A DNA stretch of 64,000 bases from Pseudanabaena galeata CCNP1313 (GTDB lineage Bacteria > Cyanobacteriota > Cyanobacteriia > Pseudanabaenales > Pseudanabaenaceae), in NCBI RefSeq assembly GCF_029910235.1, contig NZ_CP112874.1, positions 496,001-560,000 on the forward strand, in the 5' to 3' direction. Of the stretch, positions 1 to 64,000 are shown in pieces. Every line of letters begins with the position of its first letter. Position 1 is the first letter of the stretch. The notes beneath the pieces are model-generated. The model was not told the DNA's origin. It did not search any database and saw nothing but the letters and a program-made list of their open reading frames with translations. The position numbers and the translations under genes are program-made.

Positions 1-579
1 AAAGAAGATATATGCTGCGCTCGGATTTTTAACTTGATCGAGTTTAGTGGCAATCAGATTTGCCATCGCTTGCAAATAGCCTGAATTGTCATACCAAGAA
101 GGTACAACTGTGTACTTGATTTTTTGTAGTTCTGGATCGTTTTTCCAGATGCGATCAAGTAGTCGGAAGCTAGAGCCTGTAGTACTAATTGAAAATTGTG
201 GATACAAAGGCAAAACCACTAATTCTTCAATCTGATCGTGTTTGATTTGGGCGATCGCCTCTTCAGTGAAGGGATGCCAGTAGCGCATTCCCAAATACAC
301 ATGGGCTTCATGACCATTTTGCTGAAGCTGCGATCGCAGGGCTTGAGCTTGAGCTTCAGTAATTCGCCGTAATGGTGAGCCGCCACCAATTTTTTTGTAA
401 TTCTCTTGAGATTTTTTTGCTCGTAGTGTCGAAATTAACCAAGCTAAAGGTGCTTGCAGTAATGGCGAAGGCAAGCGAATAATTTCTGGGTCAGCAAATA
501 AGTTGTACAAAAAAGGGCGGACATCTTCTAATTTGTCTGGCCCGCCGAGGTTCAGCAGTAAAACGCCTAGTCGCCCCAT
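1..579 (-). CDS. hemH: Ferrochelatase, C-terminally truncated by window edge
   Basis: Ferrochelatase inserts Fe2+ into protoporphyrin IX in the last step of heme synthesis. Translating the minus strand from the ATG at 577-579 gives an open 193-codon frame running off the left edge. It begins [20 protein letters not shown] and continues with [36 protein letters not shown] and [15 protein letters not shown], which are hallmark N-terminal ferrochelatase motifs. The catalytic His region and the cyanobacterial C-terminal CAB-like helix lie outside the window. The gene is separated from cobK by a hairpin repeat; both lie on the minus strand and both belong to tetrapyrrole metabolism. Confidence 0.93.
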
Positions 580-693
580 ATCAATCGCTATATCCCTTTA
601 TAATTTTAGATTTGTTATTAAGATCGAGTTTCATTAATTATAGCTAGGGTCAGGATCGTTATACCGTTTTGTGCTGATCTTAAATCTATGGTA

Positions 694-791
694 ATGAAAG
701 TTTTACTTAGGGCTTAAAACTCAAATAAATGAAGACGACGCGAAGCGTCGTCTTCATTTATTTGAGTTTTTACTTGTCCTTCGTTGCTTCC
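694..791. repeat. Hairpin repeat, family A (divergent copy)
   Basis: A long palindrome (arms around 719-769, loop near GCGAAGC) is bordered by AAGTTTTACTTAGG on the left and TTACTTGTCCTTCGTTGC on the right. The same outer layout recurs in the better copies at 1722, 2338, 3905 and 9296. Its right half forms the stop codon and last residues of cobK. Confidence 0.7.
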
Positions 792-1533
792 TGATCTGAT
801 TTAACCATGCGATCGCTGCTTCGATACTCGTTACTTTTTCGCCTTCAGGCATGGCGGGACGCTGCACCATAATAATGGGAATTCCCAATTCCCTTGCGGC
901 GACAATCTTGGCATAGGTAGCATTGCCGCCGCTATTTTTACTAACGATCGCCTGAATTCGATAGTCTCGCAATAATTGTCGTTCCTGCTCTAAACTAAAT
1001 GGTCCGCGATCAAGCAGTACCTTGCTATTGGGTAATTCTAGTTCGGGTGGATCGATCGAGCGCATTAGATACCAGATATGCGGGCTGATATGTGATCGCT
1101 GCAAAAAAGGCTCTAGTTGTTGTCTCCCTGATGTAATAAATACTCGATTTACCGATTCAGGAATAGACCTTGCGGCGGCTTCTACACTTTCTACTTCGAT
1201 CCAATTATCGCCATTTATTTTCTTCCATTGAGGACGAGTGAGCATTAGATAGGGAATATTAACTGAATGCGAAGCGATCGCGCCATTAATAGTTATTTGT
1301 CCCGCACAGGGATGGGTTGCATCAATGAGAACATCAATGGAATAGTCTTGTATATATCTAGCTAATCCTTCTGCGCCACCAAATCCACCAATACGAACTT
1401 GTCCAACTAGGGCGGCTGGCTTTTTAGTGCGGCCTGCGAGGGAGCTAATTACTTCTAATTTGGGATTAGTGGCGAGTTTTGCGGCGAGTTTCACGGCATC
1501 ACCCGTGCCACCCAAAATGAGAATTTTCTGCAT
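754..1533 (-). CDS. cobK: Precorrin-6A reductase (CobK/CbiJ)
   Basis: The product is the NAD(P)H-dependent reductase that reduces precorrin-6A (or the cobalt form) in corrin-ring synthesis for cobalamin. The 259-residue protein has an N-terminal nucleotide-binding loop ILGGTGDAVKLA, then IDATHPCAGQI (about 90-100), RVFITSGRQQLEPF (about 130) and SKNSGGNATYAKI (about 200), all typical of CobK/CbiJ; the length is normal. The last few residues (TSKNSNK and the stop) are encoded by the adjacent hairpin repeat, so the natural C-terminus has probably been replaced by repeat sequence. No other cobalamin gene is nearby. Confidence 0.9.
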   Translation of the reverse strand: MQKILILGGTGDAVKLAAKLATNPKLEVISSLAGRTKKPAALVGQVRIGGFGGAEGLARYIQDYSIDVLIDATHPCAGQITINGAIASHSVNIPYLMLTRPQWKKINGDNWIEVESVEAAARSIPESVNRVFITSGRQQLEPFLQRSHISPHIWYLMRSIDPPELELPNSKVLLDRGPFSLEQERQLLRDYRIQAIVSKNSGGNATYAKIVAARELGIPIIMVQRPAMPEGEKVTSIEAAIAWLNQIRKQRRTSKNSNK

Positions 1534-1609
1534 AATTAGAAATATTTAGACATTGTAGTTTGCTGGTTGCTGAGTCCGCGAGCCATATGTTACAGCATTT
1601 ATTTAGTCT

Positions 1610-1653
1610 AGTAAGGTACAAAGGTTGGTTTCTACAAACCTTTGTACCTTACT
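1610..1653. repeat. Intergenic hairpin
   Basis: A near-perfect inverted repeat (AGTAAGGTACAAAGGTT / AACCTTTGTACCTTACT around a short loop). It may act as a terminator or be a short mobile hairpin; it has no T-tract on either side. Confidence 0.6.
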
Positions 1654-1721
1654 GCGCCATAACCCTTTTCTCGACTGTACGCGATCGCCACTAGAAAGGA
1701 GTTTCAGTCAGTTTTGATTTC

Positions 1722-1832
1722 TATAGCAATGTAAGTTTTACTTAGGACATAAAACCCAAAAGATGAGTGGCGGCGCTTCGCACCGCCACTCATCTTTTGG
1801 GTTTTGATTTGTCCTATCTATCTCTTGCGTTC
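1722..1832. repeat. MITE-like hairpin repeat, family A
   Basis: The outer left end reads TATAGCAATGTAAGTTTTAC and the right end GTCCTATCTATCTCTTGCG. Between them is a strong hairpin, CCCAAAAGATGAGTGGCGG with its inverted complement. It matches the copies at 2338, 3905 (inverted) and 9296. Confidence 0.85.
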
Positions 1833-1907
1833 AAAAGACACAATGACCACGCCATTTTATCTTTTGGTATAAAACTGTTAGGATCAAATGCATAAGTACT
1901 TTGAAAT

Positions 1908-2210
1908 TTGAAACTGGTTACTGTCGTGGATGCGATCGCCATTAGCTCTCTTACTCTCAATATTGTTTTGGGATTATTTATCCTGATGTATATATTTCGG
2001 ATTATCATGACATGGTATCCCCAAATTCCTCTCAAGCAATTTCCCTATAGCGTGATTACATTCCCGACCGAACCTTTGCTATTTGTACTACGGAAGTTAA
2101 TCCCCCCGATCGGCGGTATTGATATTTCCCCTGTGATTGGTGTTGGTATTTTTAGCCTCTTGCGCGAAATGTTACTTGGTCAGCAAGGTATTTTGACAAT
2201 GATGCAATAG
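1908..2210 (+). CDS. YggT/Ycf19 family membrane protein
   Basis: This is a small integral membrane protein of the YggT (Ycf19) family, conserved in cyanobacteria and plastids and linked to thylakoid or division-related roles. The 100-residue protein has two hydrophobic segments (about 10-35 and 78-95). Between them are the family motif MTWYPQIPLKQFP and the strongly conserved PTEPLLFVLRKLIPPIGGID. The first codon is TTG at 1908; a GTG at 1926 is an alternative start. The family-A repeat ends about 75 bp upstream, so the promoter probably lies inside or next to the repeat. Confidence 0.85.
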   Translation: MKLVTVVDAIAISSLTLNIVLGLFILMYIFRIIMTWYPQIPLKQFPYSVITFPTEPLLFVLRKLIPPIGGIDISPVIGVGIFSLLREMLLGQQGILTMMQ

Positions 2211-2277
2211 ATTTACCGCAATTCTATAAATGTTGGCATAAGTCCTATAAGTCCTATCTGCTTTACTACTTAACACC

Positions 2278-2320
2278 AGAGATTTTTTAAAAGTGATTCC
2301 AGCACTTTTAAAAAATCTCT
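2278..2320. repeat. Hairpin downstream of yggT
   Basis: Inverted repeat AGAGATTTTTTAAAAGTG / CACTTTTAAAAAATCTCT. Its core resembles the hairpins at 32230, 39199 and 42366. It may also serve as a terminator. Confidence 0.6.
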
Positions 2321-2337
2321 AGTTGTTTATTTGAACT

Positions 2338-2453
2338 TATAGCAATGTAAGTTTAGCTTAGGATATAAAACCCAAAAGATGAGCGGCGGTGCGAAGCGCC
2401 GCCACTCATCTTTTGGGTTTTGATTTGTCCTATCTATCTCTTGCGTTGCTATA
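2338..2453. repeat. MITE-like hairpin repeat, family A
   Basis: The element runs from TATAGCAATGTAAG to CTCTTGCGTTGCTATA, so the outermost bases (TATAGCAA / TTGCTATA) are inverted. The central hairpin is again the GATGAG / CTCATC stem. Confidence 0.85.
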
Positions 2454-2542
2454 GAGCATTGTAAAAGGTTATAACCATGACAATTAGTTATTAACTCCTA
2501 ATGTAAAACTTAAAGAATGCATCTTTAATTTCATTGGAATCT

Positions 2543-3904
2543 ATGCCTACACTTCTAGTCAAAAATATCCATACCTTAGTCACGATGGATCGGGATCGCC
2601 GAGAACTCCATAATGCAGCGATATTTGTGAGAGATAATGTGATTGAGCAGGTAGGACTCACCACCGAATTACCTCAAAATGCCGATGAAGTGTTGGACTT
2701 ACATGGAAAACATATTGTCTTGCCAGGGCTAGTTAATACCCATCATCATTTCTATCAAGTTCTTACTAAAGTTATTCCCGCCGCTCAAAATTGCACTCTG
2801 TTTAATTGGTTGCAAACTCTCTACCCAATTTGGGGGAATCTCAATTCTGAAAGCATTTATATCAGCGCTCAGATGGCAGCCGCAGAATTAATTCTATCTG
2901 GTTGCACGACTGCTAGCGATCATCTTTATATCTATCCCAATGATTGTAAGTTGGATGATGAAATAGCAGGTATACAGGAAATTGGAATGCGATTTCATGC
3001 TAGTCGAGGTAGTATGAGCGTTGGCGAGAGTCAAGGTGGACTTCCACCCGATGCTTTAGTTGAGAAGGAAGCTGACATTCTCAAAGACTCGCAAAGATTA
3101 ATTGAGCAGTATCACGATCCATCGCGTTTTTCTATGTTACGCATGACTCTTGCCCCCTGTTCGCCGTTTTCCGTATCCCCAGACTTGATGATCGAATCGG
3201 CAAAAATGGCGAGATCTTATACCAGTGTTAGATTGCATACCCATCTTGCCGAAAATAAGTCAGACGTAGACTACAGCCTTGCTAAATTTGGCAAGATCCC
3301 TGGAGATTATGCAGAGTCGGTGGGTTGGCTGGGTGATGATGTGTGGCATGCCCATTGTGTGAAATTGAGTGATGATTCGATCGCAAAATTTGGACGCACG
3401 GGTACGGGTGTGGCGCATTGTCCTTGTAGCAATACACGCCTAGGCAGTGGCATTGCCCCCATCAGAAAAATGCTAAATCATAATGTGCCAGTGGGTTTGG
3501 GTGTAGATGGTTCGGCTTCTAATGACACGGGCAATCTGTTGCAAGAGGCACGAACTGCTTTTTTACTAGCAAGGGTAAATGAGTGCGATCCCACATCAAT
3601 GAGTGCTAGGGAGATATTGGAAGTAGCTACCCTTGGCGGCGCAAAGGTGTTGGGTCGGGATGATATTGGGGCGATCGCTCCTAATATGGCGGCGGATTTC
3701 ATTGCGATCGATATTGAGCGATCGCAGTTTGCTGGCGCACATCACGATCTTGTATCTGCGCTGATTTTCTGTCCAGTGCCTTCAGTTGATTACAGTTTTA
3801 TCAATGGTAAGAAAGTAGTTGATCGTGGTCAGCTAACAACCCTTGATTTGCCAATGCTAATCGAGAAGACCAACAAAATTGCTTGTCAACTTGTCAATAA
3901 ATAA
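2543..3904 (+). CDS. Amidohydrolase, 8-oxoguanine deaminase-like
   Basis: This is a metal-dependent amidohydrolase of the AtzA/TrzN/guanine-deaminase branch. The best functional guess is 8-oxoguanine deaminase, which converts 8-oxoguanine to urate. Metal ligands appear in order: NTHHHFYQ near residue 70 (HxH), HTHLAEN near 235, HAHCV near 275 and the aspartate in GLGVDGSASND near 325. The NTHHHFYQ and SASND motifs are characteristic of the 8-oxoguanine deaminase group. A TTG at 2534 lies in frame, but the ATG at 2543 (MPTLLVKN) fits the family start. The gene is monocistronic with repeats on both sides. Isoxanthopterin or hydroxy-triazine deaminase activity cannot be excluded. Confidence 0.82.
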   Translation: MPTLLVKNIHTLVTMDRDRRELHNAAIFVRDNVIEQVGLTTELPQNADEVLDLHGKHIVLPGLVNTHHHFYQVLTKVIPAAQNCTLFNWLQTLYPIWGNLNSESIYISAQMAAAELILSGCTTASDHLYIYPNDCKLDDEIAGIQEIGMRFHASRGSMSVGESQGGLPPDALVEKEADILKDSQRLIEQYHDPSRFSMLRMTLAPCSPFSVSPDLMIESAKMARSYTSVRLHTHLAENKSDVDYSLAKFGKIPGDYAESVGWLGDDVWHAHCVKLSDDSIAKFGRTGTGVAHCPCSNTRLGSGIAPIRKMLNHNVPVGLGVDGSASNDTGNLLQEARTAFLLARVNECDPTSMSAREILEVATLGGAKVLGRDDIGAIAPNMAADFIAIDIERSQFAGAHHDLVSALIFCPVPSVDYSFINGKKVVDRGQLTTLDLPMLIEKTNKIACQLVNK

Positions 3905-4020
3905 TATAGCAATGCAAGAGATAGATAGGACAAATCAAAACCAAAAAGATGAGTGGCGGCGCAAAGCGCCGCCACTCATCTTTTTGGTTTTATGTCCTAA
4001 TCAAAACTTACATTGCTATA
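3905..4020. repeat. MITE-like hairpin repeat, family A (inverted)
   Basis: This is the best-preserved copy, 116 bp with perfect 10-bp terminal inverted repeats TATAGCAATG / CATTGCTATA. It is in reverse orientation relative to the other copies and abuts the amidohydrolase stop codon. Confidence 0.9.
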
Positions 4021-4030
4021 AATAATCAAA

Positions 4031-4071
4031 AAGTAATCAAAAAGGTTGCGAAGTGACCTTTTTGATTACTT
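4031..4071. repeat. Short hairpin
   Basis: AAGTAATCAAAAAGGT / ACCTTTTTGATTACTT inverted repeat around a short loop, just downstream of the family-A copy. Confidence 0.6.
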
Positions 4072-4115
4072 AGAGAGGTGGCAAAGATTAATTTTAAAAA
4101 TTCCTTAAAAAAAAG

Positions 4116-4146
4116 TTGACTAAATGCGATCACTATCTGCTATATT
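4116..4146 (+). promoter_or_regulatory. Putative promoter of tRNA-Val(TAC)
   Basis: TTGACT at 4116-4121 is followed by GCTATA at 4139-4144 (17-bp spacing) or TATATT two bases further on, about 20 bp before the tRNA 5' end. It is inferred from consensus only. Confidence 0.5.
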
Positions 4147-4164
4147 ATGAAAGCTGAAAAGCAA

Positions 4165-4237
4165 GGGCGCTTAGCTCAGTTGGTAGAGCGTCTCGTTTAC
4201 ACCGAGAATGTCGGGGGTTCGAGTCCCTCAGCGCCCA
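4165..4237 (+). tRNA. tRNA-Val (anticodon TAC)
   Basis: A full 73-nt cloverleaf can be drawn: acceptor GGGCGCT/AGCGCCC with discriminator A, D-stem GCTC/GAGC, anticodon stem TCTCG/CGAGA around the loop TTTACAC, and T-arm GGGGG-TTCGAGT-CCCTC (one G-T pair). The anticodon is TAC, hence valine. CCA is not encoded. Confidence 0.97.
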
Positions 4238-4571
4238 TTGAAAAATTTCCATTAAAAGAAATCTTCTATAAAACAACAAAGCGTCTATGCGGTTTTATTT
4301 CTTTATGGCTCTGTTTTTTAAGTTACAAAAGTGTGACGAAATTTTTGCGAATTGGTGCTGATGTGATTGTTATTTGCTTTACTTTTTTCAAAAACATTTT
4401 CACACAAACATTTACATAATTTTAAAAATACGATAATATCCTTAAATTATAGTTATTTGATATGTCGAAAAAATTTTTGAGCCAATAAAAGGTTATTAGA
4501 AAGTTATATAAAGTAATATTTTTTTAATAGATCAGGTAGAATCTGATAGTAGCTTAAGAGCCAGAATCTAT

Positions 4572-4799
4572 ATGTTGTTTAAGTCATACAAAAATATTCT
4601 GCCAGCTTCGGTTGCCTTCATCGGGGGGATAGTATTTATTGTCGGTCAACCAGAATTTGCGCTAGCAAATCATCAAGCAGAATATACACCAACGGAACGT
4701 CCTAGACCAAAACGAACTCAAGGCGGCGGATCACGCTTAACCCTGCAAGTTACTCCACCTTCCTTTAAATTACAACCTTCACAAAACATCGTTTTGTAA
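4572..4799 (+). CDS. Small secreted hypothetical protein
   Basis: I do not recognise this 75-residue protein with certainty. It has a convincing signal peptide: basic MLFKSYKN, a hydrophobic core to about residue 28, and a cleavage site ALA-NH near 32. A proline/arginine-rich stretch PTERPRPKRTQGGGSR follows. That stretch resembles the start of DUF928 proteins (secreted, often downstream of CHAT/TPR proteins), so the gene may be a shortened DUF928 member; the rest of that domain is missing. The 330 bp before it, after the tRNA, is AT-rich with no other gene visible. Confidence 0.55.
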   Translation: MLFKSYKNILPASVAFIGGIVFIVGQPEFALANHQAEYTPTERPRPKRTQGGGSRLTLQVTPPSFKLQPSQNIVL

Positions 4800-5437
4800 G
4801 TTGTACTTTTATCTAGTTCAAGATAACCATTGATTTTTTTAACTTCATTATCAACAGTTATTGAGTGATTTGCAGTTAAGCAGCAGAAAAAGTTAAATCT
4901 TTAACCTTTACCTTCCCATGTACATTAGTTCATCTACAGGATATAAGGAAACCGCAATAATGCTTAATCTCCCAAAAAGAAGGACACGTTATACGTGTCC
5001 TTCTTTTTGGGAGATTAAGCATTATTGCTTGCAATACATTGAATTAAAAAAATTTATCGCAAAACACGAGATGGCGTAGCAATTGTGTGTTTAAATCCAT
5101 CTCTGCGTTAGTTTGTCAACTCACAAAAGTGTGGCGACACTTTTGTGAGTTGACATTAGGCGGCTTGCGACAAAGAGCTTGCATACATCAAAACATTAAT
5201 TTGATAGGATCAGTGCGATTTGATTTTAGTCTTGAAACTTAGCAACTCTGACCTAACTTTAGACTGTAATTCCAATTCACAAAAGTGTGGTAATACTTTT
5301 GTGAATTAAAAAACAAACCGAGTAAGGGTTTTAAAAACACAAAATGGTTATGCCATTTTGTGTTTTGGTATAACTCATGCGGGAATTACGACAAAAAAGT
5401 TAGGCTTAAGGGAGCAAGTGCCATTAAACTCCTTGAG
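4800..5437. other. Intergenic region with several hairpins
   Basis: No gene is visible. There is a 71-bp palindrome at 4956-5026 (stem AATAATGCTTAATCTCCC plus inner arms), a 40-bp palindrome at 5115-5154 (GTCAACTCACAAAAGTGT), a related one at 5274-5307 (AATTCACAAAAGTGT) and a small CACAAAATGG / CCATTTTGTG hairpin at about 5337-5364. The last three share the core CACAAAA. An open frame reaching up to 5360 uses a GTG inside the last hairpin and is probably not the real start of the next gene. Confidence 0.6.
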
Positions 5438-8047
5438 ATGATCGCTATTAAAACCTTAAAGTCAAACTGGGAAAAATTACCACTTAGATTTCAACAGTGG
5501 GGCGGTTTTTTCCTGTCTAGTGGCAGTATCTACCTGCTAGTATTTGGACTGCGTTGGTTGGGCTGGTTACAACCAAGCGAATGGGCTGCATTTGATCTAT
5601 ACATGCAAGTTCGACCTGCGGAGCCAGTAGATGAAAGAATTATTATCGTTGGTGTCCAAGAATCAGATATTCGCTATCTAGGCAATTGGCCTGCATCTGA
5701 TCGCATCCTCGCCCAGATTTTAAGGAAAATACGCGATCAACAACCCAAAGTGATTGGCTTAGATTTGTATCGGGATATTCCTGTGGGAGAGGGTTACGCA
5801 GAGTTAGAACAGATATTCAAAACCACTCCTAATTTGATTGGCATTGAAAAAAGTATTGGCGATCGCTTTAGTACAGCTATCGATCCACCACCTGCTTTAA
5901 AAGCTTTGGGGCAGGTAGCTGCAAATGATGTAATTGTTGATCCTGACGGTAGATTGCGCCGCGCCTTATTGTATCCGATGCCTGAGGGTAATGAGGGTTT
6001 ACCAAGTTTAGGTTTAGCGATCGCCCTAACATATTTAAAAGAGAAAGGGATAGAACCTAAGTCTTCAGAATCTGGCTACCTACAGATTGGTTCAACGATT
6101 TTTCAGCCCTTAGAAGATACGGATGGTGGATATATTCGTGTTGATGCTGGTGGATATCAAGTTCTGATGAACTATCATGGCTCCTCTCAAAAGTTTCGCT
6201 ATATTTCCCTTGAAGATATTTTAGAAAATCGCATTGATCCTCAGCTAATGCGCGATCGCATTGTCCTAATTGGGCCTCAAGCCGCAAGTCTCAATGATGT
6301 TTTTTACACACCCTACAGCAGTAATTTTATAACTTCACCTGCTCAAATGTCGGGAGTGGAGTTTCAGGCAAATATTGTCAAACTAATTTTGGGAGCAGTT
6401 CTCGATAATCGTCCTCTGTTTAGGATTTGGTCAAATATTTGGGAGGAGATCTGGATAGCTGGTTGGGCAATGACTGGAGCCGCGATTATTTGGATATTTT
6501 CGACTCGGCGCTTAATTTTTTTAACTGGTACGTTGATTTTATGTATGGGGGGACTTGTTATTGGCAGCTATGTCCTATTTTTGTCGGGGTGGTGGATACC
6601 GATCGCACCTGCTCTATTTACTTATATCGGCTCCATGTTAGTGATGCAGAGCTATATGTATGTTTCTCGACTACAAGAACTGAATTCAGCACTTTCCGAT
6701 TCGATTGAACTGCTTGCCCATGATGCTTCCCATGATGCTTTAACGGGTTTACCCAATCGCAATCTATTTATGGATCGTGTAGAACATGCGATCAAGTATA
6801 GTAAACGCCATTCTAGTTATTTGTTTGCCATCTTTTTTATTGACTTGGATCGTTTCAAAATGATTAACGATAGTCTCGGTCATAATGTTGGCGATCTGTT
6901 TTTGCAGGCGATCTCTGAGATTTTGCAAGGTTGCTTGCGCTCCATTGATACAGTTGCTCGCCTTGGGGGAGATGAATTTACTATTCTCGTTGATGACATT
7001 CAAGATGTGGGCGAAGCCCTGATGGTAGCCGATCGCATTCTCAACAAATTCCTTTCGCCCGTCATCATCAAAGGCGAAGCAATTTTCCCAAGTGCAAGCA
7101 TAGGCATTGTGATCAGTACACCTGATTATGACAATTGTGTTGATCTGCTTAGGGACGCTGATATTGCCATGTATCGCGCTAAATCCTCAGGGAAAGGACG
7201 TTATATTCTCTTCGATCAGGAAATGTACGAACAGACCCTCAGATTAACACAGCTAGAAAGTGAACTCCATTATGCCCTTGAGCATCAGGAATTTGAGCTT
7301 TACTATCAGCCAATAGTCTCTTTAGAAACGGATAAGTTGTCAGGATTTGAAGCACTCATTCGATGGAAGAATCCCAAACGTGGTTTTATTTCTCCCATCG
7401 AGTTTATTCCCCTTGCCGAAGATACAGGGCTGATTGTGGCAGTCGGTGATTGGGTCTTAAAAGAAGCATGTAACCAACTAAAAGTTTGGTTACATAAGTT
7501 CCCAGAAGCCGCAAATTTAAAGATGAGCATTAATTTAGCTAGCCATCAAATTCGTGAACCAGATTTGCTAGAGAAGCTTGATGCCATTCTGTCGGAAACT
7601 GGTATTGATGGCTGTTCCATTCGTTTAGAAATTACGGAAAGCACTCTGATGGATCAAGGAGAACAAACAATCAATAAATTAGCTCAATTAAGGGCAAGAA
7701 ATATTCAATTGAGTATTGATGATTTTGGACAAGGATATTCTTCCCTTAGCTATTTACATCGTTTCCCAATTAACATTCTCAAAATAGATCGTGCTTTTGT
7801 GGATCAAATGACGGATGGCGGCGAGAATATTGAAATCGTGAGGACGATTACGATGTTGGCGCATACCTTGAATATGAGTGTGGTTGCTGAAGGTGTAGAG
7901 ACACAACAGCAGGTTGAAATTTTAAAAAAATTAGGTTGTGAGTTTGGACAAGGATACCTATTCTCGCGACCTTTAACTGCGCCTGCCGCAGAACAGGCGA
8001 TCGCTAATAGTGTTAATGCGATCGCAATTTCCCCAACAATAGAGTAA
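5438..8047 (+). CDS. CHASE2-GGDEF-EAL cyclic-di-GMP signalling protein
   Basis: This is a membrane sensor for cyclic-di-GMP turnover. With the ATG at 5438 it has 869 residues: an N-terminal transmembrane helix (about 24-45), an extracytoplasmic CHASE2 sensor (about 50-330), a cluster of transmembrane helices (about 345-425), a GGDEF domain with DALTGLPNR and intact GGDEF at 510, and an EAL domain with EAL at 638, the LEITES motif, DDFGQGYSSL, LKIDRAFV and AEGVET. Both catalytic motifs look intact, so it could make or degrade c-di-GMP. An upstream in-frame GTG at 5360 lies in a hairpin repeat and is less likely to be used. Substrates sensed by CHASE2 are unknown. Confidence 0.93.
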   Translation: MIAIKTLKSNWEKLPLRFQQWGGFFLSSGSIYLLVFGLRWLGWLQPSEWAAFDLYMQVRPAEPVDERIIIVGVQESDIRYLGNWPASDRILAQILRKIRDQQPKVIGLDLYRDIPVGEGYAELEQIFKTTPNLIGIEKSIGDRFSTAIDPPPALKALGQVAANDVIVDPDGRLRRALLYPMPEGNEGLPSLGLAIALTYLKEKGIEPKSSESGYLQIGSTIFQPLEDTDGGYIRVDAGGYQVLMNYHGSSQKFRYISLEDILENRIDPQLMRDRIVLIGPQAASLNDVFYTPYSSNFITSPAQMSGVEFQANIVKLILGAVLDNRPLFRIWSNIWEEIWIAGWAMTGAAIIWIFSTRRLIFLTGTLILCMGGLVIGSYVLFLSGWWIPIAPALFTYIGSMLVMQSYMYVSRLQELNSALSDSIELLAHDASHDALTGLPNRNLFMDRVEHAIKYSKRHSSYLFAIFFIDLDRFKMINDSLGHNVGDLFLQAISEILQGCLRSIDTVARLGGDEFTILVDDIQDVGEALMVADRILNKFLSPVIIKGEAIFPSASIGIVISTPDYDNCVDLLRDADIAMYRAKSSGKGRYILFDQEMYEQTLRLTQLESELHYALEHQEFELYYQPIVSLETDKLSGFEALIRWKNPKRGFISPIEFIPLAEDTGLIVAVGDWVLKEACNQLKVWLHKFPEAANLKMSINLASHQIREPDLLEKLDAILSETGIDGCSIRLEITESTLMDQGEQTINKLAQLRARNIQLSIDDFGQGYSSLSYLHRFPINILKIDRAFVDQMTDGGENIEIVRTITMLAHTLNMSVVAEGVETQQQVEILKKLGCEFGQGYLFSRPLTAPAAEQAIANSVNAIAISPTIE

Positions 8048-8142
8048 TTAACTGATGTTACGAAGATCTGAAGTTATTTGAGAAATATCTTCACAATTTC
8101 CATTGTGGAGGTTAACATAGCTGTAACTTTTAGATCAATCTC

Positions 8143-9099
8143 ATGACAGTAGTACCAACGGTTCGCACTCACCGATTGACAAAACAGTTTGATAATCACG
8201 TTGCAGTCAATCACATCGATTTGCAGATTGATCGCGGCGAAGTCTATGGACTGATTGGTCCCAATGGAGCAGGTAAGACCACCTTAATTCGGATGTTGGC
8301 TGCTGCCGAGGAACCCACCGCAGGAGAAATTTATATTAATGGAGCGCGTTTTTTGCGTGGTCAAAATAATCCTGAGCTGAAGCGGCAATTGGGGTATTTG
8401 CCAGATGACTTTCCACTTTACGACGACCTAACCGTATGGGATTATCTAGATTACTTTGCACGTTTGTACTTTTTGAGAGATGCACAGCGATCGCAAAGAT
8501 TGTACGAAGTGATTGAGTTAGTGGAGCTAGAACAGAAAAAGAATGAACTAATTGCCACACTCTCAAGAGGAATGAAACAGCGTCTCAGCCTAGCACGTAG
8601 CATTATTCATAATCCCACGTTGCTATTGCTTGATGAGCCTGTATCAGGACTTGATCCCTTAGCGCGAGTGCAGGTTCGCAATATTATCAAGTCTCTACAA
8701 CGGCAGGGAATGACGATTTTAATTTCATCTCATATTTTGAGTGATCTCGCAGAAATTTGTACATCAATTGGGATTATGGAGCTAGGTCGTTTAGTTGAAA
8801 GCTCGCGACTGCAAGCTCTATATGATCGCAGTAACCAAGATCGACAACAGATTCTGATCTCGACTTTAGGCAAAATTGAAGATCTTGAAATAGTTTTGAA
8901 GCGATCGGAATTTGTACAGGAAGTAGAAGTTTTAGCTGATGTTGCTATGGTAAGAATTCAGTTTGCGGGTACTCTTGAAGACTGTGCTTCCCTACTTAAA
9001 TATCTCATTGATGCAGATGTCCCTATAATCAATTTTCATCGCACTCAGGAAACCTTAGAAAACATTTTCTTAAAACTAGGCTATAAGCAAACCAGCTAA
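8143..9099 (+). CDS. ABC transporter ATP-binding protein (ABC-2 type)
   Basis: This is the ATPase subunit of an ABC-2 type exporter (the CcmA/NatA/DrrA-like class). The 318 residues show Walker A GPNGAGKTT near 45, signature LSRGMKQRLSLA near 145, Walker B LLLLDEP near 165 and the H-loop SSHIL near 200. A C-terminal extension of about 90 residues is typical of this class. The first ATG follows the GGDEF-EAL gene by 95 bp. No permease gene lies next to it, so its membrane partner must be elsewhere or lost; downstream are only repeats and a gene remnant. Confidence 0.92.
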   Translation: MTVVPTVRTHRLTKQFDNHVAVNHIDLQIDRGEVYGLIGPNGAGKTTLIRMLAAAEEPTAGEIYINGARFLRGQNNPELKRQLGYLPDDFPLYDDLTVWDYLDYFARLYFLRDAQRSQRLYEVIELVELEQKKNELIATLSRGMKQRLSLARSIIHNPTLLLLDEPVSGLDPLARVQVRNIIKSLQRQGMTILISSHILSDLAEICTSIGIMELGRLVESSRLQALYDRSNQDRQQILISTLGKIEDLEIVLKRSEFVQEVEVLADVAMVRIQFAGTLEDCASLLKYLIDADVPIINFHRTQETLENIFLKLGYKQTS

Positions 9100-9120
9100 A
9101 TCTAAACACGAATTGTTTCT

Positions 9121-9223
9121 AGGTAGCTAGGCATAAGTAAACTAAAAAACCAGAAGCTGTCCCGCCCGCTACGCAGGCGGGACAGCTTTCTAGTTTTAGG
9201 TTTTAATTATGGTGAGCTACTTA
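9121..9223. repeat. Hairpin repeat, family B
   Basis: The left end AGGTAGCTAGGCATAAG and right end GTGAGCTACTTAT flank a hairpin with arms around AGCTGTCCCGCC. The same arrangement recurs at 24691 and, with a different hairpin core, at 41233. Confidence 0.8.
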
Positions 9224-9295
9224 TAGCAAAGTAATGAGTTGTAACTGTATGTAGGTAGTGCTGCCCAGCACTGCCATGATAAATCCTTTCCCTTT

Positions 9296-9408
9296 TATAG
9301 CAATGTAAGTTTTGCTTAGGACATAAAACCCAAAAGATGAGTGGTGGCGCGAATCGCCGCCACTCATCTTTTGGGTTTTGATTTGTCCAATCTATCTCTT
9401 GCGTTGCT
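9296..9408. repeat. MITE-like hairpin repeat, family A, in a toxin gene
   Basis: It starts TATAGCAATGTAAG and ends TCTCTTGCGTTGCT. Its right end abuts the remaining C-terminal part of a PIN-domain gene, and its TAA ends the open frame there. Confidence 0.85.
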
Positions 9409-9410
9409 AA

Positions 9411-9626
9411 CTACCACGTTCTGATCCCAATGTTGAGATTATTCCACAGTCTACTGAATTGTCTGAGCAGGCTTATCAATACTATCGACAGCAACCAGAT
9501 AAGCAATATAGCCTTACGGATTGCGCTTCGATGGTGATTATGAAGGAAAAGGGGATTGATCCAGTCCTGCCCCACGCTCGCCATTTTCAACAGGAAGGTT
9601 TTATTGCTTTATTGAGAGATAAATAA
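9411..9626 (+). pseudogene. PIN-domain (VapC-like) toxin remnant, C-terminal part
   Basis: An open stretch of 71 codons plus stop has no start codon of its own. It contains YSLTDCASMVIMKEKG followed by HARHFQQEGF, the typical end of PIN-domain ribonuclease toxins, with the last acidic metal ligands. The N-terminal half is absent; the family-A repeat occupies the 5' side and supplies an in-frame TAA just before the fragment. It is most simply a toxin gene cut by repeat insertion and deletion. Confidence 0.75.
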
Positions 9627-9682
9627 ATTGAAGTTTGTCCTTAATATTGGAGGGATATTTTCGCTAAGTAAAAAGTATATTT

Positions 9683-10018
9683 TCATGAGATGAGTAACAA
9701 TTTCTTTTTTGTCTGCTCTCTATTTGCTCGCAATCTTGCGATCGCTTCTGACGGTTCTTGTTTTAACCGTTCTTGATAGTGCTGTTCCTGTGACTGCTCA
9801 AGGAGAAACATATATTCATCAATTTGAGAGCGATTACGCCAATAATAGGTAATTACGGCATAGATTTTTTCTAGGTTTAAGCTTGGCAATTCTTCTAAAA
9901 TTTCTTTGGGGCTATAGCCGCTTAAATAGTATTTGATGACATCTTGGATGCCAATACGATGACCTTTGATGTGGATGTCATCTGGGCTTAGAAAATCGAA
10001 GTAGTCTTCTAAAAGCAT
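9683..10018 (-). CDS. DUF433 domain protein (antitoxin-like)
   Basis: This 111-residue protein has a DUF433 domain, a winged-helix-like fold common in VapB45-type antitoxins. Visible features are IKGHRIGIQDVIKYYLSGYS (about 18-37), PKEILEELPSLNLEKIYAVI and a charged C-terminal tail rich in Glu, Arg and Lys. DUF433 genes are usually paired with a DUF5615/PIN-like toxin; none is adjacent, so this is an orphan. Confidence 0.75.
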   Translation of the reverse strand: MLLEDYFDFLSPDDIHIKGHRIGIQDVIKYYLSGYSPKEILEELPSLNLEKIYAVITYYWRNRSQIDEYMFLLEQSQEQHYQERLKQEPSEAIARLRANREQTKKKLLLIS

Positions 10019-10074
10019 AGGTATTGTCTCTTCTATGTGAATAATATCTTAGCTTATCTATATGATCGCCATCT

Positions 10075-10299
10075 TTATTCTTGCCAATCCTCAAGTTTTA
10101 ATCCTTCAACACGCTCAAATTCTCTAGTGTTGTGGGTTACAAGGATAAGATTATTGGCTAAAGCGATCGCCGCAATCTGTAAATCATAGCTCCCAATTGG
10201 AGTTCCCAGCTTTTGTAATTTGGCGCGTATTTGTCCGCAAATTAGGGCTGGGGTTCTCTTTTCAACGGTTCTCCTTGCCATGCTCCAAATGTACTCAGA
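10075..10299 (-). pseudogene. VapC-type PIN toxin, C-terminal third only
   Basis: Reading the minus strand, LGTPIGSYDLQIAAIALANN and LILVTHNTREFERVEGLKLEDW are the classical C-terminal motif of VapC PIN toxins. The preceding residues do not look like the PIN N-terminus: the first catalytic Asp (in DTN) and the central Glu are missing. The segment directly follows and overlaps the antitoxin frame, so an internal deletion appears to have joined the end of the antitoxin to the end of the toxin. Confidence 0.75.
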
Positions 10300-10445
10300 A
10301 ATCGCTGTGACCATTGGCGCTTTTGAGTCTTCTGGACAATTTGATACACCAATAAAATATCTAGTTTTTCTCCTGAATGTTCGGGAAGTTGAATCTGAAG
10401 TATGCCTTTTTTATCAACTTGGGCTGTCGTTTGGATTGTTTGCAT
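10242..10445 (-). CDS. VapB-like antitoxin, possibly shortened
   Basis: A 67-residue protein starting MQTIQTTAQVDKKGILQIQL, like small AbrB/VapB-type antitoxins common in cyanobacteria, and ending FGAWQGEPLKREPQP. Related antitoxins usually continue a little further, so the C-terminus has probably been cut by the deletion that removed most of the toxin (10075-10299). It may still be expressed as an orphan antitoxin. Confidence 0.6.
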   Translation of the reverse strand: MQTIQTTAQVDKKGILQIQLPEHSGEKLDILLVYQIVQKTQKRQWSQRFLSTFGAWQGEPLKREPQP

Positions 10446-10480
10446 TGTCTTACTTCCTATGGATTTGGTTATTCTCTATC

Positions 10481-11164
10481 TCAAACATCTAAAACTCGAA
10501 CTCGAGATAAACCTGCCTCTGTTGCAAGCTCGGGAAAATCTTGTTGTACTTGTTCAAGTGTTAAAGGTGGATCTGGATCTATATCAAGATTTGCTCCTAT
10601 CAACCTAGCACAGCCATAATCTGCACGATGAATGTAGTTGTGATAGACAATGTATCGACCATCTTCAATTTGATAAAGCTCGTAAGAATGAGGACTCAAA
10701 GAATCTTTGTAAATAACATACTCGGCAATTAGTTTAGCTTTGAATCGAATAACTTCAATTTTTACAGGATAGTTTGCATAGTTAGACCAAAGAGTACCAA
10801 TTTCCTTATTTACAAGTTGTATATCTTGACCGTTAGGAGTTAAATTTAAAGGATGATTTGAATCATTGTTAGGCTTCAGTGATGGAGCGTAGGTCTCACG
10901 ATATTTCCACCAAGCATCTCGATGCTTTCTTAACTCAGTCGGTGAGTATTTTGTACCGCGAGGATGGCGTGGATTGTAATGTCCTGCTTCTGCATGACAT
11001 TTGAAGCAAAGCACAATAGCATTTTCCAAATCATTAGAACCGCCGTCTGCCTCCTGAACTATGTGATGAACTTCTGCATTTCTACCTGCGTGTTCTTGAC
11101 ATACACAGCAATAACGCCCTGATTTAACTAGTGCAGTTTCTCTTACATCTTTCGGAAAAGGCAT
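10481..11164 (-). CDS. HNH endonuclease domain protein
   Basis: A 227-residue protein with an N-terminal HNH nuclease fold. A CxxC zinc pair (YCCVCQEH) is followed by AEVHHIVQEADGGSNDLEN (His-His and the Asn) and LCFKCHAEAGH, which gives the second CxxC and last His. The region after residue 110 is not recognised and may bind a substrate. The gene stands alone between toxin-antitoxin remnants and ndhB. Its role (restriction, defence or mobile-element origin) cannot be told from context. Confidence 0.82.
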   Translation of the reverse strand: MPFPKDVRETALVKSGRYCCVCQEHAGRNAEVHHIVQEADGGSNDLENAIVLCFKCHAEAGHYNPRHPRGTKYSPTELRKHRDAWWKYRETYAPSLKPNNDSNHPLNLTPNGQDIQLVNKEIGTLWSNYANYPVKIEVIRFKAKLIAEYVIYKDSLSPHSYELYQIEDGRYIVYHNYIHRADYGCARLIGANLDIDPDPPLTLEQVQQDFPELATEAGLSRVRVLDV

Positions 11165-11294
11165 CGTGATAATTCTTAGCTACTAATTATTTAGTTAATT
11201 ACTAACACAAAAAAGTCAATTTAGTATTTGATCTGTTTAATTTTGCTATGAGAGCCCCAAGGAGTAAGACAATTTAAAAGCATAAAAATTTGGC

Positions 11295-11328
11295 AAAAAA
11301 AAGGGACGCAAAGCGCCCCTTTTTTTAT
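11295..11328 (-). terminator. Terminator of ndhB
   Basis: A GC-rich stem AGGGACGC / GCGCCCCT around AAA is flanked by A and T tracts. It lies exactly at the 3' end of ndhB, so it should work as an intrinsic terminator in the minus direction. Confidence 0.85.
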
Positions 11329-12872
11329 TGTGCAGTTGTTGGTAAGACTGCAACTGGTTTTGATATTGGAGCTTTAGCTTGGAGAAACTTGGTTTCTTTT
11401 ACAGCTTGATTAGATAGAGAGAATAGAGGGTTAGATGCAATACCAGCGATCGCTGTAAAGATCAGCGTAAATACAAGCGCCGCTTGTAAAGGCTTCATAC
11501 CCACCTGAGTCCATGTGATCTCAGGATAGTTGCGAATCGACTCAGACATTTCTTGAGGCTCCTTAACTACCATCATCTTGACAACGCGGATGTAGTAATA
11601 GAGAGAAACTACACTCATCACTAGGGCTAGTAGAACTAAGCCGTAGGCGTGAGCTTGCCAACCTGCCCAGAAAATGTAGAGCTTACCAAAGAAACCTGCG
11701 AGAGGAGGAATACCACCCAAAGATAAGAGGCAGACACTTAACGCAAGCGTTAATAAAGGATCTTTTTGGTATAAGCCACTGTATTCGCTGATTTGATCGG
11801 TTCCTGTGCGAGAAGCAAACAGGATCACACAGGCGAAAGCACCCATGTTCATGAATAGATACAAGATCAAGTAAAAGATCATGCTGGCGTAACCTGCTTC
11901 GGAGTCGATCGCCATACCGAGCATTACAAATCCTGCTTGACCGATGGAGGAATAAGCCAACATCCGCTTCATGCTAGTTTGGGCGATCGCCACCACATTA
12001 CCCAAGACCATACTCAATACGGTCAATACGACAAACACGTAATGCCATTGCAGAGAAGCCAGAGGAAACGCGGTAATCAAAAATCTGAGCGCAAGTCCAA
12101 AGCCAGCCACCTTAGAGCCAATCGACAGAAAGGCAACTACAGGCGTGGGTGAACCTTCGTAAACGTCAGGAGTCCATTGGTGAAAAGGGACTGCCGAGAG
12201 CTTAAAGGAAACCCCTGCAATTACAAATACCATCGAGATGATGAGGGCTGTGTTACTAACGGTAATCTTTGAGGCGATCGCCGACAGAGAGGTTTCGCCG
12301 CCAGAAAGTCCGTAGAGCAAAGACATCCCATAAAGAAAAATCGCTGAGCTAGCTGCACCGACTAACAAATATTTGAGCGCCGCTTCATTGGAGCGCGGAT
12401 CGCGTTTGGTATAACCCGACAGCAAGTAAGACGAAATACTAAGAGTTTCAAGGGAGACAAATACCATCACCATCTCGTCGGAGCCAGTGAGGAACATACC
12501 GCCGAGGGTAGCACTGAGCAAAATTACGAGATACTCGCCAACTACTACACCTGACTGCTCTAGATAACGTACCGAAACGAGAATCGTAAATAGAGCCGAT
12601 AGGGCAATAATGCCACGAAAAATAATGCTGAGTTTGTCACTATTAAAACTGCCCAAAAAGGCGATCGGATTTTCTAAGCCCGTCCATTGCCAGATCAAAG
12701 CGACTGTAGAAGCCGCTAAACCTGCGATCGCAATATAGGGCAGAACATTTGCCGATTTTCGTCCTGATGCAATCAGATCGACAATCAATACGAGTACCAA
12801 TGTCCCAATGACAATTAGTTCTGGCAAGATCGCACCACTATTGAGCAGAGCATTGAGACTTGCTGTATCCAT
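11325..12872 (-). CDS. ndhB: NAD(P)H-quinone oxidoreductase subunit 2 (NdhB)
   Basis: This is a membrane-arm, proton-pumping subunit of the photosynthetic NDH-1 complex, used in cyclic electron flow, respiration and CO2 uptake. The 515-residue protein is almost wholly hydrophobic helices. Characteristic motifs are [15 protein letters not shown] (about 140-155), the conserved lysine segment [20 protein letters not shown] (about 225) and [14 protein letters not shown] (about 310). It starts at an ATG ([10 protein letters not shown]) and is monocistronic. Confidence 0.97.
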
Positions 12873-13030
12873 ACTTAATTCATGTGTTGTTGCTATGGCA
12901 ATTGTATAGCAAAACTTGAGTCGCTCTAATTTCTTGTTCTCTTCTGCTTTGGTAGTAAATGCTTAAAGAGTTCGGCGATCGCTGATAGTCATTGATACGC
13001 CTTTTCCAAATCTAAAAAATAGAAATTAAG

Positions 13031-13076
13031 ATCCAAGAATTAGTGGTGCGGCGATTCACACCACTAATTCTTGGAT
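13031..13076. repeat. Hairpin
   Basis: ATCCAAGAATTAGTGGTG / CACCACTAATTCTTGGAT around GCGGCGATT-like loop sequence (the final arm pairs with one mismatch). It lies in the 240-bp spacer between ndhB and a transposase remnant. Confidence 0.6.
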
Positions 13077-13203
13077 GAGATAGGAGTAGGACAAATTTGA
13101 TAGAGTAAAATCTATGATAATCATAAAAATAATAGATTTTACTCTATTGATACTTGACTCTAATATATCAATAACAACCAATCAATCGTTCTCGGTACTG
13201 GCG

Positions 13204-13509
13204 ATGACTGAAAATAAGCTAACCGAAACCATGAGGGAAAAGCTCCAAGCTTCGATTACCTACTTTAACAATCATTTGTGGCAAATGGACTATGCTCAAT
13301 TCCAACAGAAAACCTATCCGATTGGCTCTGGTGTGACCGAAGCTGCTTGCAAGACCTTAATAAAGCAGCGATTATGTTGCTCTGGGATGCGTTGGAAGGA
13401 CAAGGGGGCGAGCATAATTCTGAGTTTAAGATCTTTAGTTTTAACTTCTACTCGTTGGGAGCAATTCTGGGACAATCTCAATCAGTATGGGTTTCCTGTT
13501 GCTGTCTAA
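13204..13509 (+). pseudogene. Transposase C-terminal remnant (ISKra4-like)
   Basis: The frame encodes YPIGSGVTEAACKTLIKQRL, then SGMRWKDKGASIILSLRSLV and WEQFWDNL. This is the C-terminal signature of ISKra4-family transposases (E of the DDE triad region). The catalytic core upstream is absent; the preceding 100 bp translate to unrelated AT-rich sequence. It is a dead fragment of an insertion sequence. Confidence 0.75.
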
Positions 13510-13585
13510 ATAATTGTATTATATTGAGGTCGCACCCCTTGAAAACCTATGCGCGTATGCTTTTCTTGCTTTTTCAGGAAGCCCT

Positions 13586-13761
13586 AATTACTGATGTTAC
13601 GTGGATAGAATTCCTACGATCATCTAAGTCTAGGGCTTGCCCTGTGGCACAGCCCGCTACAAAAATCTAAATTATTGGAGTAGGGGCAATCCCCCCGTGG
13701 TTGCCCTGTCGTGCTAGCAACAAGAGATTCATTATCTGAGTTCCACGTAACATCAGTAATT
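13586..13761. repeat. MITE-like repeat, family D, 20-bp inverted termini
   Basis: A 176-bp element with perfect terminal inverted repeats AATTACTGATGTTACGTGGA. The interior has sequence matching GGCAACCACGGGGGGATTGC in inverted form. Related copies are at 27190, 33616 and 60040. Its right end overlaps the stop codon of the Uma2 gene. Confidence 0.9.
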
Positions 13762-14335
13762 ATTCTGGATTCAATTCTAAACCGCGATAGACTTGCTCGA
13801 TGGGAAAGCTTAAGTTAATGCTTTTTAGTTCTACAGTGTCGCCTTCTTGGTAGTTAATGATAAGCCATTCGCCAGCGTCATTTTTATGGTATAAATCCAT
13901 TTCGATACTGGTAGAACTAACTAATAAATAATCTTGTAAGTGTGGATTTTTGCGGTACAGTCTAAACTTGCCACTGCGATCGTATAACTCAGTACTAGGA
14001 GATAGAACTTCAACGATTAAGCAAGGATAGGTAATATATTTGGTTGTAGTTTTATCGCGATCGTCGCAGGTGACGCTGACATCAGGATAGGTGTAGTTAT
14101 TTGTGCCAACAATATTAATTCTCAGGTCTGAGTTACCTGTTATACAACTACTAGGGTCTAAATGGGTGTCAACCATAGTCGCAAATCGAATTGCGATGCG
14201 GCTATGATTAACGCTACCACCGCTCATGGCATAAACTTGACCGTTAATCAGTTCGTGTTTTTCTAATTGCTTTTCTTCCCAAGCAAAGTACTCTTCTGGA
14301 GTTATTTGAGGAAAATTTTCTTTAATAGAAATCAT
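13760..14335 (-). CDS. Uma2 family endonuclease
   Basis: A DUF820/Uma2-type PD-(D/E)XK nuclease-fold protein, a family hugely expanded in cyanobacteria with largely unknown function. The 191 residues include PEEYFAWEEKQLEKHELING (about 12-31), SDLRINI, YPDVSVTC with the metal-binding Asp (about 98) and LIVEVLSPSTELYDR with the catalytic Glu (about 120). The stop codon TAA is formed at the junction with the family-D MITE, so the C-terminus may be slightly altered. Confidence 0.88.
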   Translation of the reverse strand: MISIKENFPQITPEEYFAWEEKQLEKHELINGQVYAMSGGSVNHSRIAIRFATMVDTHLDPSSCITGNSDLRINIVGTNNYTYPDVSVTCDDRDKTTTKYITYPCLIVEVLSPSTELYDRSGKFRLYRKNPHLQDYLLVSSTSIEMDLYHKNDAGEWLIINYQEGDTVELKSINLSFPIEQVYRGLELNPE

Positions 14336-14456
14336 TTTTTTGTAATGGATAATGGGTTTGATTTGATTAACTCTACAAGATTAGCGATCTACTGTACATT
14401 GTGATTTCTAAGCGATCGCTATTACCGTAAGTCGTGATTTCTAAGCGATCGTATTT

Positions 14457-15404
14457 CTAATAAGGTTTACTTTCTGGGTAGTATCTGAATGCAAAGTTAG
14501 TATCAATAGCTTCCTTAATTCTTCTGGGACAACAGAAAGAAATTTGAGGTGCATTAAGACCTAAACTTAACCCTCCTCGCCATATCAACTCTTTATTATC
14601 GGTTGTGATAAAAGCACTTGCTTGTAGAGCAATCGCTGCTAAAACCAATTCAAAGTCCTCATTTGGAATCAAGGAATCTTGAGCAAAAGACTGTTCCCAA
14701 AAAAATCCTTCAAATTGATACCAGTCTGAATTAAAAACTTCAAAATAATTAAATACAGTTATTCCATTGTTAGAAATCTCTTGCCTAATTTCTGAAAATG
14801 ATTGTCTCATAGATGCTTTCCACTCACAAAAATCCTTTTGGAGAGATAGCGTTTCCTTGATTTCTTCTTGATCAGTTTGATCAGACTTATCACAGTATTT
14901 CTCAAAAAGATCTTCATAGGAATTAAAGAAATCCGACCACATCCATTCTTCGCATAAATTAAACCAGTAGGGGGTATTTGCTTTTTCGGTGAGGTTAGTT
15001 TTCTTAAAAAGTCTCTGCCCAATATCGTTGATATCACCCTTTGTAAACCTTTTTAACGGATGTCCATCACTTTTGGGGGTCTTACCATCCTTTGTAGTTC
15101 CTTTAATCATTGAATACAATTCATACACGCATTTTGAGAAGGTAACAGCTTCGATTCCTGACTCCTGCAAACACTGAATCACGAGTTTACCATCAGATTT
15201 ATTACCAACAATCTGTGCTAAAACATTAGTATCAATGAATACTCTTCTTGTTGGTGGATAGGGAGTTTGAAGCTTTTTAGGAGTATGGACAACTCTTTCG
15301 ATGGCTCTAGATAAAAGCTCTTCAGGTGATAGTTGCAAAATTTCAGATTTAGTTTGTAAAGCCAACCAACGTTCATCTGAGATTTGAATGCTAATTGATT
15401 TCAT
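14457..15404 (-). CDS. Antitoxin-toxin fusion: RHH-like N-terminus and PIN domain
   Basis: A 315-residue protein. Residues 1-45 look like a ribbon-helix-helix DNA-binding antitoxin segment (SISIQISDERWLALQTKS then LSPEELLSRAIERVV). Residues 53 onward begin a PIN ribonuclease domain, RRVFIDTNVLAQIVG with first metal-binding Asp58, followed by a long helical insert and ending FELVLAAIALQ and FITTDNKEL with the late acidic residue. RHH antitoxins and PIN toxins are normally separate VapB and VapC chains; here they are one polypeptide. There is a charged helical insertion of more than 100 residues inside the PIN fold. It starts at an ATG with no partner gene nearby. Confidence 0.7.
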   Translation of the reverse strand: MKSISIQISDERWLALQTKSEILQLSPEELLSRAIERVVHTPKKLQTPYPPTRRVFIDTNVLAQIVGNKSDGKLVIQCLQESGIEAVTFSKCVYELYSMIKGTTKDGKTPKSDGHPLKRFTKGDINDIGQRLFKKTNLTEKANTPYWFNLCEEWMWSDFFNSYEDLFEKYCDKSDQTDQEEIKETLSLQKDFCEWKASMRQSFSEIRQEISNNGITVFNYFEVFNSDWYQFEGFFWEQSFAQDSLIPNEDFELVLAAIALQASAFITTDNKELIWRGGLSLGLNAPQISFCCPRRIKEAIDTNFAFRYYPESKPY

Positions 15405-15633
15405 TGATGTTGATTACTTATTTTAAAGTTTTGCTCTTTCTCCATGAGTTATGATGCTACAACATGAGAGGCAAGAAAAGATTATCTAGTTCAGATTTAT
15501 AATTTAAATGTAATGTTGTTCGACCAGTTTTAAGCTGCTACTTTTATTGAGCCGTAATCACCTCATTACTGTGTGTGACTTCTGCCAGTACTGTAATTCA
15601 TAATTTCTAGGCGATCGCAAGTATCAAACCGAC

Positions 15634-15694
15634 CCTTCTAATTTGCTTTAAAGAAAGCCTTGCAAAGCAAGGCTTTCTTTAAGCGAATTAGAAG
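15634..15694 (-). terminator. Terminator of the M48 protease gene
   Basis: A long inverted repeat (outer arms CTTCTAATT / AATTAGAAG, inner arms AAAGAAAGCCTTG / CAAGGCTTTCTTT) lies at the 3' end of the protease gene. The last codons of the gene (IPF-stop) are inside the right outer arm. Confidence 0.75.
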
Positions 15695-17523
15695 GGAATC
15701 CGAAATACTCGACCACCGCCAGTACTTTCTGTGACTTGCCACACTAACCCTTGATCGCCAGTGTCTCGCCAAGACTGTTGGAAGACAGAGAGAGTGCCTT
15801 TAGCGGTTTCTCCTGCATTCACCACGTTTTTGCCAGACGCACTGATGAACTGAGAGGAGACTGTCTTTCCATCAGCATTGGTTGTTTTCGCAAATATAGG
15901 TACAAATCCAAAGGACTGACCGCTATTGTTGACGATTTCTACATTCATTATGTATCTACCGCTTGACTCAACCTTACCTCCATTAATGTTAATGCTCACA
16001 TTGTCGTTAGTTTGCCCTGCAACTACAGCCACCTTGCCTAAAGTTGGCTTGTTACTGGGTTTGGAAGTAGGAGTTGGAGCATCTGTAGAGGGTAGATCTT
16101 TAGCTTCCGATTTACAGAATGCACCCCGCGCTGCAATTAGAGCTTCAATATTCTCTAATGAATAGCGGTTGTAGTTGCGGTTCTGGACGGCTGCTTGTAA
16201 ATATCTCACTCGTTCTGAAGAAGCAGGATGACTATCTAGCCAACCTGTCTGCCGATCTTTCTCATAACCACGCCAGCGATCAAACACACGATATAGTCCA
16301 TCCGCAGAATAGCCTGCTGAAGAGAGAATGCGCGTGCCTAAGAAATCAGCTTGTTGTTCAAGCGATCGCCCAAATGCAAGTTCTGGCTTGAGATACTCCA
16401 AAAATGTATTGATCAACCCTACTTTTTTTAAAGCTCTAGCTTTGGTTTCGGTAATAATCTTTTGATAGGAATGCGAAAAGACAGCGTGAGCAATTTCATG
16501 ACTGAGAATACCAGCTAGCTCAGCTTCCGATTCCATATCGGCGATCGCACCTGTATTGATGAAGATCTTGCCCCCTGGCAGCGCAAAAGCATTGAGAGAA
16601 TTGTCTTGGATGATGTTGAACTCATATTTAAAGTCATCCCGACCCGATAGCTTTGCTAATTTCTGTCCAAGGTTGTTGATATATTCCGTCAGTTTCGGAT
16701 CAGTTACTAACGCCACACTCTGTTTGATTTCGGCTGCGCTTTCTTCGCCAAATCCCGATTCTCCTTTAAAAATCTGCTCAATGATTTTGCGATCACCAGA
16801 AATAATTGCTGTGATAAATGACTCATTTTTGAAGTCATTGATAAACTGATTCATGTAATCATCAGCCAGCTTCTTATATTTAGGAGCGTCAGGATGTTCG
16901 GGATAGTTAAGCGCAAACTGACGGGAAGCAATGGAAGCCTCTACCTCCATCTTTTTGGATATGAGTAGTTTGAGTAATGGCTCTAATAAATCCACGCGAT
17001 CGGGATAAATGCCATAGGCGCGATCTAAGGTTTGGATTGCTTTGTCTGGTTGATTCCAGCGTAGGGATGCCTCCGCGAACTTGATATGCCCAGTAATAAA
17101 TTCGGGGTAATTGTCGGATAGCTTCTCCAAAGCAATCAATGCCTTAGTTGACAGTCCAGCCTCTAGTCCTTCTTCAGCATTCTGCCAAAACACCTTAGCG
17201 CCACTCGCTAGATTATCCACATTTCTTGTCGGTGGATTAGGAGCAGCTACGTTGGGGAGCGCTTTTTTCACAGATTGTTGCAATTTGACCGCTTCAGCGA
17301 GATTGTTACTTTGAATCAATCGATCTGCTTGAATTAGCACCGCCACACGTCTATTTCTTTCAATTGCTTCCGCATTGCCCAAAGATACTTCGGGGATCTT
17401 GATGCAATTACTTTGATTTTGTGACTCAGCTTGACCAACGAAAAGAAACGAGATCAATAAACCAGTACAGAATAGTGACATCCACCTCAAGACTGTTCGG
17501 CGATAGACAGAGAAGATAGGCAC
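15688..17523 (-). CDS. Secreted M48 zinc metalloprotease with TPR repeats
   Basis: A BepA/YfgC-like periplasmic protease, the class that handles misfolded outer-membrane proteins. The 611-residue protein has an N-terminal signal peptide (hydrophobic to about residue 33), TPR-like helices (about 115-220), and an M48 domain with zinc motif HEIAH at 342-346 and the third ligand region RSLEQQADFLG (about 395). It ends with a variable linker rich in Pro/Ser/Thr (about 475-500) and a beta-rich C-terminal domain. It is divergent from the TPR-CHAT gene with an 86-bp shared promoter region. Confidence 0.9.
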   Translation of the reverse strand: MPIFSVYRRTVLRWMSLFCTGLLISFLFVGQAESQNQSNCIKIPEVSLGNAEAIERNRRVAVLIQADRLIQSNNLAEAVKLQQSVKKALPNVAAPNPPTRNVDNLASGAKVFWQNAEEGLEAGLSTKALIALEKLSDNYPEFITGHIKFAEASLRWNQPDKAIQTLDRAYGIYPDRVDLLEPLLKLLISKKMEVEASIASRQFALNYPEHPDAPKYKKLADDYMNQFINDFKNESFITAIISGDRKIIEQIFKGESGFGEESAAEIKQSVALVTDPKLTEYINNLGQKLAKLSGRDDFKYEFNIIQDNSLNAFALPGGKIFINTGAIADMESEAELAGILSHEIAHAVFSHSYQKIITETKARALKKVGLINTFLEYLKPELAFGRSLEQQADFLGTRILSSAGYSADGLYRVFDRWRGYEKDRQTGWLDSHPASSERVRYLQAAVQNRNYNRYSLENIEALIAARGAFCKSEAKDLPSTDAPTPTSKPSNKPTLGKVAVVAGQTNDNVSININGGKVESSGRYIMNVEIVNNSGQSFGFVPIFAKTTNADGKTVSSQFISASGKNVVNAGETAKGTLSVFQQSWRDTGDQGLVWQVTESTGGGRVFRIPF

Positions 17524-17609
17524 AATAAAATCCTAAAACTAACTAAATTATAAGTAATTCTAAATTTTTCAAACCTATCAAATTGTAAACAATCGTTTAT
17601 TTTATATAA

Positions 17610-20126
17610 ATGCACTACATTATTGATTTATCTGCGAATAAGTACAGCAATATGATCTTTAAGGCTTTACACAAAGGTTTCTGCTCTTCTGTTTGGTTGT
17701 TGCCCCTTTCGATTGGTATATATGGAACTTGGACGCATCTGGGGCTAACATCTGCGGCAATGGCTCAAATTAGCTCACAAGAAAGTTCCGAAAATACTTT
17801 AAGAACAAAGTCATCGGATGCTGACATTCTGCAAAAGAACGGGAGTGCATTACAGAAAAAAGGTCAACTTAGTTCTGCATTAGAGGCTTTTCAGCAAGCA
17901 CTGAAGCTTAGCATCGCAGGACAGGATCGGACTGGACAGACTCAAGCATTGAATGGGATAGCCTCTGTTTACAATGACTTGGGGCAGTTTGTGCGGGCGA
18001 TAGAATCCTATGAACGCGCCCTCAAAATCAGCAAAGAAACCAAAGACTCATTGAGTGAGAGCAGCATTCTCAATAACATGGGCATCGTCTATCGCAACTT
18101 GGGACAGTTCGATCGCTCGATTAAGCTCTATCAAGAAGCCCTCAAACTTCAACAAAAATTAGGCGATCGCTTTGGTATTGCCAGAACAATTAACAATTTG
18201 GGGCTGGTCTATCGCAACAACAAAGAATATGCTAATTCTCTAGATTATTATCGACAGGCTCTAGCACTTACCAAAGAATCGGGCAAAAATCCCGCAGGTG
18301 AAGCCGTAATTCTCAACAATATCGGCTTTCTATTGAATGAGCGTGGGCTGAATGCGGAGGCATTCAAAAGCTATCAGCAATCCCTAGAAATCAGCCAAAA
18401 GTTAGCAGATCGGGTCAATGAAAGTATCACTCTCGGCAATATTGGTCTGCTTTACAACAGCCAAGGACAGTTTGAAATCGCGCTTGGTTACTATCAACAG
18501 GCTCTAGCCATTAGCCGTCAAACAGGCGATCGCGCAGGTGAGGCTAAGCTCTATCAGCATATTGGCTTACTGCTCAGAGAACGAAAACAAAATGTTTTGG
18601 CGATCGCCTATCTCAAGCAATCAGTTAATATCTATGAAGAGATTCGGAAAGATCTCAACTCCCTAGCGCGACAGGAGCAAAAACTCTACGCCGACACAAT
18701 TGCGCCAGTATACCGTCGTCTGGCGGATTTACTTTTGCAGCAGGATCGGGTGATCGAGGCACAGCAGGTGATTGATCTACTCAAAGTGCAGGAAGCGGAT
18801 GACTACCTCAAAAATGTCCGTGGCAATGAACAAACTGCCAAGGGCGTAGAGTATCAGCCTGTAGAAATGCAAATGATCAACTTGAACAGAGAACTTGCTG
18901 ATTTGCAAGTATTGGAAAATCAGAACAAGCTCACTCCTCAGCAAAAGGAACGATTAACCTCTCTCGTCAATCAAGAGAAAGAAGCTAACCGACAATTCAA
19001 CGCTTTTTTGAATAGTGCAGAAGTGCAGAAGCTAACTACGGAGCTAAATAACGATATCCAACAGCAAAATGTGAATCTCAAAGCGATCGTTAACCTTCAA
19101 AAAGAACTCAAGCAGTTAAACGCAGTGATTATTTATCCCCTAGTACTGGAAAACAGGCTAGAAATTGTATTAATCACTCCTTCATCTCCGCCAATACATC
19201 GTGCTGTTCCAGTCAGACAAAGAGAGATTAGTGCGGCTGTCGATAAGCTTCGATCAGACTTACGAGATGCTGATAGTTTTGATTTCAAAGATACTTCGCA
19301 GCAGTTTTATAAATGGCTGATTGCCCCCATCGAAGCTGAATTAAAACAAGCGAATGTGCAAACAATCATCTATGCTCCTGATAGTCGATTGCGCTATATT
19401 CCCATTGCGACGCTCCACGATGGCAAGCAGTTTCTGGTTGAGAAATACAAAATCAATAACATTACGGCTAGTTCACTGACGAACTTTAATCGACTTGCAA
19501 CCAATCAAACGAAGGTATTAGCTGGAGCTTCAACAACGTCTCATAGTGTGAATGTGCTAGGTAAGACTATTTCTTTTGGTGCTATTCCTGCCACCCAAAA
19601 AGAAGTCAAAAATATTGTCAGCACGTTCCCGAATGTAACGGAGCTAGTGGATCAAAGTTTCACAAAAAACTCAACTAAAACGGGTACAAGTTCCCATACG
19701 ATTATTCATTTAGCTACTCACGGATCATTTAATGCAGGTACACCAGATGAATCTTTTTTGATCTTTGGAGATAGCGATCGCCTGACATTAAGAGAGATTG
19801 AGACTTGGGCGCTTAAGGGCGTAGACTTAGTGGTTTTGAGTGCTTGCGAGACAGGAGTCGGCGGTAAATTAGGTGATGGAACAGAAGTGCTAGGATTGGG
19901 CTATCAATTTCAGAATGCTGGCGCAAGAGCCGTAATTGCGTCTCTATGGATAGTTGATGATGGCGGTACTCAGAAACTAATGGATGCCTTTTATGCCAAT
20001 CTTAAGAAAGGTGTTTCCGCTACCGAGTCGTTACGCTTAGCACAAGTAGCATTAATTCAAGGCGGCGAACCCTTCGATCATCCTTACTTTTGGTCTGCTT
20101 TCTTTCTAATTGGCAATGGGCTATAA
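17610..20126 (+). CDS. TPR-CHAT protease-like protein, exported or anchored
   Basis: An 838-residue protein with a hydrophobic segment near the N-terminus (about 25-52). At least six tetratricopeptide repeats follow (about 65-345, repeated GxxYxxxGQFxxAIxxYxxAL), then a helical linker and a C-terminal CHAT domain. CHAT is a caspase/separase-like peptidase fold; the dyad appears as HLATHG (His704) and LSACETG (Cys746). The chain ends FWSAFFLIGNG, usual for CHAT. Many cyanobacteria have such secreted TPR-CHAT proteins of unknown substrate. It is transcribed away from the M48 protease. Confidence 0.92.
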   Translation: MHYIIDLSANKYSNMIFKALHKGFCSSVWLLPLSIGIYGTWTHLGLTSAAMAQISSQESSENTLRTKSSDADILQKNGSALQKKGQLSSALEAFQQALKLSIAGQDRTGQTQALNGIASVYNDLGQFVRAIESYERALKISKETKDSLSESSILNNMGIVYRNLGQFDRSIKLYQEALKLQQKLGDRFGIARTINNLGLVYRNNKEYANSLDYYRQALALTKESGKNPAGEAVILNNIGFLLNERGLNAEAFKSYQQSLEISQKLADRVNESITLGNIGLLYNSQGQFEIALGYYQQALAISRQTGDRAGEAKLYQHIGLLLRERKQNVLAIAYLKQSVNIYEEIRKDLNSLARQEQKLYADTIAPVYRRLADLLLQQDRVIEAQQVIDLLKVQEADDYLKNVRGNEQTAKGVEYQPVEMQMINLNRELADLQVLENQNKLTPQQKERLTSLVNQEKEANRQFNAFLNSAEVQKLTTELNNDIQQQNVNLKAIVNLQKELKQLNAVIIYPLVLENRLEIVLITPSSPPIHRAVPVRQREISAAVDKLRSDLRDADSFDFKDTSQQFYKWLIAPIEAELKQANVQTIIYAPDSRLRYIPIATLHDGKQFLVEKYKINNITASSLTNFNRLATNQTKVLAGASTTSHSVNVLGKTISFGAIPATQKEVKNIVSTFPNVTELVDQSFTKNSTKTGTSSHTIIHLATHGSFNAGTPDESFLIFGDSDRLTLREIETWALKGVDLVVLSACETGVGGKLGDGTEVLGLGYQFQNAGARAVIASLWIVDDGGTQKLMDAFYANLKKGVSATESLRLAQVALIQGGEPFDHPYFWSAFFLIGNGL

Positions 20127-20148
20127 GATGCCAAAGCAGCGCTTCGCG

Positions 20149-20267
20149 CCGCCTAATAAGTAGGTTTGTAGTTTGTAGGATGCGTTAGCGATAGCGTAAC
20201 GCATCATCTATAACCAATTGATGCGTTACGTTACACTAACGCATCCTACAAATACTACTTATTAGGC
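20149..20267. repeat. Palindromic repeat, family G
   Basis: Terminal inverted repeats GCCTAATAAGTAG / CTACTTATTAGGC surround TTTGTAGGATGCGTTA and its inverted copy. Pieces of the same sequence (GTAGCGTGTGTTAG, GGAGCGTAAC) occur near 53240 and 55410. Confidence 0.8.
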
Positions 20268-20356
20268 ACAAAATGGCTTGATTTTGTGCTTTGGCATAAG
20301 TGGCTATAGCGATAGTTGCTAGAATGAAGTAATCAACTAAAAAGATTAAAAGGTTT

Positions 20357-21721
20357 ATGTCATCAGCGATCAGTGTGGAAAAATTAGTCTCCGATGCTAA
20401 AGAGACCGCAAGCAAGCTAAAAATCGACAAATTCGATATTTATGGTGCAATCGTCGATGAAACTAGTGCTGAAGTCGATAGCGGCGAACCTAAGCAAGTA
20501 TCAGCCTCTAACCGCGCTAGCATCACCGTGCGGGTTTGGAATGATCAGGGAACCGTTGGCGTTACTTCTACCACCAATATCGATCGCCTTGGTCTAGAAC
20601 TCGCACTTCAAAGCGCCCACGAGGCAAGTTTCTTTGGGGCTAAGGAAAATATTCCTGATTTTAGTCCCGAAGCGATCGCTGATATCCCCTCTCGCGAAGC
20701 ACAGACTGCACCACAAACAGCGATCGAGCAGCTAGTCGAGACCCTCTTGGGCGCAGAAAAAGAATTACTAGCGAAACATACAGCGATCGCAGGTGTTCCC
20801 TATAATGGCTTATCTCAACGCGATGTCAGTCGCTTCTATTTGAATAGCGCTGGTGCAATGCGAAATGAGAGTAGTTCCTATAGCTCTATCTATCTCTATA
20901 CTAAAACAGAAGAGGAAGATAGAAAACCTCGCAGTGCTGGTGCGTATCGAGTCAGTCGTAGTTTTGAAGGTTTAGATGTCAAGGGTTGCATTGAGGAAAC
21001 TGCGGAGAAAACGATTAGTCATTTAAACTATGACAAAATCAAATCTGGCAAATATTTAGTTGTGTTTTCCCCTGAAGCATTTTTGAGCTTAATCAGTGCT
21101 TTTTCTAGCCTCTTCAATGCTCAAAGTATTCTCGACAAAAATAGTCTCTCTAGTCCCGAATCCATCGGCACACAGATCGCATCACCACTATTAAATGTTA
21201 GCGACGATGAACTTCATGTGGGAAATGTGGGTGCATCAACCTTTGATGGAGAAGGCACTCCCACACGCCGCACTCCGTTAATTGTGAATGGAGTTTTAAC
21301 CAATTTCCTACATAGCTCTGTCACCGCAAAACGTTTAGATGCTAAACCCACAGGCAATGGGAGCATTGGCTCGAAGGTTTCAGTCAGTCCTAACTTCTTC
21401 CACGTTGAGCGTAGTAGCGAGGCTAATGCATCCAATGAGAAGGTCTACGATTTGGCAACGGCTGAAAATGTAATTTTAATTGATGATCTGCAAGCGCTTC
21501 ATGCAGGTGTGCAAGCTTCGCAGGGTTCTTTTTCGTTACCCTTTGACGGCTGGCTGATCAATAAAGGCGATCGCGTTAGTGTTGAGTCGGCTACGGTAGC
21601 GGGTGATATTTTGGACTTGCTAAAGGCGATCGCCTATGTCGAGCCAGAAGTAAAAATTACGCCTTCAGGTGTCGCGCCCCAAATTTGGGTAGAAGGACTA
21701 TCCATTACAGGCGAAGCTTAA
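20357..21721 (+). CDS. pmbA: TldD/PmbA family protein (TldE/PmbA-like)
   Basis: The partner-type subunit of the TldD-TldE metalloprotease, which trims unfolded peptides and matures some RiPPs. The 454-residue protein lacks the HExxxH zinc motif of TldD, so it is assigned to the TldE/PmbA side. Visible motifs: SITVRVWNDQGTVGVTSTTN (about 55-75), the serine-rich SSSYSSIYLYT (about 175) and VNGVLTNFLHSSVTAKRL (about 313) with FDGEGTPTRRTP before it. Its tldD partner is not in this window. Confidence 0.9.
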   Translation: MSSAISVEKLVSDAKETASKLKIDKFDIYGAIVDETSAEVDSGEPKQVSASNRASITVRVWNDQGTVGVTSTTNIDRLGLELALQSAHEASFFGAKENIPDFSPEAIADIPSREAQTAPQTAIEQLVETLLGAEKELLAKHTAIAGVPYNGLSQRDVSRFYLNSAGAMRNESSSYSSIYLYTKTEEEDRKPRSAGAYRVSRSFEGLDVKGCIEETAEKTISHLNYDKIKSGKYLVVFSPEAFLSLISAFSSLFNAQSILDKNSLSSPESIGTQIASPLLNVSDDELHVGNVGASTFDGEGTPTRRTPLIVNGVLTNFLHSSVTAKRLDAKPTGNGSIGSKVSVSPNFFHVERSSEANASNEKVYDLATAENVILIDDLQALHAGVQASQGSFSLPFDGWLINKGDRVSVESATVAGDILDLLKAIAYVEPEVKITPSGVAPQIWVEGLSITGEA

Positions 21722-21750
21722 GAAAGTGGGACACCTTGTGTCCCACTTTC
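21722..21750. terminator. Bidirectional terminator
   Basis: GAAAGTGGGACAC / GTGTCCCACTTTC hairpin placed between two convergent genes (the PmbA stop and the pentapeptide-protein stop at 21750). Confidence 0.85.
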
Positions 21751-22133
21751 TAGGTTTTGGCATTGTATAAATTGGTATTAGTCATTTGAGCGCCATCAAA
21801 AATAGCCTCTTGCAAATTAGCCCAACTCAAGTTTGCGCCTCGTAAATCTGCCCCACGTAGATCCACTTTGCGTAAATCTGCACCCTTAAGATTGGCATGA
21901 CGCAAATTTGCCCGATGCAGATCAGCACTATTCAAATTGGCATAACTCAGGTCTGCCCCAGTAAGATTAGCCCGACAAAGTTTAGCGCTAGCTAAGTTGG
22001 CTTTGCTCATGTGGGCGTGGCTAAAGTCAACCTTGTGAAGATCGATCGCCTGTAAATCGACTCCCACTAGAACAACATTAGAAAATACTTTGCGCCCCGT
22101 TCGATATATTTGCAAAAATTCTTTAGCATCCAT
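21750..22133 (-). CDS. Pentapeptide repeat protein
   Basis: A 127-residue protein made almost wholly of A(D/N)LxX pentapeptides (ANLASAKLCRANLTGADLSY and onward, about 12 repeats from residue 30), forming a right-handed quadrilateral beta helix. A short N-terminal segment (KEFLQIYRTGRKVF) precedes. Such proteins are abundant in cyanobacteria and their function is unknown. Confidence 0.93.
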   Translation of the reverse strand: MDAKEFLQIYRTGRKVFSNVVLVGVDLQAIDLHKVDFSHAHMSKANLASAKLCRANLTGADLSYANLNSADLHRANLRHANLKGADLRKVDLRGADLRGANLSWANLQEAIFDGAQMTNTNLYNAKT

Positions 22134-22212
22134 TAATTGATTAGCCTTAGCAAAAGTCTATTAGTTATTGTATTGTACAAACAAATTTTTAAAAGCCCTA
22201 CTATAGCAGTTT

Positions 22213-22386
22213 TCAAATGAGCGTGGTACGAGCGTCACATTCGTAAAACCAGCCAAAGAAGTCAGATTCGGAAACAGTATTGAAAGCGAGAGTGATAGCC
22301 GCATGAAGCTGCTCAGTGGTTCTCGGAGCAATCGAACGCAGAATGGATTTGACTTTTGACCAAAACATCTCAATCGGTGATAAATC
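22213..22386 (-). pseudogene. IS630-family transposase C-terminal remnant
   Basis: The minus strand encodes DLSPIEMFWSKVKSILR and AITLAFNTVSESDFFGWFYE. This is the DDE_3 end of IS630 transposases, with the catalytic Glu in SPIE. The rest is missing; the remnant is directly followed by another IS fragment on the opposite strand. Confidence 0.8.
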
Positions 22387-22442
22387 CTTACGGTTCGCTG
22401 ATTTTTGAAAGAGGTGGAGAGATAGGGTTAAAGTCAGAGGAT

Positions 22443-23180
22443 GAGCAAAATATACATGGGAAGAACGCCGATTAGTTGTTTATTCCTTTTCCCACGCCAA
22501 GTCAGGGAAAACTGCTCTTCAGGCTCGTATCGATAAAACCAAAAAAGAATTAGAGTCATTGAATCAGCCTTGTCGAGGCAAGAAACCATGCTCAGACCTC
22601 GAAAGCTTTACCAAATTAGCAACTAATATAATTACTCACAATCGCGTTTAGTCTTTATTTGTGTTAGATTTTCAGGAACACATTGAACAACGGGCTCAAC
22701 GAGCCTATGGGGACAGACCAGCTAGGCTGATTGAGAAACGTCGGTTTCAAGTCGATTATACCCTTGACAGCAATGCGCTTGACACTCAAATGCAGGCGTT
22801 GGTCTGGCGCGTATATGCCACCAACTATCCCTCATCCGATTTGTCTCTTGCTCAGGCTGTTGCTGTCTACCGTCAGGAATATTTAATTGAGCATGGTTTC
22901 GGGCGACTCAAAGGTCAACCTCTCTCTTTGGCTCCTATGTTTCTCCAACGAGAAGACCATATTAAAGGGTTGATTCGTCTTCTCTCCATCGGCTTACGGT
23001 TACTCACTCTTGTCGAGTTTCAAATCCGTCGCCCTCTCTTTCTGGAATAGAATTCTATGGAATCGAACTCTATGCCCATTTGACCGATCTTTCTCCTCTT
23101 CAGCAAAAAATCTTACAGTTACTAAACTTTCCTCTTGAGATTTATACTCGCCTTCTCTTACAATCTGATTACCCTCCCTA
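22443..23180 (+). pseudogene. IS1634-like transposase remnant, broken
   Basis: Three open pieces belong to one transposase. The first contains RRLVVYSFSHAKSGKTALQA and ends at an in-frame TAG near 22648. The second (22661-23050) contains RRFQVDYTLDSNALD and YRQEYLIEHGFGRLKGQPLS with the catalytic E. A third, in a shifted frame, reads LTDLSPLQQKILQLLNFPLE. At least one nonsense change and one frameshift make it inactive. Confidence 0.78.
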
Positions 23181-23314
23181 AAATTCAGCGAACTGTAAGT
23201 ATGCAATTTGCAGCAAAACTAATGGCAAATCACTACGAAGTGAGAAAAGTCGCATGAATGGGATGAATAGGTGTTCTCGTTTGTTGAGATTGAGTTGGGG
23301 CGATCGCCTTCACT

Positions 23315-23761
23315 TTAACTCCAGAAATGACTATTTAACAATGTGTCGATATCACGATCAAACTGCCAATCGGGAAAGTCATATTGTGGATAATCTTCTC
23401 TAACTTCCTTGAGTGCATCTTGCCAAATCTTATCAAAAATTTCAGGCAAATAATTCTTCAGACTAGGAGACTTTTCTAAGCGCCGTCTAATTTGCTTACG
23501 CTGTTCTCTAATAGTTCTTTCCCAACCATTGTAATCATTGACTAGAGGAACATATAACCGCTTCAAAATATGAGATAGCAATACATCCAATCGACTCTCT
23601 AGCTCATCCCGATAAGAACGCCCCAAATCTTCAATCTCTTCTATCAAATTTTCAAAGTCTACATGATCAAAATCTCTAGCTTTTAACTTAGCTATAGTCT
23701 CCTGAGTCCAAAGAAGGTAGTCAGATTCATATAAGGATTTTCTGGCAATTGTCTGAGTCAT
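23315..23761 (-). CDS. DUF29 family protein
   Basis: A 148-residue all-helical protein of the DUF29 family, very common in cyanobacteria and of unknown function. The family signature is complete: YESDYLLWTQETIAKLKARD (about 11-30), FENLIEEIEDLGRSYRDELE (about 36-55), HILKRLYVP and the C-terminal DFPDWQFDRDIDTLL. It starts at an ATG with no operon partner. Confidence 0.9.
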   Translation of the reverse strand: MTQTIARKSLYESDYLLWTQETIAKLKARDFDHVDFENLIEEIEDLGRSYRDELESRLDVLLSHILKRLYVPLVNDYNGWERTIREQRKQIRRRLEKSPSLKNYLPEIFDKIWQDALKEVREDYPQYDFPDWQFDRDIDTLLNSHFWS

Positions 23762-23881
23762 TGATTTGTAACTCCTTTGATAAATCCAACACTAACATTA
23801 TCGTACACAAGACAATTTAGCGATTTAGCGATCGCTTTTTGATAGGTTTTGTTTGAGGCGATCGCACTTTTTGGCGATATT

Positions 23882-24601
23882 TTAACCACAACTGCCACAG
23901 TCTAGCACTCCACAGTCTAGCACTCCACAGTCTAACCCACTGCAATCCATACCAGACAGACAATCAGCATTACCACAGTTCAAATCGGGGCAACTTAGTT
24001 CGGGACAATCCATCGCTTCAAAGGGATTATTACAGTTCTGATCATCCCCACAATCCGATGGAATTAGATCAAGTCCATGTCCGCAGTCAGAACAGTCAAC
24101 ATAATCGCAGCGATCGCAGTTATTATTCCCTCCTCCACTATCGTTGTTGTTAGCTTGTCTCCGTTTATGGCTCCATTGTGAACCACCTAGTTTATGTTTG
24201 CTTGCGGCATTAGTTTCTTCAGAATCCTCAGGTACATCGGGAGTTTCCTGCTCCCCTGACTCAATGGCTAGGGTATTGGAAGGCAAACGACTTGCATAGT
24301 ACTTCTTCCTAGTTCTACATTTTGCTCTACGATTTTTTAAAATTTCATTAGCTTCCCGACATTCTTGAAATCGCTCCTTAGCATTCGCGATCGCTGTTAA
24401 AATTCCCTCTTCTGCAATCACGCGCTTAAAATATTGTGAACAGGAATCACAGCCATACAATACACGATGGGCACAAGAAAAACCTTTATGGGGCGAGATA
24501 AATTTTTGATAACCACTAATGGCAGTTACTGCTAAACCGCGTGTTGACCTGTTAATGATATTAGTAATGATCGGTATTTTGACAGGGATTCTCTTCTGCA
24601 T
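23882..24601 (-). CDS. YidD-like protein with cysteine-rich tail
   Basis: Residues about 22-75 are a YidD domain (membrane protein insertion efficiency factor): AISGYQKFISPHKGFSCAHR and a Cys pair with EEG. A basic linker follows, and from about residue 155 a low-complexity tail rich in Cys, Asp and Gly, with about 15 cysteines mostly in xDC repeats (for instance GLDCGVLDCGVLDCGSCG). YidD itself is about 70-90 residues, so this is a fused or extended form. The tail could bind metal or form disulfides; that is inference. It is monocistronic. Confidence 0.75.
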   Translation of the reverse strand: MQKRIPVKIPIITNIINRSTRGLAVTAISGYQKFISPHKGFSCAHRVLYGCDSCSQYFKRVIAEEGILTAIANAKERFQECREANEILKNRRAKCRTRKKYYASRLPSNTLAIESGEQETPDVPEDSEETNAASKHKLGGSQWSHKRRQANNNDSGGGNNNCDRCDYVDCSDCGHGLDLIPSDCGDDQNCNNPFEAMDCPELSCPDLNCGNADCLSGMDCSGLDCGVLDCGVLDCGSCG

Positions 24602-24690
24602 TTGTCGCCATCATTGAGTCAATTACACTAAAACACAAAATGGCTATGCCACTTTATTTTTTTAAAACTCTCACTGGGTTTAATTAATAC

Positions 24691-24790
24691 GTAGCTAGGC
24701 ATAAGTAAACTAAAAACCTAGAAAGCTGTCACGCCCGCTACGCGGTCGGGACAGCTTCTGATTTTAGGTTTTAATTATAGTGTGCTACTT
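24691..24790. repeat. Hairpin repeat, family B
   Basis: The left end GTAGCTAGGCATAAGTAAAC and right end GTGTGCTACTTA are shared with the copy at 9121. The hairpin arms contain AGAAAGCTGTCACGCCCGC. Confidence 0.8.
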
Positions 24791-24857
24791 ACCAAATTTG
24801 GCTATGATACAAGAAGCATTGGGGTAGCCTCCAGAAATCTTAATATTTCTTCCCATT

Positions 24858-24899
24858 AAAACCAGAAAGAGAGGATCGCCGATCCCATCTTTCTGGTTT
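24858..24899. repeat. Hairpin in the aroF leader
   Basis: AAACCAGAAAGA / TCTTTCTGGTTT stem with inner GGATCG / CGATCC arms, about 65 bp before the DAHP synthase start. It could act as a terminator of upstream transcription or be a leader structure. Confidence 0.5.
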
Positions 24900-24965
24900 G
24901 CTACAAACAGCATTTATTGAACTCGCGTTAAAATAGGCAAAGAAAACATCTAAAGGAGACTAGCC

Positions 24966-26000
24966 GTGATCGTAGTAACCAAGATTGGTACACCCGCAGA
25001 AGAAGTTGCGAGGATCTGCGAAGAACTATCTAGTTGGGGATTATCACCAGAGAAAATTGTGGGAAAACATAAAGTTGTATTGGGACTAGTGGGTGAGACA
25101 GCCGATCTTGATCGCCATCGCATCGAGGAACTAAGTCCTTGGATAGAGTCAGTTTTGCGGGTAGAACGCCCCTTTAAACGCGCTAGCCGTGAATATCGCC
25201 AAAATGAATCGAGCGTGGTAATTATACCTACGCCTAATGGTGATATTGCGATCGGCGAAAATCATCCCTTAGTGACAGTTGCGGGCCCTTGCTCCGTTGA
25301 AAACGAAGAAATGATCGTGGAAACTGCCTTGCGTGTGAAAGCATCAGGGGCGCAGTTTTTGCGGGGTGGAGCCTATAAGCCACGGACTTCTCCCTATGCC
25401 TTTCAGGGACATGGTGAGAGCGCTTTGTCTTTGTTGGCGGCGGCGAGAGAAGCAAGTGGCTTAGGGATTATTACGGAAGTAATGGATACTGCTGATATTG
25501 AGAAAATTGCTGAAGTTGCTGATGTGCTGCAAATCGGTGCTAGGAACATGCAGAATTTCTCGTTGTTGAAGCAAGTGGGAAAACAGAATAAGCCGATTCT
25601 GCTCAAGCGTGGATTAGCGGCTACCATTGACGATTGGTTAATGGCGGCTGAATATATTCTTGCTGAAGGAAATCCCAATGTAATTCTTTGTGAACGTGGG
25701 ATTAGAACTTTCGATCGCGAATATACTCGCAATACTCTCGACTTATCTGCGATTCCTGTATTACGCAAACTAACGCATTTGCCGATCATGATCGATCCTA
25801 GTCATGGTACAGGTTGGTCAGAGTATGTGCCATCAATGAGTTTGGCAGCGATCGCTGCGGGTGTCGATTCCCTAATGATCGAAGTTCATCCTAATCCTAA
25901 GCGAGCTTTGTCTGATGGTCCTCAGTCACTTACTTTTGATGATTTTGATAAGTTAATGATTAAAATCAATCGCATGGCACAAGTAATGGAGCGCGCATAA
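24966..26000 (+). CDS. aroF: 3-deoxy-7-phosphoheptulonate (DAHP) synthase
   Basis: Catalyses condensation of phosphoenolpyruvate and erythrose 4-phosphate, the first step of the shikimate pathway. The 344-residue protein has a ferredoxin-like N-terminal regulatory domain (about 1-75) and a TIM-barrel core with VAGPCSVE (about 107), [18 protein letters not shown] (about 138), KRGLAAT and the metal-binding DPSHGTG (about 278). This is the AroF/type I-beta layout. The start is GTG at 24966, supported by the ribosome-binding site AAAGGAGAC eight bases upstream. Confidence 0.95.
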
Positions 26001-26030
26001 ACAAAGAAGGCGCAAAGCGCCTTCTTTGTT
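26000..26030 (+). terminator. Hairpin between aroF and menI
   Basis: AACAAAGAAGGCGC / GCGCCTTCTTTGTT stem immediately after the aroF stop and nine bases before the menI start. It may attenuate readthrough. Confidence 0.7.
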
Positions 26031-26039
26031 GAGAGAACT

Positions 26040-26459
26040 ATGAATTTACCCTTTATTTACGATCGCACAATTCATTTTTGCGACACTGATGCGGCTGGAG
26101 TGGTCTATTTTGCTAATGGATTATCAATTTGCCATGAAGCCTACGAAGCTTCGCTAGCAGCATCGGGAATTGAGCTTCAATCTTTTTTTCGAGGTGGTGC
26201 GATCGCTGTGCCAATTACCCATGCAAGTATTGATTTTTTTAAACCAATGATTTGTGGCGATCGCATTGCGGTTTCGCTAGTAAAAACTTTGTTAAGTCCT
26301 GATTCTTTTCAAATTGAATATCAATTATTTTTTGATCTAGAAAGCGGCGAAAAAAAGGCGATCGCTAAAGCCTTAACTAAACATATTTGTATTGATTCCA
26401 TCACTCGAAAGCGGTGTAATCTATCCCAAGACCTCATGAAATGGATTGAATTGAATTAA
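26040..26459 (+). CDS. menI: 1,4-dihydroxy-2-naphthoyl-CoA thioesterase
   Basis: Hotdog-fold thioesterase that hydrolyses DHNA-CoA in phylloquinone (vitamin K1) synthesis for photosystem I. The 139 residues show the cyanobacterial hallmark HFCDTDAAGVVYFANG (about 13-28), whose Asp is catalytic, and ITHASIDFFKPMICGD. The length matches Slr0204-type enzymes. Its stop overlaps the start of the methyltransferase gene by one base (TAATGA), so the two are translationally coupled. Confidence 0.88.
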   Translation: MNLPFIYDRTIHFCDTDAAGVVYFANGLSICHEAYEASLAASGIELQSFFRGGAIAVPITHASIDFFKPMICGDRIAVSLVKTLLSPDSFQIEYQLFFDLESGEKKAIAKALTKHICIDSITRKRCNLSQDLMKWIELN

Positions 26460-27082
26460 TGACAACAATTTTACGTGATTGGAGCTATCGCTATCAATGG
26501 TTTTATGACACTGTATCGGCTCTTGCTGCAATTAGTGTTGGTGGGGAAAAGCGATTTCACCGTTTATTTTTAAAAGATTTGCAAATCAATCCTGATGCGA
26601 AAGTTCTTGACCTTTGTTGTGGTGCAGGACAGGCAACAAGGGAACTAGTTAAGCATTTCCAAAATGTTACGGGCTTGGATGCCTCCCCGATCGCCATTAA
26701 ACGCGCCAAGCAAAATGTGCCACAAGCGGAGTATGTAGAATCTTTTGCTGAGAAAATGCCTTTTAGCGATCGCACTTTTGATCTGGTACTCACGAATACA
26801 GCCATGCATGAGATGGACTCAGAGCAGTTACAGCAAATCATTCAAGAAGTGCATCGGATTTTGACACCTGAAGGACAGTTTATCATTATTGATTTTCATC
26901 GCCCTATTAATCCCTTGTTTTGGCTACCTATTGCGACTTTCCTGTGGCTATTTGAGACAGAAACTGCATGGCAATTAATTAAAACCGATTTGTCACAGCT
27001 TTTGAGTAAATCTGGTTTTAAAGTTGAGTCTTGCCAACTTTATGCTGGTGGTAGTTTACAAGTTTTGCGATCAAGCAAATAA
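26459..27082 (+). CDS. Class I SAM-dependent methyltransferase
   Basis: A 207-residue methyltransferase with motif I VLDLCCGAGQATREL (about 48), the acidic end of beta-2 GLDAS (about 72) and motif II DLVLTNTAMHEMD (about 107). It is coupled to menI, so a phylloquinone-pathway substrate (for example demethylphylloquinone) is possible; the canonical menG/ubiE signature was not seen, so the substrate is left open. Confidence 0.82.
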   Translation: MTTILRDWSYRYQWFYDTVSALAAISVGGEKRFHRLFLKDLQINPDAKVLDLCCGAGQATRELVKHFQNVTGLDASPIAIKRAKQNVPQAEYVESFAEKMPFSDRTFDLVLTNTAMHEMDSEQLQQIIQEVHRILTPEGQFIIIDFHRPINPLFWLPIATFLWLFETETAWQLIKTDLSQLLSKSGFKVESCQLYAGGSLQVLRSSK

Positions 27083-27127
27083 ACATGAGAGGATATCCCG
27101 TTATGCGGGATATCCTCTCATGTTTAT
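27080..27127 (+). terminator. Terminator of the menI operon
   Basis: A 48-bp palindrome with arms TAAACATGAGAGGATATCCC and a 7-base central segment starts at the methyltransferase stop codon. Confidence 0.75.
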
Positions 27128-27189
27128 TTATGCGTGTCTACTTAGTTAAGGAAAATGCGATAATTCTTACCTATCAGTTATTAGCTTTA

Positions 27190-27357
27190 TCACTTATGTT
27201 ACTTGGAACTCAGAAAAACTTTTTGCTGCTAGCAAGACAGGGCAACCACGGGGGGATTACCCGTACCTAAATAATTCTAAATTCAGTAGGGGCTGCGCCC
27301 CCGTGCTAGCCCCAGATTTTTGCTACATCAGGAATTCCTTTCACGCAACATAAGTGA
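27190..27357. repeat. MITE-like repeat, family D
   Basis: Terminal inverted repeats TCACTTATGTT / AACATAAGTGA. The interior contains GACAGGGCAACCACGGGG and CGCCCCCGTGCTAGC, as in the copy at 33616. The right end contains the GTG annotated as the start of the LpxB-like gene. Confidence 0.85.
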
Positions 27358-28562
27358 TCATCGTGACTTCAATCCCCAAACGAGTTTTATTCATTAGTAA
27401 CGGTCACGGTGAAGACCTAAATGCTTGTGAAGTTCTCAAAGCCTTGCGTCAAAAATATCCAGAGGTAGAGACGATCGCCTTGCCGATTGTTGGTGAAGGT
27501 AATGCCTATCGACGGGCTGGTGTGCCGATCGCTACTCAGACAAAAATCTTGCCATCGGGGGGATTTGCTTATATGAGTGTGCAGAAACAGATTGCAGATT
27601 TTCAATCTGGCTTGATTAATCTGACTTGGCAACAAATTAAGGCGGCGCGAGAATGTGGTAAAACCTGTGATTTTGTGTTTGCGACAGGTGATGTTGTGCC
27701 TGCGCTATTTGCTTATCTGACGGGGTTGCCCTATGCCATGTTTTTAGTGTCATCATCGGCATTTTACGAAAATCGGTATGTTCCGCGTTGGCTACAAGCT
27801 CTAATGATGCGATCGCCACGATGTCGCCAGATTTTGACCCGCGATGCTTATAGTGCGGAACTGATTAGAAAAAGAGGCTATCAGAATACGAGCTTTGTCG
27901 GTTATCCAATTATGGATGTATTGGAACCGTCGGGCAAAGATTTAGCTTTGAGTCCTGATGTGCCAGCGATCGCTTTACTCTCAGGAAGTCGCTTGCCTGA
28001 AGCTGCCGAAAATCTCGTATTGCAATTGCAGTTATGCGAAAAGATTGCTCAAGAATATGCGCCTCACCCTGTCCAATTTCGTGCGGCGATCGTCCCAAGT
28101 GTTGCCCCTCAATTACCTGAACTAGCTGTCCAAGCAGGTTGGCAATATGCTGATGGCAAAATGTACCATCCAAAAACAAATATCAGTGTTCTTTGTTTTA
28201 GTGATGCTTTTGCGGATATTTTGCATCATTGTGACTTAGCGATCGGGATGGCGGGAACTGCTGTTGAGCAGATGGTCGGCTTGGGAAAACCTGTGATTCA
28301 AATCATGGGAAATGGTCCCCAATTTTCCTATCGCTTTGCGAATGCACAGGAACGGTTGTTAGGTTTATCAGTACAAACGATTGGGAAGGAACCAGCTACT
28401 CTCAAAATTTTGCAGGAAGCGGCTCAATGTGTAAAGCGAACTCTCAGCGATCGCGATTATTTGGAACGCTGTAAACAAAATGGAATGGAACGGGTTGGAG
28501 CAAAAGGTGGTTCTGAGAGATTAGCTGATGCGATCGCGCAAATATTGGCAAAGTCTTGTTAA
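27354..28562 (+). CDS. LpxB-like glycosyltransferase-family protein
   Basis: A 402-residue protein related to lipid-A-disaccharide synthase, the cyanobacterial conserved 'LpxB-related' family. It has RVLFISNGHGEDLNACEVL (about 9-27), FATGDVVPALFAYLTGLPYA (about 109-128), FVGYPIMDVLEP (about 182), ALLSGSRLPEA (about 207) and GMAGTAVEQMVGLGKPV (about 300). A nucleotide-sugar or related donor is likely; the acceptor is unknown. The GTG at 27354 lies in a repeat; a second in-frame GTG at 27363 is equally possible. Confidence 0.8.
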   Translation: MIIVTSIPKRVLFISNGHGEDLNACEVLKALRQKYPEVETIALPIVGEGNAYRRAGVPIATQTKILPSGGFAYMSVQKQIADFQSGLINLTWQQIKAARECGKTCDFVFATGDVVPALFAYLTGLPYAMFLVSSSAFYENRYVPRWLQALMMRSPRCRQILTRDAYSAELIRKRGYQNTSFVGYPIMDVLEPSGKDLALSPDVPAIALLSGSRLPEAAENLVLQLQLCEKIAQEYAPHPVQFRAAIVPSVAPQLPELAVQAGWQYADGKMYHPKTNISVLCFSDAFADILHHCDLAIGMAGTAVEQMVGLGKPVIQIMGNGPQFSYRFANAQERLLGLSVQTIGKEPATLKILQEAAQCVKRTLSDRDYLERCKQNGMERVGAKGGSERLADAIAQILAKSC

Positions 28563-28876
28563 CTTTTAGCATCAAGAAAGCATTGCTTAACGCGGATTGC
28601 GATCATGTAACGACTCTAAAAGTTTTTTGGATTCTGTTCTGCTGTAATAACCTGCATTTATCTGCATAACTCACCTATATGGGATGCTAATCGGACAAAT
28701 ACAGGTTATTACGCAAAATAGTTTGTGTTATCAAGAAAGATTCTGTATAGTTATCATAATCAAGGTAATTATGCTGAAAGTTTCAGTGTAGTTACTAGTT
28801 ATGCGGCTAGGTCTTTGGTGGGGGCACAACCAACGGTTATCTGTTAATTCACCTAAATTTGAGCATCTAGAAAGAA
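28563..28876. other. Intergenic region without gene
   Basis: No coding frame was recognised. AATAACCTGCATTTATC near 28647 and its partial inverted copy TACAGGTTATT near 28703 can form a hairpin. The last 100 bp are AT-rich and presumably hold the promoter of the next gene. Confidence 0.4.
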
Positions 28877-29623
28877 ATGTCTATTTGTCGCCTTTGTGGA
28901 CTTGAAAAACAACTCATAAAGGCTCACATAATTCCCAGAAAATTATATGAACCTATTAGAGAAGCTAGTATTGGTGAGTCACCTAGCGATCAAGTCCCAA
29001 GGATGTATGTAGTTGGAACGGAGCAAAAATCAAAGCAATTTCAGAGTGGAATATATGACACGTCTATCTTATGTAAAGAGTGCGATGGTCATTTGATAGG
29101 TGTGTGGGACAATTATGGTCAAAAGTTTTTACTCAATCCTTCATTTTCAGAAAATCGCCTTTTTGATAATCTTGGAAAGCTTGCTGTTTATAGGATTGAG
29201 GAATTTGATTATAAACAGCTTAAACTCTTTTTCATGTCGATATTGTGGCGAGCAGCGATTACGAGCGATCTGTTTTTTGCCCAAATCAAACTTGGTTCTT
29301 GGGAAGAAAAACTGAGGAAAATGATCTTATCTCAAGAACCAGGCAGCGAAAACGATTTTTCAGTAGTCCTATTCAAATACGAAGGAGATTTGAGCGAAAT
29401 CATGCAAAACCCTACTAGACAGAGACAAGATAAAGTTAATTACTATCGCTTTAGATTTCCAAAATATGGGTTTTTAATAAAGGTAGATCAGCGAAATTTT
29501 CATTCTGACTTGCTTCCCTTTGTCATCAGTCCCAATCATCAATTATTAATACATGTCATGGAGTACAAAAATTCTAAAGAATACGAGCGAATTTTGGATG
29601 TCAGAGATAAAATTTCTAATTGA
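28877..29623 (+). CDS. HNH-like zinc-finger hypothetical protein
   Basis: A 248-residue protein with an N-terminal HNH-like treble clef: ICRLCGLEKQLIKAHIIPR (CxxC plus AH) and a second pair LCKECD about 48 residues later. The remaining 190 residues are not recognised. Proteins with the KAHIIPR motif occur sporadically in bacteria, often beside mobile or defence genes. No HIP1 site lies within the gene, which may point to recent transfer. Nuclease activity is not proven because the second His/Asn is unclear. Confidence 0.65.
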   Translation: MSICRLCGLEKQLIKAHIIPRKLYEPIREASIGESPSDQVPRMYVVGTEQKSKQFQSGIYDTSILCKECDGHLIGVWDNYGQKFLLNPSFSENRLFDNLGKLAVYRIEEFDYKQLKLFFMSILWRAAITSDLFFAQIKLGSWEEKLRKMILSQEPGSENDFSVVLFKYEGDLSEIMQNPTRQRQDKVNYYRFRFPKYGFLIKVDQRNFHSDLLPFVISPNHQLLIHVMEYKNSKEYERILDVRDKISN

Positions 29624-29955
29624 GTGATGTCGCCGCATAACAACCTTGGTGCAGCGGATTGTCAAAGTTTGCTTTGAAAGCTGCAAAGTTTATTAGCAAA
29701 CGCTGACCAAGAAAGTTATGCTATACCGATAAGTCGATTGATTTCGTTGGTTTTTAGAGAGTGAATGTAAAGTCTTTGACTAGCATTCCTGAAACGAGGA
29801 TACTGCTAAGAGATCTATCTCGCTTCGTAATGCCATCGATGGGGGATGAATTCATGAAGAACGTTTGTATCATGTCATGTCAGTGATTCTGCCTCTACTG
29901 CGATCACTTCAATTCAGCTATAAACCGCACAATTTTAGTAAGGCTCATCGAAACT

Positions 29956-30050
29956 GGTTTAGTGGTCTAGGCAATTGGAGATCCCAACACACCGCCAGAA
30001 GGGACTTTAGATACAGAACTTTGTGAGGATGATCGACTAAAATGGCACTA
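29956..30050 (+). pseudogene. DUF5615 PIN-like toxin fragment
   Basis: The frame GLVV-stop-AIGDPNTPPEGTLDTEL matches the middle of DUF5615 toxins (normally DLVVWAIGDPxxPPxGTLDxE), with TAG in place of the tryptophan codon. It is an isolated remnant. The rest of the 29624-30076 spacer shows no recognisable gene. Confidence 0.6.
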
Positions 30051-30076
30051 GAATCTTGTATGCCTAAATAACCACT

Positions 30077-30472
30077 ATGCTTACGACATCCCACACATAT
30101 GTCTTACCCCTATCGACAAATACTCATGGCACAATTTTAGTCAGTAATACTCGCGTAACACTCGATAAAGTTATCTTCAGTTTTAATCAAGGCGCAACGT
30201 CATAAGAAATAGCATCTCGCTATCCCTCACTTGAGTTGTCTGATGTCTATAGTACAATTGCTTTCTATCTTGACCATCAGCAGGAAGTAGAAGAATATTT
30301 GCAACAGCGTCAGCAAAAAGCGCTGGAAGTACGCAAACAAAATGAGTTGAGATTTGACACCAAAGGTTTGCGCGATCGCTTACTCGCCCGTCAAGCAGCA
30401 AAACATCCATTCTCTCAATACCCCATAAAGAATCTAGGAAATTCCTATGCAAATCAAGTATTTGATGGATGA
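30077..30472 (+). pseudogene. DUF433 antitoxin gene with premature stop
   Basis: From ATG 30077 the frame reads a short leader, then SNTRVTLDKVIFSFNQGATS, an in-frame TAA at 30203-30205, and EIASRYPSLELSDVYSTIAF with EVEEYLQQRQQ and KGLRDRLLARQ. Together these make one complete DUF433 antitoxin interrupted by a single nonsense codon. Its 3' end overlaps the start of a DUF5615 frame by 26 bases, the usual antitoxin-toxin coupling. Confidence 0.75.
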
Positions 30473-30632
30473 AAATCTCCCACCAATTTATCAAATACAG
30501 CTACGACGGAAAGAACCTGATTTAGTGGTCTGGGCAATCGATCATCCTTCGCTGGATGACGAATATCGCGATCGCCTTCAAGTAACTTTACGCAAAGAAC
30601 TAGACTCAGCAGAGATCACCGCATTAACATGA
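30447..30632 (+). pseudogene. Truncated DUF5615 PIN-like toxin
   Basis: It starts with the family motif MQIKYLMDENLPPIYQIQL (acidic DEN) and continues KEPDLVVWAIDHPS. The next 25 residues no longer match the family and stop at 61 residues instead of about 115, so the catalytic C-terminal half is lost. The partner is the broken DUF433 gene upstream. The following 200 bp to the HlyD gene hold no clear gene. Confidence 0.7.
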
Positions 30633-30828
30633 TGCTCTACTAGTGAACCATCTTCACGATCCTGAATGTTGGCATGATAAGAATGACTCAAAGCACCAGA
30701 CAGGCGATCGCACCGCAACACCTCCCATACTTCAGGCACTTCGCTTATCTCGACTAGTCGCCACTTCCTCAAGCAATCGCATCGCCTCAACAGAAACAAG
30801 CATGTCACCACAAGAAGAAACTCTTTTT

Positions 30829-32163
30829 TTATGGCTTTTTATCTGGTAGTTTTACAAATACGCGATCGCCGACTTTTGCACCACTTAAAATTTGAGTCTG
30901 ATTATCCACCGTTGTCCCAATCGTCACGGGTTGAAATTTGGACTTTCCCTTTTCATCAGCAATTAATAAACCTGTTTGCCCTTCTTCCGTGACGATCGCC
31001 ACCGTCGGCACAACCAACGCACTATTAATTCTCTGACCAATAAAGCGCAAATCAGTATTCATACCCGATTGCAACTTATCTTTGCCAGTTTCTAAGATTA
31101 CCCGCACTTGGAAGGATGTCACATTCTGCTCAATGATCGCTTCAGGCGCAATCAAACGCACTTTGCCCTTAAACACCTCAGTTGGAAAAGCATCAGCAAT
31201 AATTTCTACTTCTTGACCAACCTTAATTTGGGAAATATCCACTTCAGGGACTTTAGCAATGATCTCTAAGCCATTAGCGATCGCCACAATCGAAGTCGAT
31301 GTTGAAGAATTGGTTGCCGAAGCAGTTGTTGTCGGTGTGACAAAGGCTCCTGCATTGGCATATTTTTGAGTGATGATGCCCGCAAAGGGAGCGCGAATAA
31401 TCGTATCTTCGATCTGGACTTCGATGATTCTGATACCAGCGATCGCTTGAGCAAGTTGTGCTTCAGCTTGGGCAATATCTTCAGCACGGCTACCATTGCG
31501 GGTTTCTTCCAATAGACGAGTTGCCTCCATCAGATTGGCTTGAGCCGTTTGCAAGTCCGCCTGAGCGCTGCGATCATCAGTTACAACCTCATCAAAGCGA
31601 TCGCTAGAAATGGCTCCTTCAGTTTGTAAACCCTGAAAACGAGTTGTTTTCATGTTGGTTAAGGCTAAGCGCGATCGGGCTGCATCTAGACGACCACGAG
31701 CAGCATCCACCCTCGCCTGAGCGGCTGCAATATCTTCAGGACGGCTACCATTACGTAATTTAAGTAAATTAGCTTCACTTGCCGCCGCATTAGCCTGAGC
31801 CTGATAAAGCTGCGGGATCAAGTTTGCATTGTCCATTCTAGCGATGACTTGCCCCCGATTAACTCGCGCCCCTTGCTCAACCAATAGCTCAATTAGTTTT
31901 CCTGCCTGCTTGGGACTGAGGTTGACAGTTTCAATGGGTACAACAGATCCGCTAGCTTTAATTTTGATATCTAAAGACTTAGACTCAACTAATTGAGTTT
32001 GGTCATTAATTGATGTTCGGTTTTGATTCATGCTAGCCAAAACGCGAAAGGCTGTAAATCCACCGCCTAGCACAACGACGAGTAAAACTACAACGAACCA
32101 AGGCTTTGTCCAAAAACTTTTGGGCTTTTTATTTTCTTGTTTGGGGGAAACAGTAGTTTGCAT
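30829..32163 (-). CDS. HlyD/RND-type periplasmic adaptor (membrane fusion protein)
   Basis: A membrane fusion subunit of an efflux or export pump (DevB/HlyD/AcrA type). From the ATG at 32163 (MQTTVSPKQ) it has 444 residues: one N-terminal transmembrane helix (about 20-42), a biotinyl-lipoyl half VNLSPKQAGKLIELLVEQGA, a long coiled-coil hairpin (about 110-240) with two near-repeats NGSRPEDIAAAQA and NGSRAEDIAQAEA, the second lipoyl half IRAPFAGIITQKYANAGAFV, and beta-barrel domains. The frame extends 37 codons further upstream but through hairpin repeat. No inner-membrane pump gene lies next to it. Confidence 0.88.
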   Translation of the reverse strand: MQTTVSPKQENKKPKSFWTKPWFVVVLLVVVLGGGFTAFRVLASMNQNRTSINDQTQLVESKSLDIKIKASGSVVPIETVNLSPKQAGKLIELLVEQGARVNRGQVIARMDNANLIPQLYQAQANAAASEANLLKLRNGSRPEDIAAAQARVDAARGRLDAARSRLALTNMKTTRFQGLQTEGAISSDRFDEVVTDDRSAQADLQTAQANLMEATRLLEETRNGSRAEDIAQAEAQLAQAIAGIRIIEVQIEDTIIRAPFAGIITQKYANAGAFVTPTTTASATNSSTSTSIVAIANGLEIIAKVPEVDISQIKVGQEVEIIADAFPTEVFKGKVRLIAPEAIIEQNVTSFQVRVILETGKDKLQSGMNTDLRFIGQRINSALVVPTVAIVTEEGQTGLLIADEKGKSKFQPVTIGTTVDNQTQILSGAKVGDRVFVKLPDKKP

Positions 32164-32229
32164 CGAGATTAAGCCTGATCGAAGCTGACGGTATGAAGAA
32201 TTATATCTATAGCAATTACCAATTAAACG

Positions 32230-32296
32230 AACCACAAGGAATTTTTTGAAAGTGTTGTATGACAACACTTTCAAAAAATTCCTTGGTTTGGGTTTA
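32230..32296. repeat. Hairpin repeat, family E
   Basis: AAGGAATTTTTTGAAAGTGT / ACACTTTCAAAAAATTCCTT stem followed by GGTTTGGGTTTAAG. The same core is at 39199 and 42366. Confidence 0.75.
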
Positions 32297-32382
32297 AGGG
32301 AAGATCGCTATATATAAGTAAGTTATGGTATAAGCGTTAATTTTGCATCACCCCTCAGCATCATTGCTACGGGATTAACACA

Positions 32383-32440
32383 ATAACCCCAAGAACAAAG
32401 GTAACGCGAAGCGTTACCTTTGTTCTTGGGGTTATTGCAA
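32383..32440. repeat. Palindrome upstream of the FHA-cyclase gene
   Basis: Arms AATAACCCCAAGAACAAAGG and inner GTAACGC around GAA form a 55-bp perfect-looking hairpin. Confidence 0.7.
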
Positions 32441-32520
32441 CCCTCAAAAAACGGTATATTAGCAAAAGCAAGGACTCAAAGAGACGCAGAAAATTTGTAA
32501 ATCCACTCGTAAATTTATAT

Positions 32521-33555
32521 TTGGGGGTTAATAACCTTGTGAGTCAGCCTGTCACAACTTGGGATGAAAAACCACATATCGTACTTCATGGATCTCAAGG
32601 TACGATGCAGATTCCCCTTGTGAATGCATATTCTTGGACGTTAGGGCGCGGCTCAGAAAATGATATCCCCCTATCGGATAAATGTGCATCGCGCAACCAC
32701 GCCATGTTTCAAATTGTTGGAGAAAGTAGTTATTTTCTGATCGATCTTGGTAGTCGCAATGGTTCATTTGTGAATGGACGACGGGTGACCATTCCCATCA
32801 ACTTAAAAAATGGCGATCGCGTCACCCTTGGCGAAACAAATTTAGAATTTTATTGTCCTGAGACGATTACTTCTCCCGATACTAGCAGTACGCAAAACGA
32901 AGAAAATACCGATGCGGCGGCGACGGCGATGCTGCATAAGCGGCAACTAATTACAGTTTTAGTAGTTGATATTCGGGATTTCACCAAACTGACTCAGCAA
33001 ATGGATGAGCATATTCTCTCAGAGGCGATCGGCACATGGTTTCGCCGAGCTGGTGAGATCATCGATCGCCATGGTAGCTGGGTAGATAAGTACATTGGTG
33101 ATGCGGTGATGACTGTCTGGATTCACGAGGCTGGCAAGGGTTCAGATACTGTGGCTACCCAAGATATGCTCAAAGTCTATCGCGCTCTCTATGAACTGTA
33201 TGAAATGAGCAATGAACTCAATCAGCAGTTTGAATTACCCTTTCAATTGCGTGTAGGTGCAGGGATAAACACTGGCTATGCCATGGTTGGACAAATGGGA
33301 ACTAGTGAGCATCCAGACTATACGGCTCTTGGCGATACAGTGAATGCAGCTTTTCGATTGGAGTCCTCAACTAAGCAGTTGGGCTTGGATGTAGCGATCG
33401 GTTCGGCAACTTATAGTCATACGCCCTATGCGGCGGTATTACTACCACTTAAGCAATATTCTGTGGAGCTTAAAGGCTATACGACTCCCACGATTACCTA
33501 TGCTGGCACGTTTAACGAATTAGGAACCTATATCCAGAAGCTAGACGCAGATTAA
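32521..33555 (+). CDS. FHA domain-adenylate/guanylate cyclase (class III)
   Basis: A soluble signalling enzyme. Residues about 20-110 form an FHA phosphothreonine-binding domain (TLGRGSENDIPLSDKCASRN and GSRNGSFVNG). Residues about 140-330 are a class III nucleotide cyclase domain: VLVVDIRDFTKLT with the first metal Asp, DKYIGDAVMTVW with the second, and TALGDTVNAAFRLES with the transition-state Asn and Arg. The first codon is TTG at 32521; GTG at 32539 is an alternative. FHA-cyclase proteins are a known cyanobacterial type. The substrate, probably ATP, rests on K-D pair positions I did not resolve. Confidence 0.9.
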   Translation: MGVNNLVSQPVTTWDEKPHIVLHGSQGTMQIPLVNAYSWTLGRGSENDIPLSDKCASRNHAMFQIVGESSYFLIDLGSRNGSFVNGRRVTIPINLKNGDRVTLGETNLEFYCPETITSPDTSSTQNEENTDAAATAMLHKRQLITVLVVDIRDFTKLTQQMDEHILSEAIGTWFRRAGEIIDRHGSWVDKYIGDAVMTVWIHEAGKGSDTVATQDMLKVYRALYELYEMSNELNQQFELPFQLRVGAGINTGYAMVGQMGTSEHPDYTALGDTVNAAFRLESSTKQLGLDVAIGSATYSHTPYAAVLLPLKQYSVELKGYTTPTITYAGTFNELGTYIQKLDAD

Positions 33556-33559
33556 AACT

Positions 33560-33596
33560 ATCAAAGAAAGCCCTCCTTTGGAGGGCTTTCTTTGAT
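33560..33596 (+). terminator. Terminator of the FHA-cyclase gene
   Basis: ATCAAAGAAAGCCCTCC / GGAGGGCTTTCTTTGAT hairpin directly after the stop codon. Confidence 0.85.
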
Positions 33597-33615
33597 GATC
33601 CTATGGCGACTATTC

Positions 33616-33783
33616 ACTGATGTTACGTGGAACTTAGTTGATGAATCTCTTGCTGCTAGCGCGACAGGGCAACCACGGGGGGATTGCCCCTACCCCAAAA
33701 TTTAGAATTACCGTAGGGGCTGAGCCCCCGTGCCAGCACTAGACTTATGCGATCACAGGAATTCTATCCACGTAACAATAGTA
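33616..33783. repeat. MITE-like repeat, family D
   Basis: ACTGATGTTACGTGGAA at the left and TATCCACGTAACAATAGT at the right are inverted. The interior carries GACAGGGCAACCACGGGG and GAGCCCCCGTGCCAGC. Confidence 0.85.
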
Positions 33784-33827
33784 TTTAGATAATGTAGGGA
33801 TTTGGTTTCCAAATCCTCTTTCAAATA

Positions 33828-33880
33828 AGATTAAAAAAAGTAATGGCAGCGCTTCGCGCTGCCATTACTTTTTTTAATCT
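33828..33880 (-). terminator. Terminator of the AMIN-M23 gene
   Basis: A 53-bp palindrome AGATTAAAAAAAGTAATGGC with its complement, including T-tracts on both sides. The last codons and stop of the peptidase gene lie in its right arm. Confidence 0.8.
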
Positions 33881-34854
33881 TTGAAACTATTAGAGGCTAA
33901 ATCGAGAGTCACTTGGCGCAGTTGTAAATAATCCATAGGATCAACGGCAGTTCTGCCATCAGGTTGAATTTCAAAGTGCAGATGTGGCCCAGTGCTGCGT
34001 CCTGTAGAGCCAACTTCCGCGATCGCTTGTCCCTTGCTCACAACTTGCCCTTTTGATACAAACACCCTGTTGGCATGGGCATAAAGCGTCAACGCACCAT
34101 TCTCATGGCGCAACTCGACCACATTGCCATAGCCCCCGTTTGACCATCCCGCATAGGTGACTACACCACTTGCCGCCGCAAAAATTGGTGTACCAGTGGG
34201 AGCCGCAAAATCAACGCCTTTATGCAGTTTTCGTTCCCCTGTGATTGGATGCACACGCCAGCCGAACCCAGAACTGATTGCTGCGCCTGTAACTGGGAGG
34301 GAAAAATCAGAAACACTATTAAGATCGATCGCTGCAATACTTTGGGGAAGTTGCATCGTCCAATGTCCGGGTTGTCTGGATTTGAGGCGTAAATCTTGAG
34401 GATTGAGGGTGACTTCGGGCGAAAGCTCTACAACCATTCTGGTGGTATTGGCATCAACCTGTCCGACGCGCACCGATTGCACTCCGCGTCCGACGCGCCG
34501 CCTTACCGTTGGGCCCTGATAGACAATCCCTGGTAAGTCAATCACGATGCGCGTGGGATTATTAATCACAGTTCCCTTCGGCTCAATATCTTTTTTGAGC
34601 GAAAATTCGATCTTGCTATCGGTTAAATCATAGACGAAGGTTTCGAGACGATTGGCCTGTGCTATGGGTGTTGCGAGCGTAACACTACCAGCAAAACCAC
34701 ACAAAGTTAGTGATAACAGGCGTATATTCAGGGATTGGGATTTATTGGCTGACTTGCGATTAGACAATAAATTAAAAAACTGGTGGGAGCGAGACATAAA
34801 GTTTTGCATGGGAACGTTGCGCTGTAGGACAGTTGAGACCAAGCTACAAGCCAT
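33874..34854 (-). CDS. AMIN domain-M23 peptidase (murein hydrolase-like)
   Basis: A periplasmic cell-wall enzyme or hydrolase activator. After a signal segment (hydrophobic to about residue 67) comes an AMIN domain (about 70-160, VIDLPGIVYQGPTVRRRVG) and then a LytM/M23 zinc peptidase (about 190-310): HPITGERKLHKGVDFAAPTG with two metal ligands, LYAHANRV and GPHLHFEIQ with the others. All M23 ligands (H, D, H, H) appear present, so it may be an active endopeptidase. The ATG at 34809 is an alternative start. Confidence 0.9.
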   Translation of the reverse strand: MACSLVSTVLQRNVPMQNFMSRSHQFFNLLSNRKSANKSQSLNIRLLSLTLCGFAGSVTLATPIAQANRLETFVYDLTDSKIEFSLKKDIEPKGTVINNPTRIVIDLPGIVYQGPTVRRRVGRGVQSVRVGQVDANTTRMVVELSPEVTLNPQDLRLKSRQPGHWTMQLPQSIAAIDLNSVSDFSLPVTGAAISSGFGWRVHPITGERKLHKGVDFAAPTGTPIFAAASGVVTYAGWSNGGYGNVVELRHENGALTLYAHANRVFVSKGQVVSKGQAIAEVGSTGRSTGPHLHFEIQPDGRTAVDPMDYLQLRQVTLDLASNSFKD

Positions 34855-34995
34855 CCAAAAATGTACAAAAAGCCCTGTAATTCGACTTGTAGAAGGCTAG
34901 GGATAATGCTCTAAAAATTTGCGTAACGAGAACGAGTGAGATTCTACATCAATTTTGATGAAATATGACAACTCGCGATTATTAGTCATATAAAA

Positions 34996-35068
34996 AGTTG
35001 TTTTTACAGACAAGTACTTGTCTGCAAAAACAACTTTTAGGTGGCGCGGCGAAGCCGCACCACCTAAA
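34996..35068. repeat. Double hairpin
   Basis: Two adjacent hairpins: AAAAGTTGTTTTTACAGACA with its inverted partner, then TAGGTGGCGCGGC / GCCGCACCACCTA. Confidence 0.7.
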
Positions 35069-35091
35069 ACATCTAAATAATGAAGATCTAA

Positions 35092-35300
35092 GCGGTATAT
35101 TTGTTGCAACCTCAAAAAATCTGCTTGCATCTAAGCCGTTAAATTAACGTCAGTTCGACGAAAGCGAAAAATGGTAAGAATCGCTAGGCAATTCTTACCA
35201 TTTTTCGCCATTTGCGTCGTGCTTCGCACGACGCAAATGGCTATATCGAACTCACGTTAAATTATGAGCTTTGCCTCAAAACTCAGGACTGAGATCGCCA
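35092..35300 (+). other. Partial duplication of the pyrF 5' region, split by a MITE
   Basis: 35092-35146 matches 37653-37704 (GCGGTATATTTGTTGCAA through GCTTGCATCTAAGC), and 35261-35300 matches 37701-37740 including the pyrF start codon region (ATTATGAGCTTTGCCTCAAA). Between them a 109-bp repeat is inserted. After about 35300 the similarity to pyrF stops, so only the first 12 or so codons are duplicated. Confidence 0.88.
35147..35255. repeat. MITE, family C, with 9-bp target duplication
   Basis: A 109-bp element beginning ACGTCAGTTCGACG and ending TATCGAACTCAC, with two internal hairpins (AATGGTAAGAAT... and GCCATTTGCGTCGTGC...). It is bordered on both sides by GTTAAATTA. The paralogous site before pyrF has a single GTTAAATTA and no element. 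Confidence 0.92.
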
Positions 35301-35414
35301 AGCTACTAGTAAATTACTCAATTATCCTGCCAGATATCGCACAACCAAATAGGTGGTAACCTCTTGGGTAACTATAGAGGAATATTATTTATTGACTAAT
35401 CATGCTTTGGCTAG

Positions 35415-37463
35415 TTGATCTTCATGCAGAAACCTAAACTCCCTAAAAATGAAAGCGATCGCCTAGAAGCTCTCAATCGCTACCATATTCTTGATACCTT
35501 ACCAGAACAAGAATATGACGACTTGACGCGACTAGCTGCGGAGATTTGTGGCACTCCGATCGCCTTAATATCATTAATTGATCGTGATCGACAATGGTTT
35601 AAGTCAAAAGTGGGTTTGGATGTGTCGGAAACGTCACGCGATATCTCCTTTTGTGGTCATGCAGTTGCCGATAGTGCCTTCTTAAATGTTCCTGATACAA
35701 CCCAAGATGCTCGTTTTGCTGACAATCCTCTGGTGGCAAAAGATCCGAGTATTCGCTTTTATGCGGGTATGCCCTTAAAGACATCAGATAATTTTACTCT
35801 AGGGACTTTGTGTGTCATCGATCAACAGCCTAGAAATCTGACCGAAAAACAAATTCGACAATTAGAATCTCTCAGTCGGCTAGTGATTAGCCTGTTGGAA
35901 TTGCGCCGCAGTAATGCAACTCGCAAAGCAGTAGAAGATGCGTTAGATGAACAATATAAACAGGAAGTCTTGCTTGCAGAAATCACCCAAAGAATTAGGC
36001 AATCTCTTAATTTAGATGCTATTTTCCAAATTGCCGCTCAAGAACTTCGTCAATCTATGAATGCAGATCGCATCGGTATATTTAAGTTCGATCCAGATTC
36101 TAACTGCTGCGACGGAGAATTCGTATCTGAATCTGTAATAGCAGGATTTGATTCGGTAATCGCATTGAAGATCCATGATCATTGCTTTGGCGATCAATAT
36201 GCTTCGTATTATAAAGAAGGTCGCATACAGGTTATAAATAACATTAACGAAGCGGGACTCACAGACTGTCATCAAGATATTTTACAGCGATTTCAAGTTG
36301 TTTCTAATTTAGTAGTCCCCATCATACAGATAGAGAATTTGTGGGGTTTGCTCTGTATTCACCAATGTTCAGCACCACGTCATTGGCAAGACTCCGAGAT
36401 TAATTTTGCAAGGCGAATTGCTAGCCAGTTAGAGATAGCCATTAAACAAGCCAGCTTATTTGAACTGTTAGAACAAGATCTCTTAGAACGAGAAAAGGAA
36501 GCCGACGCTAGAAAAATTCTACTGGCAGAACTTCAAGAAAGTGAATCCCGATATCGTTCAGTCATTACCAGTATGTCTGAAGGCATCGTATTGCAACAGG
36601 CCGACGGGCAAATTACTGCTTGTAATGAAAGCGCGGAAAAGATCTTGGGATTATCCGCAGATCAGATGCGAGGGCTTAAGTCCGTTGATTTTGAAAGAAC
36701 GACAATTCGAGAGGATGGCTCGATTTTTTTGAGTGAAGATCATCCCGCTATGGTTACGCTCAGAACTGGACAACCACAAATCAACGTAATTATGGGAATC
36801 TGTAAGGAAGACCGTCCGACAAGATGGATATCGATTAATTCCCAACCTTTATGTCATCCCGAGCAGACAGCCCCTTATGCTGTAGTAGCTTCTTTTACCG
36901 ATATCACAGAAAAAAAATCAGCTCAAGAAATGCTAAAAATTGAAGCGGAGTTAGCTCATGTTAGATCTTTAACTGATGGATTAACTCAAGTTGCTAATCG
37001 GCGCTGTTTTGATGATCGCTTACAAACAGAATGGCAACGTTCAGTAAGAGAAAAACAAAGTCTTTCCCTAATTTTCTTAGATATTGATTATTTCAAACTC
37101 TACAATGATTGCTATGGACATCAAGCAGGAGATACTTGCTTAATTCAAGTCGCACAAACTGCCGCTAGTCAACTCAAACGTCCTGCGGATCTTTTTGCCC
37201 GATATGGAGGCGAAGAGTTTGTGGTGATTCTACCCAATACGGATATGAAAGGTGCGATCGCCGTTGTCGAATTAATCCAACATGCTATTCATGATTTAAA
37301 AATTCCTCACGAGGCCTCTAAAGTCAGTCCTAATGTGACAATTAGCTTAGGTATTGCCAGCATCATTCCCACTCAAGAACAATCTCTTGAAGATCTCATC
37401 GCGATCGCCGACAAAAATCTCTATCAGGCAAAACAACAAGGACGAGATCGTTTTTATTGTTAG
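35415..37463 (+). CDS. GAF-GAF(cyanobacteriochrome-like)-PAS-GGDEF diguanylate cyclase
   Basis: A 682-residue soluble sensor. The first GAF (about 25-165) is of the common ILDTLPEQEYDDLTRLA type. The second GAF (about 190-345) resembles cyanobacteriochrome photosensory domains: a DxCF-type motif IHDHCFGDQY (Cys257) and a canonical chromophore-site motif DCHQDILQRFQVVSNLVVPI (Cys285). A PAS domain follows (about 375-500), then GGDEF with GLTQVANRRCFDD and active-site GGEEF at 598-602. The output is c-di-GMP synthesis. Bilin binding is an inference from the two cysteines. The ATG at 35424 is an alternative start. Confidence 0.88.
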   Translation: MIFMQKPKLPKNESDRLEALNRYHILDTLPEQEYDDLTRLAAEICGTPIALISLIDRDRQWFKSKVGLDVSETSRDISFCGHAVADSAFLNVPDTTQDARFADNPLVAKDPSIRFYAGMPLKTSDNFTLGTLCVIDQQPRNLTEKQIRQLESLSRLVISLLELRRSNATRKAVEDALDEQYKQEVLLAEITQRIRQSLNLDAIFQIAAQELRQSMNADRIGIFKFDPDSNCCDGEFVSESVIAGFDSVIALKIHDHCFGDQYASYYKEGRIQVINNINEAGLTDCHQDILQRFQVVSNLVVPIIQIENLWGLLCIHQCSAPRHWQDSEINFARRIASQLEIAIKQASLFELLEQDLLEREKEADARKILLAELQESESRYRSVITSMSEGIVLQQADGQITACNESAEKILGLSADQMRGLKSVDFERTTIREDGSIFLSEDHPAMVTLRTGQPQINVIMGICKEDRPTRWISINSQPLCHPEQTAPYAVVASFTDITEKKSAQEMLKIEAELAHVRSLTDGLTQVANRRCFDDRLQTEWQRSVREKQSLSLIFLDIDYFKLYNDCYGHQAGDTCLIQVAQTAASQLKRPADLFARYGGEEFVVILPNTDMKGAIAVVELIQHAIHDLKIPHEASKVSPNVTISLGIASIIPTQEQSLEDLIAIADKNLYQAKQQGRDRFYC

Positions 37464-37524
37464 GCAAGTTAAGTAAGTAGAGGATGGGTTTTATGAACAG
37501 TCTACTTTTTGTTTTTTTTATAAC

Positions 37525-37634
37525 GTGAGTTCGATATAGCCATTTGTGCCGCGCTTCGCGCGGCACAAATGGCGCAAAATGGTAAAAATTGCTTTGCAAT
37601 TTTTACCATTTTGCGCCATTTGTCGAACTGACGT
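37525..37634. repeat. MITE, family C (inverted copy)
   Basis: GTGAGTTCGATATAGCCATT at the left and CATTTGTCGAACTGACGT at the right, the reverse of the 35147 copy, again with two internal hairpins. No clear target duplication is visible here. Confidence 0.88.
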
Positions 37635-37705
37635 TAATATAGTCAGCCGTAGGCGGTATATTTGTTGCAATCTCAAAAACCTGCTTGCATCTAAGCTGTT
37701 AAATT

Positions 37706-39199
37706 ATGAGCTTTGCCTCAAAACTCAGGACTGCGATCGCTACTAATCAGAGCATTTTATGTTTGGGACTTGATCCAAATCCTGAAGTGATGCCTGACAA
37801 GTACAAGGCAAGATATGACTCGGAAATGAAGTCTGGCGCATATCCCGATCACGCTGCCTATCTGTGGGAATGGATGAACTTTATCATTCAATCCACGGCT
37901 GATCTGGTCTGTGCCTATAAGCCAACTTTAGGATTTTATACAGCGTTAGGGGCGGGCGGATTAGAGCTACTAGCCAAGACCTTAGCCGCTATTCCTCCAG
38001 AGATTCCGATCATTCTTGATGCTAAACATGCGGATCTCAATAGCAGCACAGTGATGGCAAAGACTGCCTTCGAGCAGTGGGGTGTGGATGCGATTACTTT
38101 GAGTCCTTATGTGGGACAAGATTTGGCGGCACGATTTTTGATGTATCCCGATAAAGCCATTTTTGTGAGTTGCTATTCATCGAATACAACTGCTCAAGAT
38201 TTTCAAGAATATCCCAATCCAGAGCAGCCCTTATATCTAAATGTGGTGCAAAACTGTCAAGCTTGGGCAGGAATGGATAATTTAGCCCTAGAGATTGGAG
38301 CGGCAAATCCTGAAGCTTTGGCAAAGGTGCGATCGCTGGCTCCTGAGCGCTTAATCTTAGCGAGAAGTATCTGGGCAAATAGTCAAGGCAGTGGTCAGCG
38401 CATCGAAAACTTAGCGGCTATTCTCAATGCTGGGCTAGATGCCAATGGTGGTGGCTTAATTTTGCCTGTGAATCAAGATGCGCTGGCGATCGGTGAACCC
38501 GCACAATTAGTGCGATCGCTACGGGATGAGGTCAATCAAGCGATCGCTTTGACTAAGCATCAGCGTCCCACCTGCGATCTATGGATGCCCAATGTTTGTT
38601 TGCTCGATCAAGCAGGACATCCCCATGCCAATCTGATCTTGCAGTTGTTTGATATTGGCTGCATTACCTTTGAAGAAACCGTGCAAGCCTCTGGTCAAAT
38701 TTTCCCCTATTACATCGATTTACGGCGAATTATTTCCAATCCTCAAGTATTTGATGCGGTAATCGGCACATATGCCGAGATCTTGCAAGATCTGAAATTT
38801 GATCGCATTGCAGGGATTCCCTACGGCTCATTACCTACAGCTTCGGGGCTAGCATTGCGTTTAAATTTCCCATTAATTTTTCCGCGTAAGGAGGTGAAAG
38901 CCTATGGAGCCAGACGCTTGATTGAAGGCAATTATGAAGCTGGTGAAACTATAGTTGTAGTTGATGATATTTTGATTTCGGGCAAGAGTGCGATCGAGGG
39001 GGCGCAAAAAATTGAAAGCTGCGGCCTAAAGGTCTGTGATATCGTCGTATTTATCGATCATGAGTCGGGAGTATGCGATCGCCTCCAAAAAAGTGGATAT
39101 TCACCCCATGCGGTGTTAAAAATCTCTGAAATAAATGAGACACTATACCAATCTGGGCGTATAACTGAGAAACAATTTATTGCTTTATCGCATTCTTAA
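37706..39199 (+). CDS. pyrF: Bifunctional OMP decarboxylase / orotate phosphoribosyltransferase
   Basis: A cyanobacterial PyrF-PyrE fusion making UMP from orotate. Residues 1-275 are a type 2 OMP decarboxylase with LCLGLDPNPEVMP (about 19) and the active-site lysine motif ILDAKHADLNSST (about 92). Residues about 290-497 are the OPRTase, with GIPYGSLPTASGLAL and the PRPP-binding loop VVVDDILISGKSA (about 415). It starts at ATG (MSFASKLRT). The first codons and the upstream 55 bp are duplicated at 35092-35300. Confidence 0.95.
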   Translation: MSFASKLRTAIATNQSILCLGLDPNPEVMPDKYKARYDSEMKSGAYPDHAAYLWEWMNFIIQSTADLVCAYKPTLGFYTALGAGGLELLAKTLAAIPPEIPIILDAKHADLNSSTVMAKTAFEQWGVDAITLSPYVGQDLAARFLMYPDKAIFVSCYSSNTTAQDFQEYPNPEQPLYLNVVQNCQAWAGMDNLALEIGAANPEALAKVRSLAPERLILARSIWANSQGSGQRIENLAAILNAGLDANGGGLILPVNQDALAIGEPAQLVRSLRDEVNQAIALTKHQRPTCDLWMPNVCLLDQAGHPHANLILQLFDIGCITFEETVQASGQIFPYYIDLRRIISNPQVFDAVIGTYAEILQDLKFDRIAGIPYGSLPTASGLALRLNFPLIFPRKEVKAYGARRLIEGNYEAGETIVVVDDILISGKSAIEGAQKIESCGLKVCDIVVFIDHESGVCDRLQKSGYSPHAVLKISEINETLYQSGRITEKQFIALSHS

Positions 39200-39287
39200 A
39201 GCGCTTTGCGCTCAAACCAAAACATAATAGATTTTTTGAAAGTGTTGCTTAGCAACACTTTCAAAAAATCTATTATGTTTTGGTATA
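39199..39287. repeat. Hairpin repeat, family E
   Basis: Begins AAAGCGCTTTGCGCTCAAAC. A long stem AATAGATTTTTTGAAAGTGT / ACACTTTCAAAAAATCTATT follows, then ATGTTTTGGTATAA. It lies right after the pyrF stop and could also end transcription. Confidence 0.8.
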
Positions 39288-39366
39288 AATATCACGAATA
39301 TAAATTTGTCTACGACAAATTTATATTCGCAAAACCATCGTTACAGATTATTGATTAGAGTTACGC

Positions 39367-40242
39367 ATGTTCAAAAGAATTAGTCTGTTACTTGTTTCTG
39401 TGGCAGTTGCAACGCTTGCGCCGATCGCCAATCCTGCGATGGCTGCCCAATCATCGAAACCTGCCCCTGCTGAACTGGAAAATATCGTATTTGCGCTGGA
39501 CAAAGCCGCCAGTAAGCAAGATATTGAAACAGTGATGAAATATTATGCTCCAACTTTTAATCATTCCGATGGGCTAACCCGCGATCGCTACAAGCAGACT
39601 TTGAGCGAACTCTGGCAACGCTATAAAAACATTACCTATCGCACCGAAATCTCCAAATGGGAAAAACAAGGCGACTTGATTACTGCGGAAACAGTAACGA
39701 TGGTGCAAGGGATGCGTGGGGCTGAGAATGACAACTTCAAGTTAGATGCAAGGTTGATTTCGACGCAGACCTATAAAAATATCAATGGACAGCTTCAGGT
39801 TGTATCGCAGCAAGTTTTAGCAGAACAGTCTTCGCTGAGCACGGGTGATGCACCACCGCCCGTTAAACTGAAAATGCCTGAACTAATAGGCGTAGGTCGG
39901 CAGTATGTCCTTGATGCGATCGTCACCGAGCCACTTGGGACAAGTTTATTGCTAGGGGCGGCGATCGAGGAACCTGTCGAAGCGAAGAATTATCTAAATG
40001 AAAACATGATCAATCTGCGTCCATTGCGTGCAGGTGGACTATTCAAAATTGGTCAGGCTCCTTTTTCGTCAGGCGATCGCTGGGTTTCGGTAGTGTTGGT
40101 ACGTGAGTCGGGCATTACGATCACTAGCCAGCGCTTGCGAGTTAGCAAAGATTTCACGGGCAATCAATATACTCCTTTACCTGAGCCAGATACGACTCCT
40201 AGCCGTGTCCGTCCACGCCCTAACAATAATCAAACCCTCTAA
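39367..40242 (+). CDS. Secreted NTF2-like hypothetical protein
   Basis: A 291-residue protein with a signal peptide (MFKRISLLLVSVAVATLAPI, cleavage near AMA-AQ at about residue 27). A nuclear-transport-factor-2-like (SnoaL-type) cone fold follows at about 35-150: ASKQDIETVMKYYAPTFNHS, then DGLTRDRYKQTLSELWQRY. The C-terminal beta-rich half (about 165-270) is unrecognised, and the tail is rich in Pro and Arg. It is probably a periplasmic ligand-binding or stress protein; no specific function can be given. Confidence 0.65.
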   Translation: MFKRISLLLVSVAVATLAPIANPAMAAQSSKPAPAELENIVFALDKAASKQDIETVMKYYAPTFNHSDGLTRDRYKQTLSELWQRYKNITYRTEISKWEKQGDLITAETVTMVQGMRGAENDNFKLDARLISTQTYKNINGQLQVVSQQVLAEQSSLSTGDAPPPVKLKMPELIGVGRQYVLDAIVTEPLGTSLLLGAAIEEPVEAKNYLNENMINLRPLRAGGLFKIGQAPFSSGDRWVSVVLVRESGITITSQRLRVSKDFTGNQYTPLPEPDTTPSRVRPRPNNNQTL

Positions 40243-40247
40243 ATTTC

Positions 40248-40282
40248 AAAGAAAAGGCGGCGCGATGCGCCGCCCTTTCTTT
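40248..40282 (+). terminator. Terminator
   Basis: AAAGAAAAGGCGGCGC / GCGCCGCCCTTTCTTT hairpin followed by T residues, downstream of the NTF2-like gene. Confidence 0.85.
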
Positions 40283-40285
40283 TTA

Positions 40286-40394
40286 ACGTCAGTTCGACGA
40301 AAGCAAAAAATGGTAAGAATCGCTAAGCGATTCTTACCATTTTTTGCCATTTGCGGCGTGCGAAGCACGCCGCAAATGGCTATATCGAACTCAC
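40286..40394. repeat. MITE, family C, with 8-bp target duplication
   Basis: ACGTCAGTTCGACG ... TATCGAACTCAC, 109 bp, identical layout to 35147. TCTTTTTA occurs on both sides (ending at 40285 and at 40396-40403), consistent with an 8-9 bp target duplication. Confidence 0.88.
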
Positions 40395-40424
40395 GTCTTT
40401 TTAGAAACTATTTAAGAATTGTCT

Positions 40425-40503
40425 AGATCCCCCCCAGCCCCCCTTAAAAAGGGGGGAGAATTAAATTCTTCCCCCTTTTTAAGGGGGATTGAGGGGGATC
40501 TCT
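40425..40503. repeat. Poly-C/poly-G hairpin repeat, family H
   Basis: GCCCCCCTTAAAAAGGGGGG followed by an inverted CCCCCTTTTTAAGGGGGATT. A second copy lies at 42490-42568. No coding sense. Confidence 0.8.
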
Positions 40504-40546
40504 TAGAACTTTTGACCGCAGCAAGTACTTCTTAAAATGGTTACTT

Positions 40547-40580
40547 AAATAAAAAAGCACCCGAAGGGTGCTTTTTTATT
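40547..40580 (-). terminator. Terminator
   Basis: AAAAAAGCACCC GAA GGGTGCTTTTTT hairpin at the 3' end of the minus-strand gene; its T-tract contributes the TAA stop. Confidence 0.88.
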
Positions 40581-41181
40581 AATTGCCAAATCGAGGTGGT
40601 GGTGGCTCGACTTTAAAAATGGTTTTCCAAGCTTCTACTGTGCCTGCGCCAATTGGAAAGTCTGTGGTTTGATCATTGTTCCACACAGCCCTAATCGTCG
40701 TATTGCCTGCGGGTAAACTTGTTAGAGCAGCAGCTAGCTCAGGATCAACCTCACCATCGGTATAGGTGTAAATCTTGCCTTGAACACTAAATAAAAGCGC
40801 TTTGGGCGATCGCGATCGCGATCGCTTTTCATAAACAGGCTCTTGATCGCTATAGCGTTGATTAATGTAGCGATCTTTGTGCCAGACGCGACGATTTTTC
40901 CAAACTCGGCGATAACCGACTACATCTGACCAATATTCCGTATATGTTGCTTTAATCCCCTGCTTTGACCAACTGGAAACAAAGGCAAAGTTATCGGTAA
41001 AGTGCTTGTCATAAACAAGTTTGCCATCAAAGGGATTTTCAACAATACTCGACCAAGGTACATTAGCGTCTTGGCTCACGGATACAGGTGTTACCGCAAA
41101 AGCACTAGGGGCGATCGCCAACAGTAGACCGATGCTCATTCCCCAAGCACTAATTCTCCAATCTAAGTATTTGTGGCGCAT
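40579..41181 (-). CDS. Secreted hypothetical protein
   Basis: A 200-residue protein of unknown function starting at ATG 41181 (MRHKYLDWR), with a signal peptide ending at SAFA-VT near residue 30. The mature part is rich in Trp, Tyr and Arg: SSWSKQGIKATYTEYWSDVV then VWKNRRVWHKDRYINQRY. The RSRSRSP stretch is encoded by three overlapping HIP1 octamers at 40806-40825. An upstream reading to 41262 has no support. It is monocistronic with its own terminator. Confidence 0.65.
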   Translation of the reverse strand: MRHKYLDWRISAWGMSIGLLLAIAPSAFAVTPVSVSQDANVPWSSIVENPFDGKLVYDKHFTDNFAFVSSWSKQGIKATYTEYWSDVVGYRRVWKNRRVWHKDRYINQRYSDQEPVYEKRSRSRSPKALLFSVQGKIYTYTDGEVDPELAAALTSLPAGNTTIRAVWNNDQTTDFPIGAGTVEAWKTIFKVEPPPPRFGN

Positions 41182-41232
41182 AGTATAGCTAACTAAATGG
41201 ATAATATAGATGCTTTTGAGCAGCCATTTGTT

Positions 41233-41339
41233 CCTAAGTACTTGTGCAAAATAAATTACCAAAACCCGTAAAGTTGCGCCCCGAAGGGGCGCAACTTTAC
41301 GGGTTTTGCTTTGTAATTTATTTTGCCTAGCTACTTATA
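41233..41339. repeat. Hairpin repeat related to family B
   Basis: Left end CCTAAGTACTTGTGCAAAAT, right end TTTTGCCTAGCTACTTA. Central hairpin CCCGTAAAGTTGCGCC / GGCGCAACTTTACGGG around a GAAG loop. Confidence 0.75.
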
Positions 41340-41350
41340 TTCTAATTACA

Positions 41351-41421
41351 GCGCTTTGCGCTCAAACCAAGAAAAATTTTGAAAGCTTTGCAAAGCAAAG
41401 CTTTCAAAATTTTTCTTGTGG
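41351..41421. repeat. Hairpin repeat related to family E
   Basis: GCGCTTTGCGCTCAAACC followed by AAGAAAAATTTTGAAAGC and its inverted complement; the left part equals the left part of the 39199 copy. Confidence 0.75.
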
Positions 41422-41456
41422 TTTCTCTGATCAGCAATTGCTTTGCACAGCCACTA

Positions 41457-41487
41457 TTGACTCTACCCTTAGGGGATAGTGTGTAAT
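41457..41487 (+). promoter_or_regulatory. MerR-type promoter/operator
   Basis: TTGACT at 41457-41462 and TGTAAT at 41482-41487 are separated by 19 bp, the over-long spacing typical of MerR-controlled promoters. The spacer contains a near-palindrome CTACCCTTAGGGGATAG. It lies 30 bp before a MerR-family gene, so autoregulation is the simplest reading. Confidence 0.85.
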
Positions 41488-41516
41488 CACAACAAGAGGT
41501 TGATGAGGTCAACGAA

Positions 41517-42329
41517 ATGCTCAAAATTGGAGATTTTTCTAAACTCAGTCAGGTGACTATTAAAGCCCTACGCCTCTATGACGAAATGGGTTTACTTAAG
41601 CCAATCTCCGTCGATCGCTTTACGGCATATCGCTTTTATTCGGCGACTCAATTACCGAGACTCAATCGTATCCTCGCCTTCAAAGACTTGGGATTCTCTT
41701 TAGAGCAAATTTCTCAACTGCTCAATGAAGAGATTTCTCCTGAACAGATGCGCGGAATGTTACGACTGAAGCAAGCTGATTTGCAACAGCAGATTGAGCA
41801 GGAACAAGGGCGATTGGTGAGAGTAGCAGCCCGTCTTAAACAAATAGAACAGGAGGATGTTATGTCTGATTACGAAGTTGTGATTAAGAAATTTGAACCG
41901 ATTACAGTTGCTTCAATCCGCGAGGTTTTGCCTAATTATGCGGCGATCGCTAAGCTCTTTCAAGAGCTATATCAGTATCTCGCGCAGCAAGGCGTTACTA
42001 AGTTTGAGTATGATGCGGGGATCTGGCATGACTCTGGATATAGGGAGAGCGATATCGATGGTGAGGCAGTTGTGTCTGTGCCTACTTCGGTCAAAGGGAC
42101 CGATCGCATTAAGGTCTATGAGCTTCAGGGATATGAGGCGATCGCCTGTGTGGTTCATCATGGTAGCTACAGCACTCTTAATAATGGTTATCAACATCTG
42201 CTAACTTGGATTGAGAATAATGGCTATCGCTGCATCGGAGCAAACCGTGAGTTCTATATCCAAGGTGGGGCTGAGTTAGATAATGAATCTTACATTACTG
42301 AGATTCAATTCCCAATCGAGAAAATTTAA
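41517..42329 (+). CDS. MerR family regulator with GyrI-like effector domain
   Basis: A BmrR/BltR-type multidrug-sensing transcription activator. Residues 1-70 form the MerR winged helix: IGDFSKLSQVTIKALRLYDE and YRFYSATQLPRLNRI. A coiled-coil dimerisation helix covers about 75-115, and a GyrI-like/AraC effector-binding domain about 120-270 (IKKFEPITVASIREVLPNY, FYIQGGAELDNESYITEIQ). No Cys cluster is visible, so the ligand is probably an organic cation, not a metal. No adjacent efflux gene is seen. Confidence 0.93.
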   Translation: MLKIGDFSKLSQVTIKALRLYDEMGLLKPISVDRFTAYRFYSATQLPRLNRILAFKDLGFSLEQISQLLNEEISPEQMRGMLRLKQADLQQQIEQEQGRLVRVAARLKQIEQEDVMSDYEVVIKKFEPITVASIREVLPNYAAIAKLFQELYQYLAQQGVTKFEYDAGIWHDSGYRESDIDGEAVVSVPTSVKGTDRIKVYELQGYEAIACVVHHGSYSTLNNGYQHLLTWIENNGYRCIGANREFYIQGGAELDNESYITEIQFPIEKI

Positions 42330-42365
42330 GTACCAAGCGCTGTAGGATTGCTATACAGTCGGCTT

Positions 42366-42441
42366 CACAAGAGATTTTTTGAAAGTGTTACTGCTTGACC
42401 CTTTCAGAAAATCTCTTGGTTTGGATTTAAGCGCAAAGCGT
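42366..42441. repeat. Hairpin repeat, family E (inverted, degraded)
   Basis: AAGAGATTTTTTGAAAGTGT with partner CTTTCAGAAAATCTCTTGGT, followed by TTTAAGCGCAAAGCG. Confidence 0.7.
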
Positions 42442-42489
42442 TTTAAGAGTGTGTTTGAGAAGTACCTGTTCAGCGTAAATTTCTGTTTT

Positions 42490-42568
42490 TACCCCCCTTA
42501 ATCCCCCCTTGCAAAGGGGGGAAACTTAAATTCTCACCCTTTGCAAGGGGGAGTTAGAGGGGGTAAAA
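42490..42568. repeat. Poly-C/poly-G hairpin repeat, family H
   Basis: CCCCTTAATCCCCCCTTGCA and inverted CTTTGCAAGGGGGAGTTAGA; matches the copy at 40425 in design. Confidence 0.8.
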
Positions 42569-42663
42569 AACTTCTCAAACACGCTCTAAAGACCAAACTC
42601 AGTGAGGGTTGTAAAAGCACAAAATGGCTATGTCATCCTGTGTTTTGGTATAAAATATCGATT

Positions 42664-43479
42664 ATGAATTATTTTCCTGATCATCGATATTTTGCTTACC
42701 TTACGTCACCCGCGATCGCCTCAATGCCAGACAAGCAAAATGCGGTGATTATCCAACCCATGGGGGCGATCGAGCAGCATGGCGCACATTTACCGTTGAT
42801 TGTCGATGCGGCGATTAGTATTGGCGTGCTAGCAAAGGCTTTAGAAAAATTAGACCCAGCCATTCCCGCCTATGCTTTGCCCCCTCTGTACTATGGCAAA
42901 TCGAATGAGCATAGTACTTTTGCGGGTACAATTACGATGCGATCGCAGACAATGTTGGCAGTCTTAACCGATATTGCCGAAAGTGTCTATCGAGCAGGAT
43001 TTCGGAAGTTGGCTCTGATGAATTCTCACGGGGGGCAGCCGCAGATTTTGGAAATAATTGCTCGTGATCTCCATGATAAATATCCTGATTTTGCGATTTT
43101 TCCACTTTTTACATGGCGCGTTCCCAATGTGGCTAAGGATTTATTGACTGAAAAGGAATTAGAATTTGGAATTCATGGTGGTGATGCTGAAACCAGTCTA
43201 ATGTTGGCGCTTTTGCCTGAACAGGTACAAATGGACAAGGCAGTTACCGAATATCCCTATGGATTACCTGAGCATAGTTTACTCAGTATGGAATCGGCAA
43301 ACCCTTTTGCTTGGGTAATGCGTGATTTGACGAAAAGCGGCGTATTGGGGGATGCTAAAGCGGCGACCCTAGAAAAAGGTGAAAAGATTCTTGATTCTTT
43401 AGTTGATGGTTGGGTGCAATTGATCGAAGATATTTATAAATTTGAGCAACCGAAGGCGTATGGCAATCATCTCCTCTAA
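42664..43479 (+). CDS. Creatininase family amidohydrolase
   Basis: A zinc-dependent creatininase-fold hydrolase (the family includes creatinine amidohydrolase, MftE-like and FAPy deformylase-like enzymes). From ATG 42664 ([10 protein letters not shown]) it has 271 residues with metal motifs [19 protein letters not shown] (Glu, His, Asp; about 36-54), [12 protein letters not shown] (about 120) and [14 protein letters not shown] (His, Glu; about 165). Substrate unknown. Its last 20 bases overlap the start of ruvB, suggesting co-translation. Confidence 0.85.
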
Positions 43480-44692
43480 ACCAAGTCCCAATCCTGAAGG
43501 CGATCGCCTTGCGAATCAGGTTGACCCTCCAAATCCATCGGCAGCAATTCCTGAAAAGACATCGGATAAAAAATCAACCTCCCGATCGTCTAAGAAATCC
43601 GCTAAAAAAGAAGTAACATCGCCCGAAATGCAGCAGGCATTAGATTTACTGCAAGCAGAAGCAACGCCAGAGGAAAAACTAGAAGATCAACTAGCAAAAG
43701 ATACTCCCACTCAATTTTCGGGTGACATCAATATTCGTCCCAAAAATCTCGAAGACTACATTGGACAGAAAGATTTAAAAGAACTGCTTCATATTGCGAT
43801 CGCGGCGGCGAAGTCACGGTCATCCGCTCTCGATCATTTGCTGTTATATGGCCCTCCTGGATTAGGGAAAACTTCTCTTGCGCTGATCATCGCTCAAGAG
43901 ATGGGCGTGCAATGTAAAATCACCTCGGCTCCAGCCCTAGAGCGACCCCGTGATGTGGCAGGTTTGTTGGTTTCTCTGCAACAGGGAGACATTCTCTTTA
44001 TTGATGAAATCCATCGTTTACCGAGCGTGACCGAGGAGATTCTCTATCCTGCGATGGAAGATTATCGCCTAGATATTACGATTGGGAAAGGTCAAGGAGC
44101 GAGGATTCGCAGTGTGCAGTTAAATAAATTTACACTGATTGGGGCAACTACGAGAATAGGGGCTTTGTCTTCGCCATTGCGCGATCGCTTTGGCTTTGTG
44201 CAGCATTTTCGCTTTTATGAGCAGGATGAACTAACACAGATTGTCTCTCGCAGTGCCAAGATCCTTGAGACTCCAATCCATGATGATGGCGCGATCGCGA
44301 TCGCCGCCCGATCAAGGGGTACGCCTCGGATTGCCAATCGTCTTTTAAAGAGAGTGCGGGACTATGCTGAAGTTAAGGCTAAGGGTGAACAGATTACAGG
44401 GGCGATCGCCGAATCAGCTCTGGAATTATTCAATGTTGATCCCAAAGGACTTGATTGGATTGATCGCAAATTGTTAACGGTGTTAATTGAGAACTTTAAC
44501 GGCGGCCCCGCAGGTTTGGATACCTTGGCGGCGGCGACGGGTGAGGATGCCCATACAATTGAAGAAGTGTATGAGCCGTATTTATTGCAGATTGGCTATA
44601 TCAATCGCACGCCTCGCGGTCGAGTGGCTACGGCGGCAGCATGGAAGCATTTAGGTTATTCTGTGCAAACGGCGATCGCGAGTTTGTTATAG
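43460..44692 (+). CDS. ruvB: Holliday junction DNA helicase RuvB
   Basis: The AAA+ motor that drives Holliday-junction branch migration with RuvA. From ATG 43460 it has 410 residues with a polar N-terminal extension of about 80 residues ([14 protein letters not shown]), then Walker [15 protein letters not shown], Walker [12 protein letters not shown], sensor [11 protein letters not shown], the Arg finger region LRDRFG and the C-terminal winged helix. An upstream TTG at 43442 is possible. The last 118 bp recur at 50575-50691. Confidence 0.95.
44574..44691 (+). repeat. Direct repeat, copy 1: 3' end of ruvB
   Basis: Runs from AGCCGTATTTATTGCAG to TTTGTTATA. It matches 50575-50691 with three substitutions and one missing base. 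The two copies bracket the TIR/CHAT/NUDIX cassette. Confidence 0.95.
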
Positions 44693-44756
44693 TGTGAGAT
44701 CGCTTTACTCTGAAATGCAAAGCAATATTTTGTTGAAATTATTACTTTGCAGGGTT

Positions 44757-45335
44757 TTAATCTTCTTTCTTCTTGGCGGATGAACCACGTCCTTTTGCAA
44801 GATCAGCATAGATTAAGGTTTCAATGCCCAATACTATCAGCAGTAAAAGTTCTATCCAAGATAGGATTGTAATGCTTAGAGGTGGATGAGGAACTAAAAT
44901 CCAGAATACTACTAAGGCAATGATTCCAGAAATAACAAATGTAATTTCGTCTACGATCAGTTGTTGAATTTTGCGGCGTTTACGATGTTTATCGTCTCTA
45001 TGAGCTATTTCCCAACCAAATAGAGTCTCACCGTCTGTATAACCTGTGTGTTCTTGTATTTTATCAACCAGTTTGTAGCGAATGTAACGCCCTATCGCTG
45101 ATATTTTTTCGTCGTTGACTACATAAGTCCAACCTAATATGAGGCATACCCAAGGCACGACTAAGAAAGCATAGTAATTGGTAGAGTTGGAAACGGTAAA
45201 CGAGATGATTGTACCAAATAAGCCTAGTGTCACGTAAAGCAAGTTATCTCGAAACCCAATGCGTTGGGCTTGCTCTGTTTTCAGCTTGTCGTATTCTTTA
45301 AAGAAAATTTCGAGAACTTGATCTTTCTCATTCAT
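44757..45335 (-). CDS. Multi-pass membrane protein, unknown, cassette member
   Basis: A 192-residue protein with four hydrophobic helices (about 29-48, 53-70, 128-147 and 153-174) and a charged cytoplasmic middle (RKRRKIQQL). The N-terminal KTEQAQRIGFRDNLLYV and the segment VNDEKISAIGRYIR are reminiscent of a widespread but uncharacterised cyanobacterial family. It is divergent from the TIR gene across a 150-bp AT-rich spacer. A role as a membrane effector, comparable in layout to small membrane proteins of nucleotide-signal systems, is only a guess. Confidence 0.6.
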   Translation of the reverse strand: MNEKDQVLEIFFKEYDKLKTEQAQRIGFRDNLLYVTLGLFGTIISFTVSNSTNYYAFLVVPWVCLILGWTYVVNDEKISAIGRYIRYKLVDKIQEHTGYTDGETLFGWEIAHRDDKHRKRRKIQQLIVDEITFVISGIIALVVFWILVPHPPLSITILSWIELLLLIVLGIETLIYADLAKGRGSSAKKKED

Positions 45336-45485
45336 AAAAAGTCCATTACTTATAGTTTTTTCTTAGATAAATAGTAAATATTTTTACTTAATATTAATAT
45401 TTAGTTACTATTACTATTAATATTAGTATCCATAATATATTCTTGTCTATATTACTGGTTAGTCTGACCTCTCCAAGGAGTTTCT

Positions 45486-47087
45486 ATGCCATGTGCAGTG
45501 ATCCTTACTGCTCTCCGTGTCGAGTATTTAGCAGTTCGTACCCATCTAAGTAATTTACGGGAAGAGACTCACCCACAAGGAAATGTTTATCAACGAGGAA
45601 GTTTTATTGCTAACGAGCAGTCATGGGAAGTAGGAATTGCTGAGGTTGGCGTTGGTAATGTAAGTGCTGCCATAGAAGCAGAGCGGGCGATCTCTTACTT
45701 TAACCCTGATATTCTATTCTTCGTGGGAATTGCTGGCGGAATTAAGGATAAGGATGTGTCCATTGGTGATGTGGTGGTAGCAACAAAAGTTTATGGCTTT
45801 GAGTCAGGAAAGTCGGAAAACCAGTTTTTAACACGCCCATCTTTATGTCAGTCAAGCCATGCATTGGTGCAACGAGCTAAAGCAGAGGCAAGGAAAGACG
45901 AATGGTTACAACGCTTATCTAGAATTCCTATTCAACAACCTCGTGTATTTGTAGAATCTATCGCTGCGGGGGAGAAAGTTGTTGCTTCTAGGGAGTCAGA
46001 AATTTTCCAGTTTCTAAGAACGAGTTATAACGATGTGATCGCTGTTGAAATGGAAGGATTTGGCTTCCTGAGTGCAGCCTTTGCTTATCCAAATATCAAA
46101 GCAATCGTAGTTCGTGGTATATCTGATTTAGTTAAGGACAAAAACGATGATTCGGTCGAACCTGAGCAGGTTCGACAAGAAAGAGCTTCTCTTCATGCTA
46201 GCGCATTTGCATTTGAAATTTTGGCAAATTTTACACAAGCCGATCAGGGTAATATTACACCTAATAGCAATACGTTAAATCATGCACCAGTTGAGCAAGT
46301 TATATTAGGTGACCTTAATGTGAAGAGAAATAACCTTGGATCTCAAATTACTAATTCGGAGCAAGAAATGAAAGAAAATCAGGGTTTGGCAAAGCCAAAA
46401 ATCTTTATTAGCTACTCACATCAAGATTCACAAATTGCAGATAATATAGTTAGCGCTTTAGATAGCCTTGGTCTTTCTGTATGGCTAGATCGACGGGAAA
46501 TTAAACTGGGTGATTCGTTCTTAGAAAAGATGAATCAAGGACTTGGAAGTGCTAACTATGTTTTGGTGTTGTTTTCAAACTCAGCACTGAAATCTCAATG
46601 GGTTACTCGTGAGTGGATGTCAAGTTTGGCAAGCCAGAGTACAATTATAATTCCAATACTTTTAGAAAATGGAGCGATACCTCCACTGCTTAAAGATATT
46701 ATCTACATTAATTTCGTTACAGACCCGCAAAAGGGACTGAAAGAACTTACTGAGTTTTTCCAACGTGAGTTTTCTGCTGCTTTTGCTCCACAATCTCGAC
46801 GAGGTAATGACGCTACTACTATATTACTACAGAGCGCCAAGCTAAGAGAAATTCGCCTTGTAGCTCAGAAATGTATGGTACAGAAAGACTTTCTTGCTTT
46901 TCTTTTTGATGAAGATATCGATCAAGATGAAATTGGCGGCGATTCTTTAAACGAGCGTCTAATCAACCTTCTTCACCATACAAAAACACAAGGTACACTC
47001 AGAGATTTTTTGGTTTGGTTGAGTCGAGAAAAAGGTCGATGCGTTGAGCATCAGTTAAAACTGATACGAGAAGAGAACCTGATTTGA
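45486..47087 (+). CDS. Nucleoside phosphorylase-TIR fusion with C-terminal adaptor-like domain
   Basis: A 533-residue three-part protein. Residues 1-250 are a PNP/UDP-phosphorylase-like nucleosidase: ILFFVGIAGGIKD (about 79), IAVEMEGFG (Glu188, Glu190) and VVRGISDLVKDK. Residues about 303-425 are a TIR domain: KIFISYSHQDSQIADNIVSA, WLDRREIKLG and VTREWMSSLA with the probable NADase Glu376. Residues about 445-533 are helical (LREIRLVAQKCMVQKDFLAF, GGDSLNERLINLLHHTKTQG, LRDFLVWLSRE) and look like an effector-associated, death-like adaptor domain. It is followed after 24 bp by the CHAT gene. Confidence 0.85.
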   Translation: MPCAVILTALRVEYLAVRTHLSNLREETHPQGNVYQRGSFIANEQSWEVGIAEVGVGNVSAAIEAERAISYFNPDILFFVGIAGGIKDKDVSIGDVVVATKVYGFESGKSENQFLTRPSLCQSSHALVQRAKAEARKDEWLQRLSRIPIQQPRVFVESIAAGEKVVASRESEIFQFLRTSYNDVIAVEMEGFGFLSAAFAYPNIKAIVVRGISDLVKDKNDDSVEPEQVRQERASLHASAFAFEILANFTQADQGNITPNSNTLNHAPVEQVILGDLNVKRNNLGSQITNSEQEMKENQGLAKPKIFISYSHQDSQIADNIVSALDSLGLSVWLDRREIKLGDSFLEKMNQGLGSANYVLVLFSNSALKSQWVTREWMSSLASQSTIIIPILLENGAIPPLLKDIIYINFVTDPQKGLKELTEFFQREFSAAFAPQSRRGNDATTILLQSAKLREIRLVAQKCMVQKDFLAFLFDEDIDQDEIGGDSLNERLINLLHHTKTQGTLRDFLVWLSREKGRCVEHQLKLIREENLI

Positions 47088-47111
47088 TTTTTACATTTCT
47101 GGAGTTATTCA

Positions 47112-49856
47112 ATGAACTTTCAACAAGAGTTAGATTCCTTTCTTGAAGATAAATTTGCTTTAGAGCTAATTCAATCTTTTGACACTGAATTTGATATTCC
47201 ATTTAAGCATAGTCAGTGTATTGGACTCCTAGAAATGCTAGGAGCTTATGAAGTAGTGGATCAAGCAGATGATTTAAAATTGGCGGAGTATGTAGGTGCA
47301 TGGTGGTGTCGAATTGTTCGCGCTGATGTTTTATATAATATCTTGGAAGGTCTAGAAGCGATTCAAGCTTCTAAGAATGATGCAAACAGACTTTATCAAA
47401 AGGTGATAGCGTCTTTGCTTTTAGTTAAGAACGCAGACCAGTCTAAAGATGAAAGCCCAAATAAACAGGCTCAAATGATGTCTTATATTGCTGCTCGTTG
47501 GCATGATGGAGCCGCGAAGATATATTACCGATGTAACGATCATACTGAAGCTCGACTTCTATTTCAAAAAGCTAGAACCATAGCGAAACAAGCAGATCTT
47601 TGGTACTGCTTGCCAGACATTCAAAGTAACTGCCTTCGCGTTGAATATGAGGAGCTTAAAGCTGCCAATCCAGATTCTAAGAATCTTCGGAAAGATCTTA
47701 AGATCCAGTATGAAGAATTGCGAGATAAAACCTTGCAAACCGCAACTCGTTATCATGTAGAGGTTCCTGAGTTAGATAGCGCAAAACATAACCATAACTT
47801 AAGCTACCAAGAAAAGCAGCTTTTGCGAGGACTATCTAGCATTTTTCATAACTTCTCTGTAGAACTTCAAAGAGAAAATTTATTAGATGATTCTCTTAAT
47901 GCATCGAAAAAATCAGAAGCTATCTGTCAATTATTAAAGGATGGGTATCGACTCGCACAAGTTCTAAATCATCAAGGTCAATTAGCACTAAAAATGTCAG
48001 GGGGAAGAAATCTTGCGCGTCAATGCTTTGAAAAACTGAATTGCTTACCTTGGCAACGAGGTAAGTTAATAGCTAGGCAACAGCTTGCTAAAATTGAATC
48101 TCAGGAAGGCTTATTCCATGCAGCAATTCAACGGATTACTAATTTGCTTGATCTCATTCAAGAAAATAATGATCGCCGTGGTGGAGATTTGGGGTTTGAT
48201 AGTGACTTCTATTATTTTACTGTTCAGGTTTTTCGAGAAATACTACAAAAAAATACTGAAACTATTCAGATCGGTCAAGAAAACGTTCAAGGATATCATG
48301 ACAGACTGATTAAAGAACAACTACAGATGGTTCGTTCAATCCGTAAAGTGGTAAAAATAGCTACATATAAAACTGCTTTTTCTCGACGCTTCTATGGGAG
48401 CTATCTTGAATTAATTGCCAACCATGTTAGCAAAGAGAACTATGAAGATGCTTTTGCATTGATTGAAGAGGCAAGTAGCCGAGAACTTTTAGATCTTTTG
48501 CAATCAAAAAATCTGTCACTTAGTGAAGAGCTAGTTAACAAACTTACACCTATCGATTTTAGTGGTATAGCAAAACAATTTGCTATCGAACCACAATTAA
48601 ATCGTCGTAGCATTCGATTTCTAGATTCTGAAGTAAATAATCCTGAGTTACTTTCATTGCTCAATGAATTGTTGAATGAGCGAAGACGCTTTTATGAGAA
48701 TGCTTCACTCATTCAACCCATTCCTACATCAGAGCCTAATGAAGATATAGCTTATGAGGCTCGTATATTTACAGCTAATCATCCTAGCCTAGTAATTGTG
48801 CGCTATTTCTTCTACGATACTCCAGCGCAAATTAAGTTAGCTGCCTATGTTTTTCGAGATGGAGAATTACATTTTCGCAGCTTAAACTATCAAGAAATCA
48901 AGGAGAAATTAATTGATAATTGGGAAAAAACATGGGGCAATGGATCTATCATTCGAGGTGATGGAAAACGTTTATATGATTTATTGATAAAGCCGCTTTG
49001 GGATTTAATAGTATCTGAAAATGGCTTAAAAAATCCTAATCATCTTGTTATAATTCCAAGCGGAGAACTTTTTAAACTACCTTTACATGTTGCTTTAGTT
49101 CCCAAAGAAAATATTTCACCTAAAAGCGAACTTTCTATTCCACTAGCTGCATATATTCCCACCTCGTTTTCAGTGAGTGCTACAGCCTATATAACTCGTG
49201 GCCGTCACCTATTACGTCGCCAACGCGTGGAGGGAGATGATGATTTATGTGTTTTGATGAAACGAGATGAACAGGTAAGTGGTAAAGAACTAGTTGGGTT
49301 GGCTTGGTCAGAAAAGTCATTTCACATTGCAGGTCAACCTCCTGAAGGTGTTGGTTCTCATAAGACTTATGAAAAAGCAGATCGGCAAGGACTAGATGCC
49401 ATTATCAAGGAGAAGCCAGAGTTTTTCGTCTATGCAGGACACGGACTTTACACTAAAGCTTTAGAGTCAGTAGGTCCAGTTTTAGAATTAGAGGGAGATT
49501 GTTTGACGCAATTTGATATTGCAATGAGTGTTCAACTCCCTAGAAATAAACTGACGCTTCTAGGCGCTTGTGTTTCTGGTCAAGGCGCAAACTTAGGTGG
49601 AGGTGAAATAGCAGGTTTTATTAGAGCTTTTATTGCTTCTGGGTGTGGTGCATTAGGAATTACTCTCTGGCCAGTACTGGATAATAGAATTTCCAATACA
49701 ATTCGATACTTACTCAGTCAAGCTCAAAAAGCTGGTCAAGAAAATACAGCCTTCGATGTTGTACAAGAAACTTATGAACATTATAAAGACACTTGTAGTA
49801 AGTTAGATGATCCTGTAGATTGTATGGAAGCCTGCCCATTGGCTTTGTACCTTTAA
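47112..49856 (+). CDS. Helical-repeat CHAT protease-like protein
   Basis: A 914-residue protein. The first about 500 residues are TPR-like alpha-helical repeats. The last about 300 are a CHAT caspase-like domain with probable catalytic His777 (VYAGHGLY) and Cys820 (LGACVSG), then GFIRAFIASGCGALGITLWP. There is no signal peptide, unlike the CHAT protein at 17610. The start is ATG 47112 with GGAG 12 bp upstream. It forms an operon with the phosphorylase-TIR gene. Likely role: a protease activated by the upstream sensor; this is inferred from family knowledge. Confidence 0.88.
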   Translation: MNFQQELDSFLEDKFALELIQSFDTEFDIPFKHSQCIGLLEMLGAYEVVDQADDLKLAEYVGAWWCRIVRADVLYNILEGLEAIQASKNDANRLYQKVIASLLLVKNADQSKDESPNKQAQMMSYIAARWHDGAAKIYYRCNDHTEARLLFQKARTIAKQADLWYCLPDIQSNCLRVEYEELKAANPDSKNLRKDLKIQYEELRDKTLQTATRYHVEVPELDSAKHNHNLSYQEKQLLRGLSSIFHNFSVELQRENLLDDSLNASKKSEAICQLLKDGYRLAQVLNHQGQLALKMSGGRNLARQCFEKLNCLPWQRGKLIARQQLAKIESQEGLFHAAIQRITNLLDLIQENNDRRGGDLGFDSDFYYFTVQVFREILQKNTETIQIGQENVQGYHDRLIKEQLQMVRSIRKVVKIATYKTAFSRRFYGSYLELIANHVSKENYEDAFALIEEASSRELLDLLQSKNLSLSEELVNKLTPIDFSGIAKQFAIEPQLNRRSIRFLDSEVNNPELLSLLNELLNERRRFYENASLIQPIPTSEPNEDIAYEARIFTANHPSLVIVRYFFYDTPAQIKLAAYVFRDGELHFRSLNYQEIKEKLIDNWEKTWGNGSIIRGDGKRLYDLLIKPLWDLIVSENGLKNPNHLVIIPSGELFKLPLHVALVPKENISPKSELSIPLAAYIPTSFSVSATAYITRGRHLLRRQRVEGDDDLCVLMKRDEQVSGKELVGLAWSEKSFHIAGQPPEGVGSHKTYEKADRQGLDAIIKEKPEFFVYAGHGLYTKALESVGPVLELEGDCLTQFDIAMSVQLPRNKLTLLGACVSGQGANLGGGEIAGFIRAFIASGCGALGITLWPVLDNRISNTIRYLLSQAQKAGQENTAFDVVQETYEHYKDTCSKLDDPVDCMEACPLALYL

Positions 49857-49922
49857 GTTTCTTTACTAGTACTAAAAGTTGAGTACAATAATTTTAAACT
49901 TACGCTTAATTAGAAAATTAAA

Positions 49923-50570
49923 ATGCCTCTTCGACTCTATTCACAAATTTCTACTAAATTTCCAAACCTAAAAGCTGGTTGGTCTAGAGGTGATAATAGC
50001 ATTGTATTTTCTAATCCCAAATTTGGAACTATTATTCATGTAGCTGTGTGTGATCATTCAGGTAAACCTCTGTACGATCAACCTATATGGTCAGAGCCTG
50101 TCGGAGCAGTTATTATTCCCGTTGATGAAGAAGGAAAAATTGCCTTTATAGAAAATTATCGAGTTGCGCTTCCTGCTGATGGAACTTGTGGATTATATTC
50201 ACCCTCTACAGTAGATCTAGAGCAAAGGGGGCGTTTCTCACTAGAATTGCCGCGTGGTTTCTCAGAACCTAGCGAAAGTTCCGAAGAGGCTGCAAAACGT
50301 GAGACTAAAGAAGAGACAGGATGTAACGTTATTGATATAACTTGCTTAGGTACAACCAATGCAAATACAACCTTTTTCCTAAACAATACTCCAATATGGT
50401 TGGCTCATGTGACCACTTCCCAACAAGTAATAGACACTGATAATCAAGAGCAAATTAAAAGTGTCTGTTTTTTGGAATTAAAGGAAGCTTTGAGTCGAGT
50501 GAGATCTGGTGAAATTATTTGTGGAGTGACAAAATCGGCACTTCTTCACTACTTGGCTTGGTTGCAATAA
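49923..50570 (+). CDS. NUDIX hydrolase, ADP-ribose pyrophosphatase-like
   Basis: A 215-residue NUDIX protein with a complete Nudix box from residue about 116, GFSEPSE then RETKEETG (GX5EX7REX2EEXG satisfied exactly). The N-terminal beta strands (VGAVIIPVDEEGKIAFIENY) resemble ADP-ribose pyrophosphatases. It follows the CHAT gene by 66 bp, same strand. Since TIR domains release ADP-ribose products from NAD+, a NUDIX enzyme acting on such products would make biochemical sense; that link is inference. Confidence 0.87.
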   Translation: MPLRLYSQISTKFPNLKAGWSRGDNSIVFSNPKFGTIIHVAVCDHSGKPLYDQPIWSEPVGAVIIPVDEEGKIAFIENYRVALPADGTCGLYSPSTVDLEQRGRFSLELPRGFSEPSESSEEAAKRETKEETGCNVIDITCLGTTNANTTFFLNNTPIWLAHVTTSQQVIDTDNQEQIKSVCFLELKEALSRVRSGEIICGVTKSALLHYLAWLQ

Positions 50571-50574
50571 AGGT

Positions 50575-50691
50575 AGCCGTATTTATTGCAGATTGGCTAT
50601 ATAATCGCACGCCTCGCGGTCGAGTGGCTACAGCGGCGGCATGGAAGCATTTAGGTTATTCTGTGCAAACGGCGATCGCGGGTTTGTTATA
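50575..50691 (+). repeat. Direct repeat, copy 2: ruvB 3' end remnant
   Basis: 117 bp matching 44574-44691. It lacks one base in the TATATCAATC region (frameshift relative to ruvB) and has three substitutions. It starts four bases after the NUDIX stop codon. Confidence 0.95.
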
Positions 50692-50732
50692 AAGCCATAG
50701 CGTAGAGGCAATTCATGATAAGCGATCGCTTG

Positions 50733-51041
50733 TCCGTCTAGTAGTTAAGAAGAGAAGTCATTGAAGCCAAGCTAATAGATACAGCTTTTTCAATTGACTC
50801 AAATTAATATGCCGATCGCCGCTTAGTCCATTCTTCGGGGTCGGTGCAACATTCACAACGAATGGATAAGTTTTTTTATTAGGCAGTAATGGCGCAACTA
50901 TGGTGGTTAATCCATTTTGATTGCAATGTCATTTTGCAAAATTAAGCAAGGACGTTCTTTGCCAGTCTCACTGCCAACAATTGGGTTCAGATCGACCCAC
51001 CATATTTCTCCTCGCTTATAAGTTAGCGTTCCATTAGGCAT
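50733..51041 (-). pseudogene. Decayed mazF/pemK copy
   Basis: Near-identical to the intact mazF at 53422-53790 from the start codon inward, but with a deletion of roughly 75 bp toward the 3' end, a single-base loss near 50752 and another in the middle (GATTGCAATG where the intact copy has GATTGCCAATG). It cannot make a full toxin. Confidence 0.85.
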
Positions 51042-51130
51042 TTAAACCATCTTCTACAGTAACGTCCCAAACAGAAATCTCTTCTTGAAACATTGGATCG
51101 TTTGCTTGTTCTTTATAAGCATTTTCTAGT
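51034..51130 (-). pseudogene. Truncated mazE-like antitoxin copy
   Basis: Matches the C-terminal third of the intact antitoxin gene at 53783-54007 (CAGTAACGTCCCAAACAGAA onward) up to TTTTCTAGTT, where sequence resembling a Uma2 gene and the IS begins. Confidence 0.8.
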
Positions 51131-51137
51131 TGCGAAA

Positions 51138-52199
51138 CTAAGTACAGGACAAAAATTTAATGGAGTTGAAGAAAGCCTCGGAATTGAGATGGATGTCAAA
51201 GATGATATGACGCAGAAAATCAAAACCAAGACGAAAAATGCTTTTAGGTAAGCGACCGTGCTTTTTAGGTTTGAGGGGATTGAGCTGAGCAAGCCAAAGC
51301 CCCGAAGAAAAAGCCCAACATAAAGCGAGGGTGAGTAAAGCAATAAGTTTAGAAAGGCGTTCAGGGGCTTGAAGGTGAGTAGCCTCCAAACAAAAGCCAC
51401 GGGATTTAAAACAGCCAAACAAAGTCTCAATCGCCCAACGTTTGGCATAGTCAGCAATAGCGGTATTAGGGTCATGAGCGGTTGCTACAATTAACAAATC
51501 GCCATCCTCCAGACGCATTGCCGCAATATAGAGCCAATGTTGCCAAACAAGCCTCGGCTTAGACAATACTTTCGATTGACCAACTTGGAGATCTTGGAAA
51601 CAAACGTCAGCCCGTAGTTGCTTCTGCCCATCGTCAAGCAAGGTGTTTTTGCGAATACGGATACGAAAGTGGGTACATGGGTCACACAGCAAGTAATCAA
51701 ACCATTCTTCCCCCACAAATTCTCGGTCTGCGGTCAAAAAGTCGATTTTGCGATCTCCAAATATTTCCAGAAATCGATTACACAATTCACAACGTTCACG
51801 GGTGTTCGAGTTACCTTTTTTGTCCAGCATCATCCAGACCAACGGGAATGCGATACCGTGATGCACTACTCCCAATGTCAGCACATTAAATACCGTCTTA
51901 CCAAATCTCCAATCGGTGCGGTCGATACTGATTACCCATGGTTCAGGTATTTTCATCACTTTGACGACCATTAAAGCGATGCTTTCATAGTCCACTTCAA
52001 ACTCTCGAAAAAATCTCTGTAACCGCTTATAGTGTGATTCGACTTTGGCTTCTCCACTAAATCCTGTCGCGATTTCCGCTAGGTTTACTGTCTTTACTCG
52101 CATTAGTGCGATCAGGAACATCGACACAAATAAGAGTCTTGCTCCATTCCATTGCAGATGTTCATGTAACTTTTCGCAAAATACGCTAATCTCTTTCAT
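51138..52199 (-). CDS. IS4-family DDE transposase
   Basis: A 353-residue transposase. The catalytic Asp residues lie in ISIDRTDWRFG (about 93) and FLTADREFVGEEW (about 155), and the Glu with the YREK-like signature is in YAKRWAIETLFGCFKSRGF (about 260). Full length with no disruption; the stop codon lies in the left terminal inverted repeat. The start is ATG 52199. Confidence 0.93.
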   Translation of the reverse strand: MKEISVFCEKLHEHLQWNGARLLFVSMFLIALMRVKTVNLAEIATGFSGEAKVESHYKRLQRFFREFEVDYESIALMVVKVMKIPEPWVISIDRTDWRFGKTVFNVLTLGVVHHGIAFPLVWMMLDKKGNSNTRERCELCNRFLEIFGDRKIDFLTADREFVGEEWFDYLLCDPCTHFRIRIRKNTLLDDGQKQLRADVCFQDLQVGQSKVLSKPRLVWQHWLYIAAMRLEDGDLLIVATAHDPNTAIADYAKRWAIETLFGCFKSRGFCLEATHLQAPERLSKLIALLTLALCWAFSSGLWLAQLNPLKPKKHGRLPKSIFRLGFDFLRHIIFDIHLNSEAFFNSIKFLSCT

Positions 52200-52278
52200 A
52201 GGGGTTTTATTTGTGATGTGGTTATCTTTTATAAAACCCCTTCCTGTCTACTTTTGCAACTTTTTGTCCTGTACTAAG
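51138..52278 (-). mobile_element. IS4-family insertion sequence, apparently intact
   Basis: 1141 bp bounded by 18-bp inverted repeats CTAAGTACAGGACAAAAA (left) and, inverted, CTTAGTACAGGACAAAAA (right), 17 of 18 identical. Both sides carry GTTGCGAAA (51129-51137 and 52279-52287), a 9-bp target duplication. It encodes one transposase. Confidence 0.92.
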
Positions 52279-52320
52279 GTTGCGAAATTAATTTTTCTTG
52301 CTTAGCGATCGCCTTTTTGA

Positions 52321-53124
52321 TTATTCAGAGATATCACCGAAGCGATCTCGATACTTTTGTAATAACGCCTCAGCTTGTTGCTTTGCCAATTCCGCTTGAT
52401 CGGCTCGTTGAGATGCTTGGTTAGCGATCGTCTCAGCTTTCGCTGCTCTTTCATCACCCGTGAGCAATAGATTGCCCGATTCATCCCACCAACGCAACCA
52501 GTACAAATCAGCCTCCTGCTTAAGCCCGATCTCCACTCCCATCGGTGCAATATGATAATGACCGCGATCATTGTGTTGCATTTTTACATACTTGCGATCA
52601 ATTAGGTGATAGACCTCAATTAAAGCTTTACTAGCGTCAAAAATGACATAAAAAGGGATACCAATTGCTTGTTCATAAACCCAAAGCTTTCCTGCTTTTT
52701 CACCTTCATGAGGAGATGTATAATCTCTCTCTTCCTTACCACTACCAGATACAAACTCAATCGCAATTAGAGGAACGACAAATTCTTTCCACAATACATA
52801 GGAACGCCGAAACTCTCCATTCAAAAGTGGTGGCACATTAGGTACATAAAACCAATCAGGTGCTTCTGCTCCCTTTTCTGGAGGCTCAGTCATCCGCCAA
52901 TAAATACCGCTATCTTGACCAATGCAATAACGTCCATCGGGATGTAATTTCTGTAAAATCGGTTCAATGGAACTTGTTAAAACAATGCTTTGCGGATGTT
53001 CTTGAAAATTCTTCACGAAAGTACCATCAGACTCTGGTAGTTGAGTATGATCAGGGATGTTGATGTTGGCTAATTTAACTACATTTGGGTTAGCTGTTGG
53101 CACAAGTGTTTGAGTACTTTCCAT
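52321..53124 (-). CDS. Uma2 family endonuclease with coiled-coil tail
   Basis: A 267-residue Uma2/DUF820 protein from ATG 53124 (MESTQTLVP). The nuclease core has GIYWRMTEPPEKGAEAPDWF (Asp) and VPLIAIEFVSGSGKEERDYT (catalytic Glu). A C-terminal coiled coil rich in Ala, Glu and Gln (about 225-262) ends ALLQKYRDRFGDISE. The same 15 final residues end the Uma2 protein at 56698-57435. Function unknown; Uma2 proteins are PD-(D/E)XK-like. Confidence 0.87.
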   Translation of the reverse strand: MESTQTLVPTANPNVVKLANINIPDHTQLPESDGTFVKNFQEHPQSIVLTSSIEPILQKLHPDGRYCIGQDSGIYWRMTEPPEKGAEAPDWFYVPNVPPLLNGEFRRSYVLWKEFVVPLIAIEFVSGSGKEERDYTSPHEGEKAGKLWVYEQAIGIPFYVIFDASKALIEVYHLIDRKYVKMQHNDRGHYHIAPMGVEIGLKQEADLYWLRWWDESGNLLLTGDERAAKAETIANQASQRADQAELAKQQAEALLQKYRDRFGDISE

Positions 53125-53421
53125 CGCAATACCGAGATACACATTTTTCTACTTTAACATAATCTGAATGTGGCGATTAACACAGTCTGTAGGATAAGAA
53201 ATAGCTAGCGATCACACTCAAGAAATTAGAAATAAATAACCAACCTCGTAGCGTGTGTTAGTGGAGCGTAACTGAATCCAGAGAAATACGGGTTCCTTCG
53301 ATCCAGTATCCTCAGATCGCGTTGCTCGATATATCGTTTCGCTAAGGTTGGTGCTGCGGTCATAAAGTTTTTGGCTACTCTTTATGTAACTATTTTAAGC
53401 GATCGCTTGTCCGTCTAGTAG
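53125..53421. other. Intergenic region with repeat fragment
   Basis: Only a piece related to family G is recognised (AATAACCAACCTCGTAGCGT near 53231, then GTGGAGCGTAAC). It recurs near 55400. No gene is seen. Confidence 0.45.
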
Positions 53422-53790
53422 TTAAGAAGAGAAGTCATTGAAGCCAAGCTCAATAGATACAGCCTTCGCAATTTCTTTCCAATAGATATCCTCTAATACA
53501 CCCTGTTTATTCTTGATTCTTCGAGCATCTACAGCCCTCATTTGACTCAAATTAATATGCCGATCGCCGCTTAGTCCATTCTTCGGGGTCGGTATAACAT
53601 TCACAACGAATGGATAAGTTTTTTTATTAGGCAGTAATGGCGCAACTATGGTGGTTAATCCATTTTGATTGCCAATGTCATTTTGCAAAATTAAGCAAGG
53701 ACGTTCTTTGCCAGTCTCACTGCCGACAATTGGGTTCAGATCGACCCACCATATTTCTCCTCGCTTATAAGTTAGCGTTCCATTAGGCAT
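53422..53790 (-). CDS. mazF: MazF/PemK-type mRNA interferase toxin
   Basis: A 122-residue endoribonuclease toxin. Family motifs are present: KRGEIWWVDLNPIVGSETGK (about 9-28, including the conserved Glu/Arg/Pro loop region), ERPCLILQND, TIVAPLL and LSGDRHINLSQMRAVD. It overlaps the upstream antitoxin gene by 8 bases, the classical operon layout. A decayed second copy lies at 50733. Confidence 0.9.
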   Translation of the reverse strand: MPNGTLTYKRGEIWWVDLNPIVGSETGKERPCLILQNDIGNQNGLTTIVAPLLPNKKTYPFVVNVIPTPKNGLSGDRHINLSQMRAVDARRIKNKQGVLEDIYWKEIAKAVSIELGFNDFSS

Positions 53791-62456: not shown

Positions 62457-62576
62457 GGGATAGATGCTACTTGCTACCAAGCAGCATCTGTTTGGTGGCA
62501 ATAACCCTGAATGCTTCAGCCCATACAGGCAAGTCATTGCATAAAGGAATTCAGCAGTTCGCGAGGCTGCATCTCC
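62457..62576 (-). ncRNA. Y RNA (Yrl-like) 3, degraded tRNA-like module
   Basis: 120 nt sharing the core TGACTTGCCT-GTAT-GGGCTGAAG and TTCAGGGTTATTGCC with copies 1 and 2. The ends can pair as AGATGC/GCATCT, with a D-arm-like GCAG/CTGC hairpin and a short CTTG/CAAG hairpin where the T-arm should be, but the TTCRA T-loop is absent. It is either a different Y RNA subtype or a decayed copy. Boundaries are approximate. Confidence 0.62.
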
Positions 62577-62722
62577 TTTCTCAATTGCTATACAACTACA
62601 TGATTAGTAACTGTAATGACAATCAGATTCGGTGTTCTACGCGCTTGAACTATGTCGCACTACATTTATACTACACGTACTACAAGAATGCAATAGCGAT
62701 CGCAAATTTATTTACAACTTCA

Positions 62723-62876
62723 CTTACAACACTCTGCGCTTACAGCTAAAGTCATAAAATTTGCGATTGAAGAACTTAATGGCAGGCATATTCGTAGGAT
62801 CGTTATCGACAAGCATTAAACGCACATTATCCTCAATCATGCGCTCAATAATTTTATCGACTAGGCGATCGGCTAT
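62723..62876 (-). pseudogene. GNAT acetyltransferase C-terminal remnant
   Basis: The minus-strand frame reads IADRLVDKIIERMIEDNVRL then MLVDNDPTNMPAIKFFNRKF, the typical end of a GNAT N-acetyltransferase. There is no start, and the frame is joined on its 5' side to transposase sequence at about 62880. Confidence 0.7.
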
Positions 62877-62889
62877 AGCGGTTTTCAAA

Positions 62890-63270
62890 TGAGCAAGAGC
62901 AAGGTAAATGATTATGTGGAGGCTGCCAAGTAAAATGTGTAAAGTTTAGAAACTTGATGTGGAGACGATCCTCGAAGAGGATAGCAAAGTGATTAAGAGC
63001 AGGTATCCAATCCCGAATCGGCATTGTCCATTTCTTAGAAATATTCCGCATCGCCAAATAAACGAGCTTGAAAGCTGCCTCATCGGACAGGAAAATCTGT
63101 TGAGATATAATCACTTTACGCATTGGGAAAACCAGTCAAACCATCAACGCAAGCAATCAAAATATCTTTGACTCCACGGTTATGAATTTCGGTGAGTACG
63201 GACAATCAGACTTTGGCTCCCTCATTGGGGGAAATCCACATATCCAGAAATTCCTTATACTTTTCACTTT
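62890..63270 (-). pseudogene. IS256-family transposase remnant
   Basis: Broken minus-strand frames encode MWISPNEGAK, LSVLTEIHNRGVKDILIACV with DGLTGFPNA (catalytic Asp region), and in another frame NISKKWTMPIRDWIPALNHF with AILFEDRL. Stops and frameshifts interrupt it. It is inserted in or adjacent to the GNAT remnant. Confidence 0.75.
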
Positions 63271-63311
63271 GAAAAACAGAATTTGCTTTTGACTGCTTCT
63301 TTATGAAAATA

Positions 63312-63385
63312 TGAACACAAGTGGACTCGAACCACCGACCCCCACGATGTCAACGTGGTACTCTAACCAACTGAGCTATGCGTTC
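63312..63385 (-). tRNA. tRNA-Val (anticodon GAC)
   Basis: A 74-nt cloverleaf on the minus strand: acceptor GAACGCA/TGTGTTC (one G-T pair) with discriminator A, D-arm GCTC-AGTTGGTTA-GAGT, anticodon stem CCACG/CGTGG with loop TTGACAT (anticodon GAC) and T-arm GGTGG-TTCGAGT-CCACT. It is a second valine isoacceptor in addition to TAC at 4165. CCA is not encoded. Confidence 0.95.
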
Positions 63386-63434
63386 TGACGGATTAATAAT
63401 ATAACATAGTGGAGTTATATTCAACAAAAAATCT

Positions 63435-63692
63435 ATGAAACTAATTTTGTATAGCAAGCAAGGATGCTGCCTCTGTGAAGGTTTGCTGACAAAATTACAA
63501 CAGGTTAAGCAAGTTGCCTTCGAGCTAGAAATTAGGGATATCACCAGTAACCCAGACTGGTTCGATCGCTATCAATACGAAATACCTGTACTGTGTCTGC
63601 TTAACGATCGCCAACAAGAACAGGAATTACCAAGATTTCCGCCGCGATCGCCTGTTGATAAATTAGAAGTATTACTTCAGCGCTATTGCTAA
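63435..63692 (+). CDS. Glutaredoxin-like (DUF836) protein
   Basis: An 85-residue thioredoxin-fold protein: LILYSKQGCCLCEGLLTKLQ (about 3-22, with a CCLC redox motif) and YEIPVLCLLNDRQ containing the cis-proline. It is the right size for DUF836/glutaredoxin family 2. Its physiological partner is unknown. It is convergent with proA, ending three bases before the proA stop. Confidence 0.85.
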   Translation: MKLILYSKQGCCLCEGLLTKLQQVKQVAFELEIRDITSNPDWFDRYQYEIPVLCLLNDRQQEQELPRFPPRSPVDKLEVLLQRYC

Positions 63693-63694
63693 AT

Positions 63695-64000
63695 TTATGG
63701 TATCCATGAATTTGTCAGCACTTGCTTAGTCGTCGTCAGTGCATAGATATCAATCACCCCCGGATATCTAGAAGCTCCCCGCGTTTTTAAGCTAGACATA
63801 CCCAAAGCAATTTTGGCATTGCCACTATCGTTAGGTTTAGAGCATCGACTAAAGCGACTATGGGCATTGACAAAGATCGTACTGCTATTAACGCGACTCA
63901 CAAAGTGATCTCGTTCAGATAAAGAATCTGTCAGCAATACATCGGCATGACCACTGCTGTACTGATTGATCCATGCGATCGCCTCTTCAGTGTCATTCAC
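63695..64000 (-). CDS. proA: Glutamate-5-semialdehyde dehydrogenase, C-terminal part
   Basis: The frame is open to the window edge, so the 5' end is missing. The 101 residues contain TEEAIAWINQYSSGHADVLL, TIFVNAHSRFSR and IALGMSSLKTRG, the C-terminal region of gamma-glutamyl phosphate reductase (ProA), which reduces glutamyl-5-phosphate in proline synthesis. The ending YALTTTKQVL also fits. The catalytic Cys lies upstream, outside the window. Confidence 0.88.
   Translation of the reverse strand: MNDTEEAIAWINQYSSGHADVLLTDSLSERDHFVSRVNSSTIFVNAHSRFSRCSKPNDSGNAKIALGMSSLKTRGASRYPGVIDIYALTTTKQVLTNSWIP

Follow-up and report, generated by a model that had tools for sequence, protein, structure and literature searches.

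The start of pyrF occurs twice in a 64-kb stretch of the Pseudanabaena galeata CCNP1313 genome, once intact and once split by a short repeated element (family C). How did this arrangement arise, and what moved the element? The stretch, hereafter the window, covers positions 496001–560000 of a 4.93-Mb contig in a genome of 5.84 Mb. Taken as a whole, it is very probable that family C is a MITE moved by an IS982-family transposase, that it entered a redundant copy of the pyrF start, and that its hairpins have been altered by template switching.

The pyrF locus and its empty sites

The upstream region and first codons of pyrF are found in interrupted form at 35092–35298 and in uninterrupted form at 37653–37740, both on the plus strand. 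The latter leads into the true reading frame (37706–39199, plus strand, 497 aa), which is designated as a putative pyrF from a reading of its sequence. Copy 1 of family C (111 bp, 35147–35257, minus strand, the ACGTGAG end being taken as the start) lies within the duplicated 5′ fragment and is bounded by the direct repeats TAAATTA at 35140–35146 and 35258–35264. At the true pyrF there is a single TAAATTA (37700–37706), the final A of which opens the start codon, and no family-C element at that site. The initial annotation was therefore right that a piece of the pyrF promoter and first codons is duplicated and interrupted here, and that the real gene has one target site and no element. The fragment at 35092 retains the upstream flank that is common to the relatives, while the gene itself stays at the true pyrF.

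Two further copies exist in the window. The second (112 bp, 37523–37634, plus strand) is directly upstream of the true pyrF, in the orientation opposite to that of the copies at 35147 and 40286, and its flanks match at five of seven bases. The third (111 bp, 40286–40396, minus strand) has the target duplication CTTTTTA on its left (40279–40285, within a T-run following a hairpin) and on its right (40397–40403). The initial annotation had described the copy at 40286 with a repeat on both sides, which holds, and had counted it as the third copy while missing the one at 37523–37634. Every exact occurrence of the end ACGTSAGTTCGA in the window belongs to one of these three copies, which account for six in all; six more matches with two mismatches are about the number expected by chance. 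Nothing in Rfam matched window positions 30000–45000 at the gathering thresholds. After the third copy, at about 40400–40547, there is a second repeat of about 148 bp, which has numerous matches in the same genome, in one relative (G004) and in other species of the genus.

The empty state of the insertion site is seen outside this genome as well. An uninterrupted GTTAAATTATGAGC is present at the pyrF start of G012 and G008 and likewise at the true pyrF of the sister species G005; together with the true pyrF of the window, these give empty sites for this one insertion only. The insertion thus survives a comparison with relatives, in which the element might have been found at both places. G010 and G003 have the same sequence as G012 and G008 from CTAAATTATGAGC onward, and the pyrF start of G002 differs at the insertion site. 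A peptidase gene, which lies upstream in the window, adjoins pyrF in G012, G008, G010, G003, G009 and G002 with no GGDEF gene between them; in the stretches of G014 and G004 that were examined, nothing matched the peptidase gene.

In the window, a GAF-PAS-GGDEF gene (35415–37463, plus strand) lies between the two pyrF 5′ copies, so that direct repeats of about 90 bp flank it within 35092–37740. Among the pyrF loci examined, this gene and the repeats are common only to the window and G005, which marks the gene as an insertion by which the pyrF start was duplicated. Besides the pyrF fragment and the GGDEF gene, G005 has the MITE copy of 37523 at the equivalent place. Its pyrF fragment has no family-C element; a different element is found there almost exactly where family C sits in the window, between what by eye resembles a duplicated TA. 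That element (L068, about 4650–4760) is a hairpin, and its interior resembles, again by eye, the D1/D3 family of the window (1721, 2337 and 9295). Since G005 has the fragment with another element in it, the duplication of the fragment came first and family C entered after this genome and G005 had separated. Precise loss of family C from the G005 fragment is a possible alternative, though it needs more steps. The order of events would then be an early duplication of the pyrF start, inherited in common with G005, followed by insertion of the MITE into the redundant fragment, with the true pyrF and the relatives staying empty.

We also compared the surroundings of the copy at 40286. By eye, the stretches of about 260 bases past the shared gene in G005, G008, G004, G002 and G003 contain no family-C element; the intergenic DNA of these relatives differs, so that the exact empty site of this copy is not demonstrable. 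In G002, a family-C match lies about 0.8 kb beyond the stretch. Upstream of pyrF, G002 also has a hairpin (L075, about 2257–2309) with a likeness to part of family C, at a position unlike that in the window.

Counted with the terminal ACGT at both sides, the element is 111 bp long and reads ACGT(C/G)AGTTCGA…TCGAACT(C/G)ACGT. To measure the target duplication, left and right flanks were compared at small offsets for 86 copies of this genome, which are those listed rather than all that the genome holds; each had at most one mismatch per 11-base end, a length of 95–125 and 40 bases of flank. In the ACGT-to-ACGT frame, 46 of the 86 have an exact 7-bp repeat and 57 a repeat of 6–9 bp (shuffled flank pairs give means of about 2.3 and 2.6, respectively), while 29 have none. 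Copies from relatives behave alike: 15 of 22 have an exact 7-bp repeat vs. 0.9 by shuffling, in a set that includes one element with another interior, from G025. The target consensus is AT-rich, TAAWTTA. The two ends are not quite equivalent, the first being CGTG in 82 of 86 copies and the opposite one CGTC in 85 of 86. The initial annotation had proposed a 109-bp element and a 9-bp duplication. Insertion between two target repeats stands, and both lengths have to be revised: a 9-bp duplication was rejected, because the extra GT belongs to the element's own end and the fitting frame is 7 bp, the usual length, within ACGT ends.

Sequence variation in the two hairpins

The interior of family C is made of two hairpins with 3-nt loops. 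We examined their variation in the 82 of 86 copies with a length of 109, the outer A and T being left off (four copies were dropped), and in 19 relatives' copies of that length (three dropped). In loop A, TTC is found in 40 copies, GAA in 33, TTT in 4, AAA in 4 and GAG in 1, so that 81 of 82 loops belong to the reverse-complement pairs TTC/GAA and TTT/AAA. Had TTC turned into GAA by three substitutions, one at a time, mixed forms would be left, and these are missing among the 82. The two orientations are near balance (TTC/TTT 44 vs. GAA/AAA 37 of 82), and among the relatives' copies GAA is found in 11 of 19 and TTC in 5 of 19. Loop B reads TTA in 64 copies, TAA in 15, CTA in 2 and TCA in 1. 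Fourteen copies of this genome are the same at all the other 106 bases and carry TTC (7), GAA (6) or TTT (1) in loop A, as a single-step inversion of the spacer would leave them. One AAA/TTC pair was also found among copies that are otherwise identical.

The arms vary in a coupled manner. In this genome 46 stem cells are changed on both sides to a complementary pair, vs. 7.7 expected (500 shuffles, maximum 14), and in the 19 relatives' copies 37 cells are two-sided and 14 one-sided, with 6.4 two-sided cells expected by shuffling. When the mates were slid out of register as a control, only 0–2 coupled cells were left in this genome and 0–3 in the relatives; complementary changes of the two arms thus exceed both controls, although inherited changes enter these counts more than once. 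Among 53 sequence pairs with exactly two differences, eight differ by the swap of one complementary stem pair, whereas the eight slides of the mates, by 1–4 columns, together gave four such pairs, none of them complementary. In the terminal repeats, which are separated by 87 bases, 0 changes are coupled vs. 14 one-sided ones, and 78 of 82 copies retain the C/G mismatch. This contrast with the hairpins is weakened by the choice of copies, as those with more than one mismatch in an end had been left out.

These coupled arms and flipped loops correspond to a published signature. Template switching between short inverted repeats is described as homogenising the arms and inverting the spacer (PMC8604942, PMC8794818), and yeast spacers changing from ttc to gaa and from gaa to ttc are on record (PMC8604942). 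The published cases, as far as the accounts used here extend, concern yeast coding genes and RNA genes, while ours would concern hairpins in a bacterial MITE of high copy number (PMC8604942, PMC8794818). The pattern in the hairpins is established; the mechanism, which we infer, is that between insertions the polymerase would switch templates across the closely spaced arms and rewrite both internal hairpins, copying one arm onto the other and sometimes flipping the 3-nt loop. Because the coupled arms and the flipped loop match this signature, we think, from the sequences, that the hairpins are probably maintained by replication rather than by selection alone. A stronger version, in which replication and not structural selection keeps the hairpins, through arm copying and loop flipping repeated so often that the orientations are near equal in copies diverged by a few per cent, is put forward only tentatively.

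Could structural selection have kept the paired changes instead? The structure might be an RNA terminator or one needed in transposition, and the two loop forms would be two old subfamilies. The predicted DNA folding of the element is strong (−42 kcal/mol, z −10.9), and the 46 complementary double changes in 82 copies are what such selection would also produce. The number of loop inversions is likewise compatible with it. In minimum spanning networks, for which 109-bp sequences resolve weakly, the events number 0.4 to 7 for loop A, 6 to 9 for loop B and 18 to 28 for the arms, depending on the distance measure; loop A needs seven inversions when each is scored as a single step and almost none (0.4) when each is scored as three differences. 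On plain differences, therefore, one or a few old inversions followed by amplification of both forms could suffice. The occurrence of both forms in relatives and the AAA/TTC pair speak for more than one inversion of loop A. Pairing selection by itself leaves the inversion of an unpaired loop unexplained. Moreover, neither one-sided intermediate was sampled for 7 of 12 compensatory classes in this genome and 12 of 17 in the relatives. One-sided changes are tolerated in the stems (65 cells in this genome), and the stems vary no less than the unpaired positions: 2.7% vs. 1.9% are off consensus, the unpaired positions including ends selected for few mismatches. That one-sided cells are more numerous in this genome than the 46 two-sided ones counts, on the other hand, against template switching. 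We regard structural selection with two old subfamilies as rather unlikely, less so than any other rival of template switching and IS982-driven insertion considered here.

An IS982-family insertion sequence with the same ends

The initial annotation attributed mobilisation to an unknown transposase and proposed a search for a full-length IS with matching terminal repeats. That search was carried out, and the transposase need no longer be called unknown. The genome was scanned for a CGTG end followed by an interior other than that of the MITE. Of 35 such places, 30 became loci, and 15 of these are ends of 13 elements whose ends lie about 1001 bp apart; as the pattern demanded CGTG, it would overlook any IS copy in which both ends have C. 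The full IS is about 1003 bp long and encodes a 303-aa protein, which is an IS982-family transposase (NCBIfam NF033520 IS982, E 3.2e-76, 256 bits vs. a cut-off of 130; also PF13612). The 303-aa frame is open in 12 of the 13 elements, and these 12 are mutually 98.4–100% identical. At E 1e-60, the genome contains 20 matches to the transposase, 17 of them full length and unbroken.

The IS and the MITE agree in several ways. In a blastn comparison of one MITE copy with one IS, the ends are identical at 15 of 16 and 13 of 13 bases, and no stretch in common was found beyond the ends. The C/G asymmetry of the MITE ends recurs in 11 of the 13 IS copies, though these were found by their CGTG end. In the MITE frame, 11 of 13 IS elements have duplications of 6–8 bp, and 7 bp is the commonest length in the IS (8 of 13) as in the MITE (46 of 86). 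Outside this genome, ends of the same type (at most two mismatches per end) are present at 54 of 80 IS982 loci of other genomes, many of which also show 6–8 bp duplications. At 111 bp, family C is too short for a transposase gene, and 115 exact-ended elements are found in the genome. Family C is thus a MITE of an IS982-family IS: both have the same terminal inverted repeats in one genome, the parent transposase falls within IS982, and the duplication length is equal. The interior of the MITE bears no trace of the IS; family C did not, then, arise from the IS by simple internal deletion and is classed as an end-sharing MITE. In this scheme the element of about 1003 bp would supply the transposase to the non-autonomous family C, and, judged from the sequences, its transposase probably acts on the MITE in trans.

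Elements of other sizes with related ends were noted. Two internally deleted IS982 copies (L046, 1197–1520, about 324 bp; L051, 1500–2021, about 522 bp) are possible intermediates towards non-autonomous elements, and tiny elements of about 34–38 bp consist of little beyond both ends (L052, L055 and L059, near 1483–1537). An end pair spanning 1495 bases in L037 (25–1519) was considered as a cargo element and rejected, as it is a family-C copy split by a different IS, whose frame is 426 aa long; TAATCTA is still legible as the outer duplication of the split copy.

The motif CGTSAGTTCGA occurs 459 times in this genome vs. 10 times for its reversed control, and the 115 elements with two exact ends 80–100 bp apart compare with 0 for the control. 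Of the other species of the genus that were searched, four have 17, 6, 4 and 2 exact-ended elements and the remaining 18 have none. Looser matches to family C were obtained in 15 of 38 genomes, all within this genus, with counts per genome that are lower bounds. Among 15 genomes of other genera, one (G025, of another family) has a single element with the same ends and a different interior (L061, 1500–1617, 118 bp), unrelated to family C.

The distribution of MITE and IS does not coincide everywhere. G012 and G022 have 6 and 4 exact-ended MITE copies; at E 1e-60, the only transposase relative in G012 (a 90-contig draft) is 50% identical, and none was found in G022 (8 contigs). Conversely, G018 has an IS at 94%, no exact-ended MITE and at least three looser MITE matches. 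The distribution across these three genomes counts against a simple driver picture. A different transposase, from an IS family with duplications of 7–9 bp, might move the MITE, its resemblance to IS982 ends being due to chance or past capture; that MITE and IS have only their ends in common, and that two species have MITEs with no close IS982 transposase found, can be read in this way. We consider such a transposase very improbable, given the 13 to 15 bases in common at each end, the G/C asymmetry in most copies of both and the usual 7-bp duplication, as well as the same end type at 54 of 80 IS982 loci of other genomes. It is scarcely credible that the repeats spread through gene conversion or recombination among hairpins, with the direct repeats of copy 1 as a by-product of the pyrF duplication: although the window has several further hairpin repeat families and the pyrF fragment of about 90 bp was duplicated with no transposon recognised, the family-C ends are precise, the 7-bp duplications vary in sequence from site to site, and the G005 fragment has another element at that spot and no family C.

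Relation to known elements and significance

Movement by an IS982-family transposase can be set beside other systems. Nezha is reportedly a cyanobacterial MITE, as is family C, the likeness being drawn from the title of the 2008 report by Zhou et al. alone. The closest named match to the transposase of this genome, at 94% identity, is from Pseudanabaena mucicola FACHB-723, in which an IS982-family IS of 1000 bp (L177) has the ends ACGTGAGTTCGA on both sides and a 7-bp duplication; unlike the gene-less family C, it encodes a transposase. A closer counterpart in kind is MITECca01 of Cardinium (cOegib), an element of about 240 bp with 169 copies that is linked to ISCca4 of the IS982 family with 68 copies (PMC9769881). 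In both cases the inverted repeats match those of an IS982-family IS of the same genome, intact parent copies remain, and the MITE outnumbers the parent IS (PMC9769881). MITECca01 differs in keeping a few parent bases inside its left end, whereas family C has the ends only; the passages that describe it do not mention paired hairpins, an empty site or the duplication length (PMC9769881). The kind of element has thus already been reported, and family C adds a further one (PMC9769881). In the open-licence literature, we found nothing that joins cyanobacteria, miniature inverted-repeat elements and template switching, nothing on compensatory changes in the stem-loops of bacterial palindromic miniature inverted-repeat elements, and nothing on IS982 combined with repeat-element terms.

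The present analysis adds to this the identification of the driver, the correction of the duplication to 7 bp, a series of empty orthologous sites for a single insertion, and the signature of template switching. An orphan repeat becomes a MITE with an identified and apparently intact driver, so that its activity is directly testable, and the pyrF locus offers a clean natural before-and-after pair for an insertion. If our reading of the hairpins is true, compensatory changes in such repeats do not prove that an RNA is functional, and the reason for which perfect hairpins persist in bacterial MITEs becomes testable. Under the stronger version, such hairpins would owe their perfection to mutation and not to function. 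The hundreds of dispersed copies would then serve as a natural record of how templates are switched in a bacterial chromosome, from which the influence of replication strand, loop size and arm length could be learned.
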